Positions 1-46,522 of a stretch of 46,522 bases of DNA are shown here, one piece after another (the first letter of the stretch is position 1; each line of letters begins with the position of its first letter). The stretch is from Oscillospiraceae bacterium (lineage in GTDB: Bacteria > Bacillota > Clostridia > Oscillospirales > Ruminococcaceae): the NCBI GenBank assembly GCA_014799325.1, contig JAAVIE010000080.1, positions 1 to 46,522 of the forward strand. Direction: 5' to 3'. The translations under genes were made by a program, and so were the position numbers. The notes under the pieces are model-generated. The model did not search any database and had not been told where the DNA came from. It was given only the letters and a program-made list of their open reading frames with translations.

Positions 1-240
1 CGAATTTCAAAAAGGACAAAATTTTCGAAGAAAATTTTGTCCGGTTCCGAAAATGAAGCTCTTGGCGCTTGCGCCATTGAGCTTCATTTTCGGAATTTTG
101 AAATTCTTTTTAAATCAGCAAATTACCGCCAACTGCCTTGAGAGAACCAAAATTATCACCAACTGCCCTGAGAGAACCAAAATCACCGCCAACTTTCCTA
201 AGAGAACCATAAAACAGCACAACTTTCCCGGGAGCATAAA
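1..240 (+). repeat. Branched-hairpin intergenic element, copy A
   Basis: An 11-base inverted repeat (GAATTTCAAAA at 2-12, TTTTGAAATTC at 96-106) encloses two near-perfect hairpins at 14-42 (13-bp stem) and 45-95 (17-bp stem plus an inner GGCGC/GCGCC stem), so a three-way junction can form. Four direct 30-bp units follow at 121-150, 151-180, 181-210 and 211-240, sharing a core like CCAACTGCCTGAGAGAACCA. Similar ends and units occur at 3711, 28548 and 32382. The window starts at the left end, so any left-hand 30-bp units lie outside. A 63-codon frame across it is judged spurious. Confidence 0.88.
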
Positions 241-244
241 ATAA

Positions 245-266
245 AGGGCTGTCTTTTTACAGCCCT
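245..266 (-). terminator. Intrinsic terminator of the membrane-protein gene
   Basis: AGGGCTGT at 245-252 pairs with ACAGCCCT at 259-266. Read on the minus strand it is followed by a T-rich tract and lies just past the stop at 286. It abuts the last 30-bp unit of repeat copy A. Confidence 0.65.
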
Positions 267-285
267 AATATACAAAAAGTTAATT

Positions 286-657
286 TCAAAAGAATTTCAA
301 CTCTCCGCCCAAAGCGTGATAATGATTCCACATAAACGCCGCCGCCAAAATAATATTAAAAGCGGTACACCCAAACAGATAAGCCAGCCTTGTTTTTCTC
401 CTGTTCAGCAGTGTAGCGGTAAGAAATCCTGTCCAGATGCAGGAAGCCATAACTGCGATAAGTATAGTCCACACTGCGATAACAAATGTGAAATCTATTT
501 TCAGCACCAACACGCAGAAAGGCTTTGCCATGGCATTTATTGCAGGCAAAAGCATCACGGGCAGAGTTGCCACCGCCCATTTTTTCCTTTTTGATTTCAG
601 CATCGTCAGAATAATAACAAACAACAACGCCGTTATAATAATGCTCTCACCTATCAT
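286..657 (-). CDS. Small four-helix membrane protein, unknown function
   Basis: The 123-residue protein is mostly hydrophobic, with about four predicted membrane segments (roughly residues 3-18, 28-48, 52-85 and 93-110) and short basic loops such as KSKRKK and NRRKTR. No catalytic motif or known family is recognised. The start is preceded by an AGGAGA ribosome site. It is the last of three leftward genes, 110 bases past the DUF4358 lipoprotein gene. The final codons (LKFF then stop) lie in a stretch that matches the conserved right end of the hairpin repeat family, so the C-terminus may derive from an element end. Membrane location is well supported; function is not. Confidence 0.7.
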   Translation of the reverse strand: MIGESIIITALLFVIILTMLKSKRKKWAVATLPVMLLPAINAMAKPFCVLVLKIDFTFVIAVWTILIAVMASCIWTGFLTATLLNRRKTRLAYLFGCTAFNIILAAAFMWNHYHALGGELKFF

Positions 658-767
658 AACTATCTCCTGATCTGTGAAATAATATACTATCTGTCAAATA
701 CGAGATGATTTATACTTTTAGCAGAAATATGAAATATACAAATAGTAAAATCTTCCAATATATTACT

Positions 768-1286
768 TTAAGACAACTTACCCTCAACGATAGACTTCGC
801 CTTATCGTTATCGGAAAGAGCGATAAACACAGCGTAATTTCCCTTGGTGAAAATTACCGCGCCCTCCAATTTGTACATCTCATCGGGAGTATATGTACTG
901 AACAGCTCCTTCTGCTTTTCCAGCTTGGACTTCAAAGCAGCTTCCGCGTTCTTTGCGTCATCGGCTGTCTTGCACTTGATAACAGCTATCTCGTCGGGCA
1001 GCGCCCCGGAACCGCACATAGCGAAAGCGGCGTCCTCTACGGTGGCTGTGTCAAGGGAAGCGTAATAGTTTTCGAGATCGCCCTTGCCCTTTTCCACAGA
1101 GGAGTTTATGGAGATCTCTGCTAAAACTGCCTTTACCACATCGGAAGCGGATACGTTCGCCTCGGGGGCGGCGCTGTCGGTCTGTTCCTGCTTGGTGTCG
1201 GTGTTTGAGCCCTGTTCTGTCTTGCTGCAGCCTGTAAGGAGAATTGCGGGGATCAGCAGAGCCGATATAATGTTTCTGATTTTCAT
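768..1286 (-). CDS. DUF4358-type lipoprotein
   Basis: The 172-residue protein starts with a lipoprotein signal peptide ending in a lipobox (LLTGC, Cys20), followed by a Ser/Thr/Gln/Asp-rich linker to about residue 45. The rest resembles DUF4358 proteins of Clostridia, with a VVKAVLAEI-type helix, an acidic middle, and a DEIAVIKCKTADDAKNAEAAL segment typical of that family. It should be tethered to the outer face of the membrane. The gene starts 25 bases after the SGNH hydrolase stop with an AAAGGA site, so the two are probably co-transcribed. The pairing with a surface SGNH hydrolase suggests an envelope role, but no biochemical role can be assigned. Confidence 0.8.
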   Translation of the reverse strand: MKIRNIISALLIPAILLTGCSKTEQGSNTDTKQEQTDSAAPEANVSASDVVKAVLAEISINSSVEKGKGDLENYYASLDTATVEDAAFAMCGSGALPDEIAVIKCKTADDAKNAEAALKSKLEKQKELFSTYTPDEMYKLEGAVIFTKGNYAVFIALSDNDKAKSIVEGKLS

Positions 1287-1311
1287 TTGTTCATATCCTT
1301 TCTTTTTATGA

Positions 1312-2163
1312 TCACTGAACTGCCTTCTGAGCAGTGCTTAAAAGCAATTTGTAGGTATTTCCCTTGAAGTGGAGACCGTCCTCCTCGGCGTACTTGTCGG
1401 CAAAATAGCCTTCATCGTCCAAAAGCAGGGAACACAAGTCCACATACTTGCAGTTGTTGGTGCTGCAAAGCTTTTCAAGAGCAGTGTTGTACGCGTTGAC
1501 CTTGCTCATTGTTTCCGCGCCCTCCGCTTCATGTGCCTTGGTCACGGGGGAAATTGAGATAACGCAGATCTGGGCTGAGGGGCAGGCGGCTTTCAGCTTG
1601 TCTACCAGCTCGCCCATTTTTGACGCCATATAGTCGGGTTCCAGGAAAGCCAGACCGTTGGAGCCAAGCATAATATAGATATGCTTGGCGTTCAGGCTCT
1701 GCGCTCTCTGTATGCAGGTCTCGCCGTCTATTTCTCTTGTGGCTGCGGATTCGGGGTTAAGACCCACTTCCGCAAAGACATTTTCCTTTTTGAGATAATC
1801 ATAGAGATAGAGACCGGTAGAGATACTGTCGCCGACAAACAGGTCGTTTTGGAAGAAATCGGGGTCGTAGGTGGGGGAAATAAGGGAATCTTCTTCGGTT
1901 TCGGCAGTGGTCTCCTCCGTGTTTTCCCCGGGTTGGGTCTCTTCTCTCTGCTGTGTATCGGAGGGCTGAGGATCGCTTACGGTGTCTGAAGCATCAGGCT
2001 CAGTAACAGCGGGAACTGTGGTAACTTCCTCCCGAAGATTTCCGGTGTCCTCCTTGATATGGAGGTAGATAAGGGCGATCAGCAGGATTATGATGCCCAC
2101 TATGACTATATTTAACGAGACTATCGCAACGGACAGCCCGCTGACTTTCTTTTTTCGTGCCAC
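1312..2163 (-). CDS. Membrane-anchored SGNH/GDSL-family hydrolase
   Basis: The 283-residue protein has one N-terminal membrane helix (about 10-34), a Thr/Glu/Asp-rich extracellular linker (about 45-95), then an SGNH domain. Visible family blocks are GDS with nucleophile Ser113, GSN with Asn169, and a DGLHF block giving Asp262 and His265, so the catalytic set looks complete. Such enzymes remove acyl groups from wall polysaccharides or other esters outside the cell; the substrate here is unknown. The start is GTG at 2163, six bases after AGGAG. A consensus promoter lies about 50 bases upstream, and the DUF4358 lipoprotein gene follows in the same unit. Confidence 0.87.
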   Translation of the reverse strand: MARKKKVSGLSVAIVSLNIVIVGIIILLIALIYLHIKEDTGNLREEVTTVPAVTEPDASDTVSDPQPSDTQQREETQPGENTEETTAETEEDSLISPTYDPDFFQNDLFVGDSISTGLYLYDYLKKENVFAEVGLNPESAATREIDGETCIQRAQSLNAKHIYIMLGSNGLAFLEPDYMASKMGELVDKLKAACPSAQICVISISPVTKAHEAEGAETMSKVNAYNTALEKLCSTNNCKYVDLCSLLLDDEGYFADKYAEEDGLHFKGNTYKLLLSTAQKAVQ

Positions 2164-2207
2164 AATAATACTCCTTTACAAAAATTGCCATTAAAAATCA
2201 CTTTTAT

Positions 2208-2236
2208 ATTATACACTTCCAAGCCCATTAAGTCAA
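2208..2236 (-). promoter_or_regulatory. Sigma-A promoter for SGNH hydrolase / lipoprotein unit
   Basis: On the minus strand TTGACT (2236-2231) and TATAAT (2213-2208) are separated by exactly 17 bases, 45 bases upstream of the GTG start. Confidence 0.85.
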
Positions 2237-2366
2237 TATGATAGGATTTTTTTCAGAGATTTGTAAGAAAACAAGTTAAATTTTCGGTATTTGCTTGCAA
2301 TTATCGCTCAAATAGTGTATTATAGTAAAGTATATATTTAAAATAAAGAAATAAATTGAAGGGTCA

Positions 2367-2594
2367 GTGTGTGAAATAATGGAAAGATCCAAAATAGAGC
2401 GCATAAATTATTTGGCTAAAAAATCCAAGTCCGAGGGACTTACAGAGGAAGAAAAAGCAGAACAGCAGGCTCTGCGCGACGAGTACCGCGAGGGCTTCCG
2501 CAAAAATCTGACGGCGCAGTTAGACAAAACCTATTATATCGACGCAAACGGAAACAAGGTGAGCATTGCCAAAAAGACTATAAAAGCAGACTAA
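2367..2594 (+). CDS. DUF896 (YnzC-like) small protein
   Basis: This small charged protein matches the DUF896 family: a KIERINYLAKKSKSEGLT helix, a TEEEKAEQQALRDEYREGFR helix, and a short tail with DANGN. Bacillus members (YnzC, YneK relatives) are cytosolic helical-hairpin proteins; YneA-operon links are known in Bacillus, but no function is shown here. The start is uncertain. GTG at 2367 lies only three bases after AAGGG, whereas ATG at 2379 gives the family-like N-terminus MERSKIERIN but is 15 bases from that site. The next gene begins 25 bases after the stop. Confidence 0.88.
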   Translation: MCEIMERSKIERINYLAKKSKSEGLTEEEKAEQQALRDEYREGFRKNLTAQLDKTYYIDANGNKVSIAKKTIKAD

Positions 2595-2619
2595 GGCGGA
2601 TAAAGGAAAGGAGAACCAA

Positions 2620-3705
2620 ATGGTTGCATCTGTTTTAAAAGGATTAACAAGCTATCTGTCATCTCTGGACGGTTTTTCCGCTGTTTATGACAAAAACTTT
2701 AAGCTTCAGTGGACAAACTGCGAGGAATTTTTCAACGATTTCGATATTTCAATTATAAAGGCGGACAATCCCAACGGGGAAACTCACTATAAGGTGAGCT
2801 ATCAGAAAGAGGCTGCCCTGCTTACGATAACTCCGCTTATCAAAAAAGTCCGCACCTTTGACGGCTGTACGGCTGTCCTAAGGACCACATACCAAGTTTT
2901 TAAAATGATAAGCAACACCTCGGCGGCGGATCATGTAAATCTTTTTCTGATGGAAAGCCAGACAAGGCTTGAAGAGCTGGAAATGATCAACAAAATGCTG
3001 TCGAAAAATAATAACGACGCAGAGAAATCCGAAAACGCGGATCTTGCTGACAGGCGTGACAGGATATTGTCCGCCATTGAAACAGATGTAAAGAATTTCA
3101 GTAACCTTTTTCCGGAAAAGACAGAGTCCTCGGTAAACTGCAACGTTTCCCGCCTGCTCCTGTCTGTCTGCGAGGATACCAAAGAGTGTCTTAAGGGCGT
3201 AAAACGCAAGGTGTCAGCAAAGGTAACGGATATAAAATGCTATCAGCTGATAGATCACAGGCTGTTGGCGGCCGGAGTTGCCAGCCTTTTGAAGTGTCAC
3301 ATGAAATTATCTCACTTAAAGGCTTCCACAACCATTCAGGTGATCTGTGATAAGGACGGAGTTCTCAAAACTGTAATAAAGACAAAGCCGAGAAAAGAGG
3401 ATCCTGCCAAGTCAGACAGGCTTGCAGCCGAATTCAGCAGGAACCTTGCGGAGAAGATCATCAGAGACGACTGCGGCGGGGATTTTATTTTTACTGATAA
3501 CGAAAAGTCAATAATATCGGAATTTATACTCCCGGTATCATTAAAGAAGAAAGGCCCCGATCTTAATGCAAAAAACGCGCCCTATATTATTGACGGATAT
3601 AAGCCCGTCCGCCCCATGCTGAAAAAGGTCATGGAGTCTGAGATCGAGCAGCTTGAAAAAATAAAAATGGAAACGGCTAAAAAGAAGAAAATAAGTAACA
3701 TTTAA
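2620..3705 (+). CDS. Degenerate sensor-kinase-like protein
   Basis: The 361-residue soluble protein begins with a PAS-like segment (about 10-90; SSLDGFSAVYDKNFKLQWTN), then a helical stretch with repeated charged residues (about 100-165) resembling a dimerisation region. A C-terminal part (about 200-315) resembles a histidine-kinase ATPase fold, including a helix (DHRLLAAGVASLLKCH) where the N-box would be. There is no phospho-accepting His in a kinase H-box, no N-box Asn and no glycine-rich G boxes, so ATP-dependent kinase activity is unlikely. A strong AAAGGAGA site precedes the ATG. It probably shares a transcript with the DUF896 gene. The sensor-like reading is inference from weak similarity. 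Confidence 0.65.
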   Translation: MVASVLKGLTSYLSSLDGFSAVYDKNFKLQWTNCEEFFNDFDISIIKADNPNGETHYKVSYQKEAALLTITPLIKKVRTFDGCTAVLRTTYQVFKMISNTSAADHVNLFLMESQTRLEELEMINKMLSKNNNDAEKSENADLADRRDRILSAIETDVKNFSNLFPEKTESSVNCNVSRLLLSVCEDTKECLKGVKRKVSAKVTDIKCYQLIDHRLLAAGVASLLKCHMKLSHLKASTTIQVICDKDGVLKTVIKTKPRKEDPAKSDRLAAEFSRNLAEKIIRDDCGGDFIFTDNEKSIISEFILPVSLKKKGPDLNAKNAPYIIDGYKPVRPMLKKVMESEIEQLEKIKMETAKKKKISNI

Positions 3706-3710
3706 AAGCA

Positions 3711-3830
3711 GGTTATCACTCGCACAACTTTCCTAAAGCGGATCACCACTCGCACAACTGCCTGATAGCAAGAATTTCAAAAAACTCCCGGCTCGGTCGG
3801 ATAACAAACTTTTTAAAATTCTTTTTAAAT
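3711..3830 (+). repeat. Branched-hairpin intergenic element, copy B (collapsed)
   Basis: Two 30-bp units (3711-3740 and 3741-3770, sharing ATCAC-ACTCGCACAACT) lead into GAATTTCAAAA at 3772-3782. The right end is TTTTAAAATTC at 3811-3821, with one mismatch to the family end. The interior (CTCGGTCGGATAACAAACTT) matches only the right half of hairpin 1 and left half of hairpin 2 of the copy at 28548, so this copy looks like a deletion derivative. Confidence 0.82.
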
Positions 3831-3883
3831 AAGCTTTCCCCTCATTTTAAAATGCCTGTCACAAGATTATCATAAAAGTAGGG

Positions 3884-4051
3884 TATAGTAATATCGTCGG
3901 GAGCGATCCCGACAGTGGTTAATGACACATTAATCATAATTTCCTCTCCCAACATTTTCATTATGATCTCATTTGATTTAGCATGATCGCTATGATCAAT
4001 AGTGCAAGGGGTTCAGTTTAGGCGGTAGCTTTAAGCTGAACTATTTTTTTT
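3884..4051 (+). promoter_or_regulatory. Candidate structured leader or small RNA before the response regulator
   Basis: After a TATAGT box (3884-3889; no good -35 seen), the region holds hairpins GTCGGG/CCCGAC (3896-3913) and TTAATG/CATTAA (3919-3933), three ATGATC repeats, and a terminator-like stem with T-run at 4011-4051. No known riboswitch class was recognised. It could be an attenuated leader or an independent small RNA. Confidence 0.35.
4011..4051 (+). terminator. Intrinsic terminator upstream of the response regulator
   Basis: GTTCAGTTTA (4011-4020) pairs with TAAGCTGAAC (4032-4041), and is followed by a run of T at 4044-4051. It ends 33 bases before the response regulator start. Confidence 0.65.
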
Positions 4052-4084
4052 AAAAAAACATTTCCCAAAAATATGGAGGTTTTT

Positions 4085-4756
4085 ATGTACAAAATACTTA
4101 TTGCGGACGATGAACAGAAGATCCGCGAGGTTCTGAGAGAGTACGCCGAGTACGAGGGTCATCAGGTGGTGGAAGCGGTGGACGGAATGCAGGCGGTGGA
4201 GCTTGCAAAGCAGGAGGATTTCGACATAATTATCCTCGACATCATGATGCCCCGCCTGGACGGAATTTCTGCCTGCAAGGAGATACGCAAGCAGAAGCAG
4301 ACGCCTATTCTCATGCTCTCCGCAAGAGGTGAGGAGTATGACAAGCTCTTCGGCTTTGAGGTAGGAGCTGACGATTATGTGGTAAAGCCCTTTTCCCCAA
4401 AGGAAGTATTGGCGAGAATAAACGCCATTATAAAGAGAAACAAGCAGACCGATTCTCCTGCAGATATAATGAGCTTTGAGGGGCTGGAAATCAACTTTAC
4501 ATCAAGAGACGTGAAGATCGACGGGGTAAAGGCAAATCTCACCCCCAAGGAGTATGATCTGCTGTTTTACCTTGTGCGTAACAAGAATATAGCCCTTTCA
4601 CGCAACAAGCTCCTGGAGGAGGTCTGGGGCTATGATTTCTTCGGAGATGATCGTACCATTGACACCCATATAAAAATGCTCCGCAATAATTTAGGTCCTT
4701 ACAGAAAATTTATTGTCACATTAAGAGGTATGGGATATAAATTTGAGGCGGAATAA
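4085..4756 (+). CDS. OmpR/VanR-type response regulator
   Basis: The 223-residue protein has a receiver domain (1-115) with acidic pocket Asp8/Asp9, phospho-acceptor Asp52 (in LDIMMP), Ser79 and Lys101 (VKPF), followed by a winged-helix DNA-binding domain (about 128-222) with TPKEYDLL and DRTIDTHIKMLR motifs. It should bind promoter DNA after phosphorylation by the kinase encoded three bases downstream. The start at 4085 is chosen over the in-frame ATG at 4073 because GGAGG at 4075-4079 is correctly spaced only for 4085. The target genes are not evident. Confidence 0.95.
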   Translation: MYKILIADDEQKIREVLREYAEYEGHQVVEAVDGMQAVELAKQEDFDIIILDIMMPRLDGISACKEIRKQKQTPILMLSARGEEYDKLFGFEVGADDYVVKPFSPKEVLARINAIIKRNKQTDSPADIMSFEGLEINFTSRDVKIDGVKANLTPKEYDLLFYLVRNKNIALSRNKLLEEVWGYDFFGDDRTIDTHIKMLRNNLGPYRKFIVTLRGMGYKFEAE

Positions 4757-4759
4757 AAA

Positions 4760-6277
4760 ATGAGCAGTGAATCGGTAAAGGAATATTTCAGAAGCATCAG
4801 GTTCAGGATATGGATCACCTTTGTGGCGTTTTCTTTGGGTACTATGGGAATGCTGCTTTTTTTCCAGCTTTTCCTTACCCCTATTTTTTACAGCGCCACC
4901 AAGACCAATGAATACAAATCCTGCGCCAATACAATAAAAAGACAAATTGCCGCCGAAAGCTGGGATCCATACAGCATAGACAGCTTAAACGGGCTCCGAA
5001 AGCTGGTAGTAAATCTTGCAACTTCAAATCAGCTTGATATTATCGTAAACTTTCCCGATATAAACAACGGCACTATCTACGCCACAAAATCGGGGGGCAC
5101 TGATGTTCTTAAGCGGAATGTCAGCGACAATATACGATCCGCCCTGGCAGATTCAAAGGACGGCACTATAATAACAAAAGCCGACACCGACAACGCAGAG
5201 GGCATTATCCTTGCTACCTACGCCCAGAAAGGCGGGGAGACGGTGGCTTATCTCTTTATTTTCGGTTATACCGAGCCTATAGGAACTACTCTGAGTATCA
5301 TCAACGCCATTTCCCTTATCTGCTCCAACGTTGTTTTGGTGGTAGCCTGCATTATTTCTATAATGATCTCCTCCCACATTGCTAACCCGCTGGTGAAGAT
5401 CTCAAAAAATGCGGATAAGCTTATCACAGGCGATTTTCACATGGAGATAAGGAAAACCGAGTATGACGAGATCGCCACTCTCACCAAAAATCTGAATGCC
5501 GCCTCCGAGGAGATCAACAAGACCGAAACTCTCCGAAAGGATCTTATGGCAAACGTTTCACATGATCTGCGCACCCCTCTCACTATGATAAAGGCCTATG
5601 CGGAGATGATCAGAGATCTGTCGGGGGATAATCCCGAAAAGCGTGAAAAGCATCTGCAGGTCATTATAGACGAGACTGACCGCCTTACCCTGCTTGTAAC
5701 CGATATACTGAACCTTTCCAAGCTGGAAAGCGGGGTCATGCCTATTGAGCTGCTGAGCTTTGATTTCTCCGATGATCTGAAGGACATCATAAGCCGCTTT
5801 TCGCTCCTTGACGATATGAAGGACTATCAGGTAAGACTGGAAGCCGAGGACGGGATCCTGATAAACGCGGATCGGCAGAAGATAGAACAGGTAGTCTACA
5901 ACCTTGTGAACAATGCCATAAACTATATCGGCGAGGACAAGCTTGTTACAGTGCGCCTCTACAGAAAGGACTCGGGTACCGCAAGGTTTGAGGTGGCGGA
6001 CAGAGGACTTGGTATCCCCCCCGAAAAGCTGCCCTATATTTGGGACAGGTACTACAAGATCGACCGCTCGGAGAACTACAAGCGCAGCATAAAGGGCACG
6101 GGTTTGGGTCTGTCCATAGTCAAGGGCATTCTCACCAGCCACAATTTCTTATTCGGCTGTGACAGCGTGCTTGGGCAGGGCAGCGTATTCTGGTTTGAGT
6201 TTGAGATGCCCGTTCCTATGCCGCAGCAGAGCAAGTTTTTGAGAAGAAAAGAGGGCAAAAACGGTGAGAACCCTTAA
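4760..6277 (+). CDS. HAMP-containing sensor histidine kinase (VanS-like)
   Basis: The 505-residue kinase has membrane helices at about 15-40 and 176-204 flanking an extracellular sensor region of about 135 residues. A HAMP domain follows (about 205-258), then an H-box (VSHDLRTPL with His268), an N-box (NLVNNAINYI), and ATP-lid motifs (DRGLGI, GTGLGLSIV). All residues for autophosphorylation are present. It follows the response regulator by three bases and overlaps the RluA gene by 14, so the three are one transcript. The extracellular domain gives no ligand clue. Confidence 0.95.
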   Translation: MSSESVKEYFRSIRFRIWITFVAFSLGTMGMLLFFQLFLTPIFYSATKTNEYKSCANTIKRQIAAESWDPYSIDSLNGLRKLVVNLATSNQLDIIVNFPDINNGTIYATKSGGTDVLKRNVSDNIRSALADSKDGTIITKADTDNAEGIILATYAQKGGETVAYLFIFGYTEPIGTTLSIINAISLICSNVVLVVACIISIMISSHIANPLVKISKNADKLITGDFHMEIRKTEYDEIATLTKNLNAASEEINKTETLRKDLMANVSHDLRTPLTMIKAYAEMIRDLSGDNPEKREKHLQVIIDETDRLTLLVTDILNLSKLESGVMPIELLSFDFSDDLKDIISRFSLLDDMKDYQVRLEAEDGILINADRQKIEQVVYNLVNNAINYIGEDKLVTVRLYRKDSGTARFEVADRGLGIPPEKLPYIWDRYYKIDRSENYKRSIKGTGLGLSIVKGILTSHNFLFGCDSVLGQGSVFWFEFEMPVPMPQQSKFLRRKEGKNGENP

Positions 6278-7112
6278 ATATACCGCAGACAAGAGCTTTG
6301 AGGGGAAAAAGGCGTCCTCTCTCCTTACTCACATCGGCTGTTCGCGGGAAATTATAAAAATGCTAAAAAATGGGGGACTGCTCATAAATGGCAGTCCCGC
6401 TTTTACTGTTCAATTATTAAAGGAAAATGATGTTGTGGAGCTTGTTTTTCCCGATGAGGTCAGCAGCGCTGTGCCCAAAGAGATCGACGGGGTGGAAATA
6501 GTGTACTCTGATGAGGATATTGCGGTGGTGAACAAGCCGCCTGATCTTCCCATACACCAAAGTGTGGGGCATTATGACGATACTCTTGCCAATCACTTTG
6601 CCGCTGTCTTTCCCAACTGCGCTTTCAGAGCAGTGACAAGGTTGGACAGGAACACGTCGGGATTGTGCGTTGTGGCGCTTAACAAGCTTTCCGCTGCAAT
6701 TATGTGCCAAAACCGTCCTCAAAAGCTGTATTATGCGATATGCCAAGGGCTCACCCCGCCCGCAGGCAGCATAAACGCTCCCATTGCGAGAGAATGCGAG
6801 AGCATGATAAAACGTGTGGTGCGTTCCGACGGACAAGAGGCGGTTACCGACTATAAGACCTTAAAGAGCTTTGATAATAAGTCGCTTTTGGAGATCTCGT
6901 TGAGGACGGGGCGTACTCACCAGATACGGGTACATTTGGCTTATATCGGACACCCCCTGTTGGGAGATGATCTGTATGGCGGGGATCGTGGGGAGATTGG
7001 GAGACATGCTCTTCATTGTGGGTATATAAAGCTTGCTCACCCTATAACCAAAAAGGTTATGGAATTTGAGCGCGGTGTTCCCGAGGATATGGAAAGGTGC
7101 TTAAATAAATAA
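6264..7112 (+). CDS. RluA-family pseudouridine synthase
   Basis: The 282-residue protein has an N-terminal S4-like RNA-binding segment (about 12-60) and a synthase domain with the family signature RLDRNTSG, in which Asp128 is the expected nucleophile. GRTHQIRVHLAYIGHPLLGD is the conserved C-terminal block. It isomerises uridine to pseudouridine in rRNA or tRNA; the exact site cannot be told from sequence. The GTG start at 6264 is eight bases after GAGGG and lies inside the kinase gene. A decayed second copy of its last about 35 codons lies at 8212-8321, beyond the Rpn gene. Confidence 0.93.
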   Translation: MRTLKYTADKSFEGKKASSLLTHIGCSREIIKMLKNGGLLINGSPAFTVQLLKENDVVELVFPDEVSSAVPKEIDGVEIVYSDEDIAVVNKPPDLPIHQSVGHYDDTLANHFAAVFPNCAFRAVTRLDRNTSGLCVVALNKLSAAIMCQNRPQKLYYAICQGLTPPAGSINAPIARECESMIKRVVRSDGQEAVTDYKTLKSFDNKSLLEISLRTGRTHQIRVHLAYIGHPLLGDDLYGGDRGEIGRHALHCGYIKLAHPITKKVMEFERGVPEDMERCLNK

Positions 7113-7221
7113 ATCCGCTAATATTAACTTGATTTGCTCCTTTGACATATCTGTTTTTCGCGGTTTTCCACCATTTTTTGAGCTAAATAAGCCTCTATTT
7201 TTTAATCCTTGACTTATTCTT

Positions 7222-8037
7222 TTATTGCATCTGCCCAGCATATTTTTCATAAGTCTGTCGGTCAATTCCTGTATACTTTAACGCTTTTTCAATGCTAAGT
7301 CCGTCTTTGAGCATATTTTTAATGGTATCTATTTTTCCTTTTTCTTCACGTTCCCTGGCGTATTCCTTAGCATATTCTTCCACAGCCTTGCACATATCAG
7401 CCACACCTCCGTTTTGATTTTTGAGATATTCTACTTGCTTTGACAACGCCCCGAATTTTTTGTTATTGGGGTCACTGTCCTTAAAATATTGCATTAGCTC
7501 CGATAAAAAAGTTCCGTCGTTTATCACGGTATTGAAGTAATGGATATGAACACCGTTATTATATTCCCTTTGTGTTCCTTCCACATACTGCACGATTTTA
7601 TAGTGTACCTTTTCCAATTCGAATGGGTCAAAATCAGAAATGAAGATCATATATGTTTCGGGCAGCTCCGAATAATCCCTTCCTTTTTGGAGAAACGACC
7701 AATCCATTGCTGTGCGGTAATAGCGAATTCTTCTTTCGTGATTTTTCTTATCGCCCACTTGCACTTCAACATTGTACATATTGTGTTCCTCATCTTCGAC
7801 AAGCGCGTCCAATACAATGGAATGGTTTTCAATGTTTCTTATGGAATACTGTGTTTTATTTTCGATTATTTTTATGGGTTTTCCGAGCAGCACCGTAAGA
7901 AGATATTCCGCCGCATCGTTATGCCCCATAACTACCGAAAAGAAAGTATCGTCCATCAGATTAAACTGTGCTACCAATGCTTTCCTTTGTTCAAAAGTGC
8001 CTACAAGGTCTTCGTGCCTTATGATCAATATGTTCAC
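7222..8037 (-). CDS. Rpn-family PD-(D/E)XK nuclease / putative transposase
   Basis: The 271-residue protein resembles Rpn recombination-promoting nucleases: an N-terminal FNLMDDTFFSVVM segment, then the nuclease core with Asp77 (LDALV) and Glu91-x-Gln93 (NVEVQ), and a C-terminal helical tail with KIDTIKNMLKDGLSIEKAL. Family members in E. coli are DNA endonucleases that raise RecA-independent recombination; they lack a DDE transposase fold. The annotated GTG at 8037 overlaps GAGGTG, so TTG at 8028, six bases after that site, may be the true start. It is the only leftward gene here and sits between the intact RluA 3' end and a decayed copy of it. Confidence 0.88.
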   Translation of the reverse strand: MNILIIRHEDLVGTFEQRKALVAQFNLMDDTFFSVVMGHNDAAEYLLTVLLGKPIKIIENKTQYSIRNIENHSIVLDALVEDEEHNMYNVEVQVGDKKNHERRIRYYRTAMDWSFLQKGRDYSELPETYMIFISDFDPFELEKVHYKIVQYVEGTQREYNNGVHIHYFNTVINDGTFLSELMQYFKDSDPNNKKFGALSKQVEYLKNQNGGVADMCKAVEEYAKEYAREREEKGKIDTIKNMLKDGLSIEKALKYTGIDRQTYEKYAGQMQ

Positions 8038-8073
8038 CTCATTATGATATTAATATACCACTATCATATATAT

Positions 8074-8102
8074 ATTCTACCATAAAACCCTCTAAAAATC
8101 AA
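8074..8102 (-). promoter_or_regulatory. Promoter of the Rpn nuclease gene
   Basis: On the minus strand TTGATT (8102-8097) and TAGAAT (8079-8074) are 17 bases apart, with a TGG extended -10. It lies about 40 bases upstream of the possible starts. Confidence 0.7.
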
Positions 8103-8211
8103 TCTCATGGGTCTATTCTCCTGCAACTAAAGTTTATCACACAAAGAGCAAAAAATCAATAATCAGCTCATTTTTCCAAACATCAAAATATTGTAGTGAG
8201 ATAAACCGTCA

Positions 8212-8321
8212 CGCTCTTCATTACGGGTATGTATATAAAGTTTGTTCACCACTCTATAAGTCGGGTAGAAATGGAGCTTGAATGTGAGCTTCCTGAGGAT
8301 ATGGGCAGTTGCTTGCTATAA
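8212..8321 (+). pseudogene. Decayed C-terminal fragment of an RluA-type gene
   Basis: The stretch matches 7007-7112, the 3' end of the intact pseudouridine synthase gene. One frame gives HALHYGYVYKVCSP against HALHCGYIKLAHP; after a frameshift, VEMELECELPEDMGSCLL then stop matches VMEFERGVPEDMERCLNK then stop. It has no start and is frameshifted, so it is a remnant. Divergence is too high for a recent target duplication. It may be an old duplication or the relic of a paralogue. Confidence 0.8.
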
Positions 8322-8335
8322 TTTTTTACAATAAA

Positions 8336-8364
8336 AACAAACCCCCGAATTTCGGGGGTTTGTT
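8336..8364 (-). terminator. Strong terminator of the surface-protein operon
   Basis: A 14-bp perfect stem (AACAAACCCCCGAA at 8336-8349 with its complement at 8351-8364) has T-rich flanks on the minus strand. It lies about 30 bases past the stop at 8393. Confidence 0.85.
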
Positions 8365-8392
8365 GAATTAAACTATAAGTTTAAAGTTTGAT

Positions 8393-9784
8393 TTAGTCAG
8401 TTACTGTAACACTGATAGTATATGTGCTTGTTACACCATACTTGGAAGCAAGTTCAAATACAAGATCAAACTTATCGCCGGAAGCTGCTGAATCCAATGT
8501 GAATTTAACATTGCCTGTAGTTGCAGATGCAGACTTATACTTTCCAGCAACAGCATTATCAGAAACTAATTTTGCAGTTGCAGCATCAGTAGTAATAGCT
8601 ATTGTCTGTGCAGTAGTAGTAGCAGCAGAAATACTAATGTTGTACTTACCTGAAGCAGGTGTTACCTCAGTGCTGCTGGGATATGTTAATTTTGTAATCT
8701 GGGGACCATTGTCCTTGGGGTTAGCAACGGGATCAACTGTGAATACGAAAGGAGTTTCAAAACCATCAGTTGCCTCTAATTCAGACCAAGTTACTGTAGG
8801 AGCAGTAGCAGCATTACCGCTAACTCTGATGTAACCTGTTGTTCCGGTTGCAGTTCCACCTGTTACATTACCGCCCTCTAAGTAAAGAACAGCCTGAGAT
8901 GCTTCCTTAGCAGAAAGAGCAAACTGACCTGTCTTGCTTATGTTACCTGTCTTGGTGTCCTTAACACCTGCAACACTCTTTGCGTAAGCGGGATATACGC
9001 CGCTTTCCAAAGAACCTTCAACATACATAAAGATTGTGTTGTTCTTTTCTGTATCTTCGTCCTTAATAGCAGCAGTACCAACCTTAATGGTCTTGCTTGC
9101 TGTATAACCGGTAATCTCAAGCTTAGCAGGAGCTTCCTTGCCGGCAGTGGTAACAGCGTTAGTCTTTTTAACGGTAACGAGTCTGTATTGAGCTGTGTCA
9201 CCTACAGTTACCTTAGCATAGTAGTTCTTAGCAGTTGTAATAGTATTTGTATCTGCATAAAGCTTAGTATTGTCAACAGTACCGGACAAAGTATTCCATC
9301 CGGTGATTGCTAAGCCTGTTGCATCAGTAGCAGCATCTGGTTCAATTTCGTTCAAGTCTGCAGCAGAGCTCAAATACTGATATGTTAAAAATGAACCTTT
9401 AACGCCGATCTTAACTGCACAGTCGGAGAAGTTATTAACTTCCATTTCAGGGCTTAAAACCGTGTCGATAGAATATCTATCTGCAGTGCTAGGATCAGCA
9501 GGGTCAGTATAATGTACTGCAACCTCAGCTCTATAGGGGTTTACAAACACCTTTACGGTTGTGGGAAGAACAACGGCAAGTGTAGGCTTTTGAACTTCAG
9601 TGTCTACAGTTACATTTGTTGAACCACTGTTGGAAACCACAGTGCCACCGTTTCCGTCTGCCTTTTCTTGAGCAGCCGCATCAATCGCATCCTTATCTTC
9701 TTCGGTCAATGCAAATGTAGGAACTGCCATAGAAACGGCACATGCAGCTGCAAGCAATGCAGCTAAAATTTGCTTTTTCTTCAT
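8393..9784 (-). CDS. Secreted beta-rich surface protein
   Basis: The 463-residue protein has a clear signal peptide (KKKQ then hydrophobic AALLAAACAVSMA, cleavage near TFA at about 25). An acidic linker and a Thr/Ala/Val-rich body follow. The segment VVLPTTVKVFVNPYRAEV and the following NNFSDCAVKIGVKGSF resemble the N-terminal module of clostridial surface proteins that present short Ig-like strands. A C-terminal module (about 365-463) with cadherin-like or BIG-like strands ends in TYTISVTVTD. There is no sortase motif, membrane anchor or S-layer domain. It is encoded 36 bases after a membrane-anchored partner. Function is unknown; secretion is well supported. GGAGG precedes the ATG. Confidence 0.75.
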   Translation of the reverse strand: MKKKQILAALLAAACAVSMAVPTFALTEEDKDAIDAAAQEKADGNGGTVVSNSGSTNVTVDTEVQKPTLAVVLPTTVKVFVNPYRAEVAVHYTDPADPSTADRYSIDTVLSPEMEVNNFSDCAVKIGVKGSFLTYQYLSSAADLNEIEPDAATDATGLAITGWNTLSGTVDNTKLYADTNTITTAKNYYAKVTVGDTAQYRLVTVKKTNAVTTAGKEAPAKLEITGYTASKTIKVGTAAIKDEDTEKNNTIFMYVEGSLESGVYPAYAKSVAGVKDTKTGNISKTGQFALSAKEASQAVLYLEGGNVTGGTATGTTGYIRVSGNAATAPTVTWSELEATDGFETPFVFTVDPVANPKDNGPQITKLTYPSSTEVTPASGKYNISISAATTTAQTIAITTDAATAKLVSDNAVAGKYKSASATTGNVKFTLDSAASGDKFDLVFELASKYGVTSTYTISVTVTD

Positions 9785-9820
9785 TACTTAATCCTCCATG
9801 ATAAATTTTTTATTCTGAAA

Positions 9821-10369
9821 TCATCCATTTACTTGAAGTGTAATCTGAACATTCGTTTGCGTAAGAATAGTCGAATGATCGTCATCCACCTTTGTAAGGA
9901 CGAGAACAGCCTCATATTGTCCGGGATCTAAATCTATTTCCGATTCAAAAGTATCGATACCTGATCCCGGAGGTATCAATCCTGTTAGTAAAATCTGCTC
10001 TGAAAATGATATGTCTTTATATATGTTAAAGTATATATCCTTTCCGTTTCCTTCCGCATTACCTAAATAACACTTAAAGTTTTTTCCGTCTTCACTTACC
10101 GCATAGTTGTTAAAAATTATTCCGATTGAGCTGTTCTGCATGTCCTTAACAGCCTGGTCAAATTCTGCTTGGAAGTCATCAACATTAACACCGATAACTC
10201 CCGGCTGATAATCTATCAAGCCGCCGTTATTATTGTTGTCCTGAATAGGCTTATCATCCTTATTCAAAAGCAAAACAATAACAGTTGTCAATCCCGCAAT
10301 TATAAGAACAGCCAAAACAATGATGACAATTAAAAGGGTTTTATTTTTCTTTTTCTCAGCTTCAGCCAT
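9821..10369 (-). CDS. Single-pass membrane protein with extracellular beta domain
   Basis: The 182-residue protein has a short basic N-terminus (EKKKNK), one strong membrane helix (about 12-34), an Asp/Asn-rich linker, and an extracellular domain (about 55-182) with strands ending in TILTQTNVQITLQVNG. The topology suggests N-in, C-out. No family was recognised. It is the promoter-proximal gene of a two-gene unit with the secreted protein at 8393-9784, so the two products probably meet at the cell surface. Confidence 0.75.
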   Translation of the reverse strand: MAEAEKKKNKTLLIVIIVLAVLIIAGLTTVIVLLLNKDDKPIQDNNNNGGLIDYQPGVIGVNVDDFQAEFDQAVKDMQNSSIGIIFNNYAVSEDGKNFKCYLGNAEGNGKDIYFNIYKDISFSEQILLTGLIPPGSGIDTFESEIDLDPGQYEAVLVLTKVDDDHSTILTQTNVQITLQVNG

Positions 10370-10800
10370 TTATATTTCTCCTAAGATATGATGTGATATG
10401 TTACACCGTATATCGTATACCAACTAAAGGAAGCATACCATATTTTACCACTTTTTTCAATTAACATATCAACCAAAAAATGATATTCACCTAAGTTACT
10501 TTTAACCAATATGTTAAATGTAACCGATCCGTAAAAGCAAGTAACCAATGTTCATAAAAGTTCATTCTTGCTTTACTGAATTTAATATCGGCACTTTCAA
10601 GGAAAACTTTAGCACAAATTTAAAAATTTTTAAAAATTTTTGAAACTATTCCTTATTGCGCCTCTAAAACCGCTCTTTATGGGCTTTTGATATTATAACA
10701 TACTTACTATCCATTTTATGGATCTCAGATTGGGCGATAAATCCGGTATCAGGTATACTATTATAATATATAACAATAATATACCTCTTAGTATATCAAA
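10370..10800. other. AT-rich intergenic region with imperfect palindrome
   Basis: No gene is seen in these 431 bases. AGGTATACTATTAT (10751-10764) pairs imperfectly with the sequence ending TATACCT at 10786, just past the lysA stop, and could end its transcript. Nearer 10410 a GTATACGATATAC palindrome lies upstream of the membrane-protein gene. No clear consensus promoter was identified. Confidence 0.5.
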
Positions 10801-12066
10801 TCAAAATTTATACTTCTCGTCAAGGTCAAAGGTGGCGAAATAGTCCTCGGGTCTCTCCGCTCTTCTTATAAGCTTAAAGCTTCCGTCGGGTCTCAGGAGA
10901 ATTTCCGCGCTGCGCAGCTTTCCGTTATAGTTATATCCCATGGAAAAGCCGTGGGCGCCTGTGTCGTGGATCACGATATAATCCCCCATATCTATCTTGG
11001 GCAGCAGTCTGTCCACCGCAAACTTGTCGCAGTTTTCGCAAAGACCGCCGGTAATATCGTATTTGTAGTTGCAGGGCTGATTTTCCTTTCCCGCAACGGT
11101 AATGTGATGATAAGCGCCGTACACCGCAGGCCGCATAAGGTTTGCCGCGCAGGCGTCAAGCCCGATATATTCCTTGTAGATGTGCTTTTCACGGATAGCC
11201 TTTGCTACAAGGTGACCGTAGGGCGCTAACATAAACCTTCCCAGCTCGGTGTATATAGCCACGTCGCCGAGACCTGCGGGAACTAAGACCTTTTCATAAA
11301 CCTCCCTGACTCTCTTGCCGATAACTGCTATGTCGTTGGCAGGCTGGTCGGGGCGGTAGGGAATGCCTATTCCTCCAGAAAGGTTGATGAAGCTTAAAGA
11401 CACCCCTGCTTTTTCCTTTATCTCCACAGCGGTCTTGAACATGATCTCAGCTAAAACAGGGTAATAATCGTTGGTGAGAGTGTTGCTGGCAAGGAAAGCG
11501 TGCATTCCGAACCGTTTTGCGCCCTTGTCCTTTAAAATTTTGTAGCCCTCGATTATCTGATCGTGGGTAAAGCCGTACTTTGCGTCCTTGGGAGTATCCA
11601 TAACATTGCCTGTTTCCGAGGTCTTGAACTCTCCGCCGGGATTGTAGCGGCAGCTTATGGTTTCGGGAATGCCGCAGAGCTTGTCAAGTATACTTATATG
11701 GGTGAAATCGTCAAGATTTATCTGCGCCCCCAACTTTCTCGCTAAAAGAAAATCCTCATCAGGCGTAGCGTTGGAGCTGAACATAATGTCATGACCTTCT
11801 GCCCCAACCCTGTCGGAAAGCATAAGCTCGGTGTAGGAGGAGCAGTCAAAGCCGCAGCCCTCCTCCATAAGTATCTCCATAAGGAAAGGGTTTGGGGTGG
11901 CTTTTACCGCAAAATACTCGCGGTAGCCCTTGTTCCAGGAAAAGGCTTCCTTTAGCCGTCTTGCGTTTTCTCTTATGCCCTTTTCGTCGTAGATGTGGAA
12001 GGGGGTGGGATATACCTTTGCTATCTCCTCTATTTTTTCTTTGGTAATAAATGGCTTTTTCTCCAT
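10801..12066 (-). CDS. lysA: Diaminopimelate decarboxylase
   Basis: This 421-residue protein has the fold-type III PLP decarboxylase layout: a TIM-barrel half with Lys55 (YFAVKAT) as the cofactor lysine, a glycine-rich phosphate-binding segment (NLSGGIGIPY), and a C-terminal beta domain with GGLCENCDKF, equivalent to the CESGD substrate motif that supplies the active-site Cys. It converts meso-diaminopimelate to lysine, the last step of lysine synthesis. CENCD in place of CESGD marks the shorter, Firmicute-type subgroup, so a related substrate cannot be wholly excluded. It is the last gene of a leftward four-gene unit, 48 bases after a small membrane-protein gene. Confidence 0.88.
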   Translation of the reverse strand: MEKKPFITKEKIEEIAKVYPTPFHIYDEKGIRENARRLKEAFSWNKGYREYFAVKATPNPFLMEILMEEGCGFDCSSYTELMLSDRVGAEGHDIMFSSNATPDEDFLLARKLGAQINLDDFTHISILDKLCGIPETISCRYNPGGEFKTSETGNVMDTPKDAKYGFTHDQIIEGYKILKDKGAKRFGMHAFLASNTLTNDYYPVLAEIMFKTAVEIKEKAGVSLSFINLSGGIGIPYRPDQPANDIAVIGKRVREVYEKVLVPAGLGDVAIYTELGRFMLAPYGHLVAKAIREKHIYKEYIGLDACAANLMRPAVYGAYHHITVAGKENQPCNYKYDITGGLCENCDKFAVDRLLPKIDMGDYIVIHDTGAHGFSMGYNYNGKLRSAEILLRPDGSFKLIRRAERPEDYFATFDLDEKYKF

Positions 12067-12114
12067 TGCAGTGATCTCTCTTTCTATAAAGTCTAACTGT
12101 TAAAAATACCCTTT

Positions 12115-12486
12115 TCAGCCTTGGAAAATGTACTTGTACACTCCCATAAAAATACAGATACAGACAAAAACTATCTTCGCGATCAGTGCGCAGGTCCTCA
12201 GCGTGCTTTCGCGGCGGTACTGATAAGCTTTTTCCGCCTGTCTGTATTTTTTGTTGTTTATCAGTGCGTTGCCGTGGGGCAGAAAGCTCATATGGGTAAA
12301 CCCCAGGTAGGACAGCGCGTCTGTTATAATGCTCATCATCAGCAGATTTCTTTTGAGGATCTCGTTTTCCTGATCGCAGTAATTATTCAGCAAAATAAGA
12401 GCGGCAATTAACCATAAAACCGCCGCTCCCAGGGTGACCCATTCCAAAACAAACTGATAAATTTTGTACTTTGTTCTGACTATCAT
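12115..12486 (-). CDS. Small membrane protein, unknown function
   Basis: The 123-residue protein has two N-terminal hydrophobic segments (about 12-34 and 46-66) and one C-terminal segment (about 97-118). A cytoplasmic or external loop rich in Lys/Arg/Tyr (NNKKYRQAEKAYQYRRES) lies between. No family is recognised. It begins 21 bases after the preceding stop and precedes lysA by 48 bases, indicating co-transcription. Confidence 0.65.
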   Translation of the reverse strand: MIVRTKYKIYQFVLEWVTLGAAVLWLIAALILLNNYCDQENEILKRNLLMMSIITDALSYLGFTHMSFLPHGNALINNKKYRQAEKAYQYRRESTLRTCALIAKIVFVCICIFMGVYKYIFQG

Positions 12487-12507
12487 TTTTCCTCTTTTAA
12501 ATAAAGC

Positions 12508-13212
12508 TCACATAGCGTCTGATATGTATATAACAAAAAATCCGTCCTCAGTCTTTACGAAATACCACACGGTCTCGTCTCCGCCGTGTCGGTTCATTCG
12601 TGCCGCCTGACAGCCGCCGATCTCATTGTCCAAACGATCCAATATCTTCTTGAACTTTGGGTAATTGACCTTCATTGCCTTAACATACTCGGGATTGTTT
12701 GTCCTGTCGTCTTGGTATTTCTGCCATTTTCCCCAAGAGGTTCTCCAAAAGCCGCCCAGCTCCTCTAAAAGCTCCGACCGTGTAAGCTCCCAATAGCCCG
12801 ATTCCAAATAAAACTCAATATCAAAGCCGCAGGAATAGCTGTCCTTCCATTGAGTTGAATTTGTGTGACGGTCAATAACTTCCTGTCTGCTGTCGGGTGT
12901 GTCGTAGTAATCATAGCGCAGCAGCATCAGCAGGCTCGTATAGTAAAGATACGCCCGAATATCGTCAGTGTGGCCGGGCGGGACAAACCTACCTGCCCGA
13001 ATACTCAGGTGCCAGCCGTTGATGCCGTCTATATAGGTTTCTTCCGACCACAGAAGATGACCTTTTTCAAAACGGTCGCATTTTTCAAAAAGTGTACGCC
13101 AACGCTCGCCGTCGTCTGTGCAGTCCGCTAATTCCTCATCAAGCAGAAATTGTATGATAAGGCTGTGACCGTCCTCGCCGAAAGCGCGCTCAACAGATTC
13201 TTTTAATGTCAT
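12508..13212 (-). CDS. Unknown soluble protein, immunity-like size and composition
   Basis: The 234-residue, acidic, aromatic-rich protein has no signal or membrane segment. Visible features are a Trp-rich middle (GYWELTRSELLEELGGFWRTSWGKWQKY) and a C-terminal strand pair ending FVKTEDGFFVIYISDAM. No family was recognised. Its composition and single-domain size resemble immunity proteins of contact-dependent toxin systems, but that is only an impression. Its start overlaps the end of the esterase gene by four bases (ATGA), so it is translationally coupled to it. Confidence 0.6.
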   Translation of the reverse strand: MTLKESVERAFGEDGHSLIIQFLLDEELADCTDDGERWRTLFEKCDRFEKGHLLWSEETYIDGINGWHLSIRAGRFVPPGHTDDIRAYLYYTSLLMLLRYDYYDTPDSRQEVIDRHTNSTQWKDSYSCGFDIEFYLESGYWELTRSELLEELGGFWRTSWGKWQKYQDDRTNNPEYVKAMKVNYPKFKKILDRLDNEIGGCQAARMNRHGGDETVWYFVKTEDGFFVIYISDAM

Positions 13213-14018
13213 ATCTTCATATATTTTTCAAGGAAAGCAATAGACATCTTTATCCACTGCTTACAGTTGTCGTTGTAGAAGTACTCGTTCCAGCCCGTAT
13301 TCTTGGAGCAGTCGGAAAGTCCGTGAGGACCCTCGTCAAACATGTGCAGCTCGCATGGTACCTTATTGGAAACGCATGCTTTTGCGAAAACAAGGCTATT
13401 GTGGGCAGAAACGCAGTCGTCATTAGCAGTGCACCACACAAAGCATGGGGGAGTTTTGGGAGTAACTCTGTTTTCAAGAGAAAGCTTTGAAAGCTGTGAT
13501 GATGTGGGATTCTCGCCCAAAAGCACCTCAAAGCTGCCCTTATGAGGAGAGGTGATACCGCTGATAACGGGGTAGTTCAGCACAGCGGCGTTGGGACGTA
13601 TATCCATAGGCTCGCAGCCCACAGCGTTCACGATAGCGGCGTCTCCCCACATGGTAGCAAGGCAGCCTGCAAGATGACCGCCTGCGCTGGCGCCCCAGAC
13701 AGCTATCTTGTCGCGGTCAATGTCGAATTCCTCTGCTCTTGCTCTGATCTTGTACATAGCGTAAGCTGCGTTTATAATGGGAGTGGGGAATTTTCTGCCG
13801 CATGAGTAGTAAAGCACAAAGGCATTGTAGCCCTCTGCAAGATAGCGCATAGCGATAGGCTCGCCCTCTCTCTCGGAGCAGTACTGATAACCACCGCCGG
13901 GGAAGATGAGAATGGCGGGGCGGGCGTTGCCGAAAGGAACGCTTTCCACCTTATCCAAAAGGTATGCCTTTACATAAGCCGTTTTTTCGTTGTTGAGATA
14001 AAATACTTTGTTTTTCAT
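13209..14018 (-). CDS. Alpha/beta hydrolase, acetylesterase-like
   Basis: The 269-residue cytoplasmic enzyme has an oxyanion-hole motif FPGGGY (39-44), nucleophile Ser111 in GASAGG, an acidic residue at Asp200/Asp201 in CTANDDCV, and His232 in EGPHG. That is a complete triad in the order and spacing of the carbohydrate-acetylesterase/BD-FAE-like family. Such enzymes deacetylate xylo-oligosaccharides or related esters, which fits a plant-fibre-degrading gut bacterium; the substrate is inferred. There is no signal peptide. It is the first gene of a leftward unit ending with lysA. Confidence 0.87.
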   Translation of the reverse strand: MKNKVFYLNNEKTAYVKAYLLDKVESVPFGNARPAILIFPGGGYQYCSEREGEPIAMRYLAEGYNAFVLYYSCGRKFPTPIINAAYAMYKIRARAEEFDIDRDKIAVWGASAGGHLAGCLATMWGDAAIVNAVGCEPMDIRPNAAVLNYPVISGITSPHKGSFEVLLGENPTSSQLSKLSLENRVTPKTPPCFVWCTANDDCVSAHNSLVFAKACVSNKVPCELHMFDEGPHGLSDCSKNTGWNEYFYNDNCKQWIKMSIAFLEKYMKI

Positions 14019-14103
14019 AGTTTTGTTGTTGCCCTCTCTGAAATTGATTTATCCTGAATTGCTATAAATTGATTTGCCATTGATCGTTTTATACTATTTC
14101 TTT

Positions 14104-14267
14104 ATCATACTGCAGACTATGTCTACAGTATGATTCGCCGTGCTATGCACGGCGTTGGCGGTGAAACCGCCAAGAAAGTTAGTTAAATACTAATTCTGTC
14201 AAAATCTTTGATCTTGACAGCCGTCTGAATGGCGGCATCATACAATAGACTTTGTCTATTGTATGAT
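14104..14267. repeat. Cluster of short palindromes with three-base loops
   Basis: In order: ATCATACTGCAGAC (14104-14117) pairs with 14121-14134; CGCCGTGC (14136-14143) with 14147-14154; TTGGCGGT (14155-14162) with 14166-14173; CTGTCAA (14196-14202) with 14214-14220; and ATCATACAATAGAC (14237-14250) with 14254-14267. Most loops are three bases. The first and last hairpins share ATCATAC ends. It lies between two leftward genes, with no coding frame. Confidence 0.8.
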
Positions 14268-14314
14268 CAAGAATCAGTATTACGGTAATTTCTTTGATTT
14301 GATCAGGAATTGCT

Positions 14315-14698
14315 TTAGTCCAATTTAGTCTTGGTCTTGCTCATAAACTTTTCTGCCTGAACAATAAACCGCTCGTGTGTTCCCTCACCGATAAGTGCCT
14401 TGTTGTCGCTTGCTGTGACCTTGAATATAAGCCTCCTGCCGTCGATCTCGGTAAGCTCGCATTCACAGCTGACTGTGCAGCCTACGGGAGTGGCGCTCAG
14501 ATGCTTTATATCAAGCAGTGTGCCCACGGTAGTTTCCCCCTCGCCCAAATAAGGCGCAACACAGTTCATAGCGGTATTTTCCATTAAAGCCGCCATGGCG
14601 GGTGTGGCAAATACCTCTAAACTGCCGCTGCCATAAGCAAGGGCGGTGTCCTTTTCGGTGACGGTGATTTCTTTTTTATGCTTCAGTCCGATCTCCAT
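14315..14698 (-). CDS. FlK-like hotdog thioesterase
   Basis: The 127-residue hotdog-fold protein carries Thr32, Glu40 and His66 with the same spacing (8 and 26) as the catalytic Thr42, Glu50 and His76 of fluoroacetyl-CoA thioesterase FlK, plus the HLSATPVG block. FlK-family proteins hydrolyse short acyl-CoA esters; most gut homologues have no known substrate, and true fluoroacetate resistance is not implied. The ATG at 14698 is preferred over 14731 or 14704 because GAGG lies eight bases upstream of it. It is transcribed from a perfect consensus promoter and is divergent from a WYL-domain regulator. Confidence 0.87.
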   Translation of the reverse strand: MEIGLKHKKEITVTEKDTALAYGSGSLEVFATPAMAALMENTAMNCVAPYLGEGETTVGTLLDIKHLSATPVGCTVSCECELTEIDGRRLIFKVTASDNKALIGEGTHERFIVQAEKFMSKTKTKLD

Positions 14699-14731
14699 TA
14701 TCATAACCTCGTCAAGAACTTGTTTACACAT

Positions 14732-14749
14732 GGGAGAAGTGTTTCTCCC
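14732..14749 (-). promoter_or_regulatory. Hairpin in the thioesterase leader
   Basis: GGGAGAA (14732-14738) pairs with TTCTCCC (14743-14749) around a four-base loop. It lies between the promoter and the chosen start. Confidence 0.45.
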
Positions 14750-14771
14750 GCGTATAAGCTATATTTATTAT

Positions 14772-14800
14772 ATTATACCTTTTGGGGAAAGATTTGTCAA
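14772..14800 (-). promoter_or_regulatory. Perfect consensus promoter of the thioesterase gene
   Basis: On the minus strand TTGACA (14800-14795), a 17-base spacer and TATAAT (14777-14772) form an ideal sigma-A promoter. It is divergent from the WYL regulator promoter 27 bases away. Confidence 0.9.
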
Positions 14801-14826
14801 TGTTTTGGGGGAGTTTTCTTTTGCTC

Positions 14827-14854
14827 TTGACTTGCCGAATTTTTATGATACAAT
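14827..14854 (+). promoter_or_regulatory. Promoter of the WYL regulator operon
   Basis: TTGACT (14827-14832) and TACAAT (14849-14854) have a 16-base spacer and a TGA extended -10. Start codon at 14900. Confidence 0.8.
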
Positions 14855-14899
14855 AATCATATCAATTATTTCAAATATTTCAAATATAACGGAGGCAGT

Positions 14900-15802
14900 A
14901 TGAAAATAGACCGCCTTATAGGCATTCTCTCCATTCTCCTGCAAAAGGACAATGTTACCGCAGGAGAGCTTGCAAAAAGGTTTGAGGTTTCAGCCCGCAC
15001 CATTTACCGCGACATAGATACCATAAATATGGCAGGGATCCCGGTAGTTTCCTCCAGGGGCAAAAACGGGGGCCTTTACATAATGGAGGGCTACAAGATC
15101 GACCGCGCGCTCCTTTCAAATGAAGATATGCAGATGATCCTTGCGGGAATAAAGGGTCTTGACAGCGTAGGCGGCACCAACCGCTACAAAAGGCTCATGG
15201 ATAAGCTCCAATGCGCGCCCGTAAACGTTAAGGAAAGTATAATAGTAGATCTGTCCAAATGCAACAATCACAGGATCTCGGAAAATTTTGCAGTTATCGA
15301 AAACGCCATAGATCATAAAAATATCATAAGCTTTAAATATTTTTCTCCCACAGGGGAGACTGAGAGGAAGATCGAGCCGTACAAGCTGGTTTTCCAATGG
15401 TCAAGCTGGTATGTGTGGGGCTACTGCCTTTTGCGAAACGATTACCGCATGTTCAAGCTCACCAGGCTCACAAATCTGAATATCACCGAGGAAAAATGCG
15501 CCGAAAGGGAAGTTCCGCCCTACATACAAAGCGGCGATTTCGATTCGGAAAACGAGGACGTTACCGTTACCGTAAAATTTGACAGCTCGGTAAAATGGCG
15601 CGTAGTAGACGACCAGGGGGCGGAATGTCCCGAGTTTGAAAGCGACGGCAGCTGCATTCTTACCTTTTCGTGGTCGGACAGACCCTCTCTTTACGAGTAC
15701 CTTTTGGGCTTTGGCGCTCATGCGGAAATAATTGAGCCGCAGCAATTCCGCCAAGAATTTAAAGAGCTGGTGAATAGCATCGGCGACAAATACAAGGAAT
15801 AG
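14900..15802 (+). CDS. YafY-type HTH/WYL transcriptional regulator
   Basis: The 300-residue protein has an N-terminal HTH_11 domain (about 1-60; VTAGELAKRFEVSARTIYRD), and a WYL ligand-binding domain (about 135-215) containing WSSWYVWGYC. A C-terminal WCX-like region follows. WYL regulators bind nucleotides or small ligands and act as local repressors or activators. It is divergent from the FlK-like thioesterase, with promoters only 27 bases apart, so that gene is a plausible target along with its own operon (NADAR protein and methyltransferase). GGAGG lies before the ATG. Confidence 0.92.
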   Translation: MKIDRLIGILSILLQKDNVTAGELAKRFEVSARTIYRDIDTINMAGIPVVSSRGKNGGLYIMEGYKIDRALLSNEDMQMILAGIKGLDSVGGTNRYKRLMDKLQCAPVNVKESIIVDLSKCNNHRISENFAVIENAIDHKNIISFKYFSPTGETERKIEPYKLVFQWSSWYVWGYCLLRNDYRMFKLTRLTNLNITEEKCAEREVPPYIQSGDFDSENEDVTVTVKFDSSVKWRVVDDQGAECPEFESDGSCILTFSWSDRPSLYEYLLGFGAHAEIIEPQQFRQEFKELVNSIGDKYKE

Positions 15803-15847
15803 AGGTGTTTTTATGAAGTACACAGAGGTGTTTTTATGAAGTACACA
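15802..15847 (+). repeat. Perfect 23-bp tandem duplication of a ribosome site and start
   Basis: GAGGTGTTTTTATG plus nine bases is repeated exactly at 15802-15824 and 15825-15847. The first ATG (15813) opens a frame of eight codons (MKYTEVFL) whose TGA (15837-15839) overlaps the true ATG at 15836 of the NADAR gene as ATGA. Confidence 0.95.
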
Positions 15848-16396
15848 AAGGAAGCGTTGATAGAGAAGTATAACAGCGGAGAAAAGCTAAAGTTCCTTTT
15901 CTTTTGGGGACACACTCCCTCCTTTGACGGGGCGGTCACAAAAGCCTGCTTCAGTCAGTGGTGGGACTGCTCATTTACCGTTGACGGTGTGGAATATCAC
16001 ACAGCGGAGCAGTACATGATGGCGCAGAAAGCCGTTCTCTTTTCCGATGAAAAGGTCAGGCAGGAAATAATGGGAGCCGATCACCCCAAGCAATACAAGG
16101 CTTTGGGGCGGAAAATATCGGGCTTCAGGCAGGATATTTGGGATAATAACTGCTGTGAGATAGTTATTAAGGGCAATCTTGCGAAATTCTCACAGAATGA
16201 GAGCTTGAAAAGCTTTTTACTGAATACAAAAGACCGTGTTCTGGTGGAAGCCAGCCCCTACGACAGGATCTGGGGCATCGGCATGAGCATGGACGACAAG
16301 AATATCGAAAACCCCTTGCTTTGGAAAGGCACTAATTTCTTGGGCTTTTGTTTAATGGAAGTAAGAGATCTGCTTAGGGAGGGCAAGAAAGTATGA
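15836..16396 (+). CDS. NADAR-family protein (YbiA-like)
   Basis: The 186-residue protein carries NADAR hallmarks: FFWGHTPSFDGAVTKACFSQ near the start, EYHTAEQYMMAQKAVLF, and the conserved C-terminal ASPYDRIWGIG. The family includes E. coli YbiA and N-glycosidases acting on ADP-ribose-linked or riboflavin-pathway amino-sugar intermediates; some members remove ADP-ribose from guanine in DNA. Which reaction occurs here is unknown. It has a duplicated ribosome site and start (15802-15847) and its stop overlaps the methyltransferase start as ATGA, so translation of both is coupled. Confidence 0.9.
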   Translation: MKYTKEALIEKYNSGEKLKFLFFWGHTPSFDGAVTKACFSQWWDCSFTVDGVEYHTAEQYMMAQKAVLFSDEKVRQEIMGADHPKQYKALGRKISGFRQDIWDNNCCEIVIKGNLAKFSQNESLKSFLLNTKDRVLVEASPYDRIWGIGMSMDDKNIENPLLWKGTNFLGFCLMEVRDLLREGKKV

Positions 16397-17175
16397 AAAG
16401 ATCCGATATAGACGGTGGAAAGCCCTTTGACTGGGGAAAAACCTCCTCGGACTACGCTAAATTCAGAGACATTTACCCAAAGGAGTTCTATGAAAAAGCA
16501 ATAAACAGAGGACTTTGCGTAAAAGGTCAGAGCGTCCTTGATCTGGGCACGGGAACGGGAGTCCTGCCCAGAAATATGTATTGTTACGGCGCAGACTGGA
16601 CGGGAGTTGACGCCTCGGAAAATCAGATCGCGCAGGCAAAGCTTTTATCAGATGGCATGGATATTTCCTATTATGCCATGCCTGCGGAGGAAATCGTCTT
16701 TCCCGAAAACAGCTTTGACGTAATTACCGCCTGTCAGTGCTTCTGGTACTTCGACCATGAGGTGTTGATGCCGAAGCTGCACAGAATGCTGAAAAATGAG
16801 GGCAGAATACTGCTCTTATATATGGCGTGGCTTCCCTTTGAGGATAAAATAGCCATGGAAAGCGAAAAAACCGTTCTGAAATACAATCCAAATTGGAGCG
16901 GAGCAAATGAGATAGTCCGCCCCATATACTTTCCCCCTTGTTATAATGAAAAATTTCAGCTTATGCACAGCGAGGAATACCCCTTGGACGTCAGATTTAC
17001 CCGCGAAAGCTGGAACGGACGGATCAAAGCGTGCAGAGGTATCGAAGCGTCTCTCACGGAAGATGAGGTTTCCGCATGGGAAAAGGAGCATATTAAAATG
17101 CTTGAAGAAATTGCTCCCGAGGAATTTTCAGTCAGGCACTACGGAGCGTTGGCAGAGCTGAAAAAACTCTCATAA
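16393..17175 (+). CDS. Class I SAM-dependent methyltransferase
   Basis: The 260-residue protein has a SAM-binding fold: motif I VLDLGTGTG (about 49-57), an acidic loop with GVDASENQIAQAK, and post-motif FDVITACQCFWYFDHE. The early DWGKTSSDYAKFRDIYP resembles methyltransferases annotated as UbiE-like small-molecule enzymes, but the substrate is unknown. It overlaps the NADAR gene by four bases. It may be followed by a separate transcript, as a palindrome and promoter-like sequence follow its stop. Confidence 0.9.
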   Translation: MKRSDIDGGKPFDWGKTSSDYAKFRDIYPKEFYEKAINRGLCVKGQSVLDLGTGTGVLPRNMYCYGADWTGVDASENQIAQAKLLSDGMDISYYAMPAEEIVFPENSFDVITACQCFWYFDHEVLMPKLHRMLKNEGRILLLYMAWLPFEDKIAMESEKTVLKYNPNWSGANEIVRPIYFPPCYNEKFQLMHSEEYPLDVRFTRESWNGRIKACRGIEASLTEDEVSAWEKEHIKMLEEIAPEEFSVRHYGALAELKKLS

Positions 17176-17201
17176 AATATGACACACAGCTGTCACATTT
17201 T
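17174..17201 (+). promoter_or_regulatory. Perfect 28-bp palindrome, candidate operator
   Basis: AAAAT-N-TGACA-N6-TGTCA-N-ATTTT spans the methyltransferase stop and precedes TATACT (17208-17213). Its position 45 bases before the GyrI-like gene suggests an operator of that transcript. Confidence 0.6.
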
Positions 17202-17245
17202 CTATGTTATACTTCTTTCATCAAATCAGAAAGAGGTACACCAAA

Positions 17246-17701
17246 ATGGACTACGAAACAGTTGAACTTGAAGAAAAGCTTGTGACCGCACTTTGCGCAA
17301 GAACAAGCAACTCCTCCCCCGAAATGTCGGGCATCATCGGCGGCTTGTGGCAGAAATTCTACTCCCCCGACTGCTATCCCAATATCACCGACAGGGTCAA
17401 CGCAAAGGCTCTCGGCATCTACACCGACTACGAAAATGACGAAAGGGGCGAATACACTGTCGCTGTTGGCTGCGAGGTAAGCAAGGAAGGCGCGCTTCCC
17501 CAAGGCGCAAAGCTTATGACTATCCCCAAAGGCAAATATGCAAAATTTGTTGTAAGGGGAAATATGCTTACCGCCGTCCGCACATTCTGGGAAAAGCTGT
17601 GGGGTATGGACTTAGACCGCGCCTTTGTCTGCGATTTTGAAGAATATCAGAACGCCGACCCGGAAAATGCGGAGATACATATTTACATCAGCTTAAAGTG
17701 A
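17246..17701 (+). CDS. GyrI-like effector-binding domain protein
   Basis: The 151-residue stand-alone protein matches the GyrI/AraC-type effector-binding fold: alternating strands including GEYTVAVGCEV and TIPKGKYAKFVVRGNM, and a C-terminal acidic IHIYISLK. Such proteins bind hydrophobic ligands; some hydrolyse or sequester drugs. There is no DNA-binding domain. ATG at 17246 is preferred over the upstream in-frame start because GAGG lies nine bases before it. It is followed after 15 bases by the DUF3795 genes. Confidence 0.83.
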   Translation: MDYETVELEEKLVTALCARTSNSSPEMSGIIGGLWQKFYSPDCYPNITDRVNAKALGIYTDYENDERGEYTVAVGCEVSKEGALPQGAKLMTIPKGKYAKFVVRGNMLTAVRTFWEKLWGMDLDRAFVCDFEEYQNADPENAEIHIYISLK

Positions 17702-17716
17702 GGCGGTGCGGAAATT

Positions 17717-18004
17717 ATGACCGATTTCTCAAAAATCACCCCCTGCGGCGGAAGCTGTTGGGATTGCGAGCATTTCACAAGCGGCAAATGTAAAGGCTGT
17801 CTTAGCGAGGAGGGAAGATCCGTAACGCTGTGGAAAGAAGGCTGTGAGATCTTTGCCTGCTGTAAAAGCCACAACGCAAAATTCTGCGGACTATGCCAAA
17901 AATTCCCCTGCGGGTGGCTGGAAGGCAAGATCACACAATGGGACAAGGACGGCATCAGAAAGCTGAAAGAGCTGAAAGAAATATACGAAAAGGAGAATAC
18001 ATAA
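17717..18004 (+). CDS. DUF3795 Cys-rich protein
   Basis: The 95-residue protein has about eleven Cys, in patterns PCGGSCWDCEHF, GKCKGCL, FACCKSHNAKFCGLC and FPCGW, typical of DUF3795, which is thought to bind metal (zinc or Fe-S). Function is unknown. It abuts a second, related gene with no gap, so the pair is likely a tandem duplication or heterodimer. Confidence 0.85.
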   Translation: MTDFSKITPCGGSCWDCEHFTSGKCKGCLSEEGRSVTLWKEGCEIFACCKSHNAKFCGLCQKFPCGWLEGKITQWDKDGIRKLKELKEIYEKENT

Positions 18005-18385
18005 GTGAAAAAAGAACTTGGCATAGCCAGCTGCGGTCTCGCCTGCTGCCTTTGCTCCGAAAACGAGCATTGTAAGGGCTGCCTTGCGGAGGACTGTTCG
18101 GGCAGGGAATGGTGTGAAGTAAGGAAATGCGCCGCCCAAAAAGGTCTCTCCCACTGCTATGAATGCGGCGAAGCGGCAAGCTGCCAAAAAGGGATCATGA
18201 ACAAGCTGAAACCCAAAGCCTTTACCCTTTTTGCAAAAAGCCGCGGCGAGGAGCATTTGCTGAACTGTCTTGAAAGGAACGAAGCAAAAGGTGTACAATA
18301 TCACACAGACGGAATAACAGACAATTATGACGGCTGCAAGGATATTGAGGAGCTTTTCGGAATGCTTGAAAAACATAAGATATAA
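18005..18385 (+). CDS. Second DUF3795-like Cys-rich protein
   Basis: The 126-residue protein has about twelve Cys in IASCGLACCLCSENEHCKGC and SHCYECGEAASCQKG patterns, related to the preceding protein but longer, with an extra C-terminal helical region. The GTG start directly follows the TAA stop of the upstream gene and has AGGAG about nine bases before it. A metal site is inferred from the cysteines only. Confidence 0.82.
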   Translation: MKKELGIASCGLACCLCSENEHCKGCLAEDCSGREWCEVRKCAAQKGLSHCYECGEAASCQKGIMNKLKPKAFTLFAKSRGEEHLLNCLERNEAKGVQYHTDGITDNYDGCKDIEELFGMLEKHKI

Positions 18386-18406
18386 GCAGCATAAAGATAA
18401 ATAAAA

Positions 18407-18433
18407 CTCCCCGAGGAACACGTCCTCGGGGAG
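18407..18433. terminator. Bidirectional terminator between convergent genes
   Basis: CTCCCCGAGGA (18407-18417) pairs with TCCTCGGGGAG (18423-18433), with T or A tracts on both sides. It serves the DUF3795 operon and possibly the leftward BIG2 gene. Confidence 0.85.
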
Positions 18434-18490
18434 CTTTTGATATTATTGAGCCGAATTACTTTCTGTAAGTCAGATCCATATTCCGCAAGC

Positions 18491-21400
18491 TTACTTTCTC
18501 TTCTTGAAGATGATAGCAGCTGCAGCGGAAACTATTGCAGGAACGACTGCTACAACAATACCTGTAGAGGGGTTGCTGCCGCCGTTGGAGCCGTTTGAAG
18601 CGGACTCTGCGGTTGTGGTGTTTGCAGGCTCTTCTCCCTCAACAGCCTTTACCGCGTCGTCGGAGAGACTTACAAGATAGTAGTCGGAGAAGTGCTTTGC
18701 TTCAAAGGAAGCATAACCGTCAGCAATTGTCAGCTTGATGAATTCAACATCGTTTTCGCCTATATAAGCCACATAGTTGGACTTGCCGTCATGAGGCAGT
18801 GTTACCTTTACGGTAGTGCCGTTAACAGGCTGAACGGTGTTTCCGTCCTGATCCTTAAGGGTAACGCTGATAACTTCGTTTACGGAAACCGCATCGGAAG
18901 CATTTGCAAGACTTTCTATTGCAGCAGCTATTACAGCAGCCTTTTCCTCTTCGCTCGCATCAGCAAGCTTTATTTCAACATCGGCAATTATCTTTGAAAC
19001 AGCTTCTTCAAATGTTTCTGCATTAGCTTCGAGAGTTACGCCAAGCTCGGGGATCTCGATCTTTATGTCGGTTCCATTCTTGACATCGGTCTCGCCGCTT
19101 GCAGCACCCTCGGTAACTTCGGGCTTGGGTTCCTCGGGGTTGGAGGTATCTGTGCCGCTTGTAACGTCGGGATCGGGCTCGTTGGAAGATCCGCTTGTAA
19201 CGTCGGGATCGGGCTCGTTGGAAGATCCGCTTGTTACGTCGGGATCAGGCTCGTTCACATCGGAGGATCCGCTTGTTTCATCGGGATCGGGCTCGTTTAC
19301 ATCGGAGGATCCGCTTGTAACGTCGGGATCGGGCTCGTTTACATCGGAGGATCCGCTTGTTACATCGGGATCGGGTTCGTTTACATCGGAGGATCCGCTT
19401 GTTACATCGGGATCGGGCTCGTTTGCGTCGGAGGATCCGCTTGTTACATCGGGATCGGGTTCGCTTGTGTCGGAGGTATCGCTTGTGATCTCAGGCTCGG
19501 GCTCGGGCTCGGTCACGGTAACAACACAAGTTGCTTTCTTTGTTTCGTCAGCGTTGGAAACTACGGTAATGGTAGCTGTACCTGCTCCCACAGCTGTTAC
19601 CTTGCCGCTCTGATCAACGGTAGCAACGGTAGCGTTGCTTGATGACCAGGTAACGGTCTTGTCTGCTGCGTCCTCGGGAGCGACAACAGCGGTAAGTACC
19701 TCGGATCCGTCCTTTTCAAGAGTAAGCTCGTTCTTATTGAGAGTTACGCTTGCTACGGGTACTGTTACGGTGATCTCGCAAGTTGCGGTCTTGCTGCCTG
19801 CCTTAGCGGTAACAACAGCCTTGCCTGCGCCTATGGCGGTGACAACGCCCTTTTCGTCAACTGTTACTACCTTTTCATCGCTTGATGCCCAGGTAACGGT
19901 CTTGTCGGTAGCGTCATCGGGTTTAACTGTGGCTGTAAGTTCAAGAGTATCGCCCTTGTTGAGATTTGCGGTCGTCTTATCGAGAGATATTGAATCTACA
20001 GCAATTGTCTTTGCAACAACTGTTACCTTGCACTGTGCGGAAACGGTCTCGTTAGCCTTAGCGGTAATTGTTGCTTCGCCTACCTTAAGAGCGGTGATCT
20101 TGCCTGTTTCATCTACGGAAACAACTGTTTCATCGGAGGAAGTCCAGGTGATCTTATCGGTGCTGTCTGCAGGGGTCAATGTTGCGGTAAGAGGTTTTGT
20201 GCCGTCAACTTCAAGCTCTACGGCAGTATCGCTGAGCTTGATTTCGGTTGCAGCTATAGCCTCTTCTGTAACTGTTATTGTGCATTCTGCGGTAAGCTTT
20301 TGCTGACCCTGGTTGGCAGCTGTTACGGTAAGAGTTGCCGTACCCTTGCTAACACCCTTGATCTTTCCGTCCGTTACGGTGAAGATGCTTTCATCGGAGG
20401 AGGCGTACTTTATATTGGAGATATTTGCGCCTTCGGGATCAACTGTGATAACAACAGTCTTTTCGTCGCCTACCAATATGGTAATATCTTCAATGTAGAT
20501 GTTTTTTGCGGGAGCGGCAACGGTTACTTCACATGTTGCGGTCTTGTCGCCTGCCTTTGCGGTAATTGTTGCTGTACCCTTGCCGACTGCGGTGACAACG
20601 CCGTCCTCAACGGTTGCTACAGTTTCGTCGCTGGTTGTCCAGGTGACTGTCTTTTCGTCAGCGTCTGCGGGGGTAACGGTTGCTGTGAGCTTTGCTGTAC
20701 CGTCAACCAAAAGGAAAAGTGAATCTTGATCGAGAGTAATTTTCTTAACGGGGTTTGTTACTTTTACTATGCAGGTAGCTGTTGCCTTTCCTGCGGTGGC
20801 TGTGATAGTTGTTTCACCGGTAGCCACAGCGGTAACAACGCCGTCCTCAACAGTAGCAATTGTTTCATCGCTGCTCTTCCAAACTACCTTGTCGGTGCTG
20901 TTAGAGGGATCAACTGTTGCTTCAAGAGTAAATGTTTCGTCCTTTACGAGAGCGAGGGTGGTTTTATTAAGTGTTACGGCTGATGCGGATATTGTTACGG
21001 TAACCTCGCATTCGGCGGAGAAATCGCCTGCTTTGGCGGTTATTGTAGTTGTTCCTTTGCCAACTGCGGTTACTACGCCGTCTTCAACGGTTGCAACAGT
21101 TTTGTCGCTGCTGCTCCATACGACCTCATCGGAACTGTTATCGGGAGAAACGGTTGCTTTAAGAGTAAATGTATCGTCCTTTTCAAGAGTAATGGCGTCT
21201 TCGTTGAGAGCCACACCTGTTGCTGGCACAAGTTCACCTATCCAAAGTTTAATCGTATCCTCTGCGTCAGCCGTTTGAACCATGGCTATAAGCTTAAATC
21301 CTGTAAATTGGACATCAGAATCATAATTTTTAATTGCTTCAGCTATGTTGGCAGTAACAGTAACCTCGTTTGTTTCGGCATTGAAAGAAGAGGAACCGTC

Positions 21401-22693
21401 AACTATCCAAGGATAATTATCATTACTTTCATCATATGCGCCAATTTGTATTTGATACGAAATTTTTGACGGGTCAAAGCTTTTTCCGCCGCTGGTTGCC
21501 TTTGCTACTTTAAAATTAACTGTCAATTTGGACACGTTAAAATTGCCAAAGGTCTCAGCTGAGAAGCCGTCAACCGTGAAAGCGGTTAAACCCTGCCAAT
21601 TCCATTCGCCGTTTGCGACAATTTCTACTGTTGCTTCATCTATAGTTGTTTCGATGGGAGTTTTGGGATTCTCTGATGTATCTTTTCCTATCGTAAGTGC
21701 GATTGTATCTTCTGCGTCATCCTTTGCAACCGCTACTATAAGATTAAATCCTGTAAATTGGATATCAGAATCAAAACCTTTAAGTGCTGCGGATATGTCG
21801 GCAGTAACTGTAACCTCGTTTGTTTCGGCATCAAAAGAAGAGGAGCCTACCACTATCCAAGGCCACTCACTTGTTGTATCGGGATTGGTGTCATGTGCGC
21901 CAATTTGTATTTGATATGAAATTTTTGACACATCAAAGCTTTCTCCGCCGCTGGTTGCCTCTGTTGCTATAAATTTAACTGTCATGGTGGACACGTTAAA
22001 ATCGCCGAGGGTTTCAGCCGAGAAACCGTCAACCTTGATAGAAGTTGAACCCTGCCAATTATAGATACCGTTTGCTTTAATTTCTACTTCTGCATAATCA
22101 ATTGTTGCTTCAATGGGAGTTTTGGGATTTTCGTTGTCTATGGGGTCTGTCAGTTCAGCAGAAATGACATTCACACTGTCAACCCAACCAACTTGCATAA
22201 TGACTTTGGCATTTGCTATTGCGGTCTCATCATCATCTGTTTCTAAAGCTTCTTTAGCTGTTTCAAGCAATTTTGATGTTGAAACGGTTGCTGTATAAGT
22301 ATCTGTTGAATTGAATATTGTTCCATCATAAGGATTGGGAAGACCCACTTGTGCTGTATTTGTACTTCCGCTATAATCATATTCTCCTGCCTTGTCTTCA
22401 AAAAACATTGAAAAAACATTACTTAATTGCCATTGACCGCTTGCGTTAACATTTGCGGCGACTTCTTCGCTTATTTGAAACTTTATGTTAAAAGTTTCAT
22501 AATTCAGAAGCTGTGAAAAAAACTCATCTCCTTTTTCAAAGGTCGCAACTTCTTTGCCTTTTGCTATTGATCCAGTTTTGACATTGACAGGACATGTTTC
22601 ATCAGCCGCATTAACAACTATCCCCGTAACGGCAACAGAAGTAATGGTCAAAGCACTTGCCACAATTCCTGCAATGATCTTCTTCATTCGCAT
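18491..22693 (-). CDS. Wall-anchored BIG2-repeat surface protein
   Basis: The 1400-residue protein starts with a signal peptide (MRMKKIIAG, hydrophobic to about 30). An N-terminal domain to about 195 is followed by two related modules of about 145 residues (roughly 195-345 and 345-487; each with DGFSAET, ISYQIQIGA, and a DIQFTGF-like strand). Seven BIG2 Ig-like domains of about 80 residues follow (about 488-1057), then a repeat of about 14 residues (EPDPDVTSGSSDVN; about 1065-1180), another globular segment, and a C-terminal NPSTG motif with a hydrophobic stretch and KKRK tail. This is a sorting signal of the NPxTG type. It likely reaches away from the wall to bind fibre or host. GGAGG lies seven bases before the ATG. 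Confidence 0.9.
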   Translation of the reverse strand: MRMKKIIAGIVASALTITSVAVTGIVVNAADETCPVNVKTGSIAKGKEVATFEKGDEFFSQLLNYETFNIKFQISEEVAANVNASGQWQLSNVFSMFFEDKAGEYDYSGSTNTAQVGLPNPYDGTIFNSTDTYTATVSTSKLLETAKEALETDDDETAIANAKVIMQVGWVDSVNVISAELTDPIDNENPKTPIEATIDYAEVEIKANGIYNWQGSTSIKVDGFSAETLGDFNVSTMTVKFIATEATSGGESFDVSKISYQIQIGAHDTNPDTTSEWPWIVVGSSSFDAETNEVTVTADISAALKGFDSDIQFTGFNLIVAVAKDDAEDTIALTIGKDTSENPKTPIETTIDEATVEIVANGEWNWQGLTAFTVDGFSAETFGNFNVSKLTVNFKVAKATSGGKSFDPSKISYQIQIGAYDESNDNYPWIVDGSSSFNAETNEVTVTANIAEAIKNYDSDVQFTGFKLIAMVQTADAEDTIKLWIGELVPATGVALNEDAITLEKDDTFTLKATVSPDNSSDEVVWSSSDKTVATVEDGVVTAVGKGTTTITAKAGDFSAECEVTVTISASAVTLNKTTLALVKDETFTLEATVDPSNSTDKVVWKSSDETIATVEDGVVTAVATGETTITATAGKATATCIVKVTNPVKKITLDQDSLFLLVDGTAKLTATVTPADADEKTVTWTTSDETVATVEDGVVTAVGKGTATITAKAGDKTATCEVTVAAPAKNIYIEDITILVGDEKTVVITVDPEGANISNIKYASSDESIFTVTDGKIKGVSKGTATLTVTAANQGQQKLTAECTITVTEEAIAATEIKLSDTAVELEVDGTKPLTATLTPADSTDKITWTSSDETVVSVDETGKITALKVGEATITAKANETVSAQCKVTVVAKTIAVDSISLDKTTANLNKGDTLELTATVKPDDATDKTVTWASSDEKVVTVDEKGVVTAIGAGKAVVTAKAGSKTATCEITVTVPVASVTLNKNELTLEKDGSEVLTAVVAPEDAADKTVTWSSSNATVATVDQSGKVTAVGAGTATITVVSNADETKKATCVVTVTEPEPEPEITSDTSDTSEPDPDVTSGSSDANEPDPDVTSGSSDVNEPDPDVTSGSSDVNEPDPDVTSGSSDVNEPDPDETSGSSDVNEPDPDVTSGSSNEPDPDVTSGSSNEPDPDVTSGTDTSNPEEPKPEVTEGAASGETDVKNGTDIKIEIPELGVTLEANAETFEEAVSKIIADVEIKLADASEEEKAAVIAAAIESLANASDAVSVNEVISVTLKDQDGNTVQPVNGTTVKVTLPHDGKSNYVAYIGENDVEFIKLTIADGYASFEAKHFSDYYLVSLSDDAVKAVEGEEPANTTTAESASNGSNGGSNPSTGIVVAVVPAIVSAAAAIIFKKRK
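19160..19475 (-). repeat. 42-bp coding repeats in the wall protein
   Basis: Around seven to nine near-identical units, mostly 42 bp, with two shorter 33-36 bp units, encode EPDPDVTSGSSDVN-type segments, a flexible stalk. Short units lack one SDV step. Such arrays change copy number by recombination. Confidence 0.9.
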
Positions 22694-22760
22694 AGGTTTT
22701 CCTCCATAAATAAAATTTCAAAAGTTCATCACACCGGTTTCACGCAAATTTCACATTCAA

Positions 22761-22804
22761 ATTGTGCTTGACTTCGTCAAGCACAATACCCACAGTGGGT
22801 ATTG
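22761..22804 (-). promoter_or_regulatory. Two overlapping hairpins in the wall-protein leader
   Basis: ATTGTGCTTGAC (22761-22772) pairs with 22776-22787, and CAATACCCAC (22784-22793) pairs with 22795-22804. They share four bases, so full pairing of one limits the other. They sit about 70-110 bases upstream of the BIG2 start. Confidence 0.6.
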
Positions 22805-22863
22805 CAAAAAATCAAATTATTATCCCGCGCAGCGAAAACTGCATAAAACTTCAGTATATTATC

Positions 22864-22891
22864 ATTATAACAGATTTTACCAATAAGTAAA
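22864..22891 (-). promoter_or_regulatory. Likely promoter of the wall-protein gene
   Basis: On the minus strand TTTACT (22891-22886) and TATAAT (22869-22864) have a 16-base spacer. It would give a 5' leader of about 160 bases containing the two hairpins at 22761-22804. Confidence 0.55.
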
Positions 22892-23040
22892 TTGACAAAC
22901 TGCACATATCGATTTGACAAAAGTCACAAAAAACACCTTTTAAACAATTACACTTATGTACAATCTTTTCTTGACCCGCTCATTCCTCAAAACGTTACCC
23001 CGAAACAAAAAAGTAGCCCCCAAAAATTCACCCAAAACCC

Positions 23041-23069
23041 TTGAAATTATCCCCGACTTGTGATACAAT
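23041..23069 (+). promoter_or_regulatory. Promoter of the aminotransferase gene
   Basis: TTGAAA (23041-23046), 17 bases, TACAAT (23064-23069), with TGA extended -10. It sits about 55 bases before the ATG. Confidence 0.85.
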
Positions 23070-23124
23070 ACTATAGCATATAAAAAAGAGCAAATAAAAG
23101 ACAACAGGAAAGGACAGTGAGGAA

Positions 23125-24306
23125 ATGAACGCGTTTTCATACAGAATATCGGGCGTTGCCCCCTCGGCAATAAGAGAGATACTAAAATCCACCGCAGACC
23201 CCTCCATGATCAGCTTTGCGGCAGGAAATCCCGCCCCCGAAGCCTTTCCCGTTGACGATATACGCAGGATCAGCAACGATATACTGACCGAGGAGCCAAT
23301 AGCCGCCCTCCAGTACTCCATAACCGAGGGCTATCCCAAGCTCCGCGATTGGCTGAAAAAGGATATGGCCGCAAAGGGCAATTTCAAGGATATGGAGGAC
23401 GAGCTTGTAATAACAAGCGGCGCGCAGCAGGCCATTGAGACCTGCGCAAAGATATTCTGCAACGAGGGAGACGCCGTTATCTGCGAAAATCCTTCATTTA
23501 TCGGCAGTCTTAACGCCTTCCGCTCCTACGCTTCAAGACTTGTGGGGGTTGAAATGGATAACGACGGAATGATACCCGAAAAGTTAGAGGAAGCTTTAAA
23601 GGCAAACCCCCGCACCGCCTTTATCTACACTATCCCCAATTTCCAGAACCCTATGGGCGTTACAATGTCCTTGGAACGGAGAAAACAGCTTTTGGAGCTT
23701 GCATATAAGTACAACGTGCTTGTGGTTGAGGACAATCCCTACGGCGATCTGAGATTTGCGGGAGTTGATGTGCCAAGCATAAAATCCCTTGACACAAAGG
23801 GTCATGTGATCTATGCAGGCAGCTTTTCAAAGGTGCTTTCCCCGGGCTTAAGAGTGGGGTATATGATCGCGGAAAAGCCCGTTATAAGCAAGGCTACCGT
23901 GGCTCTCCAAACTTCAACCGTTCACCCCAATATATGGGCGCAAATGGTGGCTTACAGATTCGTTACCGAAACGAATTTCGAGGAGCATTTGGAAAGTCTC
24001 CGTCTGATATACAAGAAAAAGTGCGATCTTATGCTCAACAGCCTGAAATTCGCAATGCCTATGTCTATTAACTTTACCGAGCCCGAGGGCGGCTTGTTCC
24101 TTTGGGGAACGCTTCCCTGCGGAGATATGGAGGCTTTCGTCAAAGCGGCTTTGGCTGAAAAGGTGGCAGTGGTGCCGGGAACGGCGTTCCTGACCGACAC
24201 AAGGGAGAAAACCTTGGGATTCAGGCTTAACTATTCTACACCAACAGACGAGCAGATAGAGCAGGGCGTTGAGATCCTTGCAAAGGTCGCCAAAACCATG
24301 TATTAA
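23125..24306 (+). CDS. PLP-dependent aminotransferase (2-aminoadipate/MocR-fold type)
   Basis: The 393-residue class I/II aminotransferase has an N-terminal ISFAAGNPAPEAFP block, a GAQQAIE helix cap, the NPYGD segment, cofactor Lys236 in GSFSKVLSPGLRVGY, and an Arg-containing C-terminal block (LGFRLNYS). This layout matches the LysN/2-aminoadipate and multi-substrate aminotransferase group. It transfers amino groups from an amino acid to 2-oxoglutarate; substrate is not resolved. It has its own extended -10 promoter. TrpS follows after a second promoter. Confidence 0.9.
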   Translation: MNAFSYRISGVAPSAIREILKSTADPSMISFAAGNPAPEAFPVDDIRRISNDILTEEPIAALQYSITEGYPKLRDWLKKDMAAKGNFKDMEDELVITSGAQQAIETCAKIFCNEGDAVICENPSFIGSLNAFRSYASRLVGVEMDNDGMIPEKLEEALKANPRTAFIYTIPNFQNPMGVTMSLERRKQLLELAYKYNVLVVEDNPYGDLRFAGVDVPSIKSLDTKGHVIYAGSFSKVLSPGLRVGYMIAEKPVISKATVALQTSTVHPNIWAQMVAYRFVTETNFEEHLESLRLIYKKKCDLMLNSLKFAMPMSINFTEPEGGLFLWGTLPCGDMEAFVKAALAEKVAVVPGTAFLTDTREKTLGFRLNYSTPTDEQIEQGVEILAKVAKTMY

Positions 24307-24339
24307 ATTTAGCATTAAACGAGGTAAACTTAAAGTTTA

Positions 24340-24368
24340 TTGCTTTTTAAACGCATGTGTGATAAAAT
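24340..24368 (+). promoter_or_regulatory. Promoter of trpS
   Basis: TTGCTT (24340-24345) and TAAAAT (24363-24368) have a 17-base spacer. A hairpin AGAGCAA/TTGCTCT (24383-24407) lies in the leader; it is too short for a T-box. Confidence 0.75.
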
Positions 24369-24451
24369 ATTCTCAGCGTAACAGAGCAATGCCGTTACCG
24401 TTGCTCTTACTATATAAAAAAGGTCAGCAAAACCGAAAAGAGGACAGAACT

Positions 24452-25453
24452 ATGGAAGAGATCAAGAAAAAACGCATATTCAGCGGAATCCAGCCCACAA
24501 ATGTTCCACATTTGGGAAATTATTTAGGGGCATTGCAGAATTGGGTAAAGCTCCAGGACGAGTATGACTGTGCATACAGCATCGTGGATCTGCATTCGAT
24601 AACTGTAAGACAGGATCCTGCTAGGCTTCGCCGTCAGACTGCGGAAAGCTATGCGCTTTTGATTGCTATGGGCATCGACCCCGAAAAGTCCATAGTATTT
24701 GTTCAGGGGCACAATCCAGCCCACGCCCAATTAAGCTGGATACTGTCCTGCTATACTCAGTTCGGTGAATTGAGCCGTATGACCCAATTCAAGGATAAGT
24801 CTCAGAAACACCCCGAGAACATCAACGCGGGCTTGTTTACCTACCCTGTGTTAATGGCGGCGGATATTTTGCTGTATCAAGCCGATTGCGTGCCTGTGGG
24901 CATCGACCAGAAACAGCATTTGGAGCTTACCCGCAACATTGCGGACCGATTTAACAATCTGTACGGTGAGACCTTTACCGTGCCCGAGCCTTATATCGTA
25001 AAGTCGGTGGCGAAGATCGCTTCTTTGGCAGACCCAACAAAGAAAATGTCAAAGTCCGACGATAATCCCAACGCTACTATTTTCGTACTTGATGACCGTG
25101 ACACCATTATGAGAAAGTTCAAGCGCGCCGTTACCGACAGCGGCTGTGAGGTAAGGAGAGGCGAAGGCAAAGAGGGCGTAGAGAATCTTATGTCCATTTA
25201 CGCCGCCGTTACAGAAAGATCCTTTGAGGATATTGAAAGAGAATTTGAAGGAAAAGGCTACGGAGATTTCAAGACAGCCGTGGGAGAAGCGGTTGCCGAT
25301 TCCCTTGCGCCTATGCAGGAGAGGTATAAACAAATCATTGCCGATAAGTCATACCTTGAAAAGTGTATGAAAGAGGGAGCCGAAAAGGCTTACAAGGCAT
25401 CGAGAAAGACTCTGCAAAAGGTCAGCAAAAAGGTAGGCTTTATTGTCCTTTAA
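24452..25453 (+). CDS. trpS: Tryptophanyl-tRNA synthetase
   Basis: The 333-residue class I synthetase has the HIGH-like PHLGN motif near residue 20, the KMSKS loop KKMSKSD at about 198, and conserved VPVGIDQKQHLELTRNIA and PTNVPHLGNYLGAL blocks; family length is about 330. It charges tRNA-Trp. The start at 24452 is chosen over upstream frame extension into the aminotransferase because AGAGGA precedes it at correct spacing and the N-terminus then matches the family. It is essential. Confidence 0.95.
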   Translation: MEEIKKKRIFSGIQPTNVPHLGNYLGALQNWVKLQDEYDCAYSIVDLHSITVRQDPARLRRQTAESYALLIAMGIDPEKSIVFVQGHNPAHAQLSWILSCYTQFGELSRMTQFKDKSQKHPENINAGLFTYPVLMAADILLYQADCVPVGIDQKQHLELTRNIADRFNNLYGETFTVPEPYIVKSVAKIASLADPTKKMSKSDDNPNATIFVLDDRDTIMRKFKRAVTDSGCEVRRGEGKEGVENLMSIYAAVTERSFEDIEREFEGKGYGDFKTAVGEAVADSLAPMQERYKQIIADKSYLEKCMKEGAEKAYKASRKTLQKVSKKVGFIVL

Positions 25454-25466
25454 TAAAAGGGCTTTA

Positions 25467-25494
25467 TTGACCTGCTCAGAAAGCGGGATAAAAT
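25467..25494 (+). promoter_or_regulatory. Promoter of the first ABC exporter operon
   Basis: TTGACC (25467-25472) and TAAAAT (25489-25494) have a 16-base spacer, about 115 bases before the chosen start. Confidence 0.7.
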
Positions 25495-25622
25495 CTTCGG
25501 GCATGATCGTAGCTGTTTTGTAACTGTTTACGGTTGTGCTTTTTTGCGTGTGAAAAGCAGAGAGATCGAAAAAATCGTGTAATTTCGCTCTATGGCTTTT
25601 CTTGGGAGGAATGAAATTAAGA

Positions 25623-27974
25623 ATGAAATACTTTGATACTTTAACGGAAGGCGCACTAAAGGCTCTGACTGACAGAGGAGTTGACCCCGACAGCCTTTTG
25701 TACTGCCTGAAATGCGATATGAACGGCGAGGGCTTGTACTATGATACATACCTCACCTTTGACAGCAAAAATTTATACGTTATCAGCGGCTATGACAGAC
25801 TTGTGAGCGAAAAGAAGAAATTCCGCACTGTATTTGATTTCAAAGAATATAAGGAATACAGTATGGAGGAGCTTAAAGAGCTGTATGTGGATCGCTACCG
25901 TCACACCTGCCGCCTTATGGGAAAAATGAAGGCGGAGGGTGAGGACGCCTTTGAACAAGCCAAAAAGTCAGCGGAGGAAAAGGGCGAAGAGCCTCCAAAA
26001 GACGAGGACAGACCCGAGGGAGAAAAGGTATGGTTAAGCCGCTTTTCGTCGGGCTTTTCTGAGAAGGCGGAGCAGTTTTCCCGCCGCTACAATATGACGG
26101 TGAAAAAAGAGGAGATAGATGACACCCCCTTAGCGGAAAACAGCCCCTTCTGCCCTAAATGCGGACAGAAATACCCCGACCCCAACAGAAAATTCTGCCC
26201 CTACTGCGTCAAAAAGTCTTCGATATTCAAAAGGCTTTTCGGTCTTTTCGGCGAGTACAAGGCGCAAACCGTTATGATAATGTTTATGATGATATTGTCG
26301 GCGGCTTTGTCGGTAATTTCCCCTTATTTCAGTACAGCGTTTTTGTACGACGAGGTGTTAGATGCGGCGGGCGAGCGTTACGGTGAGGTGCTTTTTGCCA
26401 TTATCATGGTGGCGGGCTTTTTGGTGGTATCCATGCTGCTTCAAACCCTCTACGGAATTGTGTTCACCAAGGCGGTAACAAAGGTAATGCACAGCCTGAG
26501 AACCAAGGTTTACCATGCCATGCAGCATTTATCTCTGCCCTTTTTTACATCAAAGCAGACGGGCTCTCTTATGACCCGTGTAGACGGCGATGCGGAAGAG
26601 GTAAGCGGATTTTTCTGCAACATTGTTCCTTACGGCATTGTATGTATTGTAAAGCTGATATCCATGAGCATACTGATGTTTATAATGTCCCCCGTTCTTG
26701 CGTCGTGCGTTGTGGGAATGATCGTGGTTATCGCTCTTTCAGAGGTGTGGTTTATGAAGGGACAGCGGAGGCTTTGGAGAGGAATAAACCTTTCTATGAG
26801 AACAATGCGTTCCAATCTTAACGATTCGGTAAACGGACACCGTGTGGTAAAGGCTTTTGCGAGAGAGGAGCAGGAGAAATCCCGCTTCGGAAAAAGCCTT
26901 GGAAAAGTTTATACCGCTGATGTGGCTTGCAGAGTCAGAGGAGCGAATTTTGAATTTGGGCAGAACTCCGTCTTTATAATCGGCGGCGCAATTATGACCG
27001 TTTTCGGATATTACCTTGTTGTCACAGGAAAAATCGGCTTGGGAGAGCTTATGCTGATGACAGGATATCTGGGAATGATGATGGAGCCTATGTACTTTAT
27101 GATATGGGCAGGCGACGACCTTTCACGCTGTCTTGACGCGGCTTCAAGAATTTTTGAGATAATGGACAGCAAGCCCACCGTAAAGCCCCCCGAAAATCCC
27201 GCAAAGGTGGGTGCCGAGGGCTTAAAGGGCGATATTGTTCTGAAAAACGTAAGCTTTGAGTACGAAGCGGGAATAGCCGTACTTAAAGATCTTTCCATGG
27301 ATATCAAGGCAGGACAGTTTTACGGAATAGTGGGCAAAACAGGCGCAGGCAAATCCACCCTGATAAACCTTATTTCAAGACTGTACGACACCACCAACGG
27401 CACTATTACAATAGACGGTATAAGCGTCCGCGATATAGCTTTTGAGGATCTGAGAAGAAGTATAGGCATAGTTTCTCAGGAGACATATATCTTTATGGGA
27501 ACGGTTGCTGACAATATCCGCTATGCCCGTCCCGAAGCGACCCTTGACGAGGTGATCGAAGCGGCAAAAAGCGCCAACGCTCACGACTTTATCCTGAAGC
27601 TGCCTGACGGCTATGATACGGTGATAGGCAGCGGCGGCGCGGATCTGTCGGGAGGAGAAAGACAGCGTATTTCCATAGCAAGAGCGCTTATTCAGAAGCC
27701 CAACATACTGATCTTAGACGAAGCCACAGCTTCCATGGATACACGCACCGAGCGCAAGATCCAGAATGCCATAGACAACCTTAAAAAGGGAAGAACAGTT
27801 ATCGCCATTGCCCACAGACTTTCCACCCTCAGAGATGCGGATATGCTCTGCGTTATCGAAAACGGCGAGGTCAAGGAAACAGGCACCCATGACGAGCTTA
27901 TCCACCAAAAGGGCAAGTATTTTGAGCTGTATAAATTACAGGCAGAGGCTCTTAAAACCATATCTATGGATTGA
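25623..27974 (+). CDS. ABC exporter with N-terminal zinc ribbon
   Basis: The roughly 783-residue half-transporter has a soluble N-terminal region (about 1-165, acidic middle), then a Cys4 zinc ribbon (FCPKCGQ...FCPYC, about 177-198). A six-helix exporter membrane domain (about 205-500) and an ATPase follow with Walker A GKTGAGKST (about 570), signature LSGGERQR (about 676), Walker B ILILDEA (about 697) and H-loop AIAHRLS. It pumps an unknown substrate outward, probably as heterodimer with the similar protein at 28811. ATG 25623 is used because upstream ATG 25611 abuts GGGAGGA; both starts are possible. Confidence 0.9.
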   Translation: MKYFDTLTEGALKALTDRGVDPDSLLYCLKCDMNGEGLYYDTYLTFDSKNLYVISGYDRLVSEKKKFRTVFDFKEYKEYSMEELKELYVDRYRHTCRLMGKMKAEGEDAFEQAKKSAEEKGEEPPKDEDRPEGEKVWLSRFSSGFSEKAEQFSRRYNMTVKKEEIDDTPLAENSPFCPKCGQKYPDPNRKFCPYCVKKSSIFKRLFGLFGEYKAQTVMIMFMMILSAALSVISPYFSTAFLYDEVLDAAGERYGEVLFAIIMVAGFLVVSMLLQTLYGIVFTKAVTKVMHSLRTKVYHAMQHLSLPFFTSKQTGSLMTRVDGDAEEVSGFFCNIVPYGIVCIVKLISMSILMFIMSPVLASCVVGMIVVIALSEVWFMKGQRRLWRGINLSMRTMRSNLNDSVNGHRVVKAFAREEQEKSRFGKSLGKVYTADVACRVRGANFEFGQNSVFIIGGAIMTVFGYYLVVTGKIGLGELMLMTGYLGMMMEPMYFMIWAGDDLSRCLDAASRIFEIMDSKPTVKPPENPAKVGAEGLKGDIVLKNVSFEYEAGIAVLKDLSMDIKAGQFYGIVGKTGAGKSTLINLISRLYDTTNGTITIDGISVRDIAFEDLRRSIGIVSQETYIFMGTVADNIRYARPEATLDEVIEAAKSANAHDFILKLPDGYDTVIGSGGADLSGGERQRISIARALIQKPNILILDEATASMDTRTERKIQNAIDNLKKGRTVIAIAHRLSTLRDADMLCVIENGEVKETGTHDELIHQKGKYFELYKLQAEALKTISMD

Positions 27975-28001
27975 CTGTTTCTTTAAGAGAAAGGATTTTT
28001 T

Positions 28002-28535
28002 ATGAATAATTATAAAGTTGACGATTTTTCAATAGACACTTTAAAAATAATAGACGTAAATAAGCTTAAGCTGGAAAAGAAAGACAGCGGCTACCTCTTT
28101 GCCGAATACGAGGGCAATAAGTACGAGGAAGTGAGCCTGACCCGCTTACAGCCCTTTTACTGCCTTGATACCTACATCAGCGTTGCTTTCAGGAACAACG
28201 AGGAGGAGTGGATAGAAATAGGCGTAATAAAGGACTTAAAGGACATGAGCGACGAGCAGAGACAGCTTTGCGAGGATTACCTTGATTTCCGCTACTATAT
28301 TCCGATTATTACAAAAATTTACTCTATCCGCGACAACAGAATGGGATATCTGTTTGTTGACGCGGAGACTACCGCAGGACGGAAGAAGATCGCGGTTAAT
28401 GACTGGTGGACTAACTTCCGCCTCAATACCAGCGGAATTCTCACCGTTACCGATTCCGACGGAAACAAGTATCAGGTTCCCGATCTGAATAAGCTGGACG
28501 GAAGCAGCAATAAGAAACTTGAACTGTTTGTCTGA
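28002..28535 (+). CDS. DUF1854-family protein
   Basis: The 177-residue soluble protein matches DUF1854: KPFYCLDTYISVAFRN-like middle (here QPFYCLDTYISVAF), EEEWIEIGVIKDL, and a DLNKLDGSS-like end. DUF1854 genes are often next to ABC exporters; its role there is unknown, so it is thought to be an accessory subunit or regulator. Here it lies 27 bases after one zinc-ribbon exporter and 275 bases before a second, with a hairpin repeat element between. AAAGGA precedes the ATG. Confidence 0.88.
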   Translation: MNNYKVDDFSIDTLKIIDVNKLKLEKKDSGYLFAEYEGNKYEEVSLTRLQPFYCLDTYISVAFRNNEEEWIEIGVIKDLKDMSDEQRQLCEDYLDFRYYIPIITKIYSIRDNRMGYLFVDAETTAGRKKIAVNDWWTNFRLNTSGILTVTDSDGNKYQVPDLNKLDGSSNKKLELFV

Positions 28536-28547
28536 TTGTTGGCATAA

Positions 28548-28795
28548 AAATTATCACAGCTTTTCTGAAAGCGTGTGAGAAATCAGTACAAGTTTGCTGA
28601 TAGCACGAATTTCAAAAATCGACCGAGCTTGGAGTTTTGCCCGGTTTTTCAAGCAAAACTCCAAGCTCGGTCGGATAACAAACTTTTTAAAATTGCTTGC
28701 AATTTTAAAAAGTTTGTGGTTTTGAAATTCTTTTCAAATCAGTAAATTACCACCAAGTTTCCTGAGAGAACAATAAATTAGCACAACTGATAAAA
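28548..28795 (+). repeat. Branched-hairpin intergenic element, copy C (best preserved)
   Basis: Outer arms GAATTTCAAAA (28607-28617) and TTTTGAAATTC (28720-28730) pair perfectly. Inside, a 21-bp stem (28620-28640 with 28653-28673) and a 19-bp stem with two-base loop (28678-28696 with 28699-28717) are both perfect. Left flank ends CAAGTTTGCTGATAGCAC; the right flank repeats a 30-bp unit with CCACCAAGTTTCCTGAGAGA. It lies in the DUF1854-ABC intergenic gap. Confidence 0.92.
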
Positions 28796-28810
28796 TATAG
28801 GTGACTTAGA

Positions 28811-30997
28811 ATGAATTTAAAAATATCACTTCCGAGGGATTACAAGAACGATCCCAAGGATATATTATTCAGCCTGCCCTTCGACATCACCGAGGAGGGC
28901 AAGCTGACAAAAGGTCATTTTATGGCAGACCGCGATAAAATGTACGTTTACGGTGAAAATGGGTTAATGAAAACCCTTGAAATAAAGGATTATTACAGCT
29001 TTGAGGTTTTTCGTCAGTCGGGCAGCTCAATGCTCCGCGGAAGGCGCAGAGACAACAGCAAGTGGGAGCTGTTCTGCTGTTTCAGCCAGACTCACTACAT
29101 ACGCTTTGCCGAGCTGGCAAAGATACTCGATTTCTACGCTAAGACAGGAAATCTCGCTGAGGCAAGCGACACGGAAGAACCCAACTGCCCCAAATGCGGC
29201 GCAAAGATCGAGGGAATGGCGGAATGTCCATTCTGCGCCAAGCGCACGGGAACGGTGAAAAAGCTCATTAACAGAATGATGAGGTATAAAGTACCATTTT
29301 TGGCCGTAACAATTTTAGCCATACTGTCTTACGGCGCAAATATCATTATGCCTATGCTGTACAAGCGTGTGGTTGACGATGTTGGCATCGGCGAGGGCGC
29401 TGATCTGCAGCTATTTACCCAAATTGCCATAATGATAGTGGCTTTGTCGGTAATAACCTGTATTTTTGACTTTGCGGCGTGGAGGATAAACATTAAGCTT
29501 TCCACAAGATTTATAAGGGATCTGCGCAAGGACTTGTTTGACAAGGTTCAGCTTATTTCTATGAAGTCCTTTGCCCGCCGCACCTCGGGCGAGATCATAC
29601 GCCGTTTGAGCGACGATGCAAGAGTTTTGCAGAACTTTATGACGGGAAACGGCAGGCAGATGATCCTTAATGTGGCTGCCCTTATCGTTTTGGCGGTAAT
29701 TATGTTCGTCACCAACTGGAAGCTTGCTTTAATGGTAATCATTCCCTTACCAATAGCAGGCTGGGTGGCACAGAAGATAATGCAGAGAATAGGCGCAGGC
29801 TACCAGCGTTGGTGGAGAAAGACCTGCGATTCCTCCAAATACCTTAATGACGTAATTTCGGGCGCAAGAGTGGTAAAAAGCTACGGCAGTGAGGAAAGGG
29901 AGATAAAACGTTACGAGGGCATTTCCTACACAGTATCCAAAAACCTTGCAAAAGCGGAATGCACCTGGTATCTGCTGTACCCCATAATGCGCTATATTTT
30001 GGCAATAGGCGAAATGCTGATGCTGTACTTCGGCGCTAAATATGTTATGAACTTCACCATTACTTTGGGTGAATTTGTGCAGTTCACAGGCTACGCTTCC
30101 ATGATGTACGGCCCTGTTTACTGGCTGATACAGCTTCCCCGAACACTTACCCAAGCTATGGTTTCTGCGGGAAAGGTGTTTGAGATCTTAGACGAACCCA
30201 TTGACCTTACCGAATCGGAAAATGCGGTAGAATGCGACATTGACGGAAATATCACCTTTGACAACGTTTCCTTCGGCTACACCGCATACAACCCCGTTCT
30301 CAAAAACATTTCCTTTGAGATAAAGCAGGGTGAGATGATAGGTATAGTAGGTCACTCGGGCGTGGGTAAATCTACGCTGATAAACCTTCTGATGCGTCTT
30401 TACGATCCCACCTACGGTTCAATCAAGATCGACGGAACGGATCTTAGGGAAATGTCCGCGGAATCTCTTCACAGCAGACTGGGCGTGGTTTTGCAGGAGA
30501 CCTTCCTCTTTAACGGCACGGTAATGGAAAACATTGCCTATTCAAAGCCCGATGCTACTTTTGAGGAAATTATAGCGGCAGCGAAGATCGCAGACGCCCA
30601 CGGTTTTATAACAAGACTCCCCGACGGCTACAATACTTATGTTGGTGAAAAGGGTTACAGCCTTTCAGGGGGCGAGCGGCAGAGAGTGGCTATTGCAAGA
30701 GCCATTCTGCGTGATCCTAAGATACTTATCCTGGACGAAGCCACCGCAAGCCTTGACACACAGACGGAAAAGCAGATACAGACCGCTTTGAACCGCCTTA
30801 TCAAGGGAAGGACTACCATTGCCATTGCACACAGACTTTCCACTTTAAGCAGCGCCGACAGGCTTATCGTCCTTGACAAGGGCAAGGTCGCCGAGATCGG
30901 CTCACATACTGAGCTTATGGGAAGAAAGGGCGTTTATTACAGGCTGGTTATGGCGCAGAGGACTACTTCCGCTATGAAGAAAACCGCGGACGAATAA
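28811..30997 (+). CDS. Second ABC exporter with zinc ribbon
   Basis: The 728-residue half-transporter is built like the one at 25623: N-terminal soluble region (about 1-120), Cys4 ribbon (NCPKCG...CPFC, about 125-145), six-helix membrane domain (about 150-460), then ATPase with GHSGVGKST (about 515), LSGGERQR, ILILDEA and IAHRLS. Both ATPase sites look active. It is likely the partner of the first exporter, with the DUF1854 protein as accessory. AGGTGA precedes the ATG. No cargo gene is nearby. Confidence 0.9.
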   Translation: MNLKISLPRDYKNDPKDILFSLPFDITEEGKLTKGHFMADRDKMYVYGENGLMKTLEIKDYYSFEVFRQSGSSMLRGRRRDNSKWELFCCFSQTHYIRFAELAKILDFYAKTGNLAEASDTEEPNCPKCGAKIEGMAECPFCAKRTGTVKKLINRMMRYKVPFLAVTILAILSYGANIIMPMLYKRVVDDVGIGEGADLQLFTQIAIMIVALSVITCIFDFAAWRINIKLSTRFIRDLRKDLFDKVQLISMKSFARRTSGEIIRRLSDDARVLQNFMTGNGRQMILNVAALIVLAVIMFVTNWKLALMVIIPLPIAGWVAQKIMQRIGAGYQRWWRKTCDSSKYLNDVISGARVVKSYGSEEREIKRYEGISYTVSKNLAKAECTWYLLYPIMRYILAIGEMLMLYFGAKYVMNFTITLGEFVQFTGYASMMYGPVYWLIQLPRTLTQAMVSAGKVFEILDEPIDLTESENAVECDIDGNITFDNVSFGYTAYNPVLKNISFEIKQGEMIGIVGHSGVGKSTLINLLMRLYDPTYGSIKIDGTDLREMSAESLHSRLGVVLQETFLFNGTVMENIAYSKPDATFEEIIAAAKIADAHGFITRLPDGYNTYVGEKGYSLSGGERQRVAIARAILRDPKILILDEATASLDTQTEKQIQTALNRLIKGRTTIAIAHRLSTLSSADRLIVLDKGKVAEIGSHTELMGRKGVYYRLVMAQRTTSAMKKTADE

Positions 30998-31085
30998 CAA
31001 AATTTAGCAAATACGAAAAGTTTTGCATTTATAGCATTTTTCGCTCCTTTTGGCAGAAAATAATGTCGAAAGGAGCGTGAATGTT

Positions 31086-31349
31086 ATGGTAACGGGTCAC
31101 AGTGATAAATTGCCGAAAAACCGATTCGGAGAGCTTGACGAGCTGGAGAAAAGGGAAAGGCTTGACATGGGAGAGAGAAAGGACAGGAATGCTAAAAACA
31201 GCCTGAACCTTCCCATTGAAACGGCTTTTCCTATTACCGCTTATCCCAATGACGCTAAGTTTGTTTATCCTTTTGTCAGCACGGGATTTACAGGTCCTTC
31301 CATTCCTGCATGGCACGGTGAGGATACGGATATTGAACGCTATCGCTGA
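31086..31349 (+). CDS. Small conserved-looking protein, unknown function
   Basis: This 87-residue soluble, charged protein has no recognised domain; the C-terminal half is rich in Pro and aromatic residues (PITAYPNDAKFVYPFVSTGF). ATG 31086 lies eleven bases after AGGAG. A frame starting at TTG 31050 would extend through the ribosome site and is less likely. It follows the ABC exporter and has a hairpin after its stop. Confidence 0.55.
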   Translation: MVTGHSDKLPKNRFGELDELEKRERLDMGERKDRNAKNSLNLPIETAFPITAYPNDAKFVYPFVSTGFTGPSIPAWHGEDTDIERYR

Positions 31350-31350
31350 A

Positions 31351-31377
31351 TGATATTAACAGGGCTGTGAAAAACAG
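31351..31377 (+). terminator. Possible terminator after the small protein gene
   Basis: AACAGG-CTG pairs with CAG-CCTGTT across a short A-rich loop, but the following T tract is weak. Confidence 0.4.
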
Positions 31378-31429
31378 TCCTGTTAGTTATAATGCACAAA
31401 AATAAATATAAAAAATTCGGGATTTTCGG

Positions 31430-31458
31430 TTGACAAATTCAGGAAAAAATGCTAAACT
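31430..31458 (+). promoter_or_regulatory. Promoter of the Ser-rich protein gene
   Basis: TTGACA (31430-31435), 17-base spacer, TAAACT (31453-31458). The leader contains a CCGATAT/ATATCGG pairing before the GAGGAGG site. Confidence 0.85.
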
Positions 31459-31543
31459 ATTCTTAATTAAAGCCGATATTATTATTGATGAATTGTATAA
31501 CCCAAAAATTAACATATCGGAATAACCGAGGAGGAACATTATT

Positions 31544-32311
31544 ATGAGTTCTATCAACAGCCTTATGAATTCGGGATCTTCAAGCGTAAGCGGAAACTCC
31601 GTTGCAAGCTCTTCTTTAAGCAGACTAAGCGAACAGCTCAGCGATCTTGAAAGCGATACCACGATGACCGACGCGCAAAAGGAAAAGCAGGTTGCTAAGA
31701 TCAAAAGCGCAATGAGCGCAGCTTCAAGCGTTTCCGCAAATATTGCCAACGCAAGCAGCCTTATCAACGGTATGCTGGGTACAAATACCGATTCTTCAAG
31801 CTTCTCCGGACTTTTGGGCAATGACGTTTCTTCCATGAGATTACTGCTCAGCGCAAGCAGCCAGTCTCAGAAAGAGGCTCGCGTTCTTGCTTCCGAAATT
31901 CAGCTTGACAAGATCAGAGGTCTTGACACCTCCGATAAAGAGGAAAAGCTCTCCAACCTTTCTTCAAGCATCAGCATGATGAATAACACCCTCAGCTCCC
32001 GCATCAGCAACGCTCTTGCAAGCGAGGACACCGACAGAGATACCCGTGCTATTATTGACAAGATCAACGATCAGCTTGCCGAGAATCAGAAGAAGCTGGA
32101 TAAGGAATTCGGTCATACAAGCGAAGATGACAAGACAGAGTCAGAAAAGACCGAAACCACAACCGAAACCGAAACAAAGGAAAAGACCGCTGCCGAAAAG
32201 GAATACGACAGAATACATAAGCCTTCCGTTATTGATGAGATCAATTCCGGTCTGGCTGAGAACCAGAAGAAGCTGGATGAGGAGTTTGGCAATAATAAGG
32301 ATAATGGCTGA
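31544..32311 (+). CDS. Ser-rich helical protein, unknown function
   Basis: The 255-residue hydrophilic protein is Ser/Asn/Ala-rich in its N-terminal half, has a Thr/Glu/Lys-rich linker (about 195-220), and repeats INDQLAENQKKLDKEFG at about 170 and 230. No signal peptide or membrane segment is visible. The overall style recalls flagellar or leaderless secreted proteins, but this is impression only. GAGGAGG precedes the ATG. It stands alone between its own promoter and a strong terminator. Confidence 0.65.
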   Translation: MSSINSLMNSGSSSVSGNSVASSSLSRLSEQLSDLESDTTMTDAQKEKQVAKIKSAMSAASSVSANIANASSLINGMLGTNTDSSSFSGLLGNDVSSMRLLLSASSQSQKEARVLASEIQLDKIRGLDTSDKEEKLSNLSSSISMMNNTLSSRISNALASEDTDRDTRAIIDKINDQLAENQKKLDKEFGHTSEDDKTESEKTETTTETETKEKTAAEKEYDRIHKPSVIDEINSGLAENQKKLDEEFGNNKDNG

Positions 32312-32354
32312 TAAGTCTTTTGATGATCAGGCGCTGTAAATAAGTTATTAAAAT

Positions 32355-32381
32355 GGGACTGCAAAAGGCAGTCCCTTTTTT
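32355..32381 (+). terminator. Strong intrinsic terminator
   Basis: GGGACTG (32355-32361) pairs with CAGTCCC (32369-32375), followed by six Ts. It directly abuts repeat copy D. Confidence 0.92.
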
Positions 32382-32802
32382 ATGCTCCCAAGAAACTTGG
32401 TGTTGATTTATGGTTCTCTCGGGAAAGGTGGACCGGGTGAAAGCCCGCTTTTCGGGAAGATGTGAGAGTGGAGATCCGCTTTTAAGGAATGTTGGCAGTA
32501 ATTGACTGATTTAAAAAAATTTCAAAACCGCCAAGATTTTAAGATTCGTGGTACTGATCCCTTTTAAAGCTGTGGGATCAGTACGAAAAACCGGGCAAAT
32601 TTACAATCTTGAGCTATTAGGTACTTCTCGGCTTGCCGAGAAGTACATGCAGCAAGCCGCTTTAACTGAGTTCGAATTTTTTGCTTGAAGAATTGGGCAA
32701 AAAATCCGAACTCAGAGAAACTGTATTTTTTTGCCAGGTTTTCAAGCAGAAAAATGCAGTTTCAAGTGATTCTTTGAAATTCGTGCGGTTAAGACAGTTA
32801 TA
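32382..32802 (-). repeat. Branched-hairpin intergenic element, copy D (four arms, inverted)
   Basis: Read on the minus strand it has the same layout: flank CGCACGAATTTCAAAG, outer arms (32772-32782 and 32517-32527), and right-hand 30-bp units to 32382. Inside are four hairpins: 32545-32587, 32621-32646 (11-bp perfect), 32666-32715 (18/19) and 32717-32763 (16/18). Between 32312 and 32989 there is no gene; the rest is terminator and promoter. Confidence 0.9.
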
Positions 32803-32866
32803 CGAATTTTCAGACTTGTTTCACAAAATTTTTACAAAATAATTGCGTTAAAATACACAAAAACAG

Positions 32867-32895
32867 TTGCAAAAGTAGAAAAAATATGGTAAAAT
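32867..32895 (+). promoter_or_regulatory. Promoter of the GGDEF/EAL gene
   Basis: TTGCAA (32867-32872), 17 bases, TAAAAT (32890-32895), with TGG extended -10; about 95 bases before the ATG. Confidence 0.75.
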
Positions 32896-32989
32896 GTATC
32901 TAAGAATGGAATAGCAATGTGCTTTTTATTCTGCGATTTAAATCAACCAATAATTTATTATAAAAAAGTCATTGTAAAGGACGGTAAAA

Positions 32990-35581
32990 ATGAGCGGTCT
33001 TGACATCGCATTCCGTGAATCGAAATGCGTGAACATAAGAATTGACCTCACAAGAGATATTCCCATAACTCTTTTGGACAAATACCATAATCTCAGCAAA
33101 AAGGACAAGAGAATGAACCTTAGGGAAGTTATCTACGCAGACGATTTCCCCGCCCTCGCCGACGCTTTCAGCGAAATTGTTTCGGGGCGAAAGAAAACCC
33201 TCGACGCTCACTGCCGCGTCAGGGTGGAGGACGACTACCGCTGGGTGTCTCTCAACTGCTCGGTGAAAAAAGATGCCTTCAACCGCTCCGAATATCTCAC
33301 AGGCTCAATGATCGACGTTTCCGAATATCTGGACGCTTCTGAAAATGAGTTTGGCATAGACGGAGTTAAGAAGAAAAAAGACATTATCGCCGAAAAAGAA
33401 GTTGATATACAGGACGACTCCCTTGACGAGATCTTAGGCGAGGACTACCTTTTGAGAATACAGCAGGCTTTGACGGTGACCAACGGCGTTCACTCCGCTA
33501 TTTACAACAAAGACGGTGAATTGATGCTCTCTCCTGCTGACGAAAAGGGCAATGTAATTTCCCTGAAGAAATTTAAGAATAAAATAAGCGAAGAAATAAG
33601 ATGCAACCACCGCTTAATGGCTGTTTGGACTGTGGCTTCCGATGATCCCGAGGTTCTGGAAAGGATCCGTCCGCTGCACAAGGTGCTGGCAGAGACTGTT
33701 TCACAGATCGCTAACGCCATTTTGGTTTTGTATGCCGAAATGGAAAATTCAAAGACTGCCAATCAGCAGCTTGGCAGCAATATTGAACAGCAAATTCTTC
33801 TCAATAACATATATACCATTATTCTTGAAAATAACAACGCGGACGAGGCTCTCACCGAGGTCATCAGGCTGGTGGGAGAGTACTTGAAGCTTGACCGCGT
33901 TTCCCTCTATCACTACGATTCCGACACCGGCTATACCGCTATCAATAAGGAATGGTCGGCAAAGGGTATTGATGTGGACTACCTCTTTAAAGTCGACGAA
34001 AACCCCAATCTTATGGAAGAGCTGAACTACTGCGATACATATTTTTCCAACAGCGGCTTTACCGAGACACAGAAGGTGGGTATCAAGTCCTTTGTTGTGT
34101 CGCAGTTAGCGGAAAACGGAAAGTTCGTGGGTCTGATATTCTATGAGACAATAAAGCAGGAGAGAATATGGAGCAGCGCAGACAAAAAGCTGCTGCGGAA
34201 CATTTCGCAGATCATCTCCACCATGCTTATCCGCTGCAATATGGACATTGCGCTGAGAGAGCAGAACAATCGCCTCAAAAAAATGGCTTATACCGATCCC
34301 CTTTTGGAGATCTCCAACCGTGCCGCCTTGGATCATGACTTGCAGCACCGTCTGAATAACGGACGTTCGGGGGCGGTGGTAGCTTTTAAGGTCACCAACG
34401 TCAGCACCTTGAACGAAGCCTTTGGACATATCCATTCCGACAAGCTGCTGAAAAAAATATCCGCATATTTGGACGAGCTTGAATTTAAGGGGAAAACCCT
34501 TTACCGTTTCAGCGGCAGCGTTCTCATGATGATAATTGCTGGAGGCGGCGTTGAGCAGGTGAGAGAGCTTATGAAGATCATCACCGACAGATTTACGGGC
34601 GCCTGGAAGATCGGTGAAGACGAGCATTTCCTCAGTATGAGCGCGGGGGCGGCTCTTTATCCCGACGATTCCTCCAACTGTGAGGGGTTGTACCGCTGCT
34701 CCACCCTGGCGATGTACCGCGCCGCAGAGGAAGAGCGTAACACCTACATCTTTTATTCCAAGGAATTGGAGGAAAGGGCAGGCGCAGTTTTCAATGCCGA
34801 GCAGAGATTAAGACGCGCCGTTCTCAACGATATGGAGGGCTTCAGTGTAAGCTACATGCCCATAGCCGACACCGAGGGCAATATCAACGCTCTTGAAGCG
34901 GTGGTGAGCTGGGTAGACCGCGAAAACGGCAAGATGCCCGCAGGACGGGTTATAAAGCTGGCTGAGAGCATAGGCATAGATGAGCTGATAGATTCCTGGG
35001 TAATCAACAATGCCTGCGCCTTTTTGCGGGAAGTTATTGATATGACAGGCTGTGAGGGGCTGGTTATGAACATAAACCTCACCTCTCACGAATTAAGGCG
35101 TTCCTCGGTGTACGACACGGTAAAAGCCGCTGCGCAGACCTTCGGGCTAAAGGCAGGCAATATAGCTGTGGAGATCCCCGAAAAAGCGCAGCTTAAAATA
35201 GAGAACAATTTCGGTATCGCCCTTAACGAATTCAAAAACGCAGGGGTAAGGGTGGTAATTGACGACTTCGGAAGAGAGTATATGTCGCTGACTGCCCTGA
35301 AAAGCGATATGGCAGACGTGATCAAGATAAGGGCGGAGCAGTTCTGCGGCGGCGACGAGTTTGACAGAGCGGCGCTGAAAAGCGTCATAATGCTGGCTCA
35401 CAACAGGGGCATTTCCGTCTGTGTAAAGCATATCGAGACTAAAGAGCAGTATGAGACAGCCAAGGCATTCTTTGTGGATCATCTCCAAGGATCTTATCTG
35501 TTCCCATGCTCCGACGAGGACAGTATAAAGAGGATCTGCTCCGAGTTTAACACATCTGTGGCTGTTCCTAAATGGCAGTAA
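32990..35581 (+). CDS. GGDEF/EAL protein with degenerate catalytic motifs
   Basis: The 863-residue soluble protein has a PAS-like N-terminus (about 20-115), a GAF-like region (about 270-425), a GGDEF fold (about 440-590) and an EAL fold (about 605-860). The GGDEF signature is replaced by SGSVL near 508, so diguanylate cyclase activity is not expected. In the EAL domain the motif reads EAV (about 636); Asn (NINLT), Glu (EIPEK), Asp pair (IDDFG), Lys (VIKIR), Glu (IETKE) and Gln (LQGSY) positions survive, but the KID Asp is Arg. It may be a c-di-GMP hydrolase or, more likely, receptor. Confidence 0.9.
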   Translation: MSGLDIAFRESKCVNIRIDLTRDIPITLLDKYHNLSKKDKRMNLREVIYADDFPALADAFSEIVSGRKKTLDAHCRVRVEDDYRWVSLNCSVKKDAFNRSEYLTGSMIDVSEYLDASENEFGIDGVKKKKDIIAEKEVDIQDDSLDEILGEDYLLRIQQALTVTNGVHSAIYNKDGELMLSPADEKGNVISLKKFKNKISEEIRCNHRLMAVWTVASDDPEVLERIRPLHKVLAETVSQIANAILVLYAEMENSKTANQQLGSNIEQQILLNNIYTIILENNNADEALTEVIRLVGEYLKLDRVSLYHYDSDTGYTAINKEWSAKGIDVDYLFKVDENPNLMEELNYCDTYFSNSGFTETQKVGIKSFVVSQLAENGKFVGLIFYETIKQERIWSSADKKLLRNISQIISTMLIRCNMDIALREQNNRLKKMAYTDPLLEISNRAALDHDLQHRLNNGRSGAVVAFKVTNVSTLNEAFGHIHSDKLLKKISAYLDELEFKGKTLYRFSGSVLMMIIAGGGVEQVRELMKIITDRFTGAWKIGEDEHFLSMSAGAALYPDDSSNCEGLYRCSTLAMYRAAEEERNTYIFYSKELEERAGAVFNAEQRLRRAVLNDMEGFSVSYMPIADTEGNINALEAVVSWVDRENGKMPAGRVIKLAESIGIDELIDSWVINNACAFLREVIDMTGCEGLVMNINLTSHELRRSSVYDTVKAAAQTFGLKAGNIAVEIPEKAQLKIENNFGIALNEFKNAGVRVVIDDFGREYMSLTALKSDMADVIKIRAEQFCGGDEFDRAALKSVIMLAHNRGISVCVKHIETKEQYETAKAFFVDHLQGSYLFPCSDEDSIKRICSEFNTSVAVPKWQ

Positions 35582-35593
35582 ACTACTTGTATA

Positions 35594-35631
35594 AAAAGTC
35601 AAAGCAAACGTAAAAAAGCTTTGACTTTTTG
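35594..35631 (+). terminator. Intrinsic terminator after the GGDEF/EAL gene
   Basis: AAAAAGTCAAAGC (35594-35606) pairs perfectly with GCTTTGACTTTTT (35619-35631). Confidence 0.88.
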
Positions 35632-35669
35632 TCACTTTATAATAAATTTTCAGGAATAAATTACAGCTA

Positions 35670-35698
35670 TTGAAAAAAATTAGTAAAAAGTATATAAT
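35670..35698 (+). promoter_or_regulatory. Promoter of the ftsW/rodA-like gene
   Basis: TTGAAA (35670-35675), 17-base spacer, TATAAT (35693-35698), about 45 bases before the ATG. Confidence 0.88.
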
Positions 35699-35743
35699 AA
35701 TACTGGTAAGATATGAGAAATTTTAAAGGGATCTTTACTTTTT

Positions 35744-36898
35744 ATGATAAAAACGATTTTTAAAAACATTCTTGAATATATAAAAGGTCTTGACAAGCTG
35801 CTGATCCTGCTGTGCGCTGCCGCCAGCAGCTTCGGTATTCTTCTGCTGTACAGTATGTATTACAACGACTTTGCAGGTGTCAGCGGACGTTATTACAAGA
35901 CCCAGATCGCAGCTTTGGTGATAGGTTTTGCGGTAATGCTTATCATTGCGGCTATCGACTACAAGTTTATATCAAAAATATGGTTTTTGTACGCCCCGGT
36001 GGCGCTTATCCTCACCTTGCTGCTTTTTACAAGTCTTGGACAGGGCGTTGAGGGCGCGGACGACATAGGCTGGCTGAAAATAGGCTCAATAACCATACAG
36101 CCCTCGGAATTGCTGAAGGACGCCTTTATAATGACCTTTGCCACTCACCTCAATAAGGTGGGGAAGGATATGAACCGCCTGCCACATTTTCTGCTGCTGT
36201 GCGTTCACGGAATGATACCCGTAGGACTTATCGCATTGCAGGGTGACGACGGTACCGCTGTGGTCTTTGTATTTATCTTTGTGGCAATGCTGCTGGTAGC
36301 AGGCTTGGGACTTAGGTACATTCTTTTAGGCTGTGCAGCGGTTCCTGCCGTTGTATATGTGGCGTGGAACTATATAATGCAGCCCCACCATAAGCTGAGA
36401 TTTTTGGTGCTTTTCGACCCCGAATTGCAGGAGCAGCAGATCAAGCACATCTGGTATCAGCAGTATTGGGGAAGAATAGCCCTGGGCAGCGGAAAAATGA
36501 CAGGCGTGGGGCTTTTCGGTGGAGATTATGTGTACACCTCTTTTATACAAAATGACTTTATTTTTGCCTATATCGGTAATGCTCTGGGATTTGTGGGCTG
36601 TATAGGCACAGTAGTATTGCTTTTGCTTATTTGTATGAAGATATACATGAATAGCGTTCAGTCCAAGGATAAATTGGGGCAGCTTATCTGCATTGGAGTA
36701 TTTTCAATGATACTTGTTCACTCCATTCTTAATATAGGCATGGTGCTGGCGGTAATGCCCGTAATAGGCATACCTCTCCCATTTATCAGCGCGGGAGGTA
36801 CTTCTACAGTTTCCCTTTATGTGGCTATGGGATTGGTGCTTAGCGTATACGGACACAGGAGCAAAAAATATCATCTTTTCTATACGGAAAAGGATTGA
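35744..36898 (+). CDS. FtsW/RodA/SpoVE-family glycosyltransferase
   Basis: The 384-residue polytopic protein (about ten membrane helices) matches the SEDS family: ILLLYSMYYNDF near the start, GSITIQPSELLKDAFI, an Asp in QGDDGTA (catalytic region), PHHKLRF loop, and C-terminal LPFISAGGTSTV. SEDS enzymes polymerise lipid II into glycan strands, either for elongation (RodA) or division (FtsW). The length and single-gene context suggest RodA, but no PBP2 gene is adjacent; FtsW or SpoVE cannot be excluded. Confidence 0.87.
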   Translation: MIKTIFKNILEYIKGLDKLLILLCAAASSFGILLLYSMYYNDFAGVSGRYYKTQIAALVIGFAVMLIIAAIDYKFISKIWFLYAPVALILTLLLFTSLGQGVEGADDIGWLKIGSITIQPSELLKDAFIMTFATHLNKVGKDMNRLPHFLLLCVHGMIPVGLIALQGDDGTAVVFVFIFVAMLLVAGLGLRYILLGCAAVPAVVYVAWNYIMQPHHKLRFLVLFDPELQEQQIKHIWYQQYWGRIALGSGKMTGVGLFGGDYVYTSFIQNDFIFAYIGNALGFVGCIGTVVLLLLICMKIYMNSVQSKDKLGQLICIGVFSMILVHSILNIGMVLAVMPVIGIPLPFISAGGTSTVSLYVAMGLVLSVYGHRSKKYHLFYTEKD

Positions 36899-36961
36899 CA
36901 GAAAATACCAAACAAAAAAGTAACAAACATATAATAAAACCAAAATGAAAGGAAAAATCAA

Positions 36962-38248
36962 ATGGTAAAAGTTGAATCAATAGACGGTTTGTATCCGTCC
37001 AAGGATCTCGATTATCAGAGGGAACGGTACAACAAAGCGGTAGAAGCGTATGCAAACTATTACGGCGGTATCAGCGAGGGGTTCAGACTGTTTTCCGCCC
37101 CGGGCAGAACCGAAGTCGGAGGAAACCACACCGACCACAATCACGGAAAGGTGCTGGCTGCCAGCGTAAACCTTGACGTTGTGGCAGTTGTTGAGCCTCT
37201 GGACGAGCTCAAGATCGTTTTAAAGAGCGAGGGCTTTGACGAAAGCTCCATAAATCTTGAGGAGCTTGACCCCAAGGAAGAGGAAAAGAACACCGCCGAC
37301 GCGCTTATCAGAGGTGTTGCGGCTGGCTTTAAGAAAAACGGCTGCAAGATCGGCGGATTTAAAGCCTATACCACCACCAATGTACTTAAAGGAAGCGGTT
37401 TAAGCTCCTCTGCGGCATTTGAAGTCCTTGTGGGAAATATACTCAACAGTCTTTATAATAACGGAAATGTCAGCGCCATAAAGATCGCCCAGATCGCTCA
37501 ATATTCCGAAAACGTATTTTTCGGCAAGCCCAGCGGTCTTATGGATCAGATGGCTTCCTCGGTAGGCGGCTTTGTTGCCATTGACTTTAAGGATACCGCC
37601 AGCCCCATTATCGAAAAGATAAATCTTGACTTTGACGCTTTTGACCACGCATTGTGTATTATAGATACCAAGGGAAATCACGCTGATCTTACACCCGATT
37701 ATGCCGCTATTCCACAGGAAATGAAAGCTATTGCAGGTCATTTCTCCGTTGAATATCTCCGTCAGCTTTGCCGTGAGGATATTATACTTAACCTGGATCT
37801 TCTCCGTTCCGAGTTCGGTGACAGAGCGGTGCTGCGTTCTCTCCACTTCTTTGACGAAAACGAGAGAGTTGACAGGCTTGTTCATGCGCTGAAAACCCAC
37901 GATTTTGAAGCGTTTTTAGGCTCTATAAAGGAAAGCGGAAACAGCTCCTACAAGTTTTTGCAGAACGTTTTCTCGGTAAATGATGTAAAAAATCAGGGCT
38001 TGGGAATAGGTCTGAATGTAGCAGAGGGCGTTCTGAACCGTAAGGGCGCTTCCCGCGTGCATGGCGGCGGTTTTGCAGGCACGATCCAGGCTTTTGTGCC
38101 CTTGGATCTGCTTAAAGAATTCAAAATGTCCATGGAAAAGGTGTTCGGCGGCGGCTCCTGTCACGTTCTCAGCATCAGGAGAATAGGCGGCTGCGAAGTT
38201 GACAAAGAGAGCATCAAGCCTGTTGTTGAGGAAGAAAACTCATATTAA
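36962..38248 (+). CDS. Galactokinase-like GHMP sugar kinase
   Basis: The 428-residue GHMP kinase has the N-terminal sugar motif GRTEVGGNHTDHNHG (about 48-62) and the ATP loop GSGLSSSAA (about 145), plus a C-terminal GGGFAGTIQAF block. In canonical galactokinase the first motif reads GR-N-IGEHTDY; here Glu of GEH is Asn and Tyr is His, while the HTD Asp is kept. It should phosphorylate galactose or a close sugar at C1; specificity is uncertain. No other Leloir genes are near. Confidence 0.85.
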   Translation: MVKVESIDGLYPSKDLDYQRERYNKAVEAYANYYGGISEGFRLFSAPGRTEVGGNHTDHNHGKVLAASVNLDVVAVVEPLDELKIVLKSEGFDESSINLEELDPKEEEKNTADALIRGVAAGFKKNGCKIGGFKAYTTTNVLKGSGLSSSAAFEVLVGNILNSLYNNGNVSAIKIAQIAQYSENVFFGKPSGLMDQMASSVGGFVAIDFKDTASPIIEKINLDFDAFDHALCIIDTKGNHADLTPDYAAIPQEMKAIAGHFSVEYLRQLCREDIILNLDLLRSEFGDRAVLRSLHFFDENERVDRLVHALKTHDFEAFLGSIKESGNSSYKFLQNVFSVNDVKNQGLGIGLNVAEGVLNRKGASRVHGGGFAGTIQAFVPLDLLKEFKMSMEKVFGGGSCHVLSIRRIGGCEVDKESIKPVVEEENSY

Positions 38249-38253
38249 AACAT

Positions 38254-38286
38254 TTATGGCGTGTTTCTGTCTGAAACACGCCATAA
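38254..38286. terminator. Hairpin terminator between convergent genes
   Basis: TTATGGCGTGTTT (38254-38266) pairs perfectly with AAACACGCCATAA (38274-38286), between the sugar-kinase and hflX stops. Confidence 0.8.
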
Positions 38287-38305
38287 GTAAAAATATTTAT
38301 GGAAA

Positions 38306-39568
38306 TTACTTTACTTCATACTCCGAAAGCTCTTTTAAAATAGCAATATCGGCTAAAGCGTCGATCTCTATCCCGTTTTCGGTGTACTCCTCGGAAAAGA
38401 CCTTGCCTTTCTCCCTTATTTTGGAGGAAAGCCCCGCTTTGTCGTAGGGAAGCAGCAGCCTGATACGCTTTGAGGTTTCCTTAAGATTTTCGGAGATCGC
38501 CTTTAGCAGCCTGTCAAAGCCTTCTCCCGTCTTAGCGCAGATCTTGACGGTATCCTTGCTTTCGGGTATCTCGTTTTCTATAAGATCACACTTGTTAAGG
38601 ACGTTCACCACGGGGATCTCTCCGCAGCCAAGCTCCGATAAAAGAGTTTGGGTGGTCTGTGTCTTTTCTGCGGCCTCGTTGTCGCTGATGTCTATGACAT
38701 GAAGGATTATATCGGCGCTTGCTGCTTCTTCAAGAGTGGACTTAAAGGCTTCCACCAGGTTGTGGGGTAAGCGTCTGATAAGTCCTACCGTGTCTATGAC
38801 AAGGACTGTTCTTCCGTCGGGCAGCTCGATCCCTCTTGAAGTAAGGTCGAGAGTGGCGAAAAGCTTATCTTCGGCTAATACGTCCGCTCCTGCAAGATTA
38901 TTCAGCAAAGTGGACTTGCCTGCGTTGGTGTAGCCCACAATGGCGGCAGTGAGAACGCTGTCTTTCTTTCTTCGTGACCGTGAGAACTCTCTCCGCTTTT
39001 CAAGCTCTTTGAGGTTTTCTTCCAGCTTGTCGATCCTGCTGCGGATATGGCGTCTGTCGGTTTCCAGCTGTGTTTCACCGGGACCTCTTGTGCCGATACC
39101 GCCGCCTAATCTTGACATAGATGCGCCGATTCCTGCAAGGCGGGGAAGGCGGTATTTGAGCTGTGCCAGCTCTACTTGCAGTTTACCCTCGTTTGTAACG
39201 GCTCTTCCTGCAAAAATATCAAGGATCAGCATGGTGCGGTCGATGACCCTTACTTCCACTACGTCCTCAATATTTCTGATACGGGAAGCGGTAAGCTCGC
39301 AGTCAAAAATAATAAGGTCGGCGTTAAGCTGTTCGGCGGTTTCCTTTAATTCCTGCACCTTGCCCTCTCCCAAAAGGGTGGCGGGGTTAGGTGAGGGCAG
39401 CTTTTGTATGATCTGAGCCACCACCTCAGCCCCTGCGGTCTTAGCCAACTCCTCCAATTCGTTCATAGAGGACTCGGCATCATATTCTCCGCAGTCAACA
39501 GCGGCAAGAATGGCTCTTGCTCTTAAATTTTCGCTTTTTATTTCGTTAAGTGTTTTATTTTCAGTCAT
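38306..39568 (-). CDS. hflX: Ribosome-associated GTPase HflX
   Basis: The 420-residue protein has the HflX N-terminal domain (NPATLLGEGKVQELK; IRNIEDVVEVRVIDRTMLILDIFA), a glycine-rich linker (SRLGGGIGTRGPGETQLE), and a GTPase domain with P-loop GYTNAGKST (about 210), DTVGLI and NKCD. HflX binds stalled 50S subunits and helps split or rescue ribosomes under stress. The ATG at 39568 has GGAGG upstream; the in-frame TTG at 39583 would place the start inside that site. It is divergent from nadB. Confidence 0.93.
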   Translation of the reverse strand: MTENKTLNEIKSENLRARAILAAVDCGEYDAESSMNELEELAKTAGAEVVAQIIQKLPSPNPATLLGEGKVQELKETAEQLNADLIIFDCELTASRIRNIEDVVEVRVIDRTMLILDIFAGRAVTNEGKLQVELAQLKYRLPRLAGIGASMSRLGGGIGTRGPGETQLETDRRHIRSRIDKLEENLKELEKRREFSRSRRKKDSVLTAAIVGYTNAGKSTLLNNLAGADVLAEDKLFATLDLTSRGIELPDGRTVLVIDTVGLIRRLPHNLVEAFKSTLEEAASADIILHVIDISDNEAAEKTQTTQTLLSELGCGEIPVVNVLNKCDLIENEIPESKDTVKICAKTGEGFDRLLKAISENLKETSKRIRLLLPYDKAGLSSKIREKGKVFSEEYTENGIEIDALADIAILKELSEYEVK

Positions 39569-39763
39569 ATATTTTACCTCCAAAGGACAGATTTTGTTTA
39601 GTGTTTAATTGTCAGTCGGTAAAAATCAGTAAATAATCATTTCTATCTCCTCCTTTGGCATAGATTTTTGTCAGTCGTTAATGTGAATGAAAATGATCAA
39701 TTTAATCAACCCCCTTAAAATAATATAAAATTTTCGCCTTAAAGGCAAAAGGAGATGCTTGCA

Positions 39764-41248
39764 ATGCAATTTGAAAAATTCGACGTAATAATCGTAGGTT
39801 CGGGGGTAGCGGGACTTTACTGCGCTCTGAACCTTAACCGCGCTCTTAAGATCCTCATGATCTCCAAAAAAGAGCTTACTCTCTGTAATTCAGCCCTTGC
39901 ACAGGGCGGAGTAGCGGCGGTAATGAACCCCAAGGACGACGACTATTCACTCCATATCAAGGATACCTTGATCGCAGGCGGCTACAAGAATGATATGAAC
40001 AATCTTAAAATTCTTGTAGAGCAAGGCCCCACCGACGTCAAGAACCTGATAAAATACGGAGTGGATTTTGACAGAAATGCGGACGGCTCGGTAAACCTCA
40101 CCTTGGAAGGCGGACATTCACGCCACCGCATAGCCCACCATAAGGACAGCACGGGCTTTGAGATAGTCACCGCTCTTATCGACCAGACCTTAAAGCTGAA
40201 AAACCTCACCATTCTTGAAAACGCTCACCTTTTGGGACTGGAAAAGGCAGATGAGGATTTTCACCTTGATATCTTCAAATCGGGCAAGCACCACTATTAT
40301 ACCACAAAAGCGGTGGTTTTGGCAACAGGTGGAATAGGCAGAGTTTACGATTATACCACAAATTCAGCCATTGCCACAGGCGACGGCATACAGTTTGCTT
40401 ATAATGTTGGCGCAAGAATAAAGCATCTCAGCTACATTCAGTTCCACCCCACCGCCTTTGCCGACAAGAAAAACCGCGAGTGCTTTTTGGTGTCCGAGGC
40501 GGTAAGAGGCGAGGGTGCATATCTCCTCAACGGCAACAAGGAAAGGTTCATGCACAAGTATGAGCCCGAGAGAAAGGAGCTTGCTCCCCGCGACGTAGTC
40601 TCACAGTGTATGATGAAGGAGCAGGAGACTATCGGCAGCGACGAGTTTTGGCTCGATATTTCCTACAAAGACCCCGAATTTGTGAAAAACAGATTCCCCA
40701 TGATATATCAAAGAGTTTTGGAAAAAGGCTACGATATGACAAAGGGACCTATCCCCATTTACCCCTGCCAGCATTATCTTATGGGAGGAATTGATGTGGA
40801 CGGCAACGGCGCAACTACCGTAAAGGGCTTGTACGCCGCAGGAGAATGCGCTCACACAGGCGTACACGGTCTGAACCGACTTGCGTCTAACTCTCTTTTG
40901 GAGGCTCTTGTGTTCAGCCGCCTTATTGCCGAGCAGATAAACCTTACCACCCCTGCCGCAAGAGAATACGGCTTTGTTGAGGGAGAAATGCGCAGTCCCG
41001 AGGGAGAGGAGCTGCCCAAGGGCATCAGAACAGAGATCAGACATATTATGCAGAAGTCCTATTTTGTTGTACCCAACTATGAAGAAGCGGCAAAGGGTTT
41101 TGCGCGTGTAAGCGAGATCAAGGAAATGCTGGATAAGGGCAATTACGCCCTCACTCCCGATTATATCGAGGCCAAATCCCTTGCCACCATCGCTTATATA
41201 GTTTTAGGCGAGGTTGCCGCAAGGGGCAGAGGAGAGAATATAGATTAA
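39764..41248 (+). CDS. nadB: L-aspartate oxidase
   Basis: The 494-residue FAD flavoprotein has a dinucleotide-binding GSGVAGLYCAL (about 13-23), SALAQGGVAAV, the QFHPTAF segment, the RGEGAYL block, and the HGLNRLASNSLLEALVF signature. It oxidises L-aspartate to iminoaspartate, the first step in NAD synthesis; nadA and nadC are not in the window. ATG 39755 abuts GGAG, so ATG 39764 (spacing nine) is preferred. Between it and hflX are direct GTCAGTCG repeats and a GCCTT/AAGGC hairpin before the ribosome site. Confidence 0.93.
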   Translation: MQFEKFDVIIVGSGVAGLYCALNLNRALKILMISKKELTLCNSALAQGGVAAVMNPKDDDYSLHIKDTLIAGGYKNDMNNLKILVEQGPTDVKNLIKYGVDFDRNADGSVNLTLEGGHSRHRIAHHKDSTGFEIVTALIDQTLKLKNLTILENAHLLGLEKADEDFHLDIFKSGKHHYYTTKAVVLATGGIGRVYDYTTNSAIATGDGIQFAYNVGARIKHLSYIQFHPTAFADKKNRECFLVSEAVRGEGAYLLNGNKERFMHKYEPERKELAPRDVVSQCMMKEQETIGSDEFWLDISYKDPEFVKNRFPMIYQRVLEKGYDMTKGPIPIYPCQHYLMGGIDVDGNGATTVKGLYAAGECAHTGVHGLNRLASNSLLEALVFSRLIAEQINLTTPAAREYGFVEGEMRSPEGEELPKGIRTEIRHIMQKSYFVVPNYEEAAKGFARVSEIKEMLDKGNYALTPDYIEAKSLATIAYIVLGEVAARGRGENID

Positions 41249-41266
41249 AAATAAGGGGGAACGCCT

Positions 41267-41797
41267 GTGAAAAAGCTTTTGGCGGTCATAATGTGCTTTA
41301 TTATTTCTTTGGGAATAACGGGCTGCGAGATACCCAAAGCGGTGGATCCCGACTATGCCGACGCTCAAAAGACCATGGAGTTTTTAGCGGACGCCATAGA
41401 GAGGAAGGACGCTGAGGCTATCAAGGAAAAATTCTCCCCCTATGCCAAGGAGCATATCTATAATTTCAGCAAAAAGATAGACCGCCTTATCGAGGAATTT
41501 CCCCAGTGGAGCGGTGAATATGAGATCACCGCCACCTATCAGCGCTGGTCCAATCACGGGAAGATAACTTATATGCACACCCCCTCTTTTGATTTCAGTG
41601 ATGAGAATTCAAGCTACCGGTTTAGGGTCATCTACTATACCGAATCCGACGAGGATAAGTCAAAGTTAGGATATTACTCTATTCAGATATTTGACAGGCT
41701 GGCGGAGGATTATTCAAAAGAGGTCTATATGCACGGGGTGGAGGACGAGCCTGATATTTGGCTTTGGGATTATACTGAGAGTGAGCTGTATTATTGA
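41267..41797 (+). CDS. DUF5104-like lipoprotein
   Basis: The 176-residue protein starts with a signal peptide and lipobox (GITGC, Cys20). The mature part has a helical DAQKTMEFLADAIERKDAEAIKEKFS segment, then a strand-rich region with YFS-like FRVIYYTESDEDKSK, resembling DUF5104/NTF2-like lipoproteins of Clostridia. It is outside the membrane; function unknown. GTG start at 41267, eight bases after GGGG; 18 bases past nadB, so probably co-transcribed. Confidence 0.8.
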   Translation: MKKLLAVIMCFIISLGITGCEIPKAVDPDYADAQKTMEFLADAIERKDAEAIKEKFSPYAKEHIYNFSKKIDRLIEEFPQWSGEYEITATYQRWSNHGKITYMHTPSFDFSDENSSYRFRVIYYTESDEDKSKLGYYSIQIFDRLAEDYSKEVYMHGVEDEPDIWLWDYTESELYY

Positions 41798-41847
41798 GGA
41801 AAGAAAGGGTTTGAAGCGGCAAAATACAAAGGAGAGGGGCTGATTAT

Positions 41848-42666
41848 ATGGACGATCTTACTTTGATGTTATCAATAATCTCATGCGTAATAGTGGGAAT
41901 ACCCATACTCATTCTGATCCTTTGGAAACTGATCACTGCTTCAAAAAGCAGAAAAAAGCCTCAGCAAAAAGATACATCTGATGAAATACCGACCGCAGAA
42001 GAGAAAGTATATAGGGTGCCGAAGCCTGTCGAAAAAGAAAGATATTTCCCCCTGCCTGTCAATGCCGATACCTATGGAGAGTATCAGATCTATGAAAGCT
42101 TAAAGGATTATGAGAAGCAGGGTTGTAGGTTTCTATTCCATCTTTATATCCCGGTAAACAGAGAAGAGGTCACGGAAATTGACGCTTTGATGATCTCGCC
42201 CAAGGGGATTTTTGTGTTTGAGAGCAAAAATTTCAAAGGCTATGTAAGAGGTGGTGAAAACGACCGAATGTGGGGTCAGGCAAAGACAGACAAAGAGGGC
42301 AACAGCAAAAATATCAAATTCTACAACCCCATTATGCAGAATGAAATGCACATGAAATGCCTGAACAGAGTTCTGGACTTCAAATATCCCCTTTTTTCCA
42401 TAGTGGTGTTTTCGGAGGAATGCGTATTGACTGATGATATCGACTTTTCACAGGGAAATACACATGTGGTATCAATAAGTGAATTAAAGGAAGAGGTAGA
42501 TACCTTCTACAAATATATGATGCCCGAACGCTCCGATTCCGAAATAGATATTGAAGCGGTAAGCAGATACCTTTACAGATACACAAAAGTCAGCGATAAT
42601 GTAAAAGCCAAACACATACAAAATATAAAAGATAAATACGAGTCGGAAAGTGCTGTTTATAAATAG
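41848..42666 (+). CDS. NERD-domain (nuclease-related) membrane protein
   Basis: The 272-residue protein has an N-terminal membrane helix (about 6-30), a charged linker, then a NERD domain (about 75-200) with conserved EIDALMISPKGIFVFESKN, whose Asp and Glu-x-Lys positions match the PD-(D/E)XK nuclease pattern. A helical C-terminus follows. NERD proteins are thought to cut or bind DNA; the role is unproven. It starts 51 bases after the lipoprotein stop and is followed at 28 bases by an immunity-like gene series. Confidence 0.85.
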   Translation: MDDLTLMLSIISCVIVGIPILILILWKLITASKSRKKPQQKDTSDEIPTAEEKVYRVPKPVEKERYFPLPVNADTYGEYQIYESLKDYEKQGCRFLFHLYIPVNREEVTEIDALMISPKGIFVFESKNFKGYVRGGENDRMWGQAKTDKEGNSKNIKFYNPIMQNEMHMKCLNRVLDFKYPLFSIVVFSEECVLTDDIDFSQGNTHVVSISELKEEVDTFYKYMMPERSDSEIDIEAVSRYLYRYTKVSDNVKAKHIQNIKDKYESESAVYK

Positions 42667-42693
42667 TACTACATATAAAAGGATCATTAGCTT

Positions 42694-43107
42694 ATGAATG
42701 AAGATCAGCGCAAAAAGATAATAATAGACGGCGCAAAATTTTCCACCTTAGAAGAATTTTACACCGAGATAGACCGACTGCTCACCAAGGATCTGACATG
42801 GCGCACAGGGCATAATATGGACGCATTCCACGATATTTTGCGGGGCGGCTTCGGCGTACATGAGTACGGCGAGGGTGTTGATTTTGTGTGGGTCAATTCC
42901 GACAAGAGCAGGCAGGATTTCGGATATGAAGCCACCGTGCAGTATTGGGAGAGATTGGCGGAAAGATGCCACCCCACAAACAGGGAGAGAATGCTTGAAA
43001 AAGCAAAGCTTGCGCGGAAATGTCAAGGGGAAACGCTGTTTGATATTCTCACAGGGCAGATACTTAGTAAAAACAGTGTGTATGCTCATACGCTGATCCT
43101 TGAATAA
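42694..43107 (+). CDS. Barstar-family (RNase inhibitor-like) protein
   Basis: The 137-residue protein has the barstar pattern: IIIDGAKFSTLEEFYTEIDRLL then WRTGHNMDAFHDILRGGFG, equivalent to the YGxNLDALWD helix that blocks RNase active sites. A C-terminal extra region follows. It is expected to bind and inhibit a ribonuclease toxin, but no such toxin gene lies in the window. It is co-directional with SMI1/KNR4 genes downstream. Confidence 0.85.
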   Translation: MNEDQRKKIIIDGAKFSTLEEFYTEIDRLLTKDLTWRTGHNMDAFHDILRGGFGVHEYGEGVDFVWVNSDKSRQDFGYEATVQYWERLAERCHPTNRERMLEKAKLARKCQGETLFDILTGQILSKNSVYAHTLILE

Positions 43108-43146
43108 TAGGAAAGGCATTTTGAAAAGAAAAAAACGGAGGACAAA

Positions 43147-43563
43147 ATGGGACTTTTTTCCAAAAAATCAAATAAAGCCGATAACAAAAAAGAGCTTACC
43201 GCAGAGGAAGTAAAAAAACGCTGGGAGGACGCCTACCGCGCCAACCCCAACGTCTACGAAAAAGAGGGCGAGGAAGGTCTGCTTGTGGGATTTGCTCTGA
43301 CAGAGGACTGCGATTCGATCTTTCCCCTTGTTCCCGAAGAACAGTGGGCGATAGAGGGGCGGACTATCGGTCTGTGGATGATCACCATGGTGAGCCTTAC
43401 CAACCCACAGGGCGGTATTATCGGGCAAATGGAATATCATGAGGCTATGAAAAGATTACAGCCATATTTTATAGCAAGATCGGATAACTGGGTGATGATA
43501 AGGGCAATGACCCATGAGGAGCTGGACGGACTTTTTGACGGACTGCCCCGAAAGCTGGTCTGA
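43147..43563 (+). CDS. Unknown protein in immunity cluster
   Basis: The 138-residue soluble protein begins MGLFSKKS and Lys-rich; the body has alternating strands (GLLVGFALTEDCDSIFPLVPE, IGLWMITMVSLT) and ends DGLFDGLPRKLV. No family is recognised. Size, acidity and neighbours suggest an immunity protein. GGAGG precedes the ATG; it lies 39 bases after the barstar gene. Confidence 0.65.
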   Translation: MGLFSKKSNKADNKKELTAEEVKKRWEDAYRANPNVYEKEGEEGLLVGFALTEDCDSIFPLVPEEQWAIEGRTIGLWMITMVSLTNPQGGIIGQMEYHEAMKRLQPYFIARSDNWVMIRAMTHEELDGLFDGLPRKLV

Positions 43564-43594
43564 ATTATATAAATTGACAAAGAAAGGTTTTTAA

Positions 43595-44491
43595 ATGTCA
43601 CAGGCAAAAAATTATATAGAACTACTTCAAAAGAGAGAACCCGAGCTTTTCCCACAGCCGCTGAAAAGCTCCTCTTTGACCGACACAGACATTGCCGATA
43701 TCGAAAAGGGCTTAGGCTATGCTCTGCCCGAAGATTACAGCGAGTTTCTCCAAAGCTGTCAGATGCCAAAGGAGCTTACGGTGATCATCGGCTTTTGCGG
43801 TGACGCTTACGCCGCTTCTTTTTCCGAAACCTATTCAAAAGAAGCAAAAGGATATATTCCCGTCCCCGATGACGATATTGCCGTATTCACCGAATTGGAA
43901 TGGCACAATATCACGGCGGAGGATGGCGAGGAATTTCTGAAAATACTCAAAGAAGAACAGTACCCCGACAATGATAACGAGGCTATCCCCGCCCTTCTTA
44001 AAGCAGGTTTTTTAAAAATTGCGGAATTTGACGGCTATATCATATATCTCGACCTTGTCCAAGGCTGTCTGTACTCGATCTATCATGAGGAATTGCATGA
44101 AATGAGTATTGTAGACGGAGTGGACAACACAAATATTGAAGAAGTGCGTGAGTATATGGAGAACAATACCCCCTTGTGCAACAATTTCGGAGATTTCTTA
44201 CAGGTGGTTTGTACAGGAAAAATTTTGAACGAGAATGACGGATCACTTTGTGATCCGGAGGAGCTGCAGGATATTGGGGAAGAATATGAGGGTTCTTCGG
44301 AATTTTTTGAAAATCCGTCGGGGGAAATGTTTTTCGGTATACCGAGAGAATCTTTTGAAAAGGGATTTAAGTTAGTTCCAAAAGAAACGGGAATGAGTAT
44401 TGAGGAAACTATTGAATTTATGGCCGAATTGATGAATATAAGCAAGGAACAGTGCAGAGAGGTCTACGACAAACTCAAAGGGAGCAAGTGA
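43595..44491 (+). CDS. SMI1/KNR4 (SUKH) family protein
   Basis: The 298-residue protein has an N-terminal SUKH domain with ADIEKGLGYALPEDYSEFLQSCQM (about 29-52), continuing to about 160, then an acidic, helical tail (IEETIEFMAELMNISKEQCREV). SUKH proteins are common immunity proteins against polymorphic toxins. No cognate toxin is seen in the window. Its start is 31 bases after the preceding gene. Confidence 0.83.
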   Translation: MSQAKNYIELLQKREPELFPQPLKSSSLTDTDIADIEKGLGYALPEDYSEFLQSCQMPKELTVIIGFCGDAYAASFSETYSKEAKGYIPVPDDDIAVFTELEWHNITAEDGEEFLKILKEEQYPDNDNEAIPALLKAGFLKIAEFDGYIIYLDLVQGCLYSIYHEELHEMSIVDGVDNTNIEEVREYMENNTPLCNNFGDFLQVVCTGKILNENDGSLCDPEELQDIGEEYEGSSEFFENPSGEMFFGIPRESFEKGFKLVPKETGMSIEETIEFMAELMNISKEQCREVYDKLKGSK

Positions 44492-44503
44492 GAAAAAATA
44501 TAA

Positions 44504-45124
44504 ATGTTAGCAGTACAAAAAACAACAGTGGTATGGCATAAAAGCGACAAGGGCGGAGAAGGGGCGCAGGTACGCAATAGCTTTGTTTTTGCTGCCCCTA
44601 TCGAACGCATACCCCTTGCCGCAGATGAGTGTGTGTACGGTTACCGCTGCTTTTACCAGAAAGGCATAAGGCTGTATACATCGGAGGAATACGACGAGCT
44701 TATGGGCTTCACAAGGGCAAGGACATTTCCCCAAAGGACTTATGAGCCGCCTGCCAAGCTGTCACAGCTGAAAGTAAAGAACCTGACCTTTACCCCGACC
44801 GAAGAAGGTTTTGAGATAGGCTTTTCCTACGATCCGCAGATAAACGGCAATCCGCCCAGATTCGGTCACAACAAGGACTACAATAATACCGAGTCAAGGT
44901 TTTACGGAAAAGATATACTGAACGAGACCTCCTTTGTCCTCAAAGAGGGGCAAAAGGGGCGGATAATGTACAACGGACGTTTCACAGACATAGACACAGG
45001 TCAGTGGTGGTATGAGCAGACTGCCGTAAATATTGCAAATATACCCTTTGAAGATTTTCGGAAGGATATTTTTTTGGAGGGGGAATTTGACCTGACATAC
45101 AGCAGTCTTGCATTTCTTAAATAA
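44504..45124 (+). CDS. Unknown protein in immunity cluster
   Basis: The 206-residue protein is soluble, strand-rich and aromatic-rich (GYRCFYQKGIRLYTSEEY; FEIGFSYDPQ; GQWWYEQTAVNIANI). No family recognised. It begins 12 bases after the SUKH gene and is followed at 29 bases by another; likely co-expressed. Confidence 0.65.
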   Translation: MLAVQKTTVVWHKSDKGGEGAQVRNSFVFAAPIERIPLAADECVYGYRCFYQKGIRLYTSEEYDELMGFTRARTFPQRTYEPPAKLSQLKVKNLTFTPTEEGFEIGFSYDPQINGNPPRFGHNKDYNNTESRFYGKDILNETSFVLKEGQKGRIMYNGRFTDIDTGQWWYEQTAVNIANIPFEDFRKDIFLEGEFDLTYSSLAFLK

Positions 45125-45153
45125 ACTTTACATCAAACAAAAAGGAGTAAAAA

Positions 45154-46407
45154 ATGGCATTACATGTAGATATTTCGCCCTTAAAGGCAATGGAACTGTT
45201 TTACGAGGGCGAGGAGCTGGGCTTCTGGGAAGGGGATTTTATCAAGAACGAGAAGCAGCACGGTCTTAAATATCCCCCAATGCTCAAAGATTTTTTGCAG
45301 AAATACGGATTTTTCGGAGTAAACCACGGTGACAGCCGTTTCTGGCTCCCCGATGACGCAAGGGTGATAAATATAAATATGGGAACGGAAACCAAGGAAA
45401 TGTATCTCCTCGGTATTTTGGGAACATACTGCGTGGGAATATTTGCCGAGGACTGCGCGGAGGAAGATGATCCGCCCGTTTCCTTCGGCGAGTCGGTGGA
45501 GCTTGATGACGGCAGAAATGTTCTGACCTTCAGCGACAGTGGAATGTTTCTCAGTGATGTGCTGCTTTGTCTTTTTACGGGAAATATTATCCCAAAAGCA
45601 GAGGACGGAAAGACCTTTGATACCAAGGAAGAGGTAGAGGAAATCTTAGGCAGATACAGCTATGATACCGATTTGACGAACATCATAGAGAATGTTGTCA
45701 GACCTTACCGTTTTATCTGCTATGATGACGAGGAAAAGAAGTTTTTGTGCGTGGATCTGTACAATGATGAGGAGAACGGGGATTATGAGATAGCCGCAAT
45801 GTTTTCTCCCGGCATCAGTACAGAGGAGCTGGAAGAGCTTTTCGGCAGAGAGTTTTTCCAGAACAGCATCAACTGCGACTTCGCCAAGGCTCTTCACTTT
45901 ATGGAGAAGATAATCGAGAGAATGGAAAAGGACAAGTCGGGGACTTATGAGATAGGCGAGAAATACAGACTTGCCGCCCGCTGCTGCTGGGCGTTGGAGC
46001 AGTGGGACAAGGCGGAGGAGTGGCTGAAAAAAGCCGAACCTCTTTTCAATTTAGATTTCGTGCCTCCACAGTCAAGAATGTCCTACTATCGCGGCTTGGG
46101 TAATTTCTATACGGACAAGGGCGACAAGGAAAAAGGCACTGCCGCTTATGAAATGGAAGAACAGATAGCCAAAGAAAACGGCATAAGCCTTTTCAAGGTC
46201 AAGGGCGACCACCTTATGAACGAGGGAATGAAATTGTCCGAAGAAGACCGCCTGGAGGAAGCGATAGAGCTGTTTGAAAAGGCGCTGGAGCAGTTCAAGC
46301 AAGACCCCAAGGGCTGTAAGTACGAGATAGCAAGGTGCGGACAGCTTAAGGGCGACGCAAAAAGTACTATAAAGAAAAGGTTGAAAGCGGCACAGGGTCA
46401 GAGCTGA
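45154..46407 (+). CDS. SMI1/KNR4-like protein with TPR repeats
   Basis: The 417-residue protein has an N-terminal SUKH-like part (about 15-150; KYPPMLKDFLQKYGFFGVN) and a C-terminal TPR region (about 260-400) including CWALEQWDKAEEWLKKAEPLF, YRGLGNFYTDKGDKEKG and RLEEAIELFEKALEQF. The first part likely binds a toxin or partner; the TPRs bind peptides. AAAGGAG precedes the ATG. A tandem repeat begins five bases after its stop. Confidence 0.75.
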   Translation: MALHVDISPLKAMELFYEGEELGFWEGDFIKNEKQHGLKYPPMLKDFLQKYGFFGVNHGDSRFWLPDDARVININMGTETKEMYLLGILGTYCVGIFAEDCAEEDDPPVSFGESVELDDGRNVLTFSDSGMFLSDVLLCLFTGNIIPKAEDGKTFDTKEEVEEILGRYSYDTDLTNIIENVVRPYRFICYDDEEKKFLCVDLYNDEENGDYEIAAMFSPGISTEELEELFGREFFQNSINCDFAKALHFMEKIIERMEKDKSGTYEIGEKYRLAARCCWALEQWDKAEEWLKKAEPLFNLDFVPPQSRMSYYRGLGNFYTDKGDKEKGTAAYEMEEQIAKENGISLFKVKGDHLMNEGMKLSEEDRLEEAIELFEKALEQFKQDPKGCKYEIARCGQLKGDAKSTIKKRLKAAQGQS

Positions 46408-46411
46408 TAAG

Positions 46412-46520
46412 CGGGAAAAGCAGCACCGAAAAACGGGAAAAGCAACACCGAAAAACGGAAAAAGCAGCACCGAAAAACGGGAAAAGCACACCGAAAAACG
46501 GAAAAAGCAGCACCGAAAAG
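46412..46520 (+). repeat. 22-bp tandem repeat at window edge
   Basis: Five units of CGGGAAAAGCAGCACCGAAA plus two As occur, mostly 22 bp (one 21), with G/A and one missing base between units. 22 is not a multiple of three and there is no coding frame that fits. It continues past the window end. Confidence 0.93.
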
Positions 46521-46522
46521 CG

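Follow-up and report, generated by a model that had tools for sequence, protein, structure and literature searches.

The window, the whole stretch of 46,522 nucleotides analysed here, is one contig (C80, JAAVIE010000080.1) of a 2.64 Mb draft genome of an Oscillospiraceae bacterium (G000; 164 contigs, about 90% complete). In the gap between a DUF1854 gene and an ABC transporter gene lies a core in which an outer stem encloses two hairpins, with flanking units on both sides (Table 1). The 11-nt inverted ends of this core (GAATTTCAAAA/TTTTGAAATTC) are exact, and its hairpin 2 is without the tip that is present in most other copies with the same kind of interior (type B). The 248-nt stretch 28548-28795 folds better than its shuffled versions by 11.1 standard deviations as RNA and by 11.8 as DNA. 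It contains no ORF of at least 80 amino acids, in agreement with an earlier note on the window that had denied it coding capacity. Five of the eight neighbour proteins scanned around the copies in the window match known families (two ABC transporters, DUF1854, GGDEF-EAL, and a response regulator).

Table 1. Features of the element copies and adjoining genes in the window.
Feature	Position	Strand	Evidence or detail
Upstream gene, DUF1854, co-directional	28002..28535	+	
Left flanking units, conserved CTGATAGCAC at their end	28548..28606	+	
Type B core, outer 11-bp stem around two hairpins	28607..28730	+	exact ends, fold, model R2 135.8 bits
Outer stem arms of this core	28607-28617 / 28720-28730	+	11 bp
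Hairpin 1, type B tip GCCCGGTTTTTCAAGC	28620..28673	+	perfect 21-bp stem, arms 28620-28640/28653-28673
Hairpin 2	28678..28717	+	perfect 19-bp stem, arms 28678-28696/28699-28717
Right flank TTTTCAAATCAGTAAATTACC.., then unit of the 30-bp type	28731..28795	+	
Downstream ABC transporter gene, co-directional; the gap before it in relatives is the empty site	28811..30997	+	
Type A core, same ends, two other hairpins	2..106	+	both ends exact; 116 bits
Right flank of the type A copy with its tandem 30-bp units	107..240	+	
Decayed type B core, one arm lost per hairpin	3772..3821	+	by eye against 28607-28730
Extended type B core, extra hairpins, one with reversed tip	32517..32782	- (canonical strand)	
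Right-side flank and units of the extended copy	32376..32516	-	
Hairpin resembling an intrinsic terminator, where that array ends	32355..32375	+	

The earlier note had described four copies with 11-base inverted ends and 30-bp flanking units around perfect stems that are unrelated from copy to copy. Both ends are exact at 2-106 and 28607-28730, but the right end of 3772-3821 contains one mismatch, as does each end of 32517-32782. The flanking units do have a period of 30 (9.3 copies at locus L006). Perfect stems of 21 and 19 bp occur at 28607-28730, but the copy at 3772-3821, which scored only 11.9–14.3 bits with model R2, has no intact hairpin. Unrelated stems separate the type A core at 2-106 from the others, but those three are all type B or derived from it; what appeared as unrelated stems is the sum of two interior types and covariation inside each type. 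Elsewhere in the window, the minus strand at 18491-22693 encodes a 1400-aa ORF with 42-nt tandem repeats (19161-19496) and longer internal duplications, and a tandem repeat of about 22 bp is found close to the contig end (46406-46514).

About a hundred copies of the element are present in G000, mostly in intergenic positions, and the family thus extends beyond the four copies first noticed. Within the window, GAATTTCAAAA with at most one mismatch occurs 14 times (3.26 expected). Genome-wide, the exact end word occurs 274 times (132 + 142), compared with 7 times (5 + 2) for the reversed word, and 72 cores have both exact 11-nt inverted ends at core distance (reversed-pattern control, 0). Because several G000 contigs start only a few bases from a core, this count is probably a lower bound; the element also explains breaks between genes in draft assemblies of these species. 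Covariance models built on 35 sequences of type A and 18 of type B found further copies, and the analysis of genomic context used 103 distinct cores, a number that includes parts of extended cores. Three cores lie within a called ORF.

The standard core, an outer stem around two hairpins, measures about 105 bp in type A and mostly 124–140 bp in type B. Ends and flanks are common to both types, and the interiors differ. About 40 nt of the left flank are conserved, with TGATAGCAC at its end, the right flank is marked by TTTTTAAATCAGTAAATTACCGCCAACTTTCCT, and the consensus of both is GATAGCAC-core-TTTTTAAATCAG. In many copies the right flank is followed by tandem units, each about 30 bp long. These arrays often finish at terminator-like hairpins (GGGCTGT...ACAGCCC or GGGACTGC...GCAGTCCC), as at about 245-267 and at 32355-32375 in the window and at loci L024 and L034, and such hairpins are sometimes found within an array. 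The ATCAG word on the right is missing from 11 cores, in eight of which, read by eye, TTTTTAAA directly joins a ribosome-binding site and start codon; another of the 11 (L029) keeps the rest of its right unit.

Extra hairpins are found in three extended copies (window 32517-32782, L002, and L059). The type B tip, TGCCC(A/G)(G/A)(C/T)TTTTCAAGCA, is kept although stems differ between cores: allowing up to three mismatches, 31 of 48 scanned type B cores (five of the 48 come from relatives) have it twice, 14 have it once, and 3 are without it. It is reversed in none of these 48 cores; a reversed tip occurs in an extra hairpin of each of the three extended copies. At L064 (about 6046-6206), on the same contig as G313:C199, hairpin 1 of a type B core contains a non-coding palindrome about 160 bp long, whose ends resemble AACTTGTTCCAATAG / CTATTGGAACATGTT. 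Similar ends occur at L150 (between 2493 and 3080) and L174 (G355). Such inserts are located within cores, close to them, or in the gaps between genes, and look like a MITE unrelated to the element.

Pairing in the stems is maintained through massive covariation, in line with the selection on shape that the earlier note had proposed. Two-sided changes affect 20 of the 41 predicted pairs in type A and 22 of the 52 in type B, and one-sided changes are few. The outer stem also covaries (GAATTTAAAAA/TTTTTAAATTC and GAATTTCAGAA/TTCTGAAATTC). In two relatives the same architecture occurs with other stem letters (type A in G355, type B in G298), and the stems are thus conserved as pairs beyond G000. 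Neither of the two outcomes that the earlier note had named as refuting it, a genome with no more copies and stems whose pairing is lost in related strains, is therefore observed. In alignments fitted to the models, relatives included, wobble pairs account for 30 of 3,869 stem cells (16/2,075 in type A and 14/1,794 in type B, leaving out one invariant junction pair). They are about 10-fold rarer than in tRNA stems (13/156 in the acceptor and T stems of 13 tRNA genes at the loci retrieved), a difference that may be due in part to the copies having diverged only recently from a common ancestor. The wobbles are asymmetric between strands: one-sided states in 35 sister comparisons comprise 15 G-U, 1 A-C and 7 other. 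The asymmetry is weaker when distinct events are counted (G-U 21, A-C 7, P 0.013; type A alone 12 and 1, type B alone 9 and 6). It suggests that the canonical strand is the strand that folds.

About a hundred paralogous copies, some only one base pair apart, amount to a natural experiment on stem pairing, in which the question at stake is whether the arms stay complementary through compensatory selection or through copying from one arm to the other. The wobble asymmetry, the orientation bias described below, and loop inversions make this old question directly testable. The same 35 sister comparisons contain 40 two-sided Watson–Crick changes and 23 one-sided changes. The ratio of transitions to transversions among the two-sided changes (22:18, or 22/40 transitions) is similar to that at unpaired sites (35:30, 35/65), and there is therefore no sign of a preferred route through G-U intermediates. 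Furthermore, 3-nt loops are found inverted on identical arms in five cases. For hairpin 1 of type A, 10 of the 13 loop types have their reverse complement among the other types, where 4.2 are expected (P 0.004; P 0.09 when copies instead of types are counted). Loop inversion and multibase compensatory change are described as footprints of template switching in the excerpted text of a study of RNA hairpins (PMC8794818). The idea that the stems are rewritten is thus supported: loop inversions and two-sided changes are as template switching leaves them, although selection alone could suffice.

The tip, reversed in none of the 48 type B cores, speaks against template switching, and the reservation about selection applies to type A in particular. 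With a neutral rate taken from six free columns, 28 two-sided changes are seen in type A where 20.8 are expected from chance double hits, and as this is hardly above chance, selection alone could explain type A; in type B, 31 are seen and 7.75 expected. Arm copying as the sole cause of the paired changes is therefore not provable. Singletons that break a pair or form a wobble number 18 in 184 columns (0.098 per column), compared with 12 in 43 unpaired columns (0.26–0.30 per column). Although these numbers are small, pair-breaking singletons are about one-third as frequent as unpaired ones, and constraint or correction therefore seems to act after insertion.

Orientation relative to genes was determined for 79 of the 103 cores, with neighbours called by a simple ORF rule (24 cores with short flanks were left out, and 6 of the 79 are without a called neighbour). 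At an ORF cut-off of 90 amino acids, 37 cores lie in the sense direction and 5 in the antisense direction between co-directional neighbours; the remaining arrangements (+- 17, -+ 14) hold no orientation information. The bias is similar at cut-offs of 120, 150, and 180 amino acids (38:5, 31:4, and 22:4). A terminator-like arrangement, that is, a hairpin followed by a T run under a rule of our own (stem at least 8; cores from relatives included), occurs in 42 of 49 type A cores in the antisense direction and in 0 of 49 in the sense direction. For type B the figures are 22/35 and 15/35, and since both directions match, the terminator argument is clean for type A only. These predictions suggest that antisense copies within operons may be lost through terminating transcription. 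Replication-directed orientation is not favoured, because both orientations occur on single contigs (C29, C66, C94, and C111).

The family looks young and, judged by the genomes searched, confined to a species cluster. Among 71 genomes of the genus, the element occurs many times in three (G000, G355, and G298) and once in a fourth (G313). Of these 71 genomes, 4 are matched by BLASTN with a whole element and 3 by the type A model; the type B model matches 5, including a marginal hit in G353 (E 3.1e-4). In samples of the family, which include few members of the genus, the exact pattern is found in one genome out of 297, and one out of 197 is matched by the type A model; the former figure understates the genus because its sample is without G355 and G298. 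The element is also present in the MAG contig JAAVIG010000199.1 (Oscillospiraceae bacterium Mgla_MAG_6-bin_38), whose sequence is the same as that of G313 contig C199. On three G298 contigs (C266, C135, and C87) the matches stop at contig ends in or beside a core, and the copy number in G298 is therefore probably underestimated.

At all eight G000 loci that can be compared with orthologous sites in G355, the element is absent from the relative, and at the window locus it is absent from G298 as well (locus L032, with matches only in repeat sequence, was dropped from this count). The site in the window was read in eight relatives, one of them (L092) broken by a contig end, and the element is found in none. 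In one relative (L094, G313), the gap before the ABC transporter gene contains a different palindromic insert, CCTTTTTAAACTG ... CAGTTTAAAAAGG. The absence at orthologous sites is most simply explained by recent insertion and could come partly from loss. Such a difference between relatives, seen at all eight comparable loci, is what is expected of a MITE, and the claim that the element is unlike a MITE is not established, since the sites are empty as they would be for a mobile element. At these sites, which the note had recommended inspecting for a target duplication, the intergenic sequence is too diverged for one to be read.

No transposase or parent element was found in the G000 draft. Among the matches listed, unpaired end words at 12 + 2 loci, read over a few hundred bases each, represent mismatched, extended or truncated cores or chance hits. 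The IS200-like Y1_Tnp family gave just two partial matches, both at contig ends (L086 1501-1713 and L087 1501-1629); they adjoin hairpins of another kind, and in this draft of about 90% completeness no link to RAYT or IS200 as mobiliser was seen. The elements compared with phage, plasmid, and virus collections had no match there. A 16-base match occurs in 25 viral stretches; 21 of these have no second end over the next 320 bases or so, and the other four, by eye, have one but a different interior, and all were rejected.

The element has a frame that stays constant, made up of a left unit, an 11-bp outer stem, a right unit, and tandem 30-bp units, and this frame carries one of two interchangeable two-hairpin interiors. 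It is best read, with a probability of about 0.6, as a lineage-specific, non-autonomous, BOX-like interspersed repeat that is filtered by transcription, spread in trans, and maintained in its stems by template switching. An enzyme acting in trans would spread the element, which would then be co-transcribed with its neighbours and fold in the mRNA. Transcription would read through sense copies, whereas antisense copies in operons would present a hairpin with an immediate T run, causing termination and loss. During replication, template switching would transfer a change in one arm to the other, leaving the stems perfect, and selection against unpaired copies would assist this upkeep. A more tentative proposal is that shape itself is the hereditary unit: enzymes would see only the three-way junction and the hairpin tips, while template switching rewrites the stems pairwise. 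If so, copies could drift in sequence yet stay in the family and swap whole interiors between fixed ends.

Recognition as DNA offers a different, and rather unlikely, explanation. The sense strand would fold as single-stranded DNA, a structure-specific transposase or recombinase (with HUH or attC-like logic) would act on the junction, and only well-paired copies would multiply. The integron attC site follows such a shape-conserving logic. Strict Watson–Crick pairing with few wobbles, an outer stem whose covariation leaves its letters free, the 15:1 strand asymmetry of G-U over A-C states, and the DNA fold score (z -11.8) are all compatible with this mechanism. However, the only Y1_Tnp matches are the two partial ones near hairpins of another kind, orientation follows genes (both directions on each of the four contigs named above), unlike lagging-strand-directed insertion, and pair-breaking singletons are rarer than unpaired ones, which is unexpected for dead copies. 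Equally improbable is a dispersed cis-regulatory RNA, a leader or operon spacer under host selection at each site. The 37:5 sense bias, the passage from TTTTTAAA into a ribosome-binding site and start codon in eight of the 11 ATCAG-less cores, and the tip conserved in both hairpins of 31 of 48 type B cores would suit such a role, but the closest relatives lack the element at all eight comparable sites, the genes next to the window copies are mixed, wobbles are some 10-fold scarcer than in tRNA stems, and no Rfam family matches at gathering score. Chance palindromes, assembly artefact or contamination have next to no probability: the draft is in 164 contigs, and several contig starts lie only a few bases away from a core, but this reading is already refuted by the reversed-pattern control (72 to 0), the unique flanks and contig-internal position of most copies, and the occurrence of the element in G355, G298, and the MAG contig.

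At gathering score, none of 4227 Rfam families matches the window. Two weaker matches were taken as chance (23S-methyl on the minus strand, 30.9 bits with a threshold of 50; CRISPR-DR57 in L059, 26.9 bits with a threshold of 39). No description of the family in Ruminococcus or Oscillospiraceae was found in the open-licence literature, and the element is filed here as a variant of composite interspersed repeats. In its predicted behaviour it appears closest to the BOX elements of Streptococcus pneumoniae, a likeness of architecture. BOX (boxA-boxB-boxC) is composite and intergenic, with 125 copies in ATCC 700669, and, according to the excerpted text of one study, shares with the element constant ends, a variable number of interior modules, and predicted stem-loops when transcribed (PMC3049150). 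The element likewise has many intergenic copies, constant ends, and a modular interior (A, B, and extra hairpins). It differs from BOX in that its frame holds two unrelated interiors, its stems covary out to the outermost stem, and its tandem units lie outside the ends instead of inside. The orientation figures come from different measures, 37:5 with co-directional neighbours for the element and 60.8% on the leading strand for BOX in that excerpt (PMC3049150), and target duplications are known for BOX, whereas none is readable for the element.

REP/REPIN sequences, as portrayed in the excerpts of one paper, are also short, high-copy palindromes with complementary stem changes and families limited to a species or genus (PMC3733652). 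The element differs in its core of about 92–140 nt, its junction, and its long stems; its conserved flanks contain no GTAG/CGTC foot, a REPIN/RAYT feature, and no RAYT has been identified for it. GT stem pairs, often seen in those excerpts (PMC3733652), are rare in the element. RUP and SPRITE of pneumococcus are small repeats that look mobile, and SPRITE is terminator-like, but interchangeable interiors are a property of the element, and the excerpts that cover RUP and SPRITE describe none (PMC3049150). The template-switch hairpins share multibase compensatory changes and loop inversion with the element; in the excerpts they belong to RNA genes, chiefly ribosomal (PMC8794818), whereas the element is a repeat with about a hundred paralogues within a single genome.
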